From NCBI GenBank assembly GCA_028824555.1, contig JAPPDJ010000008.1, positions 1 through 46,780 on the forward strand: 46,780 nt of DNA. The letters run 5' to 3'. Position numbers and translations under genes: made by a program. Below, piece by piece: positions 1 through 46,780 of this stretch (position 1 is its first letter; every line of letters begins with the position of its first letter). The notes under the pieces are model-generated. The model saw only the letters and a list, made by a program, of their open reading frames with translations, did no database searches and was not told the DNA's origin. The stretch comes from Gammaproteobacteria bacterium (GTDB taxonomy: Bacteria; Pseudomonadota; Gammaproteobacteria; Pseudomonadales; Azotimanducaceae).

Positions 1-87
1 CTCCAAAGCGGCGCGCCGGGAGCCAGTCGAACACGGTCGCGCGATGCCGGTGGTATGGTGGGCTTTCGCCTTCATCGGGAGTGGGTC
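1..87. other. Left edge, no gene recognised
   Basis: This short stretch precedes the first dioxygenase gene. I see no convincing coding sequence or repeat in it. It ends with a CGGGAG-like ribosome binding site near 77-82 that points to the ATG at 88. Confidence 0.4.
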
Positions 88-1257
88 ATGGCGGAAGCTG
101 CCTTTGCGGATCAGGCGCCGACTGCGGCGGAGCATGCTGCTGGAATGGCCCAGTACATGCGCGATGGAGAGCGCCGGGCGCAGGCGATCGGCAATCGCGG
201 GCCGGTTCGGTTTGCCTCCGGCAACGTGCTCGCGGATGAGATTCTCGATGCCTATTGGGAGCACGGGTTTTACGTCTTCGAGAATGTCATCGGCGCCGAG
301 GAACTCGAAGAACTGCGTGCCGCGATGGCCCAAATGCTCTCCCGAGCGCCCGTTGCGAAGGACGCCGAAGTGGACGCTTCCGGGCGCCCAGCGCTCGGCA
401 GCGAGTTCAAGCGCCCCACCTTCACCTGGGTGCGGCCCTTGAGCGATCCGGTCGGCGGCACGGAACTCGTCGGCGGGCGCCACCCGTCGAAGATGGTGGA
501 GCCGAAGCCGCGTCAAGATGCGCCCAAGGAAGTGCTGCATCTGGTGTACGGCATGTGCCAGACGATGGAGGCGGGCCTGCGCCTCTATGGCCACCCGCAG
601 TTGCTGGCCATTGCCGAGAACATCAATGGTGCCGACTTCACCCCGTTCAACGACGCCATCTTCGTCAAGCAGCCTGGCCTCGGTGGCTCGGTGGCGTGGC
701 ATCAGGACGGCCTTACGCATTGGAACTCGCCGGATTGGAACGAGGGCATCCACGGCTTCAACTTTCAGGTGCAGCTCTATCCCACGACGCCCGGCAACTG
801 CCTGTGGGTGGTGCCCGGCACGCACAAGCGGGGCAAGCTCGACATCAAGGCGATGGTGAAGGCCAACGGCGGCTCCGAGCGCTTGCCGGATGCGGTGCCG
901 CTGACCTGCCAGCCGGGCGACGTGACGATGGTGAATCGCCAGATGCTGCATTGTTCGTTTGCCAACACTTCGCCCGACCTTCGCATTTCCATGACCTTCG
1001 GGTTCCATCGCCGCGCCTCGGTGTTGGGCGCTCGCAGCGTGCTCGGTGCCAACGACGGCGAGCTCTACGACGAGCAGCGCGTGTTCGACCGCAGCGCGGT
1101 CATTGCGGTGGCCATCGATGCAAGGAGGCAGCGCTTCCCGGACGAGGAGCCGTATGTCTATCAGCCCTTTGTGGGCCTGGAGGACGACTTCCGCTGGAAC
1201 CCGGACACCTACGAGCGGGTGATCCGCAACTACAACCTGAAAGACCTGGGGATTTAG
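88..1257 (+). CDS. Phytanoyl-CoA dioxygenase (PhyH) family protein
   Basis: A 389-aa Fe(II)/2-oxoglutarate-dependent oxygenase of the PhyH family, predicted cytoplasmic. The facial triad is visible as WHQDG (His205, Asp207) and the distal His288 in QMLHCSF. Arg299 in DLRISM is the expected 2-oxoglutarate ligand. The double-stranded beta-helix core spans roughly residues 190-305. The frame is also open to an ATG at 55, but the ATG at 88 has a purine-rich site about 6 bases upstream and is preferred. The stop is 5 bases before a GST gene, so the two are very likely co-transcribed. Family members hydroxylate diverse substrates, including fatty acyl-CoAs, ectoine and natural products; the substrate here cannot be read from sequence. 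Confidence 0.9.
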   Translation: MAEAAFADQAPTAAEHAAGMAQYMRDGERRAQAIGNRGPVRFASGNVLADEILDAYWEHGFYVFENVIGAEELEELRAAMAQMLSRAPVAKDAEVDASGRPALGSEFKRPTFTWVRPLSDPVGGTELVGGRHPSKMVEPKPRQDAPKEVLHLVYGMCQTMEAGLRLYGHPQLLAIAENINGADFTPFNDAIFVKQPGLGGSVAWHQDGLTHWNSPDWNEGIHGFNFQVQLYPTTPGNCLWVVPGTHKRGKLDIKAMVKANGGSERLPDAVPLTCQPGDVTMVNRQMLHCSFANTSPDLRISMTFGFHRRASVLGARSVLGANDGELYDEQRVFDRSAVIAVAIDARRQRFPDEEPYVYQPFVGLEDDFRWNPDTYERVIRNYNLKDLGI

Positions 1258-1262
1258 GCCAA

Positions 1263-1997
1263 GTGGCTATTGAGCTCTACACGGCCGCCACGCCGAACGG
1301 CTGGAAGGTCACGGTGATGGTGGAGGAACTCCGGGAGGCGGGAGCCGATCTGCCCGAGGTCAACCTCCACACCGTGAGCCTGGGCGGCGATCAGTTCACG
1401 CCGGAGTTCATGGCCATCTGTCCGAACCAGAAGATCCCGGCGATGGTGCACGACGGCCGCGCCATCATGGAAAGCTGCGCCATCCTGCAATACCTGGGCG
1501 AGACGTTCCCGACGGAGCTTTTCCCCTTGGACGAGCGGCGTTGGGATGTCATCCCGTGGCTCTATTGGCAGGCCGCCAACATCGGCCCCATCTTCGGCAA
1601 CAAGCTGAGCTACACCCGCTACATCAACGACGCCACCGACGAGCAGAAGGCACACCCGCTCGAGCGCTTCGGCAAGGAGGCGCAGCGCTTGCTGGCAGTG
1701 CTCGACAATCAACTCGCCAAGCACGACTACCTCTGCGGCGACACCTTCACGGTGGCCGACATCGCTACTTGGTGCTGGGTGCGATCGTGGAAGTGGGCCA
1801 AGATCGACATCACCGGACGACCCCGGGTGATGGAGTGGGTGCGCCGCTGCCGCGCCCGACCCGGTGTGGAACGCGGCATCTCCTTCGGCGTGCCGAAGGA
1901 CGAGATCGACAAGTTCAGTCAGGAGCGACGCACGCAGTACCGCCAAGGCGGCGCCGGCATCGCCTCGAACTGGGCCTTGCGCGACGACGCCACGTAG
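1263..1997 (+). CDS. Glutathione S-transferase, YfcG/Ure2p-like
   Basis: A 244-aa cytosolic GST with an N-terminal thioredoxin-fold domain (about 1-85) and a C-terminal helical domain (about 95-215). The start LYTAATPNGWK carries the T-P-N motif at residues 10-12 that resembles the glutathione site of YfcG-type (Nu class) enzymes. The cis-proline Pro59 (KIPAM) and the Glu70-Ser71 pair that binds the gamma-glutamyl moiety are present. The frame runs upstream through the dioxygenase gene, but homology begins at the GTG at 1263, 5 bases after the previous stop, with CTGGGG ahead as a possible ribosome binding site. Tight linkage to the PhyH gene suggests a shared pathway, perhaps thiol or disulfide chemistry on an oxidised substrate; that link is inference. 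Confidence 0.9.
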   Translation: MAIELYTAATPNGWKVTVMVEELREAGADLPEVNLHTVSLGGDQFTPEFMAICPNQKIPAMVHDGRAIMESCAILQYLGETFPTELFPLDERRWDVIPWLYWQAANIGPIFGNKLSYTRYINDATDEQKAHPLERFGKEAQRLLAVLDNQLAKHDYLCGDTFTVADIATWCWVRSWKWAKIDITGRPRVMEWVRRCRARPGVERGISFGVPKDEIDKFSQERRTQYRQGGAGIASNWALRDDAT

Positions 1998-2205
1998 CCT
2001 GCGCTTCTCACCAGCCCTCGTTTGCGGACGACGATGCACTCGCTGTGGCTGCACAAGTTACTCGTGCGTCATGTGGACGCATTCGCCTGACCACCTCCCA
2101 GCCGACCCAAACGCGGCCAGCCCCCCCTCCGAGAAAAGGGAGGACCCTTTTCTCGACTCCCCCGCGAGGGGGGAGTGACAGGAGGGGCGGCCCGTCAGGA
2201 GTCGA
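1998..2205. other. Convergent intergenic space with one two-hairpin repeat
   Basis: This gap separates the 3' ends of the GST gene and the permease gene. It contains one copy of the two-hairpin repeat (2121-2183). The hairpins could act as a bidirectional terminator, although no T-tract follows them. Nothing else is recognised. Confidence 0.5.
2121..2183 (+). repeat. Two-hairpin dispersed repeat, copy 1
   Basis: A C-run leads into stem GAGAAAAGGG / CCCTTTTCTC with loop AGGA. A second stem, ACTCCCCC / GGGGGGAGT around GCGA, follows, and the unit ends in GACAGGA. The same layout recurs at 23499-23563, 41248-41310 and inverted at 41352-41418. The inner stem bases change in a paired way between copies (GGG/CCC here). 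Confidence 0.85.
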
Positions 2206-3945
2206 CTATTCCGACTTCCGCTCCACGCGAATCGTGACGATGTCGGCGTCGTGGTATTGCTGGTGGTGCACGGTGGAGGCGAAGTGGCGCAACAGGCGCA
2301 GGGAGACATCCCGTTCTGGCGACGCTTCGATCGGTTCGCCGGCGAGTGCCATGCGGTCTTCGAGATTGCCTTCGCCGGAGGCGGCGATGAACTCGAGGTC
2401 GGCCGCTTCCCGGTCCGCGCGTGCGATCACCAGCAGGCGTCGGGGGCCACCGTCGCTGTCGTGATGGTCCATGAGGCTCAGCACCGTTTCCTCTGCCGCG
2501 GCGCAAAGGCGATGGGCCCCAGCTTCGCTCCAACGCGCGCGACCCGCCACCATGGCGAGGAACTCGTTGATGACGGGTAGTTCCTTCACGTCCATCCGCG
2601 TTTCCATGCGCGAGCGTCGGCCGCGAGATAGATCGAGCAGCATCGACAGCACCACGGCCGTGAGCCCCCCGGCGGTCATGCCGTTGCCGAGCAGAGCACC
2701 CCACCAGTCGCCCAGCCGCTCCGCGAAGATGGCCTGATTCTGAAAGCCGACACCGACCCAGAACGAGATGCCGACGATGGCGCCCTTGCGGTAGTCGAGG
2801 CCGTCCTGCACGGCGATCTTCATGCCGAGCACAAACAGCATGGACAGAAGCGCCAGCAGATAGGCGGCGGCAACCGGCCCGGGGATTGCCAGCAGCAGGG
2901 CGGTGACCTTCGGCAGGAAGGCGAAGGCAAGAAAGAAAGCGCCGATGTAGATGCCTACCACCCGGGCACCGACGCCGGTGAGTTCGGCGACTGCGGTGCT
3001 GCTCGAGTACGTGGTGTTCGGCACCGTGCCGGCGATGCCGGAGAGGAGGTTGCCGAGGCCGTCCGCATTCACGGCGCCCTGTACGGCGCGATAGTCCACC
3101 GCTCGCGGCTTGCGCCATGACACCCGCTGGATCGCCACCGAGTCGCCGATGGTTTCGATTGCGCCGACCAGAGTGACAAAGATGAAGGCTGGCAGCAGCG
3201 CCCAGAATGCGGGGCCGAAGCTCAAGTCCCAGCTTGGCCAAGCCGATAGGGACGGGAGGCCAATCCAGGCTGCGTCCCCAACCGCGCCGAAATCGAAGAT
3301 GCCGTACCACCACGCCACCGCGCTGCCGCCGGCGATGCCGATGACCGGTGCCCAGAGGCGGAAGTGGCCCTGGCCCCGGAGCACGAAGCCGAGCGTGATG
3401 GCGAGCGTTGCGAATGCACTGAGCGGGCCTGCCGCCGGGTCTGCATCCGCTGGCGTTTGGGTCAGCATGTCGAAGATGATCGGCGTGACGGTGACGGTGA
3501 TGAGCATGATCACGGTGCCAGCCACCGCCGGCGTGATGATGCGGCGCAACCATGCGAGCCGCCAGCCCAGGAGGAACTGGAAGAGCGAGGAGATGACCAC
3601 CAAGGTCGCGAGCATCGCCGGCCCGCCATCGGCAAGTGCCGTGACGCAGACGGCGATGAAGGCCCCGGATGTGCCCATAAGCAGGATGTAGCCGGAGCCG
3701 ATCCGGCCAAGGCGCACGGCCTGAATGACGGTGGTGGCGCCGCTGATGAGCAGCGCCGCGAATACGGCCCAGGTGAGATAGTCGCCATCTCCGAGCCCGG
3801 CGCCGCGGATGACCACCGCTGGGGTGAGAACGATGCCGGCGATGGTGAGCACTGCGTACTGCAGCGCAAGGCCAGCGGTCAGGGGGCGCGGCGGCTCCTC
3901 GTCCGCCTCAAACCGAACTCCCGGCCGTTCCTTGGAGTCAACCAT
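2206..3945 (-). CDS. NCS2 (xanthine/uracil-type) permease fused to a degenerate HATPase-like domain
   Basis: A 579-aa inner-membrane protein. Residues about 20-440 form an NCS2 nucleobase:cation symporter core with many hydrophobic helices. It shows the conserved GAIETIGD segment (Glu263), PNTTYSSSTAVAELTG (309-323) and FQNQAIF (401-407). Residues about 450-579 form a soluble tail resembling RsbW-type anti-sigma/GHKL ATPase folds: an AAAEETVLSLMDH helix (482-494) in the N-box position and an S-x-R-L-L-R-H-F helix near 548-555. The N-box Asn is replaced by Ser490 and the glycine box is poor (SGEGNLEDR), so ATP binding may be lost. The ATG at 3945 has a GGGAGG site 8 bases upstream. A plain permease would end near residue 440. 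The substrate class (purine, pyrimidine or related) is inferred from family only. Confidence 0.88.
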   Translation of the reverse strand: MVDSKERPGVRFEADEEPPRPLTAGLALQYAVLTIAGIVLTPAVVIRGAGLGDGDYLTWAVFAALLISGATTVIQAVRLGRIGSGYILLMGTSGAFIAVCVTALADGGPAMLATLVVISSLFQFLLGWRLAWLRRIITPAVAGTVIMLITVTVTPIIFDMLTQTPADADPAAGPLSAFATLAITLGFVLRGQGHFRLWAPVIGIAGGSAVAWWYGIFDFGAVGDAAWIGLPSLSAWPSWDLSFGPAFWALLPAFIFVTLVGAIETIGDSVAIQRVSWRKPRAVDYRAVQGAVNADGLGNLLSGIAGTVPNTTYSSSTAVAELTGVGARVVGIYIGAFFLAFAFLPKVTALLLAIPGPVAAAYLLALLSMLFVLGMKIAVQDGLDYRKGAIVGISFWVGVGFQNQAIFAERLGDWWGALLGNGMTAGGLTAVVLSMLLDLSRGRRSRMETRMDVKELPVINEFLAMVAGRARWSEAGAHRLCAAAEETVLSLMDHHDSDGGPRRLLVIARADREAADLEFIAASGEGNLEDRMALAGEPIEASPERDVSLRLLRHFASTVHHQQYHDADIVTIRVERKSE

Positions 3946-4018
3946 CGCTTCGCCTCCCGTGCATGCGTCGGTGTGCTTTGGAGCAAGATTCTAGGAGCTT
4001 GCGCCTTAGAACGCAGTT

Positions 4019-4152
4019 CGTAGGGGACGGGCTTGTCCCGTCCGGCGCGCCCTGACGGGCGCGTTGGCAGTTCGCTTGCGCGAACTGCTGCGCTTCGACG
4101 AGTTCCTCGTGCCGAATTCAACACGGGCGGGGACAAGCCCCGCCCCTACGGG
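4019..4152. repeat. REPIN-like composite repeat (family A), copy 1
   Basis: A 134-base unit with outward palindromes at both ends. The left end is a GGACGGG-CTTGT-CCCGTCC hairpin and the right end is GGGCGGGG-ACAAG-CCCCGCCC, followed by CCTACG. Between them lie two more hairpins, GGCGCGCCC..GGGCGCG and GCAGTTCGC-TTGC-GCGAACTGC. It starts about 30 bases downstream of the stop of the PhyH gene at 4184-5080. Related units occur at about 7.8-8.3, 15.3, 23.1-23.8, 25.4 and 46.7 kb. Confidence 0.9.
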
Positions 4153-4183
4153 GCCTGTGCCGAATCCAGGACGGGCGCGAACC

Positions 4184-5080
4184 TCAGCCGGTGCTCGCCC
4201 CCTCTTCCAGGTAGGGCGTCATGTCCATGCCGGGGTATCTGGCGGTGACGCCGGCGATCGTCTCCTCGGTCCAATAGGAATGCCCCGGTGGGGGAAACCC
4301 CAGCAGTTCCCTCTCCTCTGTACTTGCCTGTTCCACCCACTCGCGGAACGCCGGCTTGATGGCCTGCGCCGACCAGCCGACGATGCCGAGCCATTTGTGC
4401 GCTGCCGGCGCGTAGGTGATGAAGTGCCCCAAGCGGCCGGCGTCGGCGATGAACGGCGTGCCGCGATGGAAGGTTCTCATGCTGTAGATGAGGAGCGAGC
4501 CGGCCGGCACCACCACCTTGGTCTCGTTCTCGTAGAGGTCCGGGCGTTCTTCGCGCTTGAAATGGGCGGGCCAGCGGATGCGATCCGGATAGTGCTGCCA
4601 CGAGCACACCGCGGTGGGCGCATGCTCGGCGGTCACGTCCGTGTAGTAGAGGAGGTACGCAGTCTGCCAATACTCCGGCAGGTTCGGCGGATAGGCCAAG
4701 GTGTGGTTGCCGTAGTCGCAGTGCATGACTTGGTCTTGGTCGGCCGGGGTTCCCTTGCGTTTGGCGGAAAGGTGCGATTGCTCGCAGTAAATGTCGTCGT
4801 GACCGATGTTCTGCGCCGCGAAGCGTTGCAGTTCAGGGTGCAGGGTGATGGCGTTCAGCCGGCTGCCGACGAACGGGAACTGAAAGCTGGGGGCCCGCGA
4901 GGGCGACGGCTGGCCGGGCTTTGGCCCGGTCGGATCGTCGCAGTATTCCACCCAGCCGGGCAGCGCTTCGCGCAGTTCGCTGCGGGCTTCGGCCAGTTCG
5001 TCGGCCGTGAGGAACGGCGCGACGATGGCGTAGCCGTGCTCGCGGTAATGAGCGGCGTGTTCTTGGGTGATTCGGGTCAT
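4184..5080 (-). CDS. Phytanoyl-CoA dioxygenase (PhyH) family protein
   Basis: A 298-aa Fe(II)/2-oxoglutarate oxygenase. The iron ligands are His120 and Asp122 in MHCDYGNH plus the distal His205 in TFHRGT. Arg216 in GRLGHF is the probable 2-oxoglutarate ligand. The N-terminus (ITQEHAAHYREHGYAIV) is the usual PhyH opening helix and strand, which supports the ATG at 5080. It lies 61 bases downstream of the OppA-like gene on the same strand and may be transcribed with it. It is quite diverged from the other three PhyH genes in the window, so these are separate subfamilies rather than recent duplicates. The substrate is unknown. Confidence 0.9.
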   Translation of the reverse strand: MTRITQEHAAHYREHGYAIVAPFLTADELAEARSELREALPGWVEYCDDPTGPKPGQPSPSRAPSFQFPFVGSRLNAITLHPELQRFAAQNIGHDDIYCEQSHLSAKRKGTPADQDQVMHCDYGNHTLAYPPNLPEYWQTAYLLYYTDVTAEHAPTAVCSWQHYPDRIRWPAHFKREERPDLYENETKVVVPAGSLLIYSMRTFHRGTPFIADAGRLGHFITYAPAAHKWLGIVGWSAQAIKPAFREWVEQASTEERELLGFPPPGHSYWTEETIAGVTARYPGMDMTPYLEEGASTG

Positions 5081-5112
5081 CGCGTGTCTCTCGGGCTTGA
5101 GCCGGGGAGTCT

Positions 5113-5137
5113 ATCCGCTCGGAGGGAAGGCATCCGG
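5113..5137. repeat. Partial family-B palindrome (GGAGGGAAGGCAT)
   Basis: The segment CGGAGGGAAGGCAT matches the left arm of the longer units at 41974-42119 and 43438-43559, but the matching right arm is missing. It lies in the short gap between the OppA-like gene and the PhyH gene. It is probably a decayed half-unit. Confidence 0.5.
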
Positions 5138-5141
5138 GCTG

Positions 5142-6767
5142 TCAGTCGGCGAGGAAGCGGGCGGGGTGGACGTTGCGCGGGTTCGCTTGCCAGCCGCTCA
5201 CGCCTTTGCGGACGAGGCTGCGGATCGTGACGGAATAGAGCGGCACCACGGGGTCAAGCGACAGCCCGCGCACTTCTGCCTGTTGCATCAACGCGATGCG
5301 TTCGGCGAGCGAGACGGTGGCTTTGGCGCGCTGCATGAGGCTGTCGTAATCGGCGTCTTGGAAGCTTCCGTAGTTGACGTCGCCAGTGGCCGACATCAAG
5401 AGTTCCAGGTAGTGCTCTGGGTTGTTCTCGCCGAACCACCCCGCCTCCGCCACCTCGAAGTCGCCCTGGCGCAGCGCCGCGAAATGAGAGGCAAGGTCGG
5501 CGTGGTGCAGGCGGGTGCTCACACCTATCGCCTTCCACATGGAGGCGATGGCGACCTGCACCGTCTTGTTGTCGTCCCCGGCGATGTGGCGCAGGGTGAT
5601 CTCCAGGGGGTTGTCCTCGTCGTAGCCGGCGGCGGCGAGCAGGTCGCGCGCGGTGGCAGGATCCGGCGTGCGAGGCGCGACCCCGGTGGCGAAGTCGGCC
5701 ACCAGGGGCGGCACGAACGAATGGCTCGGAAGCTCGCCGCTCTTGAGCACCCGGCCGGTGATCAATTCGCGATTGATGGCGAGTGCCAGAGCGCGTCGGA
5801 CACGGGCGTCGTCGAATGGCTTTGCCGTGGTGTTGAACACCAGGTACATGATGGAGAGCAGCGGCGAAAGGTGCGTCTCGTCGCCGCGTTCGGCCTGCAA
5901 GCGGTTGATTTCGCCCGGCGGGAAGTCGCCGATGATGTCGAGTTCGCCACTCAGGAAACGGTTGTAGGCGGCGCTGCGATCGGAGGTGGGGTGGTAGGTG
6001 ACGGCTTCGAGCTGCATGCTTTCGGCATCGCGCCATGCCGGGTTTCTTCTGAGGCGAACGTGGCCTTGGGGCACCCACTCGTCGAGCACGAAGGCGCCGT
6101 TCGTCACCATATTGCCGGCCTTCACCCAATCGTCGCCGTGTGCTGCCACGACGTGCTTCGGCACCGGTGAGCCGGTGGGGTAGAAGAGTCGTTCGGCGAA
6201 GAAGGGGAAGGGCTTTGCCAAGCGGATCTCCAGGGTGTGGTCGTCGCTCGCTTGCACGCCGAGGGACTCAGGAGGCTCGTTGCCGGCATTGACCGCCTCG
6301 GCGCCCGCGATGGGGTAGAGGAAGTAGGCGAGGCTGGCGGCGGTGGCGGGGTTCAGCAGGCGGCGCAGGGAAAAGACGAAGTCGTGCGCGGTGACGGGCG
6401 TGCCGTCGGACCACCGACCATCCTTGCGCAGGTGAAAGGTCCACATCAGGCCGTCGTCGGACGTCTCCCAACGCTCCGCCGCGCCCGGCACGATGCGGCC
6501 GTGTGCATCCACCGTCGTCAATCCTTCGAACAGATCGCCGAGGATGGTCTGTTCGAGACGCAGGTTGTAGCGATGCGGGTCGAGTGTCAGGGGCTCGCCG
6601 CCGTTGCCGATGTGGAGTTCAGCCCCAGCAAGCGACGCGGCGAGCGCGAACAGGGCCGCAAGCCAGCCGCGTGCGCGTGTCGCGGCCAATGGCCAACGCA
6701 CCAAGTTCCGGGCGGGTTGGCTGCCCCGCAGTGCATGGGTGCGAGGCCTGTCGTAAGCCGTGTGCAT
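5142..6767 (-). CDS. Peptide/oligopeptide ABC transporter substrate-binding protein (OppA-like, SBP_bac_5)
   Basis: A 541-aa periplasmic solute-binding protein of family 5. An export signal is visible: a basic n-region, the hydrophobic stretch LAALFALAASLAGA and a likely cut after residue 49. The mature start, ELHIGNGGEPLTLDPHRYN, is typical of OppA. Later family motifs include DGLMWTFHLRKDGRWSDGTP and FNTTAKPFDDARVRRALALA. The ATG at 6767 has no clear ribosome binding site; a GTG at 6701 would give a shorter, more ordinary signal peptide and is a real alternative. No permease or ATPase subunits of an Opp system are in the window, so it is an orphan binding protein here. Confidence 0.92.
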   Translation of the reverse strand: MHTAYDRPRTHALRGSQPARNLVRWPLAATRARGWLAALFALAASLAGAELHIGNGGEPLTLDPHRYNLRLEQTILGDLFEGLTTVDAHGRIVPGAAERWETSDDGLMWTFHLRKDGRWSDGTPVTAHDFVFSLRRLLNPATAASLAYFLYPIAGAEAVNAGNEPPESLGVQASDDHTLEIRLAKPFPFFAERLFYPTGSPVPKHVVAAHGDDWVKAGNMVTNGAFVLDEWVPQGHVRLRRNPAWRDAESMQLEAVTYHPTSDRSAAYNRFLSGELDIIGDFPPGEINRLQAERGDETHLSPLLSIMYLVFNTTAKPFDDARVRRALALAINRELITGRVLKSGELPSHSFVPPLVADFATGVAPRTPDPATARDLLAAAGYDEDNPLEITLRHIAGDDNKTVQVAIASMWKAIGVSTRLHHADLASHFAALRQGDFEVAEAGWFGENNPEHYLELLMSATGDVNYGSFQDADYDSLMQRAKATVSLAERIALMQQAEVRGLSLDPVVPLYSVTIRSLVRKGVSGWQANPRNVHPARFLAD

Positions 6768-6826
6768 CCGCGTACCATAACCGCGCGCGGCGCAGTCGGG
6801 TGGCGAGCCATGAGTGGGAGAGGCGG

Positions 6827-7771
6827 ATGAATCTGGCGGGAGACGTGGGCGGCACCCATGCCCGCATGGGCCTTTTCGACGGGCCGAACTGCGTGCGGCG
6901 GACGACTCTCGACATGGCGAAGCTGCATTCTGGCGAGGAGTTGACGGCAGCCGCGCTGGAAGCGCTTGGATGTGACGAAATCGAGCGTGCTTGCCTCGCC
7001 GTGGCGGGTCCGGTGCTGGCGGGCGAGGCGCGCCTCACCAACCACAGCATGAGCTTCTCCGGCAGCACGCTGCGGGGTGAGTTGGGCGCAAAGGAGGTGG
7101 TGCTGGTCAATGACTTGGTTGCGCTGGGTACCGCCGTTGCTCACGGTCTCGCAGACGACGCCGAGAGGTTTGGCGGCGAACTCCGGACATCGCCCGACGC
7201 CACGCGCTGCGTGATAGCTGCGGGGACGGGTCTCGGCATGGGCATCGTCGTCGGTGGCCGCTGCCTGCCGTCCGAAGGCGGCCATGTTCGGGTCGCGCCC
7301 GCAGGTGCGTTCGAGCGCGAGCTGATGGCCTATACGGAGGCGACGCTGGAGGAGGCCCAGGGCGTGGTCGCGTGGGAGCACTATCTGTCCGGTCGGGGCC
7401 TCGTCAATCTCTACCAAGCGGTATGCCACGTCTGGGACATGCCGCCGGCGGACCTGTCACCTGAGGAGATCGCCGCCCGCGGGCTGGACGTGACCGACCC
7501 CACCTGTCACACGACCATCGAGACTTGGGCAGGCATGCTTGGCTCCGCCGCCGGCGGCTTGGCGGTGGCCACAATGGCCGTGGGCGGCGTATGGCTAGCC
7601 GGCGCCGTGCCCCGAGCCCTCAAGCCCATGCTGGCAGACCGCGCGTTTCGTCGCAGCTTCGAGGCTGCCGCATGGGCCGCAGACTTCCTGCCCGCTGTCC
7701 CGGTGCACCTGATCGAGGACGACTACGCGGGACTCCTGGGCGCTGGCTTGATCGCCGACGGACTAGACTAA
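6827..7771 (+). CDS. glk: Glucokinase (ROK-independent Glk type)
   Basis: A 314-aa cytoplasmic sugar kinase that phosphorylates glucose with ATP. The first phosphate-binding motif is DVGGTHARMG (6-15) and the catalytic Asp96 lies in LVNDL. The second phosphate loop is AAGTGLGMG (131-139), and EGGH (150-153) is the substrate-binding signature of E. coli-type Glk. The ATG at 6827 has GGGAGAGGCGG just upstream and matches the family's N-terminus, although the frame is open further back. It is transcribed away from the OppA-like gene, with promoters expected in the short gap 6768-6826. The 3' end runs straight into the family-A repeat cluster. Confidence 0.92.
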   Translation: MNLAGDVGGTHARMGLFDGPNCVRRTTLDMAKLHSGEELTAAALEALGCDEIERACLAVAGPVLAGEARLTNHSMSFSGSTLRGELGAKEVVLVNDLVALGTAVAHGLADDAERFGGELRTSPDATRCVIAAGTGLGMGIVVGGRCLPSEGGHVRVAPAGAFERELMAYTEATLEEAQGVVAWEHYLSGRGLVNLYQAVCHVWDMPPADLSPEEIAARGLDVTDPTCHTTIETWAGMLGSAAGGLAVATMAVGGVWLAGAVPRALKPMLADRAFRRSFEAAAWAADFLPAVPVHLIEDDYAGLLGAGLIADGLD

Positions 7772-7783
7772 GGGGTTGCGCCC

Positions 7784-8269
7784 CGTAGGGGCGGGGCTTG
7801 TCCCCGCCCGTTTCGAGTCTGTCGATACGTTCGAGACGGGCGACCACAAGGGTCGCCCCTACGAGGCCCGTGCCGAGTCCGTCGGTGCGATTCGACGCAT
7901 TCCTCGTAGGGGACGGGCTTGTCCCGTCCCGGCGCGCCCTACCGGGCGCGTTGACAGTTCGCTTGCGCGAACTGCTGTGCTTCGACCAACTCCTCGGTTC
8001 ATTCAAGACGGGCCGGGACAAGCCCCGCCCTTACGCGTCCTTTGCCGAGTCTGTCGGCGCATTCGAGACGGGCGACCACAAGGGTCGCCCCTACGAGGCC
8101 CGGGCCGAGTCCGTCGGTGCGATTCGACGCATTCCTCGAAGGGGCGGGCTTGTCCGGTCCCGGCGCGCCCTGCCGGGCGCGTTGGCAGTTCGCTTGCGCG
8201 AACGGCTGTGCTTCGACCAACTCCTCGGTTCATTCAAGACGGGCGGGGATGTGCCGCGCCCCTACGGGG
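7784..8269. repeat. Cluster of family-A palindromic repeats
   Basis: Almost the whole 490-base gap between two convergent genes is repeat. Full REPIN-like units lie near 7904-8037 and 8138-8269, and shorter palindrome pairs lie near 7784-7866 and 8037-8101. Three stem types occur side by side, GGGCGGGG/CCCCGCCC, GGGCGACC/GGTCGCCC and GGACGGG/CCCGTCC, all with an ACAAG or CTTGT loop. The right edge supplies the stop codon of the gene at 8262-8693. Confidence 0.9.
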
Positions 8270-8693
8270 CATTGGGCGCTTGCCCTATGCCTTCGAGCAG
8301 CGCCTTGCGGCGGTCGTTCGCTGTCACCACCGAACTTGCTGCGACATCGATGCCGCAGGCGAGGTCGTAGAGTTCGTCGGTGTTTCGTGCCACGGAGCGG
8401 TCGAGGCTCTCCACGAGATCGACGCAGGCACCGAACTCGGTGCAGCAGCCGGTGTACTCGAGGTCGTAGCCGGCGTCCGACCACAGGGCTGCCCCTGGAA
8501 TCGTGCGCTGGCATTGCCGAAAGCCCTTCAAGCATTCAAGCCGCACGGCAAATGCCGCCTGCCGTGGGGTCAGGTTGCGATTGAGACGGACGCTGCCGGC
8601 GTCGGAGTCGGCAGCCACCTGGCCGTCGGCATTGGCCACCGGCACCCCCGTGGCGATGATGAGAGCGGCTGCGAGAAGCGCGAAGCGATGCAT
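8262..8693 (-). CDS. Secreted six-cysteine protein of unknown function
   Basis: A 143-aa protein that I do not recognise. Residues 1-22 (MHRFALLAAALIIATGVPVANA) form a clear Sec signal peptide with an A-N-A cut site. The mature part holds six cysteines (54, 61, 83, 84, 90, 113), an even number that suggests three disulfide bonds in the periplasm. The TAG stop falls in the CCTACG end of a family-A repeat, so the last residues (about QAPNAP) are encoded at the repeat boundary and may have replaced an older C-terminus. It reads in the same direction as the gene at 8772-10988, 78 bases away. Confidence 0.72.
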   Translation of the reverse strand: MHRFALLAAALIIATGVPVANADGQVAADSDAGSVRLNRNLTPRQAAFAVRLECLKGFRQCQRTIPGAALWSDAGYDLEYTGCCTEFGACVDLVESLDRSVARNTDELYDLACGIDVAASSVVTANDRRKALLEGIGQAPNAP

Positions 8694-8771
8694 GGTGTTC
8701 CCCTTGGTTGCTCGGTGCGGCGCATCCTCGCCGACCTCGTCTGAACCGGGGATGAACGGGAGTCCCTCTGC

Positions 8772-10988
8772 CTAAAGGCGACCCTTAGGGCGGGAGGGCG
8801 TAGGACCCTCCATCGCGCCCGCGAGCAAGTGGCACGTCGGCAAATCCGGTTCGCGCAGGATTGCATCGAAGGCATCGCGTGGACTCGCTTGGTCTCGGCC
8901 TTCCCGCTTGGCCAATGCCAATGCCACTTGCATGATTTCGTTGAAGGCCCGTGTGGGTTGGGTATCGCCCGGTTCGTCCGAGCGGGGCGTGGAGTCGACG
9001 TGATCGGCAACATCCCGAGCGAAGTCGTCAACATCGGCGCCCATTGACCGAACCGCGTCGGCAACATCGCTTTCGCTGAGGAGGGCGGCGGTGAGGTGCT
9101 CGGTGGTCAGGAACTCGTGGTGGCTTGCCTTGGCGCTCGCGAAGGCTCTTTGGACGACCGCTTCCAACTGCGGGTCGAGCACGGAAGCGCCCGGCGCGGC
9201 GGGCCCTGCCAAGCTCGTCGGGATGCCGTGACAGACATAGTTGACCAAATCCTGCTGCCGGATGCCTTGCTTCGCCAATAGCTTCTGGGCGTGGCAATCC
9301 TCGCCCATGAGGCCGGCCAGCAGCGAGCCGGGATTCATGCCCTCGCGGCCGAGCGCTGGGATGAAGTCGGCGCGGTAGGTGGCGCTGCAGAAGGGCTCGG
9401 AGACCTGCGTCTCGCCGTCGAAGGTGGTCGCGGGAAGCGCTTCGAGCAATGCACCCAGTTCCGGGCGAAGTGCGTCGATGTCGCATCCCACCGAGTGCAG
9501 CACATGTTGCGATATGGGATTGTCGATCAGTACTTCGAGCAGATGCTCGGTGGTGAAGTGTTGGTGGCCCCGCTCCTTCGCTTGGGTGAAGGCGGCGCCG
9601 AGCAGGGAGGCAACCGGTTCGGGAAACCCGTCGAAGAGTTCTCCGAGCTGGGCGGCGGAGAACGAGTCCGGGTAGCGGGCCAGTCCGCGCTCGAACGTTA
9701 GCCTTGTGCCGAAGGCCAGCGCCGATGGCAGCGTGTTCGGCAACTCCCAGGCGACGTGCGCGCTCAAGGCTGGCCAGTCGCCAAAGCCGTGTTCGCGGGC
9801 GACGACGTGCCTCATAGGCGCCTGCTCTATCCTCGCCGCCGGTGCATGGCGCCTGATCCGTGCCAAGGCGTCCTCATCGCCATCCCGAGCCGCAAGAAGC
9901 AAGGCATGAGCACGCCAGTTCAATGTCTCGAGGCCGTCGTCTCCGGCGAGCGGCGCTAGGCGAGCGTCTGAACCGGGCGTGTCGTAGCGAACGGTCAGTT
10001 TGGCAGTGCCACCCTTGTCGCGGTCGAAGTTCACGACCTGAAGTTCCCAATAACGGTGCCCCAGCGACTCGATGGCCTGCTGATTAATGTTGGCGGCGAT
10101 GGTCAGGGTCTCGCCAGCTTCAGAATCTACCCTGGTCCAATGCAGCCGACCGGTGCCGCCATCGCCGCTGAACAGGAGCATCATGGCGTCGGAGTCCGTG
10201 TGTTCCAACGTTGCCGTGAGCACAGTGGGCTGCTCGAAGCGAAAGTGGAAGGTCCGCATGTTGTCGTCGTTGCTTCCCTCCCACCGAGACAGCTCGAAGC
10301 GGACTGTTCCGGGCGGGTGCATTTGTCGGTTTACGACGATGGGAGCAAGGGGTTCGACTGGACGAGTTGCCAGCGCTAAGGCCACGCGCCGGATCAGCTG
10401 CCGATACTCGGCCGAGAACTCGTCCGGATGGGCATGAACGCCGGCATAAACCACGCTGGCTTGACGCATCACGACGGCGCATTCCGCGGGTTCGGCGAGG
10501 GTGACGATGTATTCGATGTCAGGTCGAAACTCGGTGAGTCTCGTCGGGCCGAAATGAAGCATTGGCGTTAGGTCGTTGAATTCCGCCAGTGGGGTCTCGT
10601 ATCGCTTCTTGAAGGCGTGGAACGGTAGGTTAGAGGCTTGATTGCCAAGTAGCTCACTGTTGGTCGAAATCATGGGGTGGTCTCTGCCGCTGCTCATGCC
10701 AGTGCGGGTCTCCAAGGCACCGACCTGCCGGCGCAGCCAATCGGCGGCCGTTGACATGGCGATGATCCTGCGGTTCCCCAAGCGGGCGATCTGGTGGTCC
10801 GACGGTCGTGCATCGAAGCGGCGACCGAGGGCGAGCACCAGCACGTCTGTTCGCGAGTCGAGTGCGGCCTCTAGGCTGCTGACGACTCCGACGGTGGCTT
10901 GGGACTCCTCACTCAGAAGTCGGGCGAATCCCTCTGCCCATCCCGGAATCACCTCGTCCGAGAAAATGGTGAACGTGGTTGCAGCCAC
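8772..10988 (-). CDS. ThuA-like protein with Clp N-domain repeats, no AAA+ module
   Basis: A 738-aa protein with an unusual domain order. Residues about 1-210 look Rossmann-like and end in VVYAGVHAHPDEFSAEYRQLIRRVALALA, which resembles the end of ThuA/glutamine-amidotransferase-like domains (weak match). Residues about 225-340 are beta-rich. Residues about 355-415 contain an ankyrin-like helix pair closing with EHGFGDWPALSAHV. Then come two Clp_N-like modules: 461-590 (AKERGHQHFTTEHLLEVLI) and 606-725 (AKASHHEFLTTEHLTAALL, then ALAKREGRDQASPRDAFDAI). There is no Walker A or AAA+ domain, so it is not a ClpA/B/C. The start is GTG at 10988, 28 bases after the RND stop, with only a weak ribosome site. 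It could be a substrate or adaptor scaffold; that is inference. Confidence 0.75.
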   Translation of the reverse strand: MAATTFTIFSDEVIPGWAEGFARLLSEESQATVGVVSSLEAALDSRTDVLVLALGRRFDARPSDHQIARLGNRRIIAMSTAADWLRRQVGALETRTGMSSGRDHPMISTNSELLGNQASNLPFHAFKKRYETPLAEFNDLTPMLHFGPTRLTEFRPDIEYIVTLAEPAECAVVMRQASVVYAGVHAHPDEFSAEYRQLIRRVALALATRPVEPLAPIVVNRQMHPPGTVRFELSRWEGSNDDNMRTFHFRFEQPTVLTATLEHTDSDAMMLLFSGDGGTGRLHWTRVDSEAGETLTIAANINQQAIESLGHRYWELQVVNFDRDKGGTAKLTVRYDTPGSDARLAPLAGDDGLETLNWRAHALLLAARDGDEDALARIRRHAPAARIEQAPMRHVVAREHGFGDWPALSAHVAWELPNTLPSALAFGTRLTFERGLARYPDSFSAAQLGELFDGFPEPVASLLGAAFTQAKERGHQHFTTEHLLEVLIDNPISQHVLHSVGCDIDALRPELGALLEALPATTFDGETQVSEPFCSATYRADFIPALGREGMNPGSLLAGLMGEDCHAQKLLAKQGIRQQDLVNYVCHGIPTSLAGPAAPGASVLDPQLEAVVQRAFASAKASHHEFLTTEHLTAALLSESDVADAVRSMGADVDDFARDVADHVDSTPRSDEPGDTQPTRAFNEIMQVALALAKREGRDQASPRDAFDAILREPDLPTCHLLAGAMEGPTPSRPKGRL

Positions 10989-11016
10989 TGGCAGTGATGC
11001 GGTCTTCCGGCCTTGC

Positions 11017-14000
11017 TTACCGCGCCGGTTGACGGGGGGCGGTGGCTTCGCGCCAGAAGGCCACTGCGGCGCGTTTCAGGTTGTCGAAATGGACAAACAG
11101 GAGCGGGGTTAGGAGGAGGGTTATCAAAGTAGCGAAGGTTAGCCCCCCGATGATGGCGCGGGCCATGGGCATGTAGGACTCGCCGGTGCCGCCGATGCGG
11201 ACATCGCCGACGGCGAGGGGGATGAGGCCCGCCACCGTGGTGGCAGCGGTCATCAGGATTGGGCGCAGGCGGTCGCGGCCGGCGCGGACGATGGCTTCTT
11301 CGCGGGGCGTGCCGTCGCGCATGAGCTGGAAGGTTCGGTTCAACAGCACAATGCCGTTGTTCACGACGATGCCGGCGAGAAGCACCATGCCGATCATGGC
11401 CATCATCGTCAGCGGCGTGCCTGTGACCCAGAGAAACAGCATCACGCCGACGGCCGAGTAGGCGATGGAAAAGAGCACCGCCGAGGGGAACAGAACGGAC
11501 TCGAAGAGGGCCGCCATCAACATGTACACCAGCAGAATGGCGGCGCCGATCATGATCAGCATGTCGCGAAACTGTTCGGCCTCGAAGTCGAAGTCGCGCC
11601 CCATCTCCCAGCGGTAGCCAGCGGGCATCTCAAAGCCCTCCAGCAGCGCTTCTACCTCGGCGCGGGCAGCCGCCGGCGTAATGTCCTTGAGCGAGAACTC
11701 GACCGTGACATTGGTTTCTCGGTTCTCCCGGCGGATGCTGCGAAGGGACGGCTGGAACTCGACGTCAGCCAGCGCCTCTAGCGCCACGGTGTCGCCGTCC
11801 GGCAGAAAGATGGGCAGGCGCATCAGGTCCTGGATGCGGATGTCGTCGCGATCCTCGATTTCGAGGTGGATGTCGTCCACCCAACTGCCGTGGTCGAGCC
11901 CGCGCCGCATCTGCACGCCTCCCAAGGCCACTGACACGCTGCGGGCGAGGTTCTGCGCCGTCACGCCAAGCTGGCCAGCCTGTTCCGGCTTGACGCGCAG
12001 GACGAGGTCCTGTCGGCTGGACTCGGATTGGGTGTGTACATTCGTGAAGTTGGGGACGGTTTCGAAAATCTCGATCATTTCTTCCGAGATATCCATCAAT
12101 CGCGCGGTGGAGTCGCCGATCAGGCGCACGCCGATGCCGCCGTCGCCGTCACGGTAGTCGCGACCGCGCCTCTTCGAGCGGAAGTAGAAATTGACGTTGG
12201 GCACATCCGGCATCATCTCCAGGATCCGGTCTTGCACCACCGACGCGGCGTACTTGCCGTCCTCGCGCATGGTCATGAAGATGTTGCCGCGGTCGTAGTC
12301 GAAGGTGGTGGAGACATCGCCGATGCCGAGTTCCTCGCGGGCGCCGAGAATGGATGCCTCCACTTCGTCGACGATGCCCTCCATGCGTTCCAGGGCCATC
12401 GTGCCGCGCACCCAGAAGCGAAGCTCCAGCGAGCCGGAGTCGCTTTGCGGGTTCATGTTCACGTCTAGTTGGCGATAGGCAAACCAGCCAGCACTCGCTA
12501 CCAATGCGGCCACCAGAAGTGCCGAATAGCGATGCTTCAAGGTGAACAGAACCACTTTGCCGTACACGACAGACAAGCGCTCGAAGATGCGGTGCCGAGG
12601 CTCTCGCCTGCCCTCCGGGAGCCGCGCCAGCAGGGCCGGGATCAACGTGGTGGCGATCAAGAGCGATGCGGCGATCGAGGTGCAGAGCGGAATGGCGACA
12701 TTGGCGAGCGCTGTGGTGGATTCGACGGTGTTGAGGAACACCGTGGGAGCGAACACGACGATGGTGGTGAGGGTGCCGGCGGTGATGGCCGTGCCCACTT
12801 CCGTGACGCCTCGGTCGGCGGCCTCGAAAGGGCTGAGCCCGTGTTCGCGTCGCTTGAGGGCTATCGACTCGGACACCACAACGGAGTTGTCCACCAACAG
12901 CCCCACCGCGAGCATCAGCCCCACCAGCGAGAGTACGTTCAGCGTGAGGCCGGCGAAATACATCGCGCCCATGGTGGCGACGAGCGCCAGCGGCACAGTG
13001 GCGGCGATGAGCAGCGAAGGGATGAAGCGCCGGATGAAGGCGAACAGGACAATCGCCGACAGCACGCCGCCGATGATGCCGTTCTGGATCAGGTTGTCGA
13101 GCGCGCGGATGACGGATTCCGCATTGTTGCCGACGGTGAGGAACGTGGCGCTGGCAAGTTCCGCGTGCTCGGCTGCGGCATCCGCTGCCTCCTCCACCGC
13201 CTCGGCCACCGCTACCAGGTTGGCTTCGGGCTTCTTGTACACCGACAGGCCCAACGCGTCCTCCCCGTTCAGCCGGCGTTGGTCGGACTCGTCGAGGGGG
13301 GCGTAGGTGACCTCCGCCACATCGCCGATGGTGAGGTCGGGGCTGAGCGGCAGGTCGCGGATATCCTGGATCTCGGTGAACTTGCCGAGCGGACGAAGCT
13401 GGGTCTCGATGCGCGCCTGATCGATGTGGCCGGCGGAAAGGTGGAAGTTCTCGGCTTCCAGCCGCCGCTCTACATCGAGCACGTCGAGGCCATGCGCCTC
13501 TAGGCGGCCGGGATTCAACGCCACCCGAACATAGCGTTGCTCGCCGCCAAAAATGCGCACGGAGTTGACGCCTGGCACGCGCTCGAGCACTTGGCGAACC
13601 CTAGCGTCGAGCAACCGCCAGGCATCGAGCCAGCCGAGTTCGGCGGCGGAGATGACGAACGACAGGATGGGCTCCGACTCGTCGTCGCGATTGCGGATGT
13701 TGAAGTGGCGAATGTCGTCCGGCAATCGGTGGCGGATGCTCTCGACGAGCTCCTTCGCCTCGATGCCCTTGGTGGCGATGTCCTGATCGTCGTCGAGTGC
13801 GATCGATACCCACACATAGTCCGAACGCGTGTGCGAGAACATCCGATCGATGCCGCCGAGCGTCGAGAGGATTTCCTCCACGGGCCGGGTGACGTTGCGC
13901 TCGATCTCCTGCGGCGACGAGGACTGATACGGAACGCCAACCCCCACATAGGGCTTCTCTTCGTCCGGATACTCCTCCACCGACATCCGCGCCCCGGCAA

Positions 14001-14079
14001 AGGCACCGACAATCACCATGGCAACGAAGGCCATCGCCACCGTGACGGGGCGCCGAATGGCCGCGCGAGAGACGATCAT
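11017..14079 (-). CDS. RND-family efflux permease (AcrB-like), orphan
   Basis: A 1020-aa inner-membrane proton-driven exporter, full length for the AcrB/HAE-like superfamily. The N-terminus IRRPVTVAMAFVAMVIVGAF is the first helix, and two large periplasmic loops separate the helix bundles. TM4 reads GLMLAVGLLVDNSVVVSE, with one Asp rather than the AcrB Asp-Asp pair. The second half repeats the fold (GMVLLAGIVVNNGIVLLN). The frame is open to 14241, but that extension is basic and Pro-rich without homology, so the ATG at 14079 is chosen; no strong ribosome site is seen. No adaptor or TolC gene is adjacent. The next gene on the strand is the ThuA/Clp_N protein. The substrate is unknown. Confidence 0.92.
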   Translation of the reverse strand: MIVSRAAIRRPVTVAMAFVAMVIVGAFAGARMSVEEYPDEEKPYVGVGVPYQSSSPQEIERNVTRPVEEILSTLGGIDRMFSHTRSDYVWVSIALDDDQDIATKGIEAKELVESIRHRLPDDIRHFNIRNRDDESEPILSFVISAAELGWLDAWRLLDARVRQVLERVPGVNSVRIFGGEQRYVRVALNPGRLEAHGLDVLDVERRLEAENFHLSAGHIDQARIETQLRPLGKFTEIQDIRDLPLSPDLTIGDVAEVTYAPLDESDQRRLNGEDALGLSVYKKPEANLVAVAEAVEEAADAAAEHAELASATFLTVGNNAESVIRALDNLIQNGIIGGVLSAIVLFAFIRRFIPSLLIAATVPLALVATMGAMYFAGLTLNVLSLVGLMLAVGLLVDNSVVVSESIALKRREHGLSPFEAADRGVTEVGTAITAGTLTTIVVFAPTVFLNTVESTTALANVAIPLCTSIAASLLIATTLIPALLARLPEGRREPRHRIFERLSVVYGKVVLFTLKHRYSALLVAALVASAGWFAYRQLDVNMNPQSDSGSLELRFWVRGTMALERMEGIVDEVEASILGAREELGIGDVSTTFDYDRGNIFMTMREDGKYAASVVQDRILEMMPDVPNVNFYFRSKRRGRDYRDGDGGIGVRLIGDSTARLMDISEEMIEIFETVPNFTNVHTQSESSRQDLVLRVKPEQAGQLGVTAQNLARSVSVALGGVQMRRGLDHGSWVDDIHLEIEDRDDIRIQDLMRLPIFLPDGDTVALEALADVEFQPSLRSIRRENRETNVTVEFSLKDITPAAARAEVEALLEGFEMPAGYRWEMGRDFDFEAEQFRDMLIMIGAAILLVYMLMAALFESVLFPSAVLFSIAYSAVGVMLFLWVTGTPLTMMAMIGMVLLAGIVVNNGIVLLNRTFQLMRDGTPREEAIVRAGRDRLRPILMTAATTVAGLIPLAVGDVRIGGTGESYMPMARAIIGGLTFATLITLLLTPLLFVHFDNLKRAAVAFWREATAPRQPAR

Positions 14080-14330
14080 GGGCGGAGAGCATACCTGTTT
14101 GGGCCGCGGTCCTTTTCGCGGCGACCGGCTTTTGCCGTCGGGGTAGCGTTTCCTGCGATCGGGGGAGCGGGGGCCGCCGCCCGCATGTGGGACAATCCCC
14201 GCGGGCTTAAGGAGCGAACAGTGACGCCACCCCACATCCACCCAAGCGCGGCACTTGATGGCGTGGGATTCGCGGCGACTCGCATTCGGCGCCGGCGGGC
14301 AACCATGGGCAAGTCCAAGGAAGGTGGCCG
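14080..14330. promoter_or_regulatory. Divergent intergenic region, RND pump / PhyH
   Basis: The gap of about 250 bases separates two divergently transcribed genes and must hold their promoters. I see no clear -35/-10 pair or operator. An AAGGAAGGTGG ribosome binding site lies just before the ATG at 14331. Confidence 0.35.
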
Positions 14331-15245
14331 ATGAAACCGCTTTCTTCCGAGCAGGTTGCCGCCTTCAAGGAGGCGGGGTTTCTCCAACTCAAGAGGATGC
14401 TCGACCCGGGCCTCTGTGAGCAGGCGCTGGACCGGCTTTGGGCTGCGCTTCCGGCCAACAGCCGGATGCGGCGGCACGATGCAAGCACGCACGTCGGGCC
14501 GTTCCCTGCCGATGAGGAGAGTCGCGATCCATTGCACATTCGGGCTGGATATCTGTGGCAGTTGCGGGAATGCGGCACGGAGCCGCTCTTGATCGAGCTT
14601 GCCTACAGTCCCAAGTTGCTGGCCGTTGCGGAGCAGCTTCTAGGCGAGGGAATGCTGGCGAAGCCCACGGTGGGGGGCAGGCCGATGGGGAGCGAGGGGC
14701 CGGCATGGCCGGGTGGGCCGACGGATCCCGCGATCACGGACGGCATTCGCGGCATCTACTGCACCCGACCCTACGCTGACGAGGATCGGAGTGTGGAACG
14801 TGACCGAGGCCACACAGACGGCCACCCATTCCATTTGGGCCTAGTGGGCCTGCTCGCCGACGTGCCGCCGAATGGCGGTGCGTTCAAGGTCTGGCCCGGC
14901 TCGCACCGGCGCCTCTACCCCACGTTCCAGCTGCAATACGACCAGCCGCGGCTTCCCTATTACGACCACCTGCCAAGGCACAAGGGCATCGTCCACACTC
15001 CGGCCTATCTCGCAGAACTCGAACGCGTGATGGAAGACACCGAACCAGTCGATTGCTGGGGGGAACGCGGCGACGTCGTCCTCTGGCACCACCGCCTGGC
15101 GCACATGGCCGGGCACAACACGTCGAGCGTAATGCGGCAGGCTGTACTTTGCGATTTCTCCCGCACCGACCTCAACCATCGCCGCATGGACCCACCACAG
15201 GCGAACATGTGGCGCGACTGGTCCGAGGACTTGCAGGTGTCGTGA
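14331..15245 (+). CDS. Phytanoyl-CoA dioxygenase (PhyH) family protein
   Basis: A 304-aa Fe(II)/2-oxoglutarate oxygenase. The iron ligands are His161 and Asp163 in GHTDGHPFHLG and the distal His258 in RLAHMAGHN. Arg269 (VMRQ) is the likely 2-oxoglutarate ligand. VWPGSHRRLYP (187-197) is the usual loop after the core strand. The N-terminal helix LSSEQVAAFKEAGFLQLKRM and the strong AAGGAAGGTGG site fix the ATG at 14331. Transcription is divergent from the RND gene. It is only distantly similar to the other PhyH proteins here. The substrate is unknown. Confidence 0.9.
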   Translation: MKPLSSEQVAAFKEAGFLQLKRMLDPGLCEQALDRLWAALPANSRMRRHDASTHVGPFPADEESRDPLHIRAGYLWQLRECGTEPLLIELAYSPKLLAVAEQLLGEGMLAKPTVGGRPMGSEGPAWPGGPTDPAITDGIRGIYCTRPYADEDRSVERDRGHTDGHPFHLGLVGLLADVPPNGGAFKVWPGSHRRLYPTFQLQYDQPRLPYYDHLPRHKGIVHTPAYLAELERVMEDTEPVDCWGERGDVVLWHHRLAHMAGHNTSSVMRQAVLCDFSRTDLNHRRMDPPQANMWRDWSEDLQVS

Positions 15246-15263
15246 TCGGTCCGGCTGCAACGG

Positions 15264-15434
15264 GGCCGTAGGGCGGGCTTGTCCCGGCCCTGGCGGGCGC
15301 GTTGGCAGTTCCCTTGCGCGAACTGCTGTGCTTCGACGCATCCATCGGCGCATTCAAGACGGGCGGGGACAAGCCCCGCCCCTACGAGGCCCGTCCCGAA
15401 TCCCTCGGTGGGGACAAGCCCCGCCTATGCGAGG
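15264..15434. repeat. REPIN-like family-A repeat plus an extra half-unit
   Basis: A full composite unit runs from CCGTAGGGCGGG to CCCCGCCCCTACG (about 15267-15387), with the internal GCAGTTC..GCGAACTGC hairpin slightly decayed (TTCCCTTGCGCGAA). It is followed by a truncated half-unit (about 15409-15434). The element fills the gap between the convergent ends of the PhyH and RND genes. Confidence 0.87.
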
Positions 15435-15456
15435 GTCCTCGGGCGCTTCCCGTGGC

Positions 15457-18400
15457 TTAGGTTGGGCTTTCGCCGCCCTCGAAGACGTCGCCGTGGATCT
15501 TCTTGCGGTCCACCAGGTCGTACACGACCGGGATGACCACCAAGGTCAGGAGGGTGGCGACCAGGAGGCCGCCGATTACCGTGATGGCCATGGGGGTGCG
15601 CAGTTCCGCGGCTTCGCCGAGGCCAATGGCCATGGGGAGGAGCCCAAGGACGGTGGTGGTGGTGGTCATGACGATGGGGCGGAAGCGCTGGTGGGCGCCG
15701 GCGATGACGGCGGCGCGGCGTTCCATGCCTTCGAGGCGCAGTCGGTTGACGCGGTCCACCAGCACGATGGCGTTGTTGACGACGATGCCGACGAGGAGGA
15801 TGGCGCCGATGAACACCACCACGGAGACGGATGTGCCGGTGGCCAAGAGGGCGAGAATCGCGCCGATGGCGGCGAGCGGGGCCGTGAACATGATGACGAA
15901 GGGGTGCAGGAGCGACTCGAACAGCGACGCCATCACTAGGTAGACGAGAATCAGCGCCAGCGAGAGGGCGAGCAGCAGCGATTCGAACGACGCCTCCATC
16001 TCCTCTGCCTGACCGCCGACGCGGCTGGTGATCTCCGGCGGATGCGGAATCGCTTCGAGCAACTGCGTCACTTCCGCGCCGCCGAGCGCTAGGTCGCCGT
16101 GCTCGACATGGGCACTGACCACCGCCACGCGCTTCTGGCCGATGCGCTGGATGTCTGCCGGGCCCGTCGCCAAGGTCACGTCGGCCAAGGCGGAAAGGCG
16201 AATCTGGCGGTCGCCGGCGTCCACCAGCAGATTCTCTACGTCCTCTTGCGAATCCCGGTCGCCTTCGTCGAGCCTGAGGCGAATGTCGATGCGCTTGTCT
16301 TCCCAAGTGAACTTGGTGGGCACGTCGCCGCGCACCTTGCGCACCACGCGGGAGGCGACCTCCGGCACGAAGAGCCCCGTGGCGGCCGTGCGTTCCTGAT
16401 CGAAGTCGATCTGCAGTTCCGGGTAGCCGGGGCGGATGCTGGACTCCACGTCGCTGAAAGACTCCGAGGCGGACATGGCGGCAACGAGCTGCCCGGCGAT
16501 GCTCTCGATGTCTTCGAGGTCGTTGCCGGAGATTTCCACCTCAAGCGGCGTTGCGAAGGTGAATAGCTGCGGGCGTTCCACCTTGAACTGCGTGCCCGGC
16601 ATCGCAGCGACTTGAGAGCGCGCGAGGGACATGATGAGCGATTCGTCGCCCGGGGTGATGCCCTCCTGCAGCACCACGCTGAGTTCGCCGATCTGCTCGC
16701 CGCCGCCCACGGAGCTTGCGTCGAGCTTGCCGCCCGTGCCGGCGACGGAGTAGGTGCGTTCGACGATGGGATAGGCCAAGAGGTCCTGCTGCGCTTGCGC
16801 GAGCACTTGGTCGGTGCGTTCGAGGCGCGTGCCCGGCTCGAGTTCCATGTCGATGCGGAACTCTCCCTGCGAAAGTGGCGGGATCAGCTGCACCGGCAGC
16901 GAGGGTGCCATCGCTGCCGTGCCGCCCAGGGCGGCGATGGCGAGGACGAGCGTTAGCGCACGGTGGCGGAGTGCAGCGTTCAGCAATGCCGTGTAGCCGG
17001 CGAGAACTTGGGCGTAGCCGGCGTCGAATGCCCATTGCACGGGTCGGAACGCCAGGCTCGTCGCTCGCATCAGTCCGCGCCACAGGAGGGCGAGGCCCCG
17101 CACCAGCCAGAGTAGCGGTGCGATGGCCTTGTGCATTCGCCCCCCGGCGCCGCCTTCCGCGGTTGCCAAGGTGTCTGGCGGCGTCACCCGAACCGCCGCC
17201 AGCATGGGAATGAGGGTGAAGGCGAGGATCAGCGACGCCACGAGGGCGAACGCCACGGTCAGCGCTTGGTCGCGGAATAGCTGCCCGGCGATGCCTTCGA
17301 CGAAGGCCAGCGGCAGGAACACGGCAATGGTGGTCATGGTGGAAGCGAGCACCGCGCCGCTAACCTCGCTGGTGCCGCGTTCGGCCGCTTCGGCAAGCGA
17401 CAGCGAGGCCGAGTCGGACGTGGCATGGCCTTGAGGCGCGGTGCCGACGTCGCGATGGCGGGCGATGTTCTCGAGCACGACGATCGCGTTGTCCATCAGC
17501 ATCCCCACGGCCAAGGCGATGCCGCCGAGGCTCATGATGTTGAGGGTGATGTCGAAGGCATCCATGAGCACGAACGTCGCCAGCACCGAGGCCGGGATGG
17601 TGGCGGTGACGATGAGGGTGCTGCGGGCGTCCTTGAGGAACAGGAACAGCACCAGCACGGCGAACGCGGCGCCGATGATGGCGGCGGACTGAACCTCGTC
17701 GATGGCGGCGGCGATGAAGTCGGCCTGATCGTAGATCTTCACCAGCTCGTAAGCTGGTGGCAGCTCTGCCCCAATCTCTGCCATGCGTTCGGCGATGTCG
17801 CCCGAGACGGCCACCGTGTTGGCGTCGCCCTCCTTGTACATGGCGATCTCGATGGCCTCGAAGCCGTCCACGCGCATCACGCTGTCGCGTTCCTTGTGGC
17901 TCTCGAACACATCGGCCACGTCTTTGAGCCTGAGGACGCTGCCGTTCTGCTGGAAGACGATGGTGTCCTTGATGTCCTCGACGGTGGCGAACTCGTTCAT
18001 GGTGCGGACGAGGAACTCCTGACCGCGATCTTCCAGTCGGCCGCCGGAGAGATTGACGTTGGCAGCTTGCAGACGCTGGCCGAGCATCTCGACGTTCATG
18101 CCGAGCTGCGAGATGCGCTCCTGATCGACGTTGACGGCAATTTCGTCCTGGTAGCCGCCGCTCACCAGCACGGCGGCGACCCCTAGCACCGGGTCTAGCC
18201 GCTTTTTCACGACGTCTTCGGTGAAACGTCGGAGCTCCTGCAGGCGGGGCTGCAGGTCGGCGGCGCTGCCGCGCTCGCGCAGGACGATGGCGGCGCGGAC
18301 GATTGGGTCGAGGTTGGGATTTAGGCGCAGTATGGAAGGGCGCTCGATGTCGAGGGGAAGCCGGACGAGGTCGAGCTTCTCGCGCACCTCCACCGCGGCG

Positions 18401-18720
18401 GTGTTCATGTCCGTGCCCCAGGCGAACTCGAGCACCACGTCGGAGCGTTCGGCTGCGGAGATGGAGTGCATCCGCCGCACGCCGTTGATGACGCCCACCC
18501 GCTCCTCAAGCCGCCGCGTGATCTGCTCCTCCACTTCGGCAGGGGCTGCACCCTCGAAATCGGTGCGGATGGTGAGGGTGGGGTAGGCGAGTTCCGGCAG
18601 CAGGTTGAGGCCGAGCCGATCCAGCGACAATGCCCCGAACAGGGCCACCGCAAAGGTCGCCATGGCGACGGTAACGGGGCGGGCGATGGCGGTGGAGATC
18701 ACGCCCATCGGCAGCCGCAC
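15457..18720 (-). CDS. RND-family efflux permease (AcrB-like) with adjacent adaptor
   Basis: A 1087-aa inner-membrane exporter. Hallmarks are the N-terminal AIARPVTVAMATFAVALFG helix, the porter-loop start LLPELAYPTLTIRTDFEGAAP and TM4 GGIALAVGMLMDNAIVVLEN with a single Asp. The second half contains GAILLVGIVVNNAIVLVDR. An extra charged and aromatic stretch lies in the loop before the second half. The start is uncertain: GTG at 18720 or ATG at 18708, neither with a strong ribosome site. It follows the adaptor lipoprotein gene by 115 bases on the same strand, so the two form a pump operon that would need a TolC-like channel from elsewhere. The substrate is not predictable. Confidence 0.93.
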   Translation of the reverse strand: MRLPMGVISTAIARPVTVAMATFAVALFGALSLDRLGLNLLPELAYPTLTIRTDFEGAAPAEVEEQITRRLEERVGVINGVRRMHSISAAERSDVVLEFAWGTDMNTAAVEVREKLDLVRLPLDIERPSILRLNPNLDPIVRAAIVLRERGSAADLQPRLQELRRFTEDVVKKRLDPVLGVAAVLVSGGYQDEIAVNVDQERISQLGMNVEMLGQRLQAANVNLSGGRLEDRGQEFLVRTMNEFATVEDIKDTIVFQQNGSVLRLKDVADVFESHKERDSVMRVDGFEAIEIAMYKEGDANTVAVSGDIAERMAEIGAELPPAYELVKIYDQADFIAAAIDEVQSAAIIGAAFAVLVLFLFLKDARSTLIVTATIPASVLATFVLMDAFDITLNIMSLGGIALAVGMLMDNAIVVLENIARHRDVGTAPQGHATSDSASLSLAEAAERGTSEVSGAVLASTMTTIAVFLPLAFVEGIAGQLFRDQALTVAFALVASLILAFTLIPMLAAVRVTPPDTLATAEGGAGGRMHKAIAPLLWLVRGLALLWRGLMRATSLAFRPVQWAFDAGYAQVLAGYTALLNAALRHRALTLVLAIAALGGTAAMAPSLPVQLIPPLSQGEFRIDMELEPGTRLERTDQVLAQAQQDLLAYPIVERTYSVAGTGGKLDASSVGGGEQIGELSVVLQEGITPGDESLIMSLARSQVAAMPGTQFKVERPQLFTFATPLEVEISGNDLEDIESIAGQLVAAMSASESFSDVESSIRPGYPELQIDFDQERTAATGLFVPEVASRVVRKVRGDVPTKFTWEDKRIDIRLRLDEGDRDSQEDVENLLVDAGDRQIRLSALADVTLATGPADIQRIGQKRVAVVSAHVEHGDLALGGAEVTQLLEAIPHPPEITSRVGGQAEEMEASFESLLLALSLALILVYLVMASLFESLLHPFVIMFTAPLAAIGAILALLATGTSVSVVVFIGAILLVGIVVNNAIVLVDRVNRLRLEGMERRAAVIAGAHQRFRPIVMTTTTTVLGLLPMAIGLGEAAELRTPMAITVIGGLLVATLLTLVVIPVVYDLVDRKKIHGDVFEGGESPT

Positions 18721-18732
18721 GCCTTACGGTGT

Positions 18733-18818
18733 GGTGGAGGGCGAGACGCCCTCGATCCAGGGAGAGTGTTCGGAGGCGCGGCGGACGCGTTTGCGGGGCG
18801 AGGCGCCCTCCGGCTGGA
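18733..18818. repeat. Degenerate GAGGGCG-type palindromes (family B relative)
   Basis: GGAGGGCGAGACGCCCTC (18735-18752) is a near-perfect palindrome followed by GATCCAGGGAGAG. A second fragment, CGAGGCGCCCTCCGGCTGGAGAG, ends near 18820. Both sit between the adaptor and pump genes of one operon. They resemble the GAGGGCGGGACGCCCTCC palindromes near 23230 and 33060. Confidence 0.55.
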
Positions 18819-18835
18819 GAGTGCGGTTGGCAAGC

Positions 18836-20101
18836 CTAGCCTTCGACGATGCGCACGCGGGCGCCGTCGCGGAGGCCCTCCTGGCCGCTCATTACCACGA
18901 GTTCTCCCGCGTTCGCTCCTTCGAGGATCTCGATGTTGCCTTCGGAGACATAGCCTGTCGTCACTTCCCGGCGTTCGGCGAGGCCTTCGCGCACCACGAA
19001 CAGGCTGCTCTGGTCGCGGAACACGACCACCGCGTCCAAGGGGGTCAGGAGGGCGTCTTCGTGGCGGTCCACACGGATGGCGACCCGGCCGAACATCCCA
19101 GGGCGGAGGCGACCATCGGCGTTATCCACGGTGACGGTGACGCGGAAGGTGCCGGAGGTGGGATCGACTTCCGGCGCCACCCGCAGCACCTTGCCGTCGA
19201 ACTCGGAATCCGGCAGAGCATCCACTGCCACATGCGCCAGTTGCCCGGCTTGGATCCGTCCAGTTTCCCGTTCCGGCACGTTGAGCTCCGCCTCGATGGT
19301 GTCGAGGCGCTTCATCTCGAACGCCGGCTCACTCTCGCTTAAGGAGAAGCCAACCTTGACCAGCCGCCGGGTGATGACCCCGTCGATGGTGGCGCGGATC
19401 GCCGCCTCGCGGAGTTCATACTCGCGCAACTGCAGATTCGTGCGCTCGGTGTGGAAGGCGAAGCGGGCGTTGTCGTACTCGGTGGGAGAGATCATGCGCG
19501 ATTCGTGCAGGCGCTGGGCGCGCTCGAAGGCGGCGCCAAGGTTGGCAAGCTGGGTGCGCGAGCGAGCCACTTCGAGCTCGAGCCGTTCCGTCTCCAGTTG
19601 CGCGAGGCGCTGCCCGGCCTGAACCACGTCGCCCTCCTCGGCGAAGAGGGCCTGCACGACGCCCCGGGTGCGCGCCACCACCACGGCTTCCTCGGCGGCG
19701 GTGAGATTGGTGGCGCCGCGGTAGAAGTCCTCGACCGCACCGACGGCAATGGTGGTTACCGCTACCGGGACAGGTGGACGCTCTTGCTCGCCCCGGCGAC
19801 CCGCCATGGCGCGGAAGTCGGCGACGCGCTTGGCGGCAGTTTCCTCCTTGGTGTCCTTCTTGGCTTCGGTCGCCTTTTCGCCACTGGCGGCCTGTGCCGC
19901 CTTGCCCTCGGTGGCTGTTTGGGTTGCGGTTGCTTCTGGCTGGCGGATTTCCGCGGCCGCCACCTCGGTGGTGGCGCCTGGGCGAATCTGGGAGTCCTCG
20001 CCACAGCCGGCAAGGAGCATCGCCGCGAGCAGAACTCCCGCGAACTGGGCTAGGCGTCTCGCCGGTTTTGCCGTGTGCGCCGGCGAGCGCATGGGTCTCA
20101 C
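18836..20101 (-). CDS. RND periplasmic adaptor (membrane fusion) lipoprotein
   Basis: A 421-aa HlyD/AcrA-type adaptor linking an RND pump to an outer-membrane channel. The signal peptide ends in a lipobox LLAGC (Cys33), so it is lipid-anchored. An Ala/Glu/Lys-rich linker (about 40-105) leads to the lipoyl half-motif ARTRGVVQALFAEEGDVVQAG. A helical hairpin with heptads (about 165-230) follows, then the beta-barrel and membrane-proximal domains (RVAPEVDPTSGTFRVTVTV, LRPGMFGRVAI). The frame is open to 20278, but an AAGGAGG site lies 10 bases before the GTG at 20101 and 19 before the ATG at 20092, so GTG is preferred. It pairs with the pump at 15457-18720. Confidence 0.92.
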   Translation of the reverse strand: MRPMRSPAHTAKPARRLAQFAGVLLAAMLLAGCGEDSQIRPGATTEVAAAEIRQPEATATQTATEGKAAQAASGEKATEAKKDTKEETAAKRVADFRAMAGRRGEQERPPVPVAVTTIAVGAVEDFYRGATNLTAAEEAVVVARTRGVVQALFAEEGDVVQAGQRLAQLETERLELEVARSRTQLANLGAAFERAQRLHESRMISPTEYDNARFAFHTERTNLQLREYELREAAIRATIDGVITRRLVKVGFSLSESEPAFEMKRLDTIEAELNVPERETGRIQAGQLAHVAVDALPDSEFDGKVLRVAPEVDPTSGTFRVTVTVDNADGRLRPGMFGRVAIRVDRHEDALLTPLDAVVVFRDQSSLFVVREGLAERREVTTGYVSEGNIEILEGANAGELVVMSGQEGLRDGARVRIVEG

Positions 20102-20189
20102 GATCTCAACGCCTCCTTGGCGATGCGCCTTGGGTCGCGTTCCTCTATTGCAGCGGGCCGCCCCTCGGACTTGCCGTGTGTTGCCTACG

Positions 20190-20663
20190 TCACCTCGTGC
20201 CCTGTCCGTCGTTCGCTCCCTTGGGGGCCGGCGGATTGGCGCAGGGCGTCGCCTGATGGTGGAACAGACGCAGCCCATCTTCTACCACGAATCCGTTGGT
20301 GGCGATGCAGACACCGCCGGGGAGTTCCTCGTAGCAGGTCACCAGCACCACGTTGCCAGCCTCGTGCGCCACGGGATTGTAGAAATCGATGCCGGGCTGG
20401 TCGGGATTGGTGAGGATTCTCCGCCAACTCTCGACGATCTTGTCGCGCGAGTGGATGGCGGGCCAGCCGGGGTGAATGCAGATGGTTGGATGACGCTTTG
20501 CCCACAGGCGGGACATGGCCTCCACGTCCTTTTCGGCGAAGGCGAGGTAGAACGTGTCGTTGGCGAAAAGGGCTTCGTCGGCGAGCGAAATCTCGCCCTC
20601 GGCCTTGGCGGCGCTGGTCCTTTCCGCTTCCTCGCGCTGGCCGGTGCGTCTGAGCGGGATCAT
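20190..20663 (-). CDS. SnoaL/NTF2-like fold protein
   Basis: A 157-aa cytoplasmic protein with the alpha+beta cone fold of the NTF2/SnoaL superfamily. The segment FYLAFAEKDVEAMSRLWAK followed by HPTICIHPGWPAIHSRDKIVESWRRIL is the classic helix and strand start of this group. A mixed sheet follows (NVVLVTCYEEL, CIATNGFVVEDGLRLFHHQA). Its ATG overlaps the TGA of the preceding gene (ATGA at 20660-20663), so translation is coupled. Members include polyketide cyclases, isomerases and binding proteins without activity; which applies here is unknown. The adaptor gene follows 88 bases downstream. Confidence 0.82.
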   Translation of the reverse strand: MIPLRRTGQREEAERTSAAKAEGEISLADEALFANDTFYLAFAEKDVEAMSRLWAKRHPTICIHPGWPAIHSRDKIVESWRRILTNPDQPGIDFYNPVAHEAGNVVLVTCYEELPGGVCIATNGFVVEDGLRLFHHQATPCANPPAPKGANDGQGTR

Positions 20664-21244
20664 TGGATCAGCCGTGTTGCGTAGGCGATGGTTCCCTGCG
20701 TCAGTTCGCCCCGACGCTGGAAGTTGGCCCGCGCTTGGGGGTCTGGATTGCGCGAGGTTTGCCACGAGTTCAGGCCGTCGTACCAGGTGCACAGCAGCAT
20801 CTTGCCGCGTTCCTCACTGCGGTCGTGCTGGCAGAACAGCGCCTGCGGTTCCGCTTGGTAGGCATCGACACCCTCAAACGTCTCCCAGGCCGTTTTCGAG
20901 AGCGAGGCAATCTCGTCCACATCGGCGTGGTTCACATCGAAGAAGCGGAAGACGTAAAGGCCGGCGCGGGTGCGGGGCGAGTCGTCCGTGGGGCGCACGG
21001 TGGGTTCGAGGACCAAGGTATTGCTTTCGACCACGTCCGACGCCGAGAGGATGCGATCGTTCACCGACTCCACATCGCCCGACGTGACCAGCACGAACTC
21101 GTTCGAGCTGACGCCGAAGAGGCCCAGGAACGCTCCCCAGAGCCTAGCGCCCCCGAGCGCCGCGCAGTCGTCCGCGGTGAGCGCACGATGGGCCTCAAAG
21201 AAGCCTCGCCCGGCCGCCCGCACCCGTGAGAACGCAAAGATCAT
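20660..21244 (-). CDS. Putative dimeric alpha/beta barrel (NIPSNAP/ABM-like) protein
   Basis: A 194-aa protein that I recognise only at fold level. Residues about 95-190 read as a ferredoxin-like dimeric barrel: strand GLYVFRFFDVNHADVDE, helix IASLSKTAWETFEG, strand RGKMLLCTWYDGLNSWQ, a helix of the RNPDPQARANFQRR type, then TIAYATRLI. This is the layout of NIPSNAP/ABM monooxygenase-like domains. The N-terminal half may be a second, diverged copy (EFVLVTSGDVESVND). The ATG at 21244 has GAGGAGG 8 bases upstream; the frame is open to 21511 without homology. It is translationally coupled to the NTF2-like gene by an ATGA overlap. Confidence 0.75.
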   Translation of the reverse strand: MIFAFSRVRAAGRGFFEAHRALTADDCAALGGARLWGAFLGLFGVSSNEFVLVTSGDVESVNDRILSASDVVESNTLVLEPTVRPTDDSPRTRAGLYVFRFFDVNHADVDEIASLSKTAWETFEGVDAYQAEPQALFCQHDRSEERGKMLLCTWYDGLNSWQTSRNPDPQARANFQRRGELTQGTIAYATRLIQ

Positions 21245-21267
21245 CCGTCGGCCTCCTCTCGCCCCGA

Positions 21268-21371
21268 TAGCGCCACAAGAACCGCTGCCTTCGGACAACG
21301 CTTCTTGCCCCAACCCAGGCCGTCCTGTCACCCCGTCGGACTTCGCCGAGTCGGCGAAGTCCGGCAGGCTG
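21268..21371. repeat. About 104-base dispersed repeat (family C), copy 1
   Basis: Begins TAGCGCCACAAGAACCG, continues with TTCGGACAACGCTTCTTG and ends in a CTTCGCCGA-G-TCGGCGAAG palindrome before TCCGGCAGGCTG. A second copy lies at 33142-33252 with the same start and a diverged palindrome. This copy sits between divergent genes. Confidence 0.8.
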
Positions 21372-21514
21372 CAAGTATGCCGGATTCGCGCCCTCGAAAC
21401 CGCCGAAGGCCCTCTTGTAGGCAGCGGCGGAACCTGAGTGGCGCAACGGCATTCATGGATAATCCACGCCCTTGCCCGCGCCAATCGCCGGGCTTGAAAG
21501 GAGCCTTGCAACCG

Positions 21515-23071
21515 ATGAACGGTGCCGAAAGCCTAATCCGAACCCTAACCGCGCACGGCGTGGGTGTGTGTTTCGCCAACCCCGGAACCAGCGAGATGCA
21601 TCTCGTGCAAGCGGTGGATGCCGTGGACGAAATGCGCGCCGTCCTCTGCCTGTTCGAAGGCGTATGCACTGGCGCCGCCGACGGCTATGGCCGCATGAAG
21701 GGTCTTCCCGCCACCACGCTCCTGCACTTGGGTGCCGGCCTCGGCAACGGCATCGCCAACCTCCACAACTGCCGTCGGGCTGGCACGCCGCTCATCAACG
21801 TCGTCGGCGACCATGCGATTCATCATGTGGCGCATGACGCGCCGCTGACGTCCGACATCGAAGCGGTGGCGAAGCCTGTCTCCGCGTGGATCCGCACTTC
21901 CCGCACCAGCATGGGCGTTGGGCTTGATACGGTGGATGCGGTGCAGGCGGCCCTCGCTCCGAGGCCGGACCCACGCGGCGGCATTTCCACCCTGATCCTG
22001 CCGGCGGATTGCTCGTGGGGAGAAGGCCGAACGCAGCCGAAGGGCCCCGGCTTTGACGACACGATCACACCTGCGCCGGTGCCGGGCTCCGACATCGAGG
22101 CTGCGGCGCGCCTCATCGGCCCCGACACCATGCTGCTCATTGACGGCTCAGGACTCAGGCAAGGGGCTGCCATTGTGGCCGCGGGCCGCATAGCCGCCAA
22201 GACCGGTTGCTCGCTCTACACACCGACCTTTCCGGCGCGGGTGGAGGCAGGGCCCGAACTGCCGATCGTCGAGCGCCTGCCGTACTTCCCGGAACAGATC
22301 CTGAGCCTCATGGCGTCCGTGAAACGCCTCGTGCTCCTTGGTGCCCAAGCGCCGGTGAGCTTCTTCGCCTACCAAAACCTGCCGGGCTATCTGGTGCCCG
22401 ACGGCTGCGAGGTGACGACACTCGCCCACAGGCACGAGGACGTGGCGAAAGCGCTTGAAGACTTGGCAAGTGCCCTCGATGCCAATGCCGAACCGGCACG
22501 GCCCCAGGGCGAGCGCCCGCCAGTGCCGGAAGGGGGGCTGAGCGCCCGAGCAATTGCTGCCATCGTGGCCGCAAGGGCCCCACAGAACTCCATCGTCGCA
22601 GCCGATTCCGGCGGCGGCGGCGCCGCATTCCCGGTCATGCAACGCACGGTGCCCCACTCGTGGCTCAACCTCACCGGAGGCTCCATCGGCGGCGGCGGCC
22701 CCGTCGCCCTGGGCGCAGCCATCGCCTGCCCAGACCGCCCGGTGTTTGCCCTGCTGGGCGACGGCGGCGCCATGTACACCAACCAATTCCTCTGGACCGC
22801 CGCCCGCGAAAACGCCAACGTAACGACGGTCATCTACTCAAACCGCCAATACAACATCCTCGAAGTCGAATACCGCCGTTTGGGTGTCAACGAAATCGGC
22901 CCCAGAGCCGCCAGCATGTTCGACCTCTCAAACCCCGACCTGGACTGGACAAAACTCGCCGAAGCCCAAGGCGTCCCAGCCACCCGAGCCACAACGTGCG
23001 AGGACTTCGACGCACAACTCACCCAAGCCATCACCGAAGACGGCCCCCACCTAATCGAGGCCGTGCTCTAG
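21515..23071 (+). CDS. ThDP-dependent enzyme, acetolactate synthase large-subunit-like
   Basis: A 518-aa thiamine diphosphate enzyme of the acetolactate synthase/benzoylformate decarboxylase superfamily, predicted cytoplasmic. The Pyr domain (about 1-170) has the conserved Glu48 in LFEGVCTGAADGYGRM that activates the cofactor. A central domain (about 185-330) follows. The PP domain carries the GDG-x25-N magnesium/ThDP motif: LLGDGGAMYTN with Asp416 and Asn443 in YSNRQYN. The frame is open to 21305, but AAAGGAG upstream and the canonical NGAESLIRTLTAHGV opening mark the ATG at 21515. No small regulatory subunit is adjacent, which argues against true valine/isoleucine biosynthesis. A 2-oxoacid decarboxylase role is equally possible. 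Confidence 0.88.
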   Translation: MNGAESLIRTLTAHGVGVCFANPGTSEMHLVQAVDAVDEMRAVLCLFEGVCTGAADGYGRMKGLPATTLLHLGAGLGNGIANLHNCRRAGTPLINVVGDHAIHHVAHDAPLTSDIEAVAKPVSAWIRTSRTSMGVGLDTVDAVQAALAPRPDPRGGISTLILPADCSWGEGRTQPKGPGFDDTITPAPVPGSDIEAAARLIGPDTMLLIDGSGLRQGAAIVAAGRIAAKTGCSLYTPTFPARVEAGPELPIVERLPYFPEQILSLMASVKRLVLLGAQAPVSFFAYQNLPGYLVPDGCEVTTLAHRHEDVAKALEDLASALDANAEPARPQGERPPVPEGGLSARAIAAIVAARAPQNSIVAADSGGGGAAFPVMQRTVPHSWLNLTGGSIGGGGPVALGAAIACPDRPVFALLGDGGAMYTNQFLWTAARENANVTTVIYSNRQYNILEVEYRRLGVNEIGPRAASMFDLSNPDLDWTKLAEAQGVPATRATTCEDFDAQLTQAITEDGPHLIEAVL

Positions 23072-23088
23072 CCCGCCGGCCAAGTACC

Positions 23089-23410
23089 CGTAGGGGCGGG
23101 GCTTGTCCCCGCCCGCGTTGAACGCACCGACGAACTCGGAACGGGACGGGGCAAAGCCGTGCCCTGCGAGGGCCGTGTTGAATGCGCCGACCGTTTCCGG
23201 ATTACGCGCCTGTCGGCGCGTTGGGAGGGCGGGACGCCCTCCCTCCGAAGGCCCGTGAATCCGCCGCCGCCCGCGGTCAACCGCATCGATGGATTCGAGA
23301 CGGGCGTCGTAGGGGCGGGGCTTGTCCCCGCCCGTGTTGGATGCATCGACGAACTTGGAACGGGACGGGGCAAGGCCGTGCCCTGCGAGGGCCGTGTTGG
23401 ATTCGCCGGT
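23089..23410. repeat. Family-A and family-B palindromes, 3' of the ThDP enzyme gene
   Basis: Two family-A palindromes with CTTGT loops (near 23089-23115 and 23309-23333) alternate with a divergent form GGGACGGGGCAAAGCC..TGCCC (near 23141 and 23360). A family-B palindrome, GGAGGGCGGGACGCCCTCC, lies near 23225-23243. The same short spacer text, 'gtgttg(g)aatgc/atgc', recurs between them. Spacers are themselves repeat-derived and unequal in length, so this is not CRISPR. Confidence 0.82.
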
Positions 23411-23498
23411 GGAGGCGTGCGGCGGGAGGGTTGCGTTCGAGGCCAGGTCGCCTCCGCCGAAGGGTTTGCGGCTGGCCGCCGTTGATTTGGCCATACGG

Positions 23499-23563
23499 CC
23501 CCCCCTCCGAGAAAGGCCGAGGACGGCCTTTCTCGACTCCCCCGCGAGGGGGGAGTGACAGGA
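23499..23563 (+). repeat. Two-hairpin dispersed repeat, copy 2
   Basis: Same layout as 2121-2183, but the first stem here is GAGAAAGGCC / GGCCTTTCTC around GAGGAC. The second stem ACTCCCCC-GCGA-GGGGGGAGT and the GACAGGA tail are unchanged. It lies in the convergent gap between the ThDP enzyme and carboxyltransferase genes. Confidence 0.85.
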
Positions 23564-23638
23564 AGGGGCTCCGCTCCGGGATTGCGGCGTGTGCGAGGCG
23601 GGGAATATTCAAACGTATCGGCGGATTCGGCACGGGCC

Positions 23639-23766
23639 TCGTAGGGGCGGGGCTTGTCCCCGCCCGTGTCGAACGCATCGACGGACTCGGCACGGGACGC
23701 GTAGGGGCGGGGCTTGTCCCAGGGCTTGTCCCCGCCCGTGTCGAACGCATCGATGGACTCGGCGCG
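23639..23766. repeat. Tandem family-A half-units
   Basis: Two nearly identical segments of about 60 bases, each a GGGGCGGGG-CTTGT-CCCCGCCC palindrome plus GTGTCGAACGCATCGA and GGACTCGGC. The second carries a small internal duplication of 'agggcttgtcc'. It ends about 28 bases before the carboxyltransferase stop. With the two blocks above, the whole gap 23072-23793 of about 720 bases is repeats and linkers without a gene. Confidence 0.85.
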
Positions 23767-23793
23767 GGACTGGCATGGCGGCGGCGTTGTGGA

Positions 23794-25344
23794 TCACGGC
23801 ATGTACGGCGTTGGGCTTGGCCCCAGTTGCGTCTTTAGCACGTCTTGGGCCATCTCGACGAACTCGCACAACATGGGCCGGGTTTCCCTCGGGTCGATGA
23901 TTTCCTCGATGTTGAACGCCTCTGCCGTCTTGAAGGGGGAGGCCAGGGCCTCGAGTTTGTCTTCGATTTCGAGGCGCTTGGCTTCGGGGTCGTCGGATTC
24001 GGCGATGATGCGGCGGTAGGCGGCGGAGACGCCGCCGGCGATGTGCATGGAGCCCCAGTGTCCCGAGGGCCAGGCAACGCGCTTGAACATGCCGCTGGGG
24101 CGGTCGTGGCATTGGCCGGCAACGCCGTAGAGCTGGCGGATGATGACCGAAATCCACGGCATCCGGGTGCGCAGGGTGGCGCAGAGCATCTTTGCGCCGG
24201 CGCGAACGATGCCTTGGCGCTGCTGCTCCGGGCCCACCATGAAGCCGGGCTCGTCGGCGAGATAGACCATCGGCAGGTGGAAGGTGTCGCACAGTTGTAG
24301 GAAGCGGATCACCTTGACGCCGGCGGAGACGTCCATGGAGCCGCCGAGGCGCTTGGGGTTGTTGATCATCACGCCCACCGGATAGCCGTTCAGGCGACCG
24401 AGGCCCACGATACGGGAGCGGCCGTAGTGAGGGGTGATCTCGAAGAAGGAGTCTTGGTCGAGCACGGCGTTTAGGATCTTGCGCGGGTCATAAAGGCGGC
24501 GCTTTTCGCGGGGGATGGCGGACAGGAGCGATTCGTCGCGGCGTTCCGGGTCGTCGCCGGTGTCGCCCCTTGGCGGCATCTGCCAGACATTGGCGGGCAG
24601 GTAGGAGAGGAAGGCGCGGATCATGTCGAAGGCTTCTTCTTCGCTGCCCGCGAGGTTGTCCACCACGCCGCTCTCGAACACTTGGCTGCGTTCGTCGCCG
24701 AGGTCTTCCTTGCTGATGTCGATGCCGAGTGCGGCCTTCACCACGGGCGGGCCGCCGGGGAAGATCTGGCTGATGCCCTTGACCATGACGTTGAAGTGGG
24801 CGAGGCAGGCGTCCACGGCTGGCAGGCCGGCCACCGAGCCGAGCACGGCGGCGGCGACGGGCACCTGGCAGAGGAGGTCTTGCACGCCGGGAGTGACGGG
24901 ATTGGTGGGGATGTAGGTGCGGCCGATCTGCTCGAAGGTCTTGACGCTGCCGCCGGTGGCATCGAGCAGCCGGATGAACGGCAGCCGCCAATCGAGCGCC
25001 ATCTTCTGCGCGTGGCCGCCCTTGTTGCCAATGGAGCCGTCGGCAGAACCGCCGCGCACGGTGAAGTCGCCGGCGGTGACCACTGTGGGCCGGCCGTCTA
25101 GGCGGGCGGTTCCGATGACCATGTTGGAGGGGCGGACGTCGACGAGGTTGTTGCCGTCGTACGTCGCGGCACCGGCAAGGCCACCGATCTCGGCGAAGGT
25201 GCCGGGGTCCGCGATCATCTCGACGCGCTCGCGCACGGTGCGCTTGCCGCGCCGGCGCTGCTCGGCGATGCCGGCCTCGCCGCCCATCTGCTCCGCAAAT
25301 GCGCGCCGCCGTGCGAGTTCCTCGACTTCCGGTTGCCAGACCAT
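23794..25344 (-). CDS. Acyl-CoA carboxylase carboxyltransferase (beta) subunit
   Basis: A 516-aa cytoplasmic carboxyltransferase that moves carboxyl from biotin to an acyl-CoA (propionyl-CoA or 3-methylcrotonyl-CoA type). It has the two crotonase-like halves of the family. The N-terminal half includes GKRTVRERVEMIADPGTFAEIGG and the CoA-side GGSADGSIGNKGGHAQKM. The C-terminal half includes GVKVIRFLQLCDTFHLPMVYLAD and GMFKRVAWPSGHWGSMHIAGG. ATG 25344 has GAGAGG 9 bases upstream. No biotin carboxylase or biotin-carrier subunit is in the window, so its partner must be elsewhere or the protein has a different role. Repeats flank it on both sides. Confidence 0.88.
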   Translation of the reverse strand: MVWQPEVEELARRRAFAEQMGGEAGIAEQRRRGKRTVRERVEMIADPGTFAEIGGLAGAATYDGNNLVDVRPSNMVIGTARLDGRPTVVTAGDFTVRGGSADGSIGNKGGHAQKMALDWRLPFIRLLDATGGSVKTFEQIGRTYIPTNPVTPGVQDLLCQVPVAAAVLGSVAGLPAVDACLAHFNVMVKGISQIFPGGPPVVKAALGIDISKEDLGDERSQVFESGVVDNLAGSEEEAFDMIRAFLSYLPANVWQMPPRGDTGDDPERRDESLLSAIPREKRRLYDPRKILNAVLDQDSFFEITPHYGRSRIVGLGRLNGYPVGVMINNPKRLGGSMDVSAGVKVIRFLQLCDTFHLPMVYLADEPGFMVGPEQQRQGIVRAGAKMLCATLRTRMPWISVIIRQLYGVAGQCHDRPSGMFKRVAWPSGHWGSMHIAGGVSAAYRRIIAESDDPEAKRLEIEDKLEALASPFKTAEAFNIEEIIDPRETRPMLCEFVEMAQDVLKTQLGPSPTPYMP

Positions 25345-25394
25345 GGAATGCGCCTCTCAAGAATGGGATTGCGACGCATTCTACGGGCTTGCTT

Positions 25395-25590
25395 CGTAGG
25401 GGACGGGCCTGTCCGGTCCTGGCGCGCCCTGACGGGCGCGTTGGCAGTTCGCTTGCGCGAACTGCTGTACTTCGACGAGTTCCTCGGTTCATTCGAGACG
25501 GGCGACCACAAGGGTCGCCCCTACGAGGCCCGTCTCGAATTCGTCGACAAATTCAACACGGGCGGGGGGACAAGCCCCGCCCCTACGAGG
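25395..25590. repeat. REPIN-like family-A repeat, mixed-stem copy
   Basis: The left end is a GGACGGG-CCTGT-CCGGTCC hairpin and the first right end (about 25498-25525) is the GGGCGACC-ACAAG-GGTCGCCC type. A further GGGCGGGGGGACAAGCCCCGCCC palindrome ends at 25590, five bases before the helicase stop. The internal GGCGCGCCC and GCAGTTCGC hairpins are intact. Ends with different stem sequences show that the two hairpins of one unit evolve independently. Confidence 0.88.
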
Positions 25591-25594
25591 CAGC

Positions 25595-28500
25595 TCAGGC
25601 GAGGGGTTCGCGGAGGAGTTGGAGGAGCTCTTCTGCGCGCAGGCGGCCGGGGGCGTCGGCGTCCTGCAAGAGGCGGTCGGCGAGGTCTTTCTTGTGGTGG
25701 TGCAGTTCGACGATTTGGTCTTCGATGGTGCCCTTGGCGACCAGGCGGTAGATGGTTACGGGGCGGGTTTGGCCGATGCGGTGGGCGCGGTCGGAGGCTT
25801 GGTCCTCAACCGCTGGGTTCCACCAGGGGTCCATGTGGATGACGTAGTCGGCGGCGGTGAGGTTTAGACCCGTGCCACCGGCCTTGAGGGAGATCAGGAA
25901 GACATCGCCTTCCCCGGCTTGGAACGCCGCCGTGCGCTGCGCCCGCGCCTTGGCCGGTGTGCTGCCGTCGAGATACTGATAGGGGATACCGAGTTCCTGC
26001 ACCACCTCCTCGATGCGCTTCAGGTGGCGCACGAACTGCGAGAAAACGAGCACCTTGTGGCGGTTTTCGCGCAGTTCCAGCAGCACTTCTCGGAACGCCG
26101 CAAGCTTGGAACTCGCGGGGGCGCCTTGCTCGCGCACCAAGCGGGGGTCGCAGCAAGCGAGGCGCAGGCGGGTGAGGTGGGCGAGCACCTTGAGCCTTGC
26201 CGCCCCCGGTTGGTCGAGGGATTCGCCGCCGAGGTCCTCCATCGCCCGCTGCCTGAGCGCCTCGTAGAAGCTCGCCTCCTCCGCCGACATCTCGACATGC
26301 AGGGTGATTTCGGTTCGTTCGGGCAGGTCGTCGAGCACGTCCGTCTTCAGGCGGCGCAGCATGAAGGGCGCGATCAGGCGGCGCAGGCGAGCGCGCGCCT
26401 CGGCGTCGTTGTCGCGCTCGATGGGCAGGGCGAAGCTCTCGCGGTAGTGGGCGAGGGAGCCGAGCAGGCCCGGGTTGATGAAGCCGAACAGCGAGTAGAG
26501 GTCCATTAGGTTGTTCTGGATCGGCGTGCCCGTGGTGATGAGGCGGAAGCTCGCTGGGATCGCCCGAGCCGCTCGGGCGCGCTTGGTGGCGGCGTTCTTG
26601 ATCGCTTGCGCCTCGTCGAGCACCGCTGCACGCCAATCCACCTCGGCGATCCGTTCGATGTCGTTCTGCAACAGGCCGTAGGTGGTCAGCACGAGGTCGA
26701 AGGGCCCCACATCCTTGAGCCGCTCGCCGCGGCCCGCCGCATCACCCACGTATGGGATGACGTTCAAGGTGGGGGCGAATCGGCGCGCCTCGCCTTGCCA
26801 GTTGGCGACCACCGAAGTGGGGCAGACCACCAGTGCCGGGCCTTCCGGCGCAAGCTGCAGAAGCAGCGCCAGTGCCTGCACGGTCTTGCCGAGGCCCATG
26901 TCGTCGGCGAGGCAAGCGCCAGCGCCCCAGTGGCCGAGCCGTGCCAGCCAGTGGTAGCCATCGCGCTGATACGGTCGTAGCTCCGCCTGCAAGGTGCTCG
27001 GCAGTTCCGGCTCGAAGGCTTGCGCCTCGCTCATGCGCTGGCGCTGCTGGTCCCATGCGGCGTCTGCCTCCACGCTCGCGCCGTCGAGCAGGTCGTCGAA
27101 AGCGAGGGCGGTTAGCGGGTGGAAGCGCACGTTCTTGCCGGACGAGGTCGAAAGGCTGCGCAGGTCGTCGAGTTGGCGCCGGAACGAGTTGGTGAGGGCA
27201 AGGAAGCCCTGTTCGCCGAGCTTTAGGAAGCGGGAGCCCGGGCTTTCGTCGAGCAGCCGGAAGAGTTCCCTAAGACCCACCGCCTCCTCGTCGTTGATGC
27301 GAAGTTCGCCGGAGGCGGTGAACCATTGCTCGGCGGACTTGACGGTGAGGTTGAGCGACCCCGCCGTGGCTCCGGCGACGATGCGGAACGCCTCGCCGTC
27401 CGGCCACAGGCAGCGCGCGCCGGCGGCGCCGAGTTGCTCCACGAGTTCGAGGCAAGCTGCGGGTGCGTCCAGTTCCATCGTCCAGTTGCCGGACTCGCCA
27501 GCATCGATGCCGTGCAGGGATGGGCAGGCATCGATGACTCGCCGTGCGGCCTCGCGTTCCGCAGCCAGGTTGCGCCGCGCCTGCACCGTCTCGCCGTCCT
27601 CCACCGCGAACACCGTGCTGCCGCCAGTGCCCGGTGCCAAGTACACGTCTGAGCCCGGCACCGGCGCGACCAGCATGTCGGCGATGAGGCCCGAGCCATT
27701 CGGCACCAGTCGAAGCCACGGCTCGGGGTCGGCGGGCACTTCCCGCGCCGCCACGGCCTCGTCGCCGGCGCTTTGGACGCGCACCTCGGCCGCCAAGGCC
27801 GCAATGGCCGTGAGGAAGCGTGAGCGGACGGCAGCAGGTAGCTCCAAGCCCCCTTCGGGGACGATGTCGCAGAGCTTGCGCTGGCTGTCGGTGAACCTCG
27901 TCACCTCGATGCGGGTGTCACTCGGCACCGATCCAGTGAACCGGTTGGTGGGCCCCGGGTGCGGGTTCATGCGCAGGATCGCGCCCCCCTCGCCAGCCTC
28001 TTCGACGATCAGTTCCGGTTCGCGCTCGACGACCTGCACGGCCTTGCCGTCGGATTCGACATGGGGATGACCCACGAGGGCGTGCACGGCTGCCCAAGCG
28101 GCGTCTTCAATACCGCCCTGCAAGTTCCCGAGGGCTGCGATCGCGGTGCGGTCCTGTTCGGACAGGAAGTCCATCCCGCGGGCCTGGACCGCCAGCCGGT
28201 AGCGATCCACCAGCCGACCCTTGGTCCACTTGCCGCCCCTGGTTGCCTTCTGCTCGCGGCAACTCAGTATCGGTACGTCCTCATGCTCGTACCAGACGCT
28301 GGGCCTTGAATGGGGGGCGGAAGGCATGTGGCTCGTTTGGACTTCCCACACCAGCCGTCGCTGCCCGGCATTGGCGCGAGGCCCGGTCTTGGAAGACCTC
28401 GACTTTGCGGCCATTTCCTCGAGCGCCGCGAGGGAGTGATGCCATGCTGGCAGGGGCCTTGCCGCGTCCGCGAGCGTTATCGTTCCGAGCGCGTGGTGGA

Positions 28501-29761
28501 GGTGCTGCGCGGAGGCCTCGTGGTTATCTTCGGATACTCCGGAGCGCGCCAGCATTTCGCGCGCTTCTGCCTCGATCCAGCGATGGCCGTGTCGCCGCCC
28601 GACTTCGAGCAGGAGCTCTGTCTCCGCCTGCCAATCCAGGGGGAGGACGTACGCATCGCCAGCAAGAGCCTGAGCCTGCCACAGCGAGCTCAGGCACTTG
28701 CCCATGAGGCCCATGGCGGTGTGGCCGAACCAGTCGACGCTGCGGTGAACGGCTTGCAGGCGTTGTTCCGCCGCCAACCCCAGCAGCCGGTGCAAGTCGG
28801 GGTCGCGGGCGAGCTTTTGGCCGGTCCGGAGCACGCGCTCCAGCTCGCCTTGGGGCGCGAGGTCGTGGCTGCGTACCCATGCGACGAGCGCAAGTGAAAT
28901 GGCGCGGTGGGGCGGATAGACGTTTCTCTTGCGGGTGCCGGCGCGCTCGGCGGCAAGAGCCGTCTCGATGTACTTGGTGGCTGCCTCGTCGTCGCCGCGC
29001 AACATGGCGACCAAGGCTTGGGTGCTAGCGTGCGCCGTGGTCCAGAACTTCTGACCCAAAGCATCGCTCGGCGGCTTGTCGAAGAGAGCCAGCGCTTGAT
29101 CGAACTGCCCGCGCAGAACGTGGAGGAATGCCGCCTCGTCGATGTGGTCCGTCGGCTCGGCGGCGTGGTCGCGCCAGGCTTGCAGCGCCAAGTCTGGGTC
29201 GATGCCGATCTCGATGCTGGTGGCCAGGAGTGCCTCGACGCCAGCCGCGCGGTAACGCTCCGGGAAGGTGGGCAGCAATTCGATTCCGCCCGGATAGGCG
29301 AGAAAGCGAAACTGGTGCGCTCTCGTGGCAAGCTCGTCCGCTTGATCGAACTCGCCCGCCACCAGCAGATTGCGCAGACGTCGCTCGATCCCGATGTCGT
29401 AGCCCAGCGGACCGGTGTGGTTTTTCGTGAAGGGATGCGCGAGGAATCGGGCGAGATTGCCGGATTCCTTAGCGCCCAGGGTTGCGGGGATGCATGCAGA
29501 CAGGTCGATCAACGCCCGGGTCTTGCCCTTGCGCTGCGCCAGCCCTTGAGCGATCAGTTCGCCCTTCGCCTGCCGGAAGTTGGCGAGGTTGAATCGGGGG
29601 CTCGGTTCGTGGTTCGCAAAGGCGGTGCGCGCAACATTCCACGCTTGCTCCGAACCCATCGTTTCCGGGTAGGCGATGGCGAGCACTTGGAGGAAGAGCT
29701 CGGCTGCCGGCGAAATGGTGCGTTGTTCCTGCGTTACATCGGGAAATAGAGCTTGTGTCAC
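25595..29761 (-). CDS. Large SNF2-family DNA-dependent ATPase (DEAD/DEAH helicase-like)
   Basis: A 1388-aa Swi2/Snf2-type translocase. The ATPase core fills the C-terminal third: LRPYQRDGYHWLARL near residue 927, Walker A DDMGLGKT near 957, DEAQ box VLDEAQAIKN near 1048, STGTP-like ITTGTPIQNN, the helicase C domain from about 1235 (KVLVFSQF) and DRAHRIGQTRPV near 1325. The N-terminal 900 residues contain a winged-helix-like start (VTQALFPDVTQEQRTISPAAELFLQ), then helical TPR-like repeats, and a beta-rich region before the core. It lacks RapA's own N-terminal motifs, so the name HepA/RapA is not used. The GTG at 29761 lies 29 bases after the upstream stop; the alternative at 29851 would overlap that gene. 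It is co-directional and probably co-transcribed with the RidA fusion. Confidence 0.9.
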   Translation of the reverse strand: MTQALFPDVTQEQRTISPAAELFLQVLAIAYPETMGSEQAWNVARTAFANHEPSPRFNLANFRQAKGELIAQGLAQRKGKTRALIDLSACIPATLGAKESGNLARFLAHPFTKNHTGPLGYDIGIERRLRNLLVAGEFDQADELATRAHQFRFLAYPGGIELLPTFPERYRAAGVEALLATSIEIGIDPDLALQAWRDHAAEPTDHIDEAAFLHVLRGQFDQALALFDKPPSDALGQKFWTTAHASTQALVAMLRGDDEAATKYIETALAAERAGTRKRNVYPPHRAISLALVAWVRSHDLAPQGELERVLRTGQKLARDPDLHRLLGLAAEQRLQAVHRSVDWFGHTAMGLMGKCLSSLWQAQALAGDAYVLPLDWQAETELLLEVGRRHGHRWIEAEAREMLARSGVSEDNHEASAQHLHHALGTITLADAARPLPAWHHSLAALEEMAAKSRSSKTGPRANAGQRRLVWEVQTSHMPSAPHSRPSVWYEHEDVPILSCREQKATRGGKWTKGRLVDRYRLAVQARGMDFLSEQDRTAIAALGNLQGGIEDAAWAAVHALVGHPHVESDGKAVQVVEREPELIVEEAGEGGAILRMNPHPGPTNRFTGSVPSDTRIEVTRFTDSQRKLCDIVPEGGLELPAAVRSRFLTAIAALAAEVRVQSAGDEAVAAREVPADPEPWLRLVPNGSGLIADMLVAPVPGSDVYLAPGTGGSTVFAVEDGETVQARRNLAAEREAARRVIDACPSLHGIDAGESGNWTMELDAPAACLELVEQLGAAGARCLWPDGEAFRIVAGATAGSLNLTVKSAEQWFTASGELRINDEEAVGLRELFRLLDESPGSRFLKLGEQGFLALTNSFRRQLDDLRSLSTSSGKNVRFHPLTALAFDDLLDGASVEADAAWDQQRQRMSEAQAFEPELPSTLQAELRPYQRDGYHWLARLGHWGAGACLADDMGLGKTVQALALLLQLAPEGPALVVCPTSVVANWQGEARRFAPTLNVIPYVGDAAGRGERLKDVGPFDLVLTTYGLLQNDIERIAEVDWRAAVLDEAQAIKNAATKRARAARAIPASFRLITTGTPIQNNLMDLYSLFGFINPGLLGSLAHYRESFALPIERDNDAEARARLRRLIAPFMLRRLKTDVLDDLPERTEITLHVEMSAEEASFYEALRQRAMEDLGGESLDQPGAARLKVLAHLTRLRLACCDPRLVREQGAPASSKLAAFREVLLELRENRHKVLVFSQFVRHLKRIEEVVQELGIPYQYLDGSTPAKARAQRTAAFQAGEGDVFLISLKAGGTGLNLTAADYVIHMDPWWNPAVEDQASDRAHRIGQTRPVTIYRLVAKGTIEDQIVELHHHKKDLADRLLQDADAPGRLRAEELLQLLREPLA

Positions 29762-29790
29762 TGTCTTCCTGTTGTTGGGCTGGGACTTGG

Positions 29791-31551
29791 CTATGGCCCC
29801 GCCCGAAGCGGAGTGCGAGTGTGTCCCGGCGGCTCGAACGCGCCGCGCCACGCGCCCCGGCGCTGGCGTTGCGCTTCCTTCTCCGCATCGCTCAGGAGCC
29901 AGGCGGCGTCACCTTCGCCCATGGCGTAGCCGGCGACCACCATGAGATAGGCGAGGTTCGCTTCGGTGAAGAGATCCTCGTCGGTCTCGGGCAGGGCCAT
30001 ACCCTCTTCAATCACGGTGCAAAGGCCCAAGTTGGGGTAGGCGACAAGGCAAAAGACGGGCTTGTCGCGCACCAGCGATTGCAAATGGATGGTCGCTTCT
30101 TGTCCGCACGGATAGACGACACCGTCGGCATCCATGCAGGTTTGATCGGGACGCAGTGCCTCGATGCCGGCCAGCACGACTACCTCGTCGCCTTCGAGGA
30201 TCAGCGTTTCACCGTCGATGGCGTTGGCGCGAGCGGGCCCCAACGGCACCCACTCGTCGCGGCCCATCGCCTCGAACAACTCGCTATTGGTAACGAGCAC
30301 GCCGACAGCCGCCACGACAGCCGCCAAAGCCGTCCGCGCCAGACCCACGCGCAGCCGTTTGCCGTGCAGTCGCTCGTGAATCTGCTTGAGCGGCGGCAGC
30401 ACCCGCAATACGCCGTAGGCCATGATGGCGAGCGTTGCGATGGCGTACGCCGTGAGCTCCGGCTTCGTATCAACCGAGGCGGCCATGCCTTGCAGGAGCG
30501 TGGCCGTGAATATGAGGCCAATGCTGCTGCCGAAGAACAGGCTCCAGTTCCAAAGCAGCACCGAAAAGCCCGACAGCGGGGCGAAGTAGCGCAAGTTGTC
30601 GGCGGCGAAGACATCGAGCACCGGCGGATCGAGGCGAAAGATGTCGCGCGCCATGGCGGCGGTCAGGTCGTCGTCGGCGAGCGCCGCAAGGAGCATCTTT
30701 AGCCGGCTGGCCGTCAGCCAGAACAGGAACATGGCGAACGCAAGGCAGGCTATGGGCAATACCGAAAGCGGGATGTCGAACTCGCCAACGGGCAACGTGC
30801 CTTCGCCAGCACCGATCAGATTCACGAGCGCGGCGAGGAAGATGGTCACGACCGTGCCCGCGAGCGAAATCCAGAAGAGGTTCGAGAGGGACTCGATGGA
30901 GCGAACCAATGCTTCGGCAGGAATCGACAAGGGACTGATTCCGGCGTAGTCGGTCAGGCGCAGTCCTGGATCGGGCGTGTCTCCATCTCGAAGGGCTGTG
31001 GCTCGTGGTGCGGTGCGGGCCGGCACCGGTTCGCTAGGCGACGGCGCCGTCGACATTTCGTTGACCGGAAGCAGGGCCGCCTCGGCTTCCACTTCCACCG
31101 GTGCCCCGAAAGGCAGTTCCGCGACGCCAATGGCGGAACGCGAGTGTCGACCCCTTTCGCCGAACACCTCGAGCAAGAGCTCGGAGAAGCCGTTGATCAC
31201 GCCAGGCAAGGCGTTGAAGCCCGGTGCCGCATTGACCATCCCGAATGCCTTGCGCCACTCCACCCGGTCTAGGTCCACGCCGGCGGCTTGCAGGCTCGCC
31301 AACATGCCGAGCGCCACCTGCCGCGCCGCTTGGTAGGCCTCGTCGGCATCCACCTCGGCGCCGACTTTCCCGAGCGGCTTCGCCAACTTGCCGTCGGCAT
31401 CGAAGGGCAGGTGGCCGGCGATGGTGATGCGCCTTCCGGACACATGCACGGTGTCGAACTTCTGCCCCGGAATGCGCATCGCCGGCGGCAGCTCAAGGCC
31501 CAGTTCAGCCAAGCGTTCGAGAGCGGAAATGGCTGTAGCCTCCGACCACAC
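29791..31551 (-). CDS. Fusion of RidA-like domain, five membrane helices and SNase-like domain
   Basis: A 586-aa fusion in one uninterrupted frame. Residues 1-165 are a RidA/YjgF-type domain: GKVGAEVDADEAYQAARQ, then GMVNAAPGF and GRHSRSAIGVAELP (134-147). A Pro/Ala linker (165-205) leads to hydrophobic helices near 226-246, 262-280, 326-354, 368-385 and 403-420. Residues 441-575 resemble staphylococcal-nuclease-like domains: DGETLILEGDEVVVLAG, then DQTC, YPCGQEA, and a final AEKEAQRQRRGAWRGAFEPPG. The catalytic positions look lost: the RLLLVDTPE-type segment reads VVLAGIEALRP (Asp to Glu464, no Glu after it) and the later Arg is absent (YPNLGLC). The GTG at 31551 matches the RidA N-terminus but has no good ribosome site; the frame remains open to 31953 inside the divergent PhyH gene. 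The SNF2 ATPase follows at 29 bases. Confidence 0.83.
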   Translation of the reverse strand: MWSEATAISALERLAELGLELPPAMRIPGQKFDTVHVSGRRITIAGHLPFDADGKLAKPLGKVGAEVDADEAYQAARQVALGMLASLQAAGVDLDRVEWRKAFGMVNAAPGFNALPGVINGFSELLLEVFGERGRHSRSAIGVAELPFGAPVEVEAEAALLPVNEMSTAPSPSEPVPARTAPRATALRDGDTPDPGLRLTDYAGISPLSIPAEALVRSIESLSNLFWISLAGTVVTIFLAALVNLIGAGEGTLPVGEFDIPLSVLPIACLAFAMFLFWLTASRLKMLLAALADDDLTAAMARDIFRLDPPVLDVFAADNLRYFAPLSGFSVLLWNWSLFFGSSIGLIFTATLLQGMAASVDTKPELTAYAIATLAIMAYGVLRVLPPLKQIHERLHGKRLRVGLARTALAAVVAAVGVLVTNSELFEAMGRDEWVPLGPARANAIDGETLILEGDEVVVLAGIEALRPDQTCMDADGVVYPCGQEATIHLQSLVRDKPVFCLVAYPNLGLCTVIEEGMALPETDEDLFTEANLAYLMVVAGYAMGEGDAAWLLSDAEKEAQRQRRGAWRGAFEPPGHTRTPLRAGP

Positions 31552-31735
31552 GGCGACGCGACAAGCATACGGCGATTGGCGGGGGTTGGCACGATCCGAT
31601 GCACGTGGGGTAAGTTCAGGAAGCCGGCGAGCGAGAGCTGTTGAGCCTGCACGAGGGCAACCTAGGCAACCTAGTACGCTATAGCCTTCGCTTGCCGACT
31701 CGGCAAGTGGAAGCAGGTGTGGGGTCGATAGGACG
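31552..31735. promoter_or_regulatory. Divergent promoter region, RidA fusion / PhyH, with a 17-base palindrome
   Basis: CTTGCCGACTCGGCAAG at 31691-31707 is a perfect palindrome about an odd central base, about 28 bases before the PhyH start. A GGCAACCTA direct repeat occurs near 31658-31675. The palindrome could be an operator for the PhyH gene or both genes. It also resembles the palindrome inside the family-C repeat (CTTCGCCGA-G-TCGGCGAAG), so it may be repeat-derived. Confidence 0.4.
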
Positions 31736-32920
31736 GTGGCAGAGGCGATGGACATGCAAGAGGACGTGACTTCCTCAACCTCCGGCGACTTGCCCAAGGT
31801 CGCGGAGGCGGACACGGTGGTGGCGCGGCTGCGGGCCGAGAACGCGCAGTTGCGGGCAGAACTGGCGCGGGCGAAGGGGGATGGAGCGGGGCTCGGCGTC
31901 GATGGCGCGGCCACCGGGGACGGATCGTGGCAAGAGGCGATGCGGCTTGGCATTGCCTATGCGGACAATCGCTCGTCCACCAGTGCCGCGTCTGCCGGCC
32001 ATTTGCTGTCGCAGCTCTCCGGGCTCTCCAAGGAGCGCATGAAGGCCGGGCGCATCGCCAACAGCAGCGATTTCGACTATCTGCCTCGCCCGAGTGCCGA
32101 CGAGGCGCAACTCGAAGCCGACTTCGTGCGCTGGGGCTATTGCCTGGTGGCAGACGCCATGTCGCCGAGCCAGGTGCGGGCGCAGGTGGAGCGCTTGGTT
32201 GCGCAAGCCGAAGCCGAGAGGCAGCGAGATTCCGCAATCATGACGAGCCGAAACGAAGAGGCCCAGCTCGTCAACAACCTCGTGCTCAAGGGGCAGGTGT
32301 TCCGAGACGCCGTGGAATTCAAGGAGTCCGCCGCCCAGCGTGGGCCGCTGGTGGACAGGCTCCTCACCAAGGTGATGGGCGAGGGATTCGGCCTCGGCTG
32401 CGCCCACGGCTCCATCGTCCACGAGGGCGGCGGCTTGCAGGAGCTGCACATCGACCAGGGCGGCATGCCGATGCCCTACCCGCCGTTCCCGTTCGGCTCC
32501 CTCATCATCTGGGTCTATACCGAGTTCAACCTCGCGAACGGCGCAACCTACGTTGTGCCGGGGTCTCACCGCAGTGCCGGTGGTGCGACGCTGTTTCGCG
32601 ACGGTGCGGATCTGGTGCAACTCGTGGACGGCGAACCAGGCCTCGTGGCCATCTGCGCGCCCGCCGGTACCTGCATCCTCACCGATACCCGCGTGCTCCA
32701 CTGCGGCGGCCGCCGCACCGCCCCCGGCACCCGCTACGCCATGCGCTGCCACTACAACCGCCATTTCATCCGCGCCCTGCACGAACAGTCCAAGGCAAAC
32801 CTGCACGTGCCCACGGAGACGTGGGAGCGCCTCTCGCCGCGCTTGAAACAGATGATGGGCATCACCGTGAACGACCAGTCGCCGACCGGGGAACTGTCTG
32901 GGGCCCATCGGACGGGATAG
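31736..32920 (+). CDS. Phytanoyl-CoA dioxygenase (PhyH) family protein with N-terminal coiled coil
   Basis: A 394-aa Fe(II)/2-oxoglutarate oxygenase. The iron ligands are His238 and Asp240 in ELHIDQGG and the distal His322 in VLHCGG. Arg333 in GTRYAMRCHY is the 2-oxoglutarate ligand. YVVPGSHRSAGG (272-283) is the typical loop. Residues about 22-47 (VVARLRAENAQLRAELARAK) form a short leucine-heptad coiled coil before the core, which the other PhyH proteins lack. Possible starts are GTG 31736, ATG 31748 and ATG 31754, none clearly favoured by ribosome site. Divergent from the RidA fusion gene. The substrate is unknown. Confidence 0.9.
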   Translation: MAEAMDMQEDVTSSTSGDLPKVAEADTVVARLRAENAQLRAELARAKGDGAGLGVDGAATGDGSWQEAMRLGIAYADNRSSTSAASAGHLLSQLSGLSKERMKAGRIANSSDFDYLPRPSADEAQLEADFVRWGYCLVADAMSPSQVRAQVERLVAQAEAERQRDSAIMTSRNEEAQLVNNLVLKGQVFRDAVEFKESAAQRGPLVDRLLTKVMGEGFGLGCAHGSIVHEGGGLQELHIDQGGMPMPYPPFPFGSLIIWVYTEFNLANGATYVVPGSHRSAGGATLFRDGADLVQLVDGEPGLVAICAPAGTCILTDTRVLHCGGRRTAPGTRYAMRCHYNRHFIRALHEQSKANLHVPTETWERLSPRLKQMMGITVNDQSPTGELSGAHRTG

Positions 32921-33055
32921 GAGGCTGTCCGATTTTGGCGTGGGCCTTGGTTTGTTGGTGGCGTTGTTCGGGGCTGGCGCTTTGTTGGCGTTGTCTGGGA
33001 CGCGGGGTGCGGTGGCTCTGACCGGCTCCGCTGCATGCGCGCCGTCGGCACGCTT

Positions 33056-33089
33056 AGAGGGCGGGACGCCCTCCCCCCAGACAGGCCCT
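33056..33089. repeat. Family-B palindrome GAGGGCGGGACGCCCTC
   Basis: A near-perfect palindrome followed by a CCAGACAGGCCC tail. About 18 bases upstream lies a CGCGCCGTCGGCACGC segment matching the one upstream of the copy near 23225, so the repeat unit extends beyond the palindrome. Confidence 0.7.
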
Positions 33090-33141
33090 CGCATGCAGGG
33101 GCTGTTCTATTGGTGGCGGTGCGTGTTGGGGGGAACGCGGT

Positions 33142-33252
33142 TAGCGCCACAAGAACCGTTGCCTTCGGACAACGCTTCTTGCCCCAGCCCAAGCCGCCCT
33201 ATCGCCCTGTCGGCATTCGGCCGGCTTGCGCCGTCCGAAGTCCGACAGGCTG
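33142..33252. repeat. About 110-base dispersed repeat (family C), copy 2
   Basis: Shares TAGCGCCACAAGAACCG and TTCGGACAACGCTTCTTG with 21268-21371 and ends with the same CAGGCTG. The central part differs: CATTCGGCCGGCTTGCGCC in place of the palindrome CTTCGCCGAGTCGGCGAAG. Confidence 0.8.
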
Positions 33253-33291
33253 TTAGGCTAGTCGTCATACAAGAGGCGATGAGGGGCCTTC

Positions 33292-34827
33292 ATGTTTGAC
33301 CGCACTACCATTCTGGCAGGCGCGTTTGTTCTTGTTGCTGCATCGGTGTTTGCCGCGCCGGTGCAGCTTGACAGCGGTGCCGTCGAAGGTGTGGCCGTCG
33401 AGTCTGATCCTGCCGTGCAGGTGTTCCGAGGGATTCCCTATGCGGCACCGCCGGTCGGAGAGTTGCGGTGGACGCCGCCGCTGCCGGCGCCGGCCTGGGA
33501 AGGTGTGCGCTCGGCCCGGGAGTTCAGCGGCGCATGTCCGCAAGGGCCGGGACTTGCACAGATGATGGGAGTGCCGCTACCGGATCCGAGCGAGGATTGC
33601 CTGTACCTGAATGTCTGGTCCGGTGCGGTCGGACAGGATGCCAAGCTGCCGGTGATGGTGTGGATCCACGGCGGTGGCCTTTCGCTCGGCTGGGGGCATC
33701 AGACGATGTACGACGGCGTGAGGCTGGCGCAGCAAGGCGTCGTGCTCGTGTCGATCAACTACCGGCTTGGTGCGTTGGGGTTCCTCTCGCATCCGCTGCT
33801 CGATGGGGAAGGCGGTGTGTCCGGCAACTACGGCCTCATGGATCAGGTCGCCGCGCTTGAGTGGGTGCAGCGCAACATCGCCGCGTTCGGCGGCGATCCG
33901 GCGAACGTGACCATCTTTGGCGAGTCGGCTGGCGGCACGAGCGTCTATGCACTCTTGGCGTCGCCACACTCGAAGGGGCTGTTCCATCAGGCCATCGCGC
34001 AAAGCGCTTGGGTGATCGATGGCAACTTCCTTCCCTCGGAGCGAGCCGCAGCGAGCGGAGGCGCGTGGGCGAAGCAGCACTTTGCCGAGGCCGATTCCGC
34101 CGACAAGCTGCGAGCGATCGATGCGGCTCGGCTGGTGGCGGCGCAGGAACAGGGCTTCAACGTCGCCGTGGCCACGGGTGGCGGCTTCCTGCCCGAGCAC
34201 CCGCAGGCGATCTTCGAGGCGGGCGGGCAAATGAACGTACCGCTCGTCGCCGGCACCAACACCGACGAGGGCACGATGTTCGTTGGCATGCTGCCGTTCG
34301 AAACCGTCGATGCCTACAAGGCAACCATCTCCGGCATGTTCCCGGATCATGCCGAGACGATCCTCGCACTCTACCCCGCTGCCGACGATGCTGCGCTCTT
34401 TCAGGTGAAGAACCAGATCATCGCCGACACTTGGTTTGCCCAGGCAGCGCGCAACATGCTGGCTGCCTGGGCGCAGGTGTCATCGCCGGCCTTTCGCTAT
34501 CACTTCAGCCGTCGCTCCAGCGCGATGCCGATCATGGGGGCGGCCCATGCTGCGGAAATCGTGTACGCATTCGATAATCTAAGGCCGCCGGCGGCAGAGC
34601 AGGAGGTGGACCAGGCGCTGGCCGACGCCATGACCCGCTATTGGGTGCAGTTCGCCACCACCGGCAATCCGAACGCCGATGGGCTGCCGGAATGGCCGGC
34701 GTACGAAGCGGAGACGGACCTGCATCTGGAGCTTGGCGACGAGGTGAAGGCGGGGGAGGGGTTCCGCAAAGAAGCCATCGATACACTCAACAGCATCCGC
34801 ACAGCGATGGCGGAAGGGGGCCAATAG
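33292..34827 (+). CDS. Type B carboxylesterase, exported
   Basis: A 511-aa alpha/beta-hydrolase of the carboxylesterase/cholinesterase family. A signal peptide (residues 1-22, ending SVFAAP) indicates export. The oxyanion loop HGGG is at 126-129, the nucleophile Ser212 in FGESAGG, the acid Glu326 in GTNTDEGT and the His419 base in GAAHAAEIVY. EDCLYLNVW (101-109) is the second family signature. Length is usual for bacterial members. The ATG at 33292 follows AGGGG with short spacing. It probably hydrolyses esters or lactones of environmental compounds; the exact substrate is unknown. A tandem PhyH gene lies upstream beyond the repeat region, so an operon is unlikely. Confidence 0.92.
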   Translation: MFDRTTILAGAFVLVAASVFAAPVQLDSGAVEGVAVESDPAVQVFRGIPYAAPPVGELRWTPPLPAPAWEGVRSAREFSGACPQGPGLAQMMGVPLPDPSEDCLYLNVWSGAVGQDAKLPVMVWIHGGGLSLGWGHQTMYDGVRLAQQGVVLVSINYRLGALGFLSHPLLDGEGGVSGNYGLMDQVAALEWVQRNIAAFGGDPANVTIFGESAGGTSVYALLASPHSKGLFHQAIAQSAWVIDGNFLPSERAAASGGAWAKQHFAEADSADKLRAIDAARLVAAQEQGFNVAVATGGGFLPEHPQAIFEAGGQMNVPLVAGTNTDEGTMFVGMLPFETVDAYKATISGMFPDHAETILALYPAADDAALFQVKNQIIADTWFAQAARNMLAAWAQVSSPAFRYHFSRRSSAMPIMGAAHAAEIVYAFDNLRPPAAEQEVDQALADAMTRYWVQFATTGNPNADGLPEWPAYEAETDLHLELGDEVKAGEGFRKEAIDTLNSIRTAMAEGGQ

Positions 34828-34882
34828 CCCCCGCGCCCGGAAGATGATGCGCCAATAGACGCGCCGGTGTCGAAGGAATGCG

Positions 34883-36310
34883 CTACGCCAGAATCTCGAG
34901 CAGCTTGGAACCCACCGTATAGACCGCGAAGCTGATATAGGTGGCGGCGCCGATGGATACCATGACGATGTTCACCGGGCCGGGCCTGGCGCCTTCCGGC
35001 AGGTGCCGCAGGTTGATGTAGAGCACCATCGGCACGTAGGCGGCCATCGCGAAGCCTCCGAGCATGGCGCTGATGAAGAAGAAGTCGAGTGCCGTCACCT
35101 CGAAGGTCTCGAAGAACCAGGTGGCGAGCACGCCGAGGGCGCTGAGCCCCACCGCGAGGCCAAAGTAGAGGCGATTGGCGGCGAAGCGGTGCATGGCGTT
35201 GAAGTTGGTGTGCAGGAGGTCCACCCACTGCCGGGTGCCGCCGTCGAGGCCGGCGAGCACGCTTGAGAAGAGCGCGGCGATGCCGATGACCAGGAACAGG
35301 TAGCGTCCGCCCGTGCCCATGGTGCCTTCGAGGATCAGCGCGAGGTCCCACACCAGTTGCCCTTCCGCCGGCACGATGCCTTGCGGATACAGCACCACGA
35401 GTGCGCCGAACATGAACAGGAACATGGTGAAGGTGTTGGCGATCCAGAAGAAGATGGCGCTGTCGAGCACCACGAAGCGATGCCAGTCGCGGAAGCGGCG
35501 CAGGTTCTCGGCGGTGGCGGGAAAGCGATAGCCGATCTCGCTGTCGCCTCGCTGCGCCTCCCGCAAGGGGTTGATGAGCACGGGTATGCGACCGCCCATG
35601 CCGATGTTCTTGTCGCGCAGGTAATAGGCATAGAAGAGGTTGCCTAAGCCCCCGGCACCGGCGAAGACGAAGGCGCCGAAGAAGCGGTTGAAGGTGAACT
35701 CACGGTCGAGCTCGATGTGGCCGAAATTGAGGATGCCGCCGACCATGTCGCCGACGTCCGCCAGCGTGCCGACGCTGAAGGCCACCACCAACAGGCCAAT
35801 CACGATCACCAGAACCATGAAGACGATGGAGCGCTCCACCGAGGCATAGATGCGCCTCGGGCCGAACACGATGGCCAGCGCAATGAGGGCCACCACTGCG
35901 GTCCAGAACCAATCGGGGCCGGGTCCGTTCTCGCCGAAAAAGAGGTTCTTGATGGCGACTCCGGCGGCGCGCCCCCATCCCGGCAGGAAGACGCCAATGA
36001 ACATGAGGGTGAGGAAGAAGACGGGCCAGAAGCGAGAGAGCCTGGCAAATCCGGTGAAGGCGCTTTCCCCTGTCGCCACTGCCCAGCGGCCGATCTCGAT
36101 GTTGATCCACATTTGCAGGAAGACGCCGAGCGCCGCGGCCCACATCATGTCGGGGCCGAACCGGGCGGTGATCCAGGGCCAGAGGATGAGTTCGCCAGAG
36201 CCGATGGCCATGCCGATCATCACGGCGCCCGGCCCTGTCATCCTCCAGAAACTCTTCTCGCGGACGGGCAGGTCCGCGCTTTTGAGATCCGGAATCTCCC
36301 GAAACTTCAT
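34883..36310 (-). CDS. Nramp-related membrane transporter lacking the metal-binding motifs
   Basis: A 475-aa integral membrane protein with about 11 hydrophobic helices in the Nramp (LeuT-fold) arrangement. TM1 starts as in Nramp (TGPGAVMIGMAIGSGELILWP), but the DPGN metal motif reads GSGE, with Gly37 for Asp and Glu40 for Asn. TM6 reads AGGLGNLFYAYYLRDK, so the MPH motif is GLG. It therefore belongs to the Nramp-related branch and may carry something other than Mn/Fe. The frame is open to 36616, overlapping the DUF29 gene, but homology starts at the ATG at 36310, just after that gene's stop at 36336. The two probably share a transcript. Confidence 0.85.
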   Translation of the reverse strand: MKFREIPDLKSADLPVREKSFWRMTGPGAVMIGMAIGSGELILWPWITARFGPDMMWAAALGVFLQMWINIEIGRWAVATGESAFTGFARLSRFWPVFFLTLMFIGVFLPGWGRAAGVAIKNLFFGENGPGPDWFWTAVVALIALAIVFGPRRIYASVERSIVFMVLVIVIGLLVVAFSVGTLADVGDMVGGILNFGHIELDREFTFNRFFGAFVFAGAGGLGNLFYAYYLRDKNIGMGGRIPVLINPLREAQRGDSEIGYRFPATAENLRRFRDWHRFVVLDSAIFFWIANTFTMFLFMFGALVVLYPQGIVPAEGQLVWDLALILEGTMGTGGRYLFLVIGIAALFSSVLAGLDGGTRQWVDLLHTNFNAMHRFAANRLYFGLAVGLSALGVLATWFFETFEVTALDFFFISAMLGGFAMAAYVPMVLYINLRHLPEGARPGPVNIVMVSIGAATYISFAVYTVGSKLLEILA

Positions 36311-36335
36311 GCTTGTGCTCTCGCTTGCAAAGCCT

Positions 36336-36821
36336 TCAGGAAGTGTGGCCGTGGCGATTCGCGGGCCACCAGGTGCGATCGAGCACCTGTCCTTGGGAGT
36401 ACGGTGGGGTGTTTGGAACGTCGCTCGCGTGGATGCCATCTTCCTCCAGACCATCGAGCGCGTTGCGGCGGGCGATCTGAAACTCCTTCTGCCAACGCTG
36501 AGAGAGTTTCGATCGGAGGCTTGGGCTGTCGTCCAAAATGCGTTGGATCTCGTCGCGGCTTCGGCGCACCGTGTGCCGCCAGACGCGGCGTGGGTCCGCG
36601 GCTGGCGAGTGTTCAAGCCTGAGGAGATGCTCGTAGATCACGCCGATCAAGGTGTTGACCGACCGAAGGTCTCTGCGTCCCATGTCTTCGATCTCGTCGG
36701 CGGTGTTGCGCCAGTCGATGGGCAGATTGATGCGTTCGCCGGGAGCCTGCCGCAGTAGTGTGGCCTGCTCTTGGGTCCAGCGAAAGAAGTCCGTTTCGTA
36801 GAGTTCGGCTGGGTCGGACAT
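36336..36821 (-). CDS. DUF29 family protein
   Basis: A 161-aa, mostly helical protein of the DUF29 family. The family opening YETDFFRWTQEQATLLRQ is followed by the conserved NTADEIEDMGRRDLRSVNTLIGVIYEHLLRLEH, and by W-x-x-TVRRSRDEIQRILDDSPSLR. No catalytic motif is known for this family and I assign none. The ATG at 36821 fits the family N-terminus; the frame is open upstream to 36914. It lies 25 bases before the Nramp-related gene and about 56 after the small membrane-protein gene, all on one strand. Confidence 0.85.
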   Translation of the reverse strand: MSDPAELYETDFFRWTQEQATLLRQAPGERINLPIDWRNTADEIEDMGRRDLRSVNTLIGVIYEHLLRLEHSPAADPRRVWRHTVRRSRDEIQRILDDSPSLRSKLSQRWQKEFQIARRNALDGLEEDGIHASDVPNTPPYSQGQVLDRTWWPANRHGHTS

Positions 36822-36877
36822 GTGCTGCTTCGCCCTTGTCGGCGTGCTGTGCGCTTCTCTTTGACAGGAGCCGAGCT

Positions 36878-37066
36878 TCATTCTCCCGCTTCGGTCGCTA
36901 CCGGGCAAGCGCATTCGCAGGGCTCGGTGAACTGGAGGTACACGCCCCAGCCGAACAAGATGCTTAAGGTGATGCAGGAGGCGATGACGCCGGCGCCGAC
37001 GATCTTCATGCCGGCCGGTTCACGGGGTGGTTCGGGCGTCGCTGGTGTGGGAAGCGGCTCGCTCAT
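36878..37066 (-). CDS. 62-aa single-pass membrane protein with CxCxC motif
   Basis: A short protein with a Pro/Glu-rich N-terminus (1-18), one hydrophobic helix (about 22-45, with Cys31) and a short tail holding Cys50-Glu-Cys52-Ala-Cys54. Its ATG overlaps the TGA of the upstream ABC transporter gene (ATGA at 37063-37066), strong evidence that it is translated with it. No homologue is recognised. The CxCxC tail could bind metal or form disulfides; it may be a small subunit of the ABC exporter. Both ideas are inference. Confidence 0.7.
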   Translation of the reverse strand: MSEPLPTPATPEPPREPAGMKIVGAGVIASCITLSILFGWGVYLQFTEPCECACPVATEAGE

Positions 37067-39084
37067 GCGGTTCTCCCGGACTGGAGTTCGACGAAGGTTG
37101 CGTAGGTGCCGCCGGCGGAGACGAGTTCGGCGTGGGTGCCGGATTCCACGACTTCGCCATCGTCGAGGAAGTAGATGCGGTCAGCCGAGCGGATGGTGGA
37201 GAGGCGGTGGGCGATGACGATCACGAGCCGGCCTTCGCGTGCCTCGCGCAAGTTGGCCATGAGGCGGTTCTCGGTTTGTGGGTCCAGCGCCGCCGTGGGC
37301 TCGTCGAGGATCAGGATGGGCTTGTTCGAGACCAGTGCCCGAGCGATGGCGATGCGCTGCTTCTGGCCCACAGAAAGCTTGGCGCCGGCACGGCCGAGAT
37401 GGGTGTCGTAGCCCTCGTCGAGACCGTCGATGAAGTCCGCTACGCCGGCGATGCGGGCCGCCTCGCGCACTTCCTCGTCCGTTGCCCCTCGCCGGCCCAT
37501 GCGGATGTTGCCTTCGATGGTGTCGTTGAAGATGCTGGTTTCCTGGAACACGAACGCCACCTGCCGGCGCACGGCGGCGAGGTCGAACGGCGTCAGTTGC
37601 CGGCCATCGAGGTAGTAGCGCCCTGATGTCGGCGTCAGCAGCGCCGGGATCAGGTAGGCGAGGGTGGACTTGCCAGCTCCCGTTGGCCCCGCCAGTGCCA
37701 CCATCTGGCCGATGCGGCCCTCGAAATCGATGCCGGTCAGGGCGCGGGTGCCGTCGGGATAATCGTAGTCCACCCCTTCGAGCCGCACGCCCTCGGTGAG
37801 GGCGAAGGCGTCGTCGAACTCCTGCCGTTCGCGGTCGCCTTCGAGTGCCTCCACCGGCGCGTCGAGAATGGCAAACACCCGTCGCATCCCGGTGACGTTC
37901 TCTTGCAGGCTGAACCAGAGCCGGCCGAGATACACCGAAGATGCGGCGATGGCGCCGAAATAGCCCCAGATCACCCACCAGTCGCCTGGCGCGAGCCGAC
38001 CTTCGATGAACTCTGGCGCGAGGAAGTAGAAGACGAGGAAGATCATGCAAACGCCGATGACGGTGGTGGTGAAGCCGCTCAGCACGTTCACCAGCACCAC
38101 GCCGCGAAAGCGCTTGAAGGAATCGGCGCTGGCGGCGGCAAAGCGGGCGTGGTCTTCCTTGCCGCTGCCCACGCCCTGCACCGCCATCACGTTGGCCATC
38201 TCCTCCTCGATGGTGGCGGTGGTGACCGAGCCTGCCTCCCGCGCCAGCGTGCCCTGGCGGCGCATCAGGCGGGCGAAGTAGAGCACTCCGGCGAAGGACA
38301 GCGGCGCCACCGCCAGGGCGCACCACACCACAACGGGAATGTTCCGAAACACGAGGAACATCATGAGGATGGTGGTGGCGAGATTGACTGCCGAAGTGGC
38401 TGGCCCCACCCACAGATTGAAGATGATGTTGGAAATCGACGGCGTGTCGTACATGCCGCGATAGACCACATCGCCAATGGAGCGGTCGTTGAAGTCGGTG
38501 ACCCGGTGGGCGTTGAAGCGACCGAACAGTTCGCTGCGCAGCCGATGGTTGAGGCGATGGGTGATGCGGATGTGCCAGAGCGCCTCGAACAGGCCAAAAA
38601 GACCCCCGACCAGGGAGTGCATGTTGTTGGCGTCGTTCTCCGACTTGGTGGCGGTGTCCTGTCCCTGCGCCAGTTCCGTTTCGGTGCTGCTGCGCTGGGC
38701 GCCATCCGTGCCGTAGGCGCCGGCTAGCACCACCATGAGCAGGAACAGGGCGCCCATGAAGAAGACGGTCTCATAGGCCGAGAGCGGTTCCACCATCGCC
38801 AGGAGCGGCTTGAAGAAGAACGGCGGGATGCTCTCGACGGTTGCGCTAGGGTCTGAATCCCTGAGGACGATGTAGTCGATCACCACCTTGGCTGGCCACG
38901 GCAGCACGAGAATCCAGAAAATGCTCGTCATCTGCGCCGCCGCCTTCACCGCGAGGTCGAAGCGGAACACGAACGTGTAGCGCATCGCGCGGCCGATGAT
39001 GCGGAGCGCTTCGCCGCTCGTGATGGTCTCGGGGGCTTCGGCCGCTCGCGCCGGGGCCTGTTGCGGGATTGCGGCTTCTGCCAC
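37063..39084 (-). CDS. ABC exporter half-transporter (membrane + ATPase), second of a pair
   Basis: A 673-aa type IV (MsbA-like) half-transporter. The N-terminal part has the membrane helices, with a long loop carrying many charged residues between the first helices (about 85-200). The ATPase domain has Walker A LAGPTGAGKST near residue 468, Q-loop VFQETSIFND, signature KLSVGQKQR near 570, Walker B LILDEPTAALD near 592 and H-loop IAHRLST. All catalytic residues are present. The GTG at 39084 has GGGAGG 6 bases before it and lies 2 bases after the stop of the first half-transporter, so the pair is co-translated and probably forms a heterodimer. The substrate is unknown. Confidence 0.92.
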   Translation of the reverse strand: MAEAAIPQQAPARAAEAPETITSGEALRIIGRAMRYTFVFRFDLAVKAAAQMTSIFWILVLPWPAKVVIDYIVLRDSDPSATVESIPPFFFKPLLAMVEPLSAYETVFFMGALFLLMVVLAGAYGTDGAQRSSTETELAQGQDTATKSENDANNMHSLVGGLFGLFEALWHIRITHRLNHRLRSELFGRFNAHRVTDFNDRSIGDVVYRGMYDTPSISNIIFNLWVGPATSAVNLATTILMMFLVFRNIPVVVWCALAVAPLSFAGVLYFARLMRRQGTLAREAGSVTTATIEEEMANVMAVQGVGSGKEDHARFAAASADSFKRFRGVVLVNVLSGFTTTVIGVCMIFLVFYFLAPEFIEGRLAPGDWWVIWGYFGAIAASSVYLGRLWFSLQENVTGMRRVFAILDAPVEALEGDRERQEFDDAFALTEGVRLEGVDYDYPDGTRALTGIDFEGRIGQMVALAGPTGAGKSTLAYLIPALLTPTSGRYYLDGRQLTPFDLAAVRRQVAFVFQETSIFNDTIEGNIRMGRRGATDEEVREAARIAGVADFIDGLDEGYDTHLGRAGAKLSVGQKQRIAIARALVSNKPILILDEPTAALDPQTENRLMANLREAREGRLVIVIAHRLSTIRSADRIYFLDDGEVVESGTHAELVSAGGTYATFVELQSGRTA

Positions 39085-39086
39085 CG

Positions 39087-41054
39087 TCAGCCTCCCGCGG
39101 CCGTGCCGACCGACTCGATCTCGGCGTTCACGAAATCGCGATAGGCGGTGGGACGCGCCATCAGCTCGTCGTGGCTGCCCGTGTCCGCGACCACCCCATC
39201 CCCCAAAAAGACAATCCGATCCGCCTGTCGCACGGTGGACAGGCGGTGGGTGATGAGGAACACGGTGCGCTGCTCTGCCCATTCCTTGATGCGATTCATG
39301 ATGCGCAGTTCATGCACGGCGTCGAGGGACGCCGTGGGTTCGTCGAGAATCAGGATGGGCGTGTCCTTGAGCACGGCGCGGGCGATCACCAGCCGTTGCC
39401 GCTGGCCGGTGGAGAGCTTGGATGCGCGTTCGCCGAGGAAGGTGTCGTAGCCGTCGGCGAGGCGATCGACGTATTCGTCCACGCAAGCGACCCGCGCCGC
39501 GGCGCGCACTTCCTCGTCGCTGGCGTCCGGACGGGCGTAGCGGATGTTCTCGAGCAGCGACTTCGAGAACAGGATGTTCTCCTGGGTCGCCAGCGCAATG
39601 TTGTTGCGCACGGACTCGAAGGTGAAGTCGCGGATGTCCTCGCCGTCGAGCGTGATGCGGCCGCCGTGGAATTCGAGCATGCGCAGCAGGAGCAGCATGA
39701 GGGTCGTCTTGCCGGTGCCGGTGGGGCCGAGAATGGCGGTGACTTCACCGACCTTGGCTTCGAACGTCACGTCGGTGAATACCTCGCGCCCCGGATAGCT
39801 GAACCGCACCTCGTCGAAGCGAATGCTGTCTTGCACGGGCGGCAGGGCGCGGGCGTCTGGCCGGTTGTGGACATCCGGCGTCAGGTCGAGAATTTGGTAC
39901 ACCCGGCCAAGGCCAATGGCCACATCCTGGAGGCGACCCCAGAGCTTCACGAGACCGTCCGTGGCGGCCATCGACTGCTTGGCGTTGGAGCGCGCCTGGT
40001 CCTGGCCGCCGAGATTCCAGAGCCCAAAGCCGAACGCCAGCAGGAAGTCGCGCAGGAAAGTCTCCGCGCCGTCGTAGGCAAAGAGCGCCGCCCGCAGCTC
40101 AATGAAGGCGAGCGGGGCGACCCCGAACAGGAAGACGAAGAAGCCGAACAGCATCAGCCGCACCCGGGCATCGTGGGCGGCGGCGAAGGCACCCACCGAA
40201 TCGACATCGAACATGCGCTGCCGCTCGCCCTCCAGGCCGTTCACCTTGATGGTTCGGATGCCCTCGATGGATTCCTGAATGGTGGAGGTGAGCGCGGCGT
40301 TGCGCTCGCGCGCCATCTTGAAGCCAGCCCTGAGCGGCGCCGACATGCGCTTGCCGAGCCACAAGAGCGGAAACCATGAACAGAGGAGCACGAGGCCCAG
40401 CATGGGGCTGAACGCGGTCACGACGGCGAGGCCCATGAAGAAGCGCACGCCAGCCATGAACGTGTCCATGATCACTTGCAGGATCTGCGTCACCATGGCG
40501 CTGTCCTGGAACACGCGATAAATGGAATCGCCGGTGCGCGAGTCGGCATGGAACTTCAGCGACAGCGACTGGAACTGCCCCATCAGGTGCAGGCGCAGGT
40601 TCTGGTTGATGCCCTGGAGGATCCACACGCGGTAGTAGTGGATGGCGTGGCCGATCAACTCGCCGAGGGAGGTGGACACGGTGGCGAGGATCAGGACGCC
40701 AAAGATCACCTGATACTGCTGCGCCTTGGTGAGCGACTCCACCTCCACCCACTCGGCCGGATCGAGGAACAAGAGCGACGCGGCCAGCGGCGCCATCGGC
40801 TCGTTCAGGATGATGTTGTTGTACATCAGCCCGAAGTTGACGGCCGCGAAGAAGACACCGATGCCGGTGGCGAAGATGGCGAGCCCAATGTAGGTGAGGC
40901 TGTGCCCGAACATGGGCTTGAGATACGGCCAGATGCGAACGAGCACCCCGACCACGTCGAGGAAGTGGATGCGCGACGGATCGATCTCCCTCAGCCGCTC
41001 CGACTCGACCCGAATGCCCTCGACAGAACGACGGATAAACGCCCTGAGGCCCAC
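39087..41054 (-). CDS. ABC exporter half-transporter (membrane + ATPase), first of a pair
   Basis: A 655-aa type IV half-transporter. Six membrane helices span about 45-380, including VFFAAVNFGLMYNNIILN and the QSLSLKFHADSRTGDSIYRVFQD coupling region. The ATPase domain has Walker A LGPTGTGKTT near 447, Q-loop ATQENILFS, signature KLSTGQRQR near 548, Walker B LILDEPTASLD near 569 and H-loop ITHRLST. The start is GTG at 41054 with AGAGGTAAGG upstream. It leads a three-gene unit with the second half-transporter and the 62-aa membrane protein. Both ATPase sites look intact, unlike heterodimers with one degenerate site. Confidence 0.92.
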   Translation of the reverse strand: MGLRAFIRRSVEGIRVESERLREIDPSRIHFLDVVGVLVRIWPYLKPMFGHSLTYIGLAIFATGIGVFFAAVNFGLMYNNIILNEPMAPLAASLLFLDPAEWVEVESLTKAQQYQVIFGVLILATVSTSLGELIGHAIHYYRVWILQGINQNLRLHLMGQFQSLSLKFHADSRTGDSIYRVFQDSAMVTQILQVIMDTFMAGVRFFMGLAVVTAFSPMLGLVLLCSWFPLLWLGKRMSAPLRAGFKMARERNAALTSTIQESIEGIRTIKVNGLEGERQRMFDVDSVGAFAAAHDARVRLMLFGFFVFLFGVAPLAFIELRAALFAYDGAETFLRDFLLAFGFGLWNLGGQDQARSNAKQSMAATDGLVKLWGRLQDVAIGLGRVYQILDLTPDVHNRPDARALPPVQDSIRFDEVRFSYPGREVFTDVTFEAKVGEVTAILGPTGTGKTTLMLLLLRMLEFHGGRITLDGEDIRDFTFESVRNNIALATQENILFSKSLLENIRYARPDASDEEVRAAARVACVDEYVDRLADGYDTFLGERASKLSTGQRQRLVIARAVLKDTPILILDEPTASLDAVHELRIMNRIKEWAEQRTVFLITHRLSTVRQADRIVFLGDGVVADTGSHDELMARPTAYRDFVNAEIESVGTAAGG

Positions 41055-41247
41055 GCGGCCTTACCTCTTCGTCCCGAATCGAGCCTCGCCCATGTCTCCG
41101 CACGTTCCCCTCTCGCGCCGTCGCACCATAGCCCCATTGGCCGCCGATTGCAGCCCGGAATGCGCCCAGCGCAAGGCGGCATGGCCAAGGGAGTGACGGG
41201 GAGGGCTTCGTTCGGGGATTGTGGGCGTACGGGCGTTGGGTCGGCGG

Positions 41248-41310
41248 CCCCCCCTCCGAGAAAAGCGGGGACGCTTTTCTCGACTCCCCCGCGAGGGGGG
41301 AGTGACAGGA
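41248..41310 (+). repeat. Two-hairpin dispersed repeat, copy 3
   Basis: First stem GAGAAAAGCG / CGCTTTTCTC around GGGA; second stem ACTCCCCC-GCGA-GGGGGGAGT; tail GACAGGA. Same layout as the copies at 2121 and 23499, with the GCG/CGC inner stem variant. Confidence 0.87.
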
Positions 41311-41351
41311 AAGTGCGCGCCACCACCGTTGTAGGGGATGCGAGGGCCTGC

Positions 41352-41418
41352 CTGTCTCCCCTCCTCGCGGGGGAGTCGAGAAACGGCGTTCCTCGCAGTT
41401 TCTCTTGAGGGGGGGCGC
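41352..41418 (-). repeat. Two-hairpin dispersed repeat, copy 4 (inverted, diverged)
   Basis: On the minus strand it reads GAGAAAC-t-GCG..CGC-c-GTTTCTC, then GACTCCCC..GGGGAG. It keeps the layout with a one-base mismatch in the first stem. It faces copy 3. Confidence 0.8.
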
Positions 41419-41448
41419 CTGCGGGCTGTGCAGGGGCGCTAGTCCGCG

Positions 41449-41949
41449 CTAGCCGCGGAACACGCCCCAGCGTTCGCGGATGCCGCGGGCTTCGTCGGTG
41501 TGGCCGAGGGCTTCCCGGGCGGCGGCAATCAGCAGCCAAGCGTCGCGAGCTTCTTCGCCGCCGGGGAGGAGGAACAGCAGTCCTTTGCGGGCGTTCTGTT
41601 CGGCTTGGGCGAACTGTCCGGCGTTGAACTGCATCCTTGCCAGGCGTAGCCAGAGGTCGCCGCGACGCGGCTCTATGCGTATGGCGCGCTCCAGCGTTTC
41701 CACGGCCTCGTCGGTGCGGCCGGTTGCGGCAAGCTGGCCTGCGGTGTCAAGCAGGGCCACGGAGACGGTGGATTTGGGTTCTTCCTCAACGTCCGGTTCA
41801 AGTGGTCGCTGGCTCGGCTCGCGTGGCTCCGGCTCGGGTACGGGCCGCGTCGTGACTTCAGGAATCGCCTCCACCACCGGCGGCGGCGCCGGCACCTGGC
41901 ACCCAACGAGCAAGATTCCGACCAGCACAAGGGTGGGGGTGTGCCGCAA
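41449..41949 (-). CDS. TPR-repeat lipoprotein
   Basis: A 166-aa exported lipoprotein. The N-terminus LRHTPTLVLVGILLVGC has the lipobox LLVGC with Cys17. A Pro/Glu-rich tether (18-62) precedes about two TPR units: LLDTAGQLAATGRTDEAVETLERAIRIEPRRGD and LWLRLARMQFNAGQFAQAEQNARKGLLF, with a final LIAAAREALGHTDEARGI helix pair. The start is most likely TTG at 41949, with AGGGGA 5 bases upstream; the frame is open to 42243, but that part lies over a repeat and the racemase gene. Such proteins usually scaffold envelope complexes. A family-B repeat follows upstream of its start. Confidence 0.83.
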   Translation of the reverse strand: MRHTPTLVLVGILLVGCQVPAPPPVVEAIPEVTTRPVPEPEPREPSQRPLEPDVEEEPKSTVSVALLDTAGQLAATGRTDEAVETLERAIRIEPRRGDLWLRLARMQFNAGQFAQAEQNARKGLLFLLPGGEEARDAWLLIAAAREALGHTDEARGIRERWGVFRG

Positions 41950-41973
41950 CTTTGTCCCCTGCTCAGTATCCAC

Positions 41974-42119
41974 GGGCCTTCGGAGGGAAGGCATTCTGCC
42001 AACGCGCCCGGAGGGCGCGCCCCTAGCGCCGAAAGGCGCTTTTCGTTCTAGAAAATGCATGATCAGCGTGCCTGGCGGCACGCTAGGGAAGGCAAGATGC
42101 CTTCCCTCCGAAGGCCCGT
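41974..42119. repeat. Family-B composite repeat, copy 1
   Basis: Terminal palindromes GGAGGGAAGGCATTCTGCC (left) and AGGGAAGGC..GCCTTCCCT (right) face each other across about 85 bases. Internal hairpins are GCGCGCCC-type and AGCGCCGAAAGGCGCT. It starts 25 bases upstream of the TTG start of the TPR gene and ends 5 bases before the racemase stop. Confidence 0.83.
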
Positions 42120-42124
42120 CAGCA

Positions 42125-43303
42125 TCAACGCGCCGGATACTTCGCCACCGCCTCCTCATTGGGCTCCGTCCCCCACCCCGGCGTTTCCGGCATGTGCAAA
42201 TGGCTGTCCCGGATGTCGGGCGCAACGGTAAACAGCTCCGCATCTCTCGGCACGCGGTCGATGTCTGTTTCCATGATGCGCAGGTTCGGCGTTGCGGCGC
42301 TGAAATGGGCGCTGATCATGGTGGAAAGGTGGCCGTAGTAGTTGTGCGGCGCCACGTTCACTTGATGCGCGGCGGCGGTGGCGGCGATCTTCATCGACTG
42401 CCACGCGCCGTTCCACACCACGTCGATGATGGCCACGTCCATCGCCCGCAGGCGGAAGTAAGGCAAGAACGCCGGCAGCGTCAGCAGGGACTCGCACGAG
42501 GCGATGGTGTGCGGGCTCACGGCGCGCACGTCGGCCAGCGCTTCCGGGTATTCGGTGTCGATCTCCACCCAGAAGAAATCGAAGTCTCGAAGCTCCCGCA
42601 GGATGCGGCGATAGCCCTCGGAGTTGGCGTTGTAGTTGAGGTCCAGGAGGATGTCCATGCCCTCCCCGGCACCCTCGCGGAACGCTTCGAGGTGCCGTCT
42701 GAGCTCGCGGATCATGTGCTTCTCGGCGTTGCGGTCCGGCGCGTAGGGGGAACCGAAGCCCGGTGCCCAGCCCTTCACCCGGCCGCCGCTCTCGACCTCG
42801 CTGAAGTCGAAGATGTTGGTCTTGAGTCCTGTGAAGCCCTTCTCGCGCACCTCCTGCCCCAGCGCCCGCACGTCGTCGAGCGTTTTCACCGGCGGCGGAT
42901 AGAAGTCGCCCCGGCCGATCCGCCAGGTGCCGCAATGCGACCAATACACCCGCACCGCATCGCGCACCTTGCCGCCCAGGAGGTCGTAGCACGGCACGCC
43001 TAGGGTCTTCGCCTTGGCGTCGAGCAGGGCGTTCTCGATGGCGCCTATGCCCATCGCCATGACGCCGCTCATCGACTGTCGCGCTCGCCCATGCAGCCGC
43101 GCAAACACCCGCTCGACATCATGCACGCGCTCGCCGAGCACCATCGGCGTCAGCTTCTCCACCACCGTGGTGACGCCGATGGCCCCCTGATGCTCGTCGT
43201 ATTCCGACCAACCCACCACTCCATCCTCGGTGGTGAGCTTGACGAAATGGTAGTTGCGCCAACCAGAATCACAGTGACGCGTCTCGATGCTTCGGACTTT
43301 CAT
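42125..43303 (-). CDS. Mandelate racemase/muconate lactonizing enzyme-type (enolase superfamily) protein
   Basis: A 392-aa enolase-superfamily enzyme acting by abstracting the alpha-proton of a carboxylate. An N-terminal capping domain (1-110, VGWSEYDEHQG) precedes the TIM barrel. Visible metal ligands are Asp221 (LLDLNYN), Glu247 (VEIDTEYP) and Glu271 (ASCESLL); His320 (VAPHNYYGH) is the general base candidate on the opposite face and Lys161 (GLKTN) lies in the KxK-like position. Asn223 occupies the spot where acid-sugar dehydratases often have His. The ATG at 43303 has GGGGAG 5 bases upstream; the frame runs on to 43480 without homology. Probably an acid-sugar or hydroxy-acid dehydratase/epimerase; the substrate is unknown. 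Confidence 0.88.
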   Translation of the reverse strand: MKVRSIETRHCDSGWRNYHFVKLTTEDGVVGWSEYDEHQGAIGVTTVVEKLTPMVLGERVHDVERVFARLHGRARQSMSGVMAMGIGAIENALLDAKAKTLGVPCYDLLGGKVRDAVRVYWSHCGTWRIGRGDFYPPPVKTLDDVRALGQEVREKGFTGLKTNIFDFSEVESGGRVKGWAPGFGSPYAPDRNAEKHMIRELRRHLEAFREGAGEGMDILLDLNYNANSEGYRRILRELRDFDFFWVEIDTEYPEALADVRAVSPHTIASCESLLTLPAFLPYFRLRAMDVAIIDVVWNGAWQSMKIAATAAAHQVNVAPHNYYGHLSTMISAHFSAATPNLRIMETDIDRVPRDAELFTVAPDIRDSHLHMPETPGWGTEPNEEAVAKYPAR

Positions 43304-43670
43304 AGGGCTCCCCGCATGGCCGAGTTGCGAACGATACATGGCTTGATTGCGTGCCGGGCGTGCTTTGTTCGACGCCATTGACGAGAGGGCATGCGGCCTT
43401 CCATGTGCAGCCTCGTTGTTCGCGAAGGCCAGGGCGGGGCCTCCGGAGGGAAGGCATTCTGCCTTCCCTAAGCGCCGCAAGGCGCTTTTCTCTTCAAGCG
43501 CGGCATGTGGCGCGCCAGCGGCGCGCAGGGAAGGCAGAATGCCTTCCCTCCGAGGGCCTTCACTTCCACGGGCGCTGCCTGTGGCCGGACTGCGGGGCGT
43601 TCCGCTTCGACGCCGGACCTGGCCCGGCTGCCACTACAATCCGCCATTCAAGCCACCCAAGGGACATCGC
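43304..43670. promoter_or_regulatory. Divergent region, racemase / NhaC, with family-B repeat
   Basis: About 370 bases carrying promoters of two divergent genes. The segment 43304-43437 shows nothing recognisable. A complete family-B repeat occupies 43438-43559, and an AAGGGA ribosome site precedes the ATG at 43671. Confidence 0.45.
43438..43559. repeat. Family-B composite repeat, copy 2
   Basis: The best-preserved unit: left palindrome GGGAAGGCATTCTGCCTTCCC, right palindrome GGGAAGGCAGAATGCCTTCCC in inverse orientation, joined by an AGCGCCGCAAGGCGCT hairpin and a CGCGCC..GGCGCG hairpin. GGCCTCCG and CGAGGGCC form the outer inverted ends. Confidence 0.87.
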
Positions 43671-45389
43671 ATGAAGGCGCGACTGCGGACCTTTCTCCTC
43701 TTCGCCGTCGCGATGGCGGCGTCTTGGTATGTCGGCGCGTTCGTCTCGCCCACGTTCAGCGTCACCGAGACGACTCTCGATGCCCAGATGGCCGAGTCGG
43801 GACAGCCCTACTACATCGCCCAAGGCCAGCGCACCTACTTCGATGCCGTGCCGATTGCCGACAGCCGCCTGGCGGCGGCAGCGGCGGGCGGCGAGCCGCC
43901 GGGCATTACCGAGGAGTACGTCGTTGACGACAGCGGCGCCGCGCCGACCTACCAGAAGCTCGACGCGCAGTTGCACTGGGGCTTCTGGTCGCTGTTGCCA
44001 GCCGTGGTGGCGGTGATGCTTTGCTGGCTGACCCGCGAGCCCGTCACGTCGCTGCTCGGCGGCATCGTCTCCGGCGCCCTAGTCCTTGGCCAGTACGACC
44101 TAACCGGCGCCGTACTGATCCCGTCGCTTGCAACCACCAACGCCGCCAGCATCTTTGTGCTCTATCTGTGGCTGCTCGGCGGCCTGATGGGGGTTTGGTC
44201 CCGCACCGGTGCGGCGCAGGCGTTCGCGGAGTTCATGACCCGCCACGTGGTACGCGGCCCCCGCACCGCCAAGCTCACCGCATGGATGCTCGGGGTGATC
44301 TTCTTTCAGGGCGGCACCATGAGCACTGTGCTGGTGGGAACCACCGTCAAGCCCATCGCCGACCGGGAGAAGGTGAGCCACGAGGAACTCTCCTACATCG
44401 TCGATTCCACCTCCTCGCCCATCGCCTCGCAGCTCGCCTTCAACGCCTGGCCCGGCTATGTGCAGGCGTTCATCTTCGTCGCTGGCGTCAGTTTCCTCGC
44501 GACCGAGGCGGACCGCGTCCAGTTCTTCTTCATGAGCGTTCCGTTTTGCCTCTACGCCATCTTCGCCGTGCTCGGCACCTTCCTCCTGAGCGTCGAGAAA
44601 ACGCCGTTCCTGGGGCCGCAGATGGCGGCGGCGATGGAGCGTTCCCGAACCACCGGCGCCCTCGACGCAGAAGGCGCGGAACCCTTGAGCGCCAAGGAGT
44701 TGCACGCGAGCCACGTCCCGGAGGGCTATGGCCCGCACGTGCTGGAGTTCTTCCTGCCCCTCGGCACGCTGATCGGCGTCTCCATCGGCACCTTCGTCGC
44801 CACCGGCACCCCCAACGTGCTCTGGGCCTTCGGCATCTCCCTGCTGCTGGCCGCCGGCATGGCACTCGGACGCGGCATGTCCCTCAGGGACCTAATCGGC
44901 GGCTTCCACGACGGCATCAAGGGCGTGGTCTTGGGCTCCGTGATCCTCCTCCTCGCCATCACCATCGGCGGCATCAGCACCCAGACCGGCGGCGCCGTCT
45001 ATCTGGTGGAACTACTGGGCGCCAGCATCCCCTACTACCTGCTCCCGGTGCTGCTGCAGCTCCTGACAATGGTGGTCGCCTTCTCCACCGGCACAAGCTG
45101 GGGCACCTACGCAGTCGCGTTCCCCTTGGCGATGCCGCTGGCGTGGGCCGTAGCCGGCGCCAACGACCTCGCCCACCCCCAGTTCTTCATGACCCTCTGC
45201 TTCGCCGCGGTCATGGACGGCAGCGTGTACGGCGACCAATGCTCCCCCATCTCCGACACCACCGTCCTAAGCTCCATGTGTACCGGCTGCGACCTGATGG
45301 ACCACGTCCGCACGCAAATCCCCCAGGCTTCGGTGGCCGCAGGATTGGCCGCCATCGGCTGGACCATGATGGCGGCGCTGTTCGCGTGA
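43671..45389 (+). CDS. NhaC-family Na+/H+ antiporter-like protein
   Basis: A 572-aa inner-membrane transporter with about 11-12 hydrophobic helices. After a first helix (7-27) comes a loop of about 75 residues, unusually long, then the NhaC core: [56 protein letters not shown] and the C-terminal signature [17 protein letters not shown] with [21 protein letters not shown]. These match NhaC/arginine-ornithine-type exchangers. The ATG at 43671 has AAGGGA upstream and starts the first helix. It may exchange Na+ and H+ or an amino/organic acid; the family cannot be split further by eye. Divergent from the racemase-type gene. Confidence 0.9.
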
Positions 45390-45425
45390 GGAACCTCAAG
45401 CCAAGGCGGTTGGCTCGCGGAGCCG

Positions 45426-46568
45426 TTACGTGCGAGCGCGGACCAACAGAGCAGCCGCCCCTGCGACGAACAAGGCGCAGACGATGAGGAAGGCAGGGGT
45501 GTAGGTGCCGGACATGTCGTAGGAGGCGCCGGCAATCAGGGGGCCGATGCCGAACGAGAGCACGGTTCCTAGATTCATGAGGCCCATGACGCTGCCGAAG
45601 TGGCGCATGTCGAACGACTCTTGCACGACCAGGATGTAGAGGGCGCCGAAGCCTCCCATGAAGAGGCCGTACAAAGGCGCTGCGATGGCGAGCAGGGCAG
45701 GGTTGTTGGCGACGGCGAGGAGGGCGGCGAACAGCGCCTGGCCGATGAGGTTGGCGATCATTGCCTGGCGGGCAGTGAAGCGGTCCGAGACCCAGCCGAA
45801 CAGGAGCTTGCCGCCGATGCCGGCGGCGGCGATGGTGCCGAGGGCGGATAGGGCGGCGGCATCTCCCATGCCCCTGTTGACCATGTGGGCGAGTGCGTGG
45901 GGGAGTATTGCGCTGTAGGTGAAGGTGCCGAGGGTGATGGCGGCGAGCACGGCGCCGAACGTGCGGCTTCGCAGAGTGTCGCGCAGTTCCCTGGTGCTCG
46001 CCGAAGCTGGGGCCTCGTGCTCGGGTGAGGAAACGAGGGCGTGTCCGGGCGCGTTCGGCGCCGGCGACTCGCGGATGACGAGCATGGCAGCGGCGCCGAT
46101 GGCGAATGTCGCGATGCCGATGGCGAGCGATGCCCCGCTCCAGGACATGGCCGCCAGCAGGGCGGCGACCGCAAGTGGAATGACAAGCCCACCGACATTG
46201 TTGCCAGCGGCGGCGATGCCGGTCATGCGTCCACGGGTGCGCGGGAACCAGGTGGCGATCAGGCGCCCGGCCGGCAGCACGGTCATGCCGGAGAAGGTGG
46301 CGAACTGGAGGAAGCTCAGGGCATACCAATGCCACAGCTCGGTCATGAGCGGTCGCAGGCAGAAGCTCGTACCGAACACGGCCAGCGAGAGCAGGAGGAT
46401 CGGCCGGGCACCGAACCGATCCATGGCCCGGCCGAGCAGGGGCGCCGTGAGGCCCCCTACGGCCGCGAACGAGAGCGAGGCGCTGATCTCGGTGCGCGTC
46501 CAGCCGAAGGTCTCCTCGATGGGCAGGATGAACAGGCCAAAGGCGTACTGCGACGCCCCCACCGCCAC
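45426..46568 (-). CDS. Major facilitator superfamily transporter (start uncertain)
   Basis: An MFS permease of at least 380 aa with about 12 helices. The loop 2-3 motif is GRAMDRFGARPILL, and the second-half equivalent is GKLLFGWVSDRFTARQ. The GTG at 46568 cuts into the first helix (AVGASQYAFGLFILPI). The frame stays open for 31 more codons to a stop at 46662 and encodes the start of that helix (IVAVLFCSTAVAVGASQY), but those codons contain no ATG, GTG or TTG. So the gene either starts at GTG 46568, uses an unusual start such as CTG at 46586, or lost its original start codon. The substrate is unknown; the layout resembles oxalate/monocarboxylate-type carriers. Confidence 0.83.
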   Translation of the reverse strand: MAVGASQYAFGLFILPIEETFGWTRTEISASLSFAAVGGLTAPLLGRAMDRFGARPILLLSLAVFGTSFCLRPLMTELWHWYALSFLQFATFSGMTVLPAGRLIATWFPRTRGRMTGIAAAGNNVGGLVIPLAVAALLAAMSWSGASLAIGIATFAIGAAAMLVIRESPAPNAPGHALVSSPEHEAPASASTRELRDTLRSRTFGAVLAAITLGTFTYSAILPHALAHMVNRGMGDAAALSALGTIAAAGIGGKLLFGWVSDRFTARQAMIANLIGQALFAALLAVANNPALLAIAAPLYGLFMGGFGALYILVVQESFDMRHFGSVMGLMNLGTVLSFGIGPLIAGASYDMSGTYTPAFLIVCALFVAGAAALLVRART

Positions 46569-46724
46569 GGCGGTGGAGCAGAACAGAACCGCGACGATGG
46601 AGGTTGCGCGAAAGGCTGGGATAGTGGCGGGTTGGTCTAGGGATTTGGGTGCGATGCTAACTTACGGTTTCTGAACGGCTGCGGAGCGTGGCTGCGCGCC
46701 CGACGGCGATGGAGGAAGGTGGTC

Positions 46725-46780
46725 TGTAGGGGACGGGCTTGTCCCGTCCCGTGTCGAGTTTGTCGACGCATTCAAGACGG
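46725..46780. repeat. Family-A repeat, cut by the window edge
   Basis: TGTAGGGGACGGG-CTTGT-CCCGTCCC followed by GTGTCGAGTTTGTCGACGCATTC. It is the left half of a family-A unit; the rest lies beyond the window. It stands about 150 bases upstream of the MFS gene's GTG. Confidence 0.85.

Follow-up and report, generated by a model that had tools for sequence, protein, structure and literature searches.

A single gene of a gammaproteobacterial genome joins an N-terminal Rid domain, by way of a proline- and alanine-rich linker, to five predicted membrane helices and a C-terminal domain that resembles staphylococcal-type nucleases (SNases) without their catalytic residues. The join is a real gene fusion, narrowly distributed and of hypothetical benefit, and we tentatively read its product, with a confidence that stops a little short of even, as a membrane-tethered imine/enamine deaminase of the Rid1 type. 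The gene lies in the window, by which we mean the whole stretch of DNA analysed (46,780 nucleotides), where ORF translation gives one open frame on the minus strand, 29791-31551, that runs from a GTG start at 31551 to a stop at 29791-29793 and encodes 586 amino acids (Table 1). Translation of the plus strand over the same interval is interrupted by stops and is not the protein, and no clear Shine-Dalgarno sequence was seen upstream of the GTG. An earlier note on this DNA had described one continuous frame with a Rid part, a Pro/Ala linker, five hydrophobic helices and an SNase-like part, giving no strand; that frame is the minus-strand one.

Table 1. Parts of the fused gene and extent of the replaced tract, in window coordinates.
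Feature	Position	Strand	Basis or remark
Whole fused gene, 586 aa plus stop	29791-31551	-	GTG start at 31551; coding part 29794-31551
Rid domain, residues 1-162, with conserved Arg138 and Glu153	31066-31551	-	Pfam matches, solved relatives, alignment
Pro/Ala-rich linker, residues 163-193	30973-31065	-	Length varies in multiples of three
Five-helix membrane region, residues 205-421	30289-30939	-	Hydrophobic peaks, loop charges; no Pfam match
Degenerate SNase domain, residues 435-578, predicted periplasmic, Cys 472, 482, 501 and 511	29818-30249	-	Alignment, profile-profile comparison, weak model
Replaced tract, residues ~155-560 (upstream edge within 149-159)	29872-31089	-	Divergence from sister genome G009

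Some match to the parts of the fused protein was found in 88 of the 206 genomes of the family that were searched. The fusion is a single frame in three genomes of genus g1 (the window genome G000, G014 and G007) and in three of genus g7 (G219, G220 and G221); in G009 each part lies at the end of a different contig, and G006 has a fused copy that is frameshifted in the SNase part, for a total of eight genomes of two genera (six intact, one split between contig ends, one frameshifted). The domain order Rid-linker-membrane-SNase, which the earlier note had proposed to seek in other genomes, is thereby intact in six and partly present in two more. An assembly or annotation artefact that joined two genes might be suspected where much of the data consists of metagenome-assembled genomes and where one copy is split and another frameshifted, yet six intact single frames in separate genomes, linker length differences that are multiples of three (among G000, G009 and G014) and a conserved junction region make this scarcely credible. 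Because it is present in eight genomes of two genera, and because its parts are separate genes in relatives, the fusion is no assembly artefact; the fused copies in other genomes likewise exclude the contrary case that the earlier note had allowed for, of parts that are always separate genes and a join made in sequencing.

Around the fusions, each half is also found by itself. The 16 genomes of g1 comprise five with the fusion, ten with the membrane-SNase part alone (broken in G003) and one with neither, and among seven g7 genomes with a match there are three fused, three with the Rid1 part alone and one with a Rid piece at a contig end. Stand-alone Rid1 occurs in many other genera of the family; a stand-alone membrane-SNase gene occurs in g44, g22 and g14, is interrupted in two g52 genomes and is represented by pieces in g13 and g46. 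Beyond the family, no full-length membrane-SNase protein turned up when profiles were run against 390 genomes from the order and 369 from the class, sets that contain few family members and in which the best few candidates per genome were scored. Matches to the SNase part only, the window aside, came from 6 of the 390 and 10 of the 369 genomes, and a few of them include the helix before it. The fused architecture is, in the genomes searched, confined to one bacterial family. Frameshifts or stops break the membrane-pseudonuclease gene at L004/L027 (G006), L016/L028/L087 (G003), L053 (G110) and L054 (G109), perhaps through decay, phase variation or sequencing, and on contig C104 of G220 (L082) fragments of a second copy of the membrane part lie beside the intact fused gene.

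The N-terminal domain belongs, by its profile matches, to the Rid family. The check that the earlier note had proposed with a Ribonuc_L-PSP-type HMM comes out positive: in a Pfam scan the domain exceeds the curated cut-offs of both PF14588 (47.4 bits against 35, E 2.3e-12) and PF01042 (31.4 bits against 27.3, E 2.1e-7), while the NCBIfam RidA-type model gives a weak match to the fused protein (E 0.073). Its best solved relatives are 3d01 (E 8.5e-21) and PA0814 (9bk9, E 1.7e-19), followed at some distance by ACIAD3089 (9bkb, E 1.7e-8), and both of those that bear a Rid name are of the Rid1 type, which makes Rid1 proteins the closest named relatives of the domain. Arg138 aligns with the arginine of canonical RidA and is kept in all 22 Rid1 rows of the alignment, the eight fused ones included and the distant row L025 left out; the canonical RidA rows, 8 of 19 loci, were picked by a filter requiring the Arg motif and provide no independent count. 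Glu153 is kept in 21 of the 22 rows (Ala in G007). In canonical RidA this arginine is numbered R105. According to PMC5619798, the Rid1 proteins PA0814 and ACIAD3089 act as deaminases on 2-aminoacrylate and on other imines; there, as in PMC4433059, the arginine equivalent to RidA R105 is treated as a determinant or predictor of deaminase activity.

Estimates of dN/dS, made by a simple counting method with some dS values near saturation, are 0.04-0.18 for the Rid half in nine pairs of fused genes, and 0.04-0.29 for the membrane part and 0.15-0.38 for the SNase part in pairs of fused genes, with 0.54 for the SNase part in the frameshifted G006 pair set aside. Purifying selection acts on the Rid half, and it acts on both halves of the fused gene; retained deaminase activity of the Rid domain is likely, to judge from its conserved residues. 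According to passages of PMC4433059, Rid proteins trimerise; the full-length AF2 model, built with nine rows, was poor (pLDDT 43), too poor for analysis of a Rid trimer interface.

That the fused Rid1 substitutes for canonical RidA is a weak lead. In g1 any other PF01042 protein is absent from all five fused genomes, as against two of the 11 others (Fisher p 0.005, relatedness ignored). The idea fails in g7, where all three fused genomes have other PF01042 proteins and where three near-complete genomes with solo Rid1 have none. Across the 16 g1 genomes, canonical RidA (a strong PF01042 match) and the long threonine dehydratase IlvA (TIGR01124 over its cut-off) are both present in eight and both missing from six, with RidA only in one and IlvA only in one, and the absence of RidA from g1 genomes is better explained by joint loss of the two. 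One genome counted in g1, G015, has eight PF01042 proteins as against none to two in the others, and carries an ancestral-type locus of the stand-alone gene.

At the other end of the protein, the SNase-like domain escapes Pfam. PF00565 has no match in the window protein at E up to 1, nor in two other fused proteins scanned, and among four stand-alone relatives three fall below the 21-bit cut-off (19.8, 18.7 and 15.3 bits) and the fourth has no match. Comparison of profiles by hhalign, using eight copies of the domain on one side and five genuine SNases on the other (three from other families of the order, two from the genus), gives a probability of 99% and E 2.9e-18 for that pair. An SNase-only AF2 model is weak (pLDDT 53), and the top 13 PDB matches of this low-confidence model in Foldseek are all SNases, none of them under E 0.001 and thus no more than suggestive. 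Shared ancestry of the C-terminal domain with SNases is supported by these comparisons; the SNase-like domain of the earlier note, for which an HMM check fails, thus holds up in its homology and also, by alignment, in its loss of catalytic residues.

Four cysteines (472, 482, 501 and 511) are invariant in all 14 aligned rows, and the predicted periplasmic domain is probably disulfide-stabilised. Where genuine SNases have IDGD the window protein has IDGET, and it has V at the position of the first Arg, E at that of the second Asp and R at that of Glu, so that E, V, E and R replace D, R, D and E, and it has a gap at the second Arg position of the catalytic set; the roles of these positions are presumably those in S. 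aureus nuclease. Two genuine SNases of the genus served for that alignment; of its nine PF00565 loci, the remaining seven failed a motif filter and stayed unaligned (most are another type without these cysteines). In the stand-alone relatives of g44 and g22 the first Asp and first Arg are changed and the second Asp, Glu and second Arg mostly kept, and solo g1 copies have the same further catalytic losses as fused copies. Decay of the SNase domain therefore began before the Rid fusion, in stand-alone relatives, and is not tied to it.

Between the two domains, five hydrophobic segments peak at residues 225-243, 262-280, 338-356, 370-388 and 402-420, in a region with no Pfam or NCBIfam match over cut-off in the members scanned. 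The mean number of Lys plus Arg over 14 aligned rows is 0.3 in loop 1-2 (18 residues), 4.9 in loop 2-3 (54 residues), 0.6 in loop 3-4 (14 residues) and 3.1 in loop 4-5 (17 residues), and 1.3 and 1.2 in the N-terminal and C-terminal flanks. In all 14 rows, the window included, loop 2-3 has more Lys plus Arg than loops 1-2 and 3-4, though at roughly three times their length; the mean for loop 4-5 is high, but some rows are weak there (one such residue in L018 and in L047). By the positive-inside rule this pattern predicts an N-in/C-out protein, with the Rid domain cytoplasmic and the SNase domain periplasmic, and a periplasmic SNase domain is in keeping with the conserved cysteines and with the DsbA-like gene next to the ancestral-type gene, described below. 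Of the earlier proposal that the two folds share one membrane anchor, the anchoring is supported, with the correction that, by the loop charges, the Rid and SNase folds on this anchor probably face opposite compartments.

Trees were built from selected loci (23 Rid rows, 30 membrane-SNase rows). In that of the Rid part, a single clade (100/98) unites the fused Rid domains with the solo Rid1 proteins of g7, which are nested within it; in that of the membrane-SNase part, three groups of fused genes stand among solos, the G009 piece being labelled solo there because its contig lacks the Rid part. A single vertically inherited fusion is rejected: in AU tests on the membrane-SNase part, monophyly of the fused genes fails (p 0.0002), whereas monophyly of the five from g1 is compatible with the data (p 0.39). 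For the Rid part, rejection is weak both for monophyly of the fused domains (p 0.017) and for monophyly of all those from g7 (p 0.022). One fusion followed by loss or exchange of halves would fit this pattern, as would several fusions.

Exchange is visible in the window gene itself. Synonymous divergence (dS) of the window genome from G009, its nearest relative, amounts to 0.13 in both PhyH and the Rid domain, 0.14 in the esterase gene and 0.12 in SNF2, but reaches 0.8-1.1 in the membrane and SNase parts, where G014 and G009 differ by ~0.2-0.3. Codon by codon, the window gene and that of G009 are nearly identical over residues 130-148, diverge from a point within 149-159 and are nearly identical again from 561; in 60-base steps the identity goes from 0.97 to 0.47-0.80 and back to 0.90-1.00. 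With divergence confined to this tract and near-identical flanks, it follows that the membrane-SNase half of the window gene was replaced, over ~1.2 kb. The replacement is one event with its upstream edge at the end of the Rid domain, and no donor of the tract was found. In most pairs the outer half of the fused gene evolves faster than the Rid half. The PhyH gene of G014 (L031 4106-5284, compared with window 31736-32917) has a dS of 0.71 to G000 and 0.76 to G009, against 0.19-0.32 for the esterase and SNF2 genes of the same genome versus these two, and exchange may accordingly touch other genes of the region and not be peculiar to the outer half.

The stand-alone membrane-SNase gene has a recurrent setting. 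In 14 ancestral-type loci (eight of g44, four of g22, one of g14 and the g1 outlier G015), several of them short (from 3 kb) so that absences there carry little weight, a DsbA-like gene lies downstream in 11 (L042, L101, L045, L077, L047, L048, L050, L051, L052, L018 and L091; same strand in ten, opposite in one), at a gap of 26 bp in four loci and of 36 bp to 1.85 kb in the rest, and a luciferase-like monooxygenase gene lies divergently upstream in 13; the Pfam identities of both neighbours are taken from the G015 copies. A DsbA-like neighbour is as would be expected of a stand-alone protein that is periplasmic and Cys-bearing. Neither gene was found in any of the 16 loci of other g1 and fused g7 genomes (nine solo, seven fused; 9-47 kb). 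An operon logic for the fused gene was rejected, no neighbours being common to G000/G014/G009, G007/G006, G220/G221 and G219 at 32% identity. Upstream of the gene, G007 and G006 have an esterase-like hydrolase that is distantly related (~31%) to the esterase close to the window gene, and the SNF2 helicase neighbour is common, among the loci examined, only to G000, G014 and G009; nothing conserved beside the fused gene hints at a source of imines.

We hypothesize that a stand-alone Rid1 gene was fused in frame with the 5' end of a membrane-pseudonuclease gene specific to the family. The partner would be an inner-membrane protein of five helices whose periplasmic SNase domain is catalytically dead and probably stabilised by disulfides. 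The Rid domain would then lie on the cytoplasmic face, and the whole protein would probably be a trimer, since Rid proteins typically form trimers. Reactive imines and enamines could be hydrolysed next to a membrane source, such as a respiratory-chain-linked amino-acid dehydrogenase, with the dead SNase domain perhaps serving as a periplasmic binding or assembly surface. It counts against such a tethered deaminase that a DsbA-like gene is near none of the seven fused loci checked and that the fusion is missing in most close relatives. Another reading, possible if on the doubtful side, is that the fusion is near-neutral: a soluble Rid1 was captured by read-through into the membrane gene and works as it does alone, its anchor having no role. 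A patchy distribution, with ten g1 genomes that have the membrane part without Rid1 and three solo g7 Rid1 nested with the fused, and the lack of a neighbourhood common to the fused groups are what one would expect if so, but six genomes from two genera keep the gene intact, purifying selection acts on each of its halves, and its membrane half was replaced with the fusion unbroken.

The same topology would also suit a transmembrane sensor, in which a ligand from the periplasm or the environment would bind to the dead SNase domain and the helices would pass the signal inward, the output lying in the activity or binding state of the Rid domain. A catalytically dead outer domain, five helices and an inner enzyme-like domain are in keeping with this, as are the faster evolution of the outer half in most pairs and its exchange as a tract in the window genome; it nevertheless appears unlikely, given that it has no known ligand, conserved partner or known Rid signalling output, that a single exchange tract was found in the fused gene and the PhyH of G014 has diverged as well, so that exchange is not special to the outer half, and that close relatives function without the Rid half. 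A stronger form, which we regard as improbable, is a modular receptor-enzyme whose exchangeable five-helix/pseudonuclease sensor half, swapped between lineages by homologous recombination, would control or position a conserved cytoplasmic Rid deaminase. Were it true, a Rid protein would be wired to the cell's outside, and the input might be periplasmic thiol chemistry (compare the DsbA-like gene at loci of the ancestral type). Clear SNase homology could be taken to mean that cleavage or binding of extracellular nucleic acid by the domain persists, in a nuclease or DNA-uptake role; this seems very improbable with the catalytic positions replaced, the gap at the second Arg, and separate proteins over the PF00565 cut-off in 9 of the 16 genomes of the genus that could do the job. 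As for the nucleic-acid binding suggested in the earlier note, nucleic acid of the cell is a less likely ligand for a domain in the periplasm. A role in anti-phage defence was rejected, no PADLOC model matching the fused protein or the one solo relative compared.

Each part belongs to a known kind, but the architecture looks new, as does the family of five-helix pseudonucleases. PA0814 and ACIAD3089 have sequence, Pfam family and active-site arginine in common with the fused Rid domain, but their solved chains (144 and 163 residues) stand alone, whereas here the Rid domain is N-terminal to five membrane helices. Tandem 3x-RidA fusions (PMC4433059) and DUF71 proteins with two C-terminal Rid domains (PMC3541065) likewise place Rid within a longer protein, but as repeats or enzyme fusions, and the relevant passages of these two papers mention neither membrane helices nor an SNase part. 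The SNase family PF00565 agrees with the C-terminal domain in profile-level homology and, for some members from the order, in Cys pattern; it differs in that the domain here lacks catalytic residues, sits behind five membrane helices and has no Pfam match. SN-like domains of SND1/Tudor-SN (4qmg, 7knx) are the top Foldseek matches, not significant (E 3e-3, TM ~0.3). SND1/Tudor-SN has the SNase fold and uses degenerate SN domains for binding; it is eukaryotic and is not known to have a Rid or membrane part. No description of a Rid-membrane-SNase protein was found in the portions of open-licence PMC papers searched, nor anything in the literature on the habitat of related MAGs. Rid proteins are treated as diffusible housekeeping repair enzymes, and a selected, membrane-anchored Rid would let one ask if imine damage is handled locally at the membrane; a single family that offers the fused, both separate and the internally exchanged states is a natural test bed for what a fusion gains.

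Two further features of the window are recorded here. Directly downstream of the fused gene lies a large SNF2 helicase gene (25595-29851, minus strand) that matches the PADLOC models DpdE (E 1.7e-180) and ZorD (E 1.4e-112), models that perhaps merely catch SNF2 helicases in general. On the same strand, 37063-39282 and 39087-41054 are adjacent ORFs that overlap by ~0.2 kb, each encoding ABC transporter membrane and ATPase domains.
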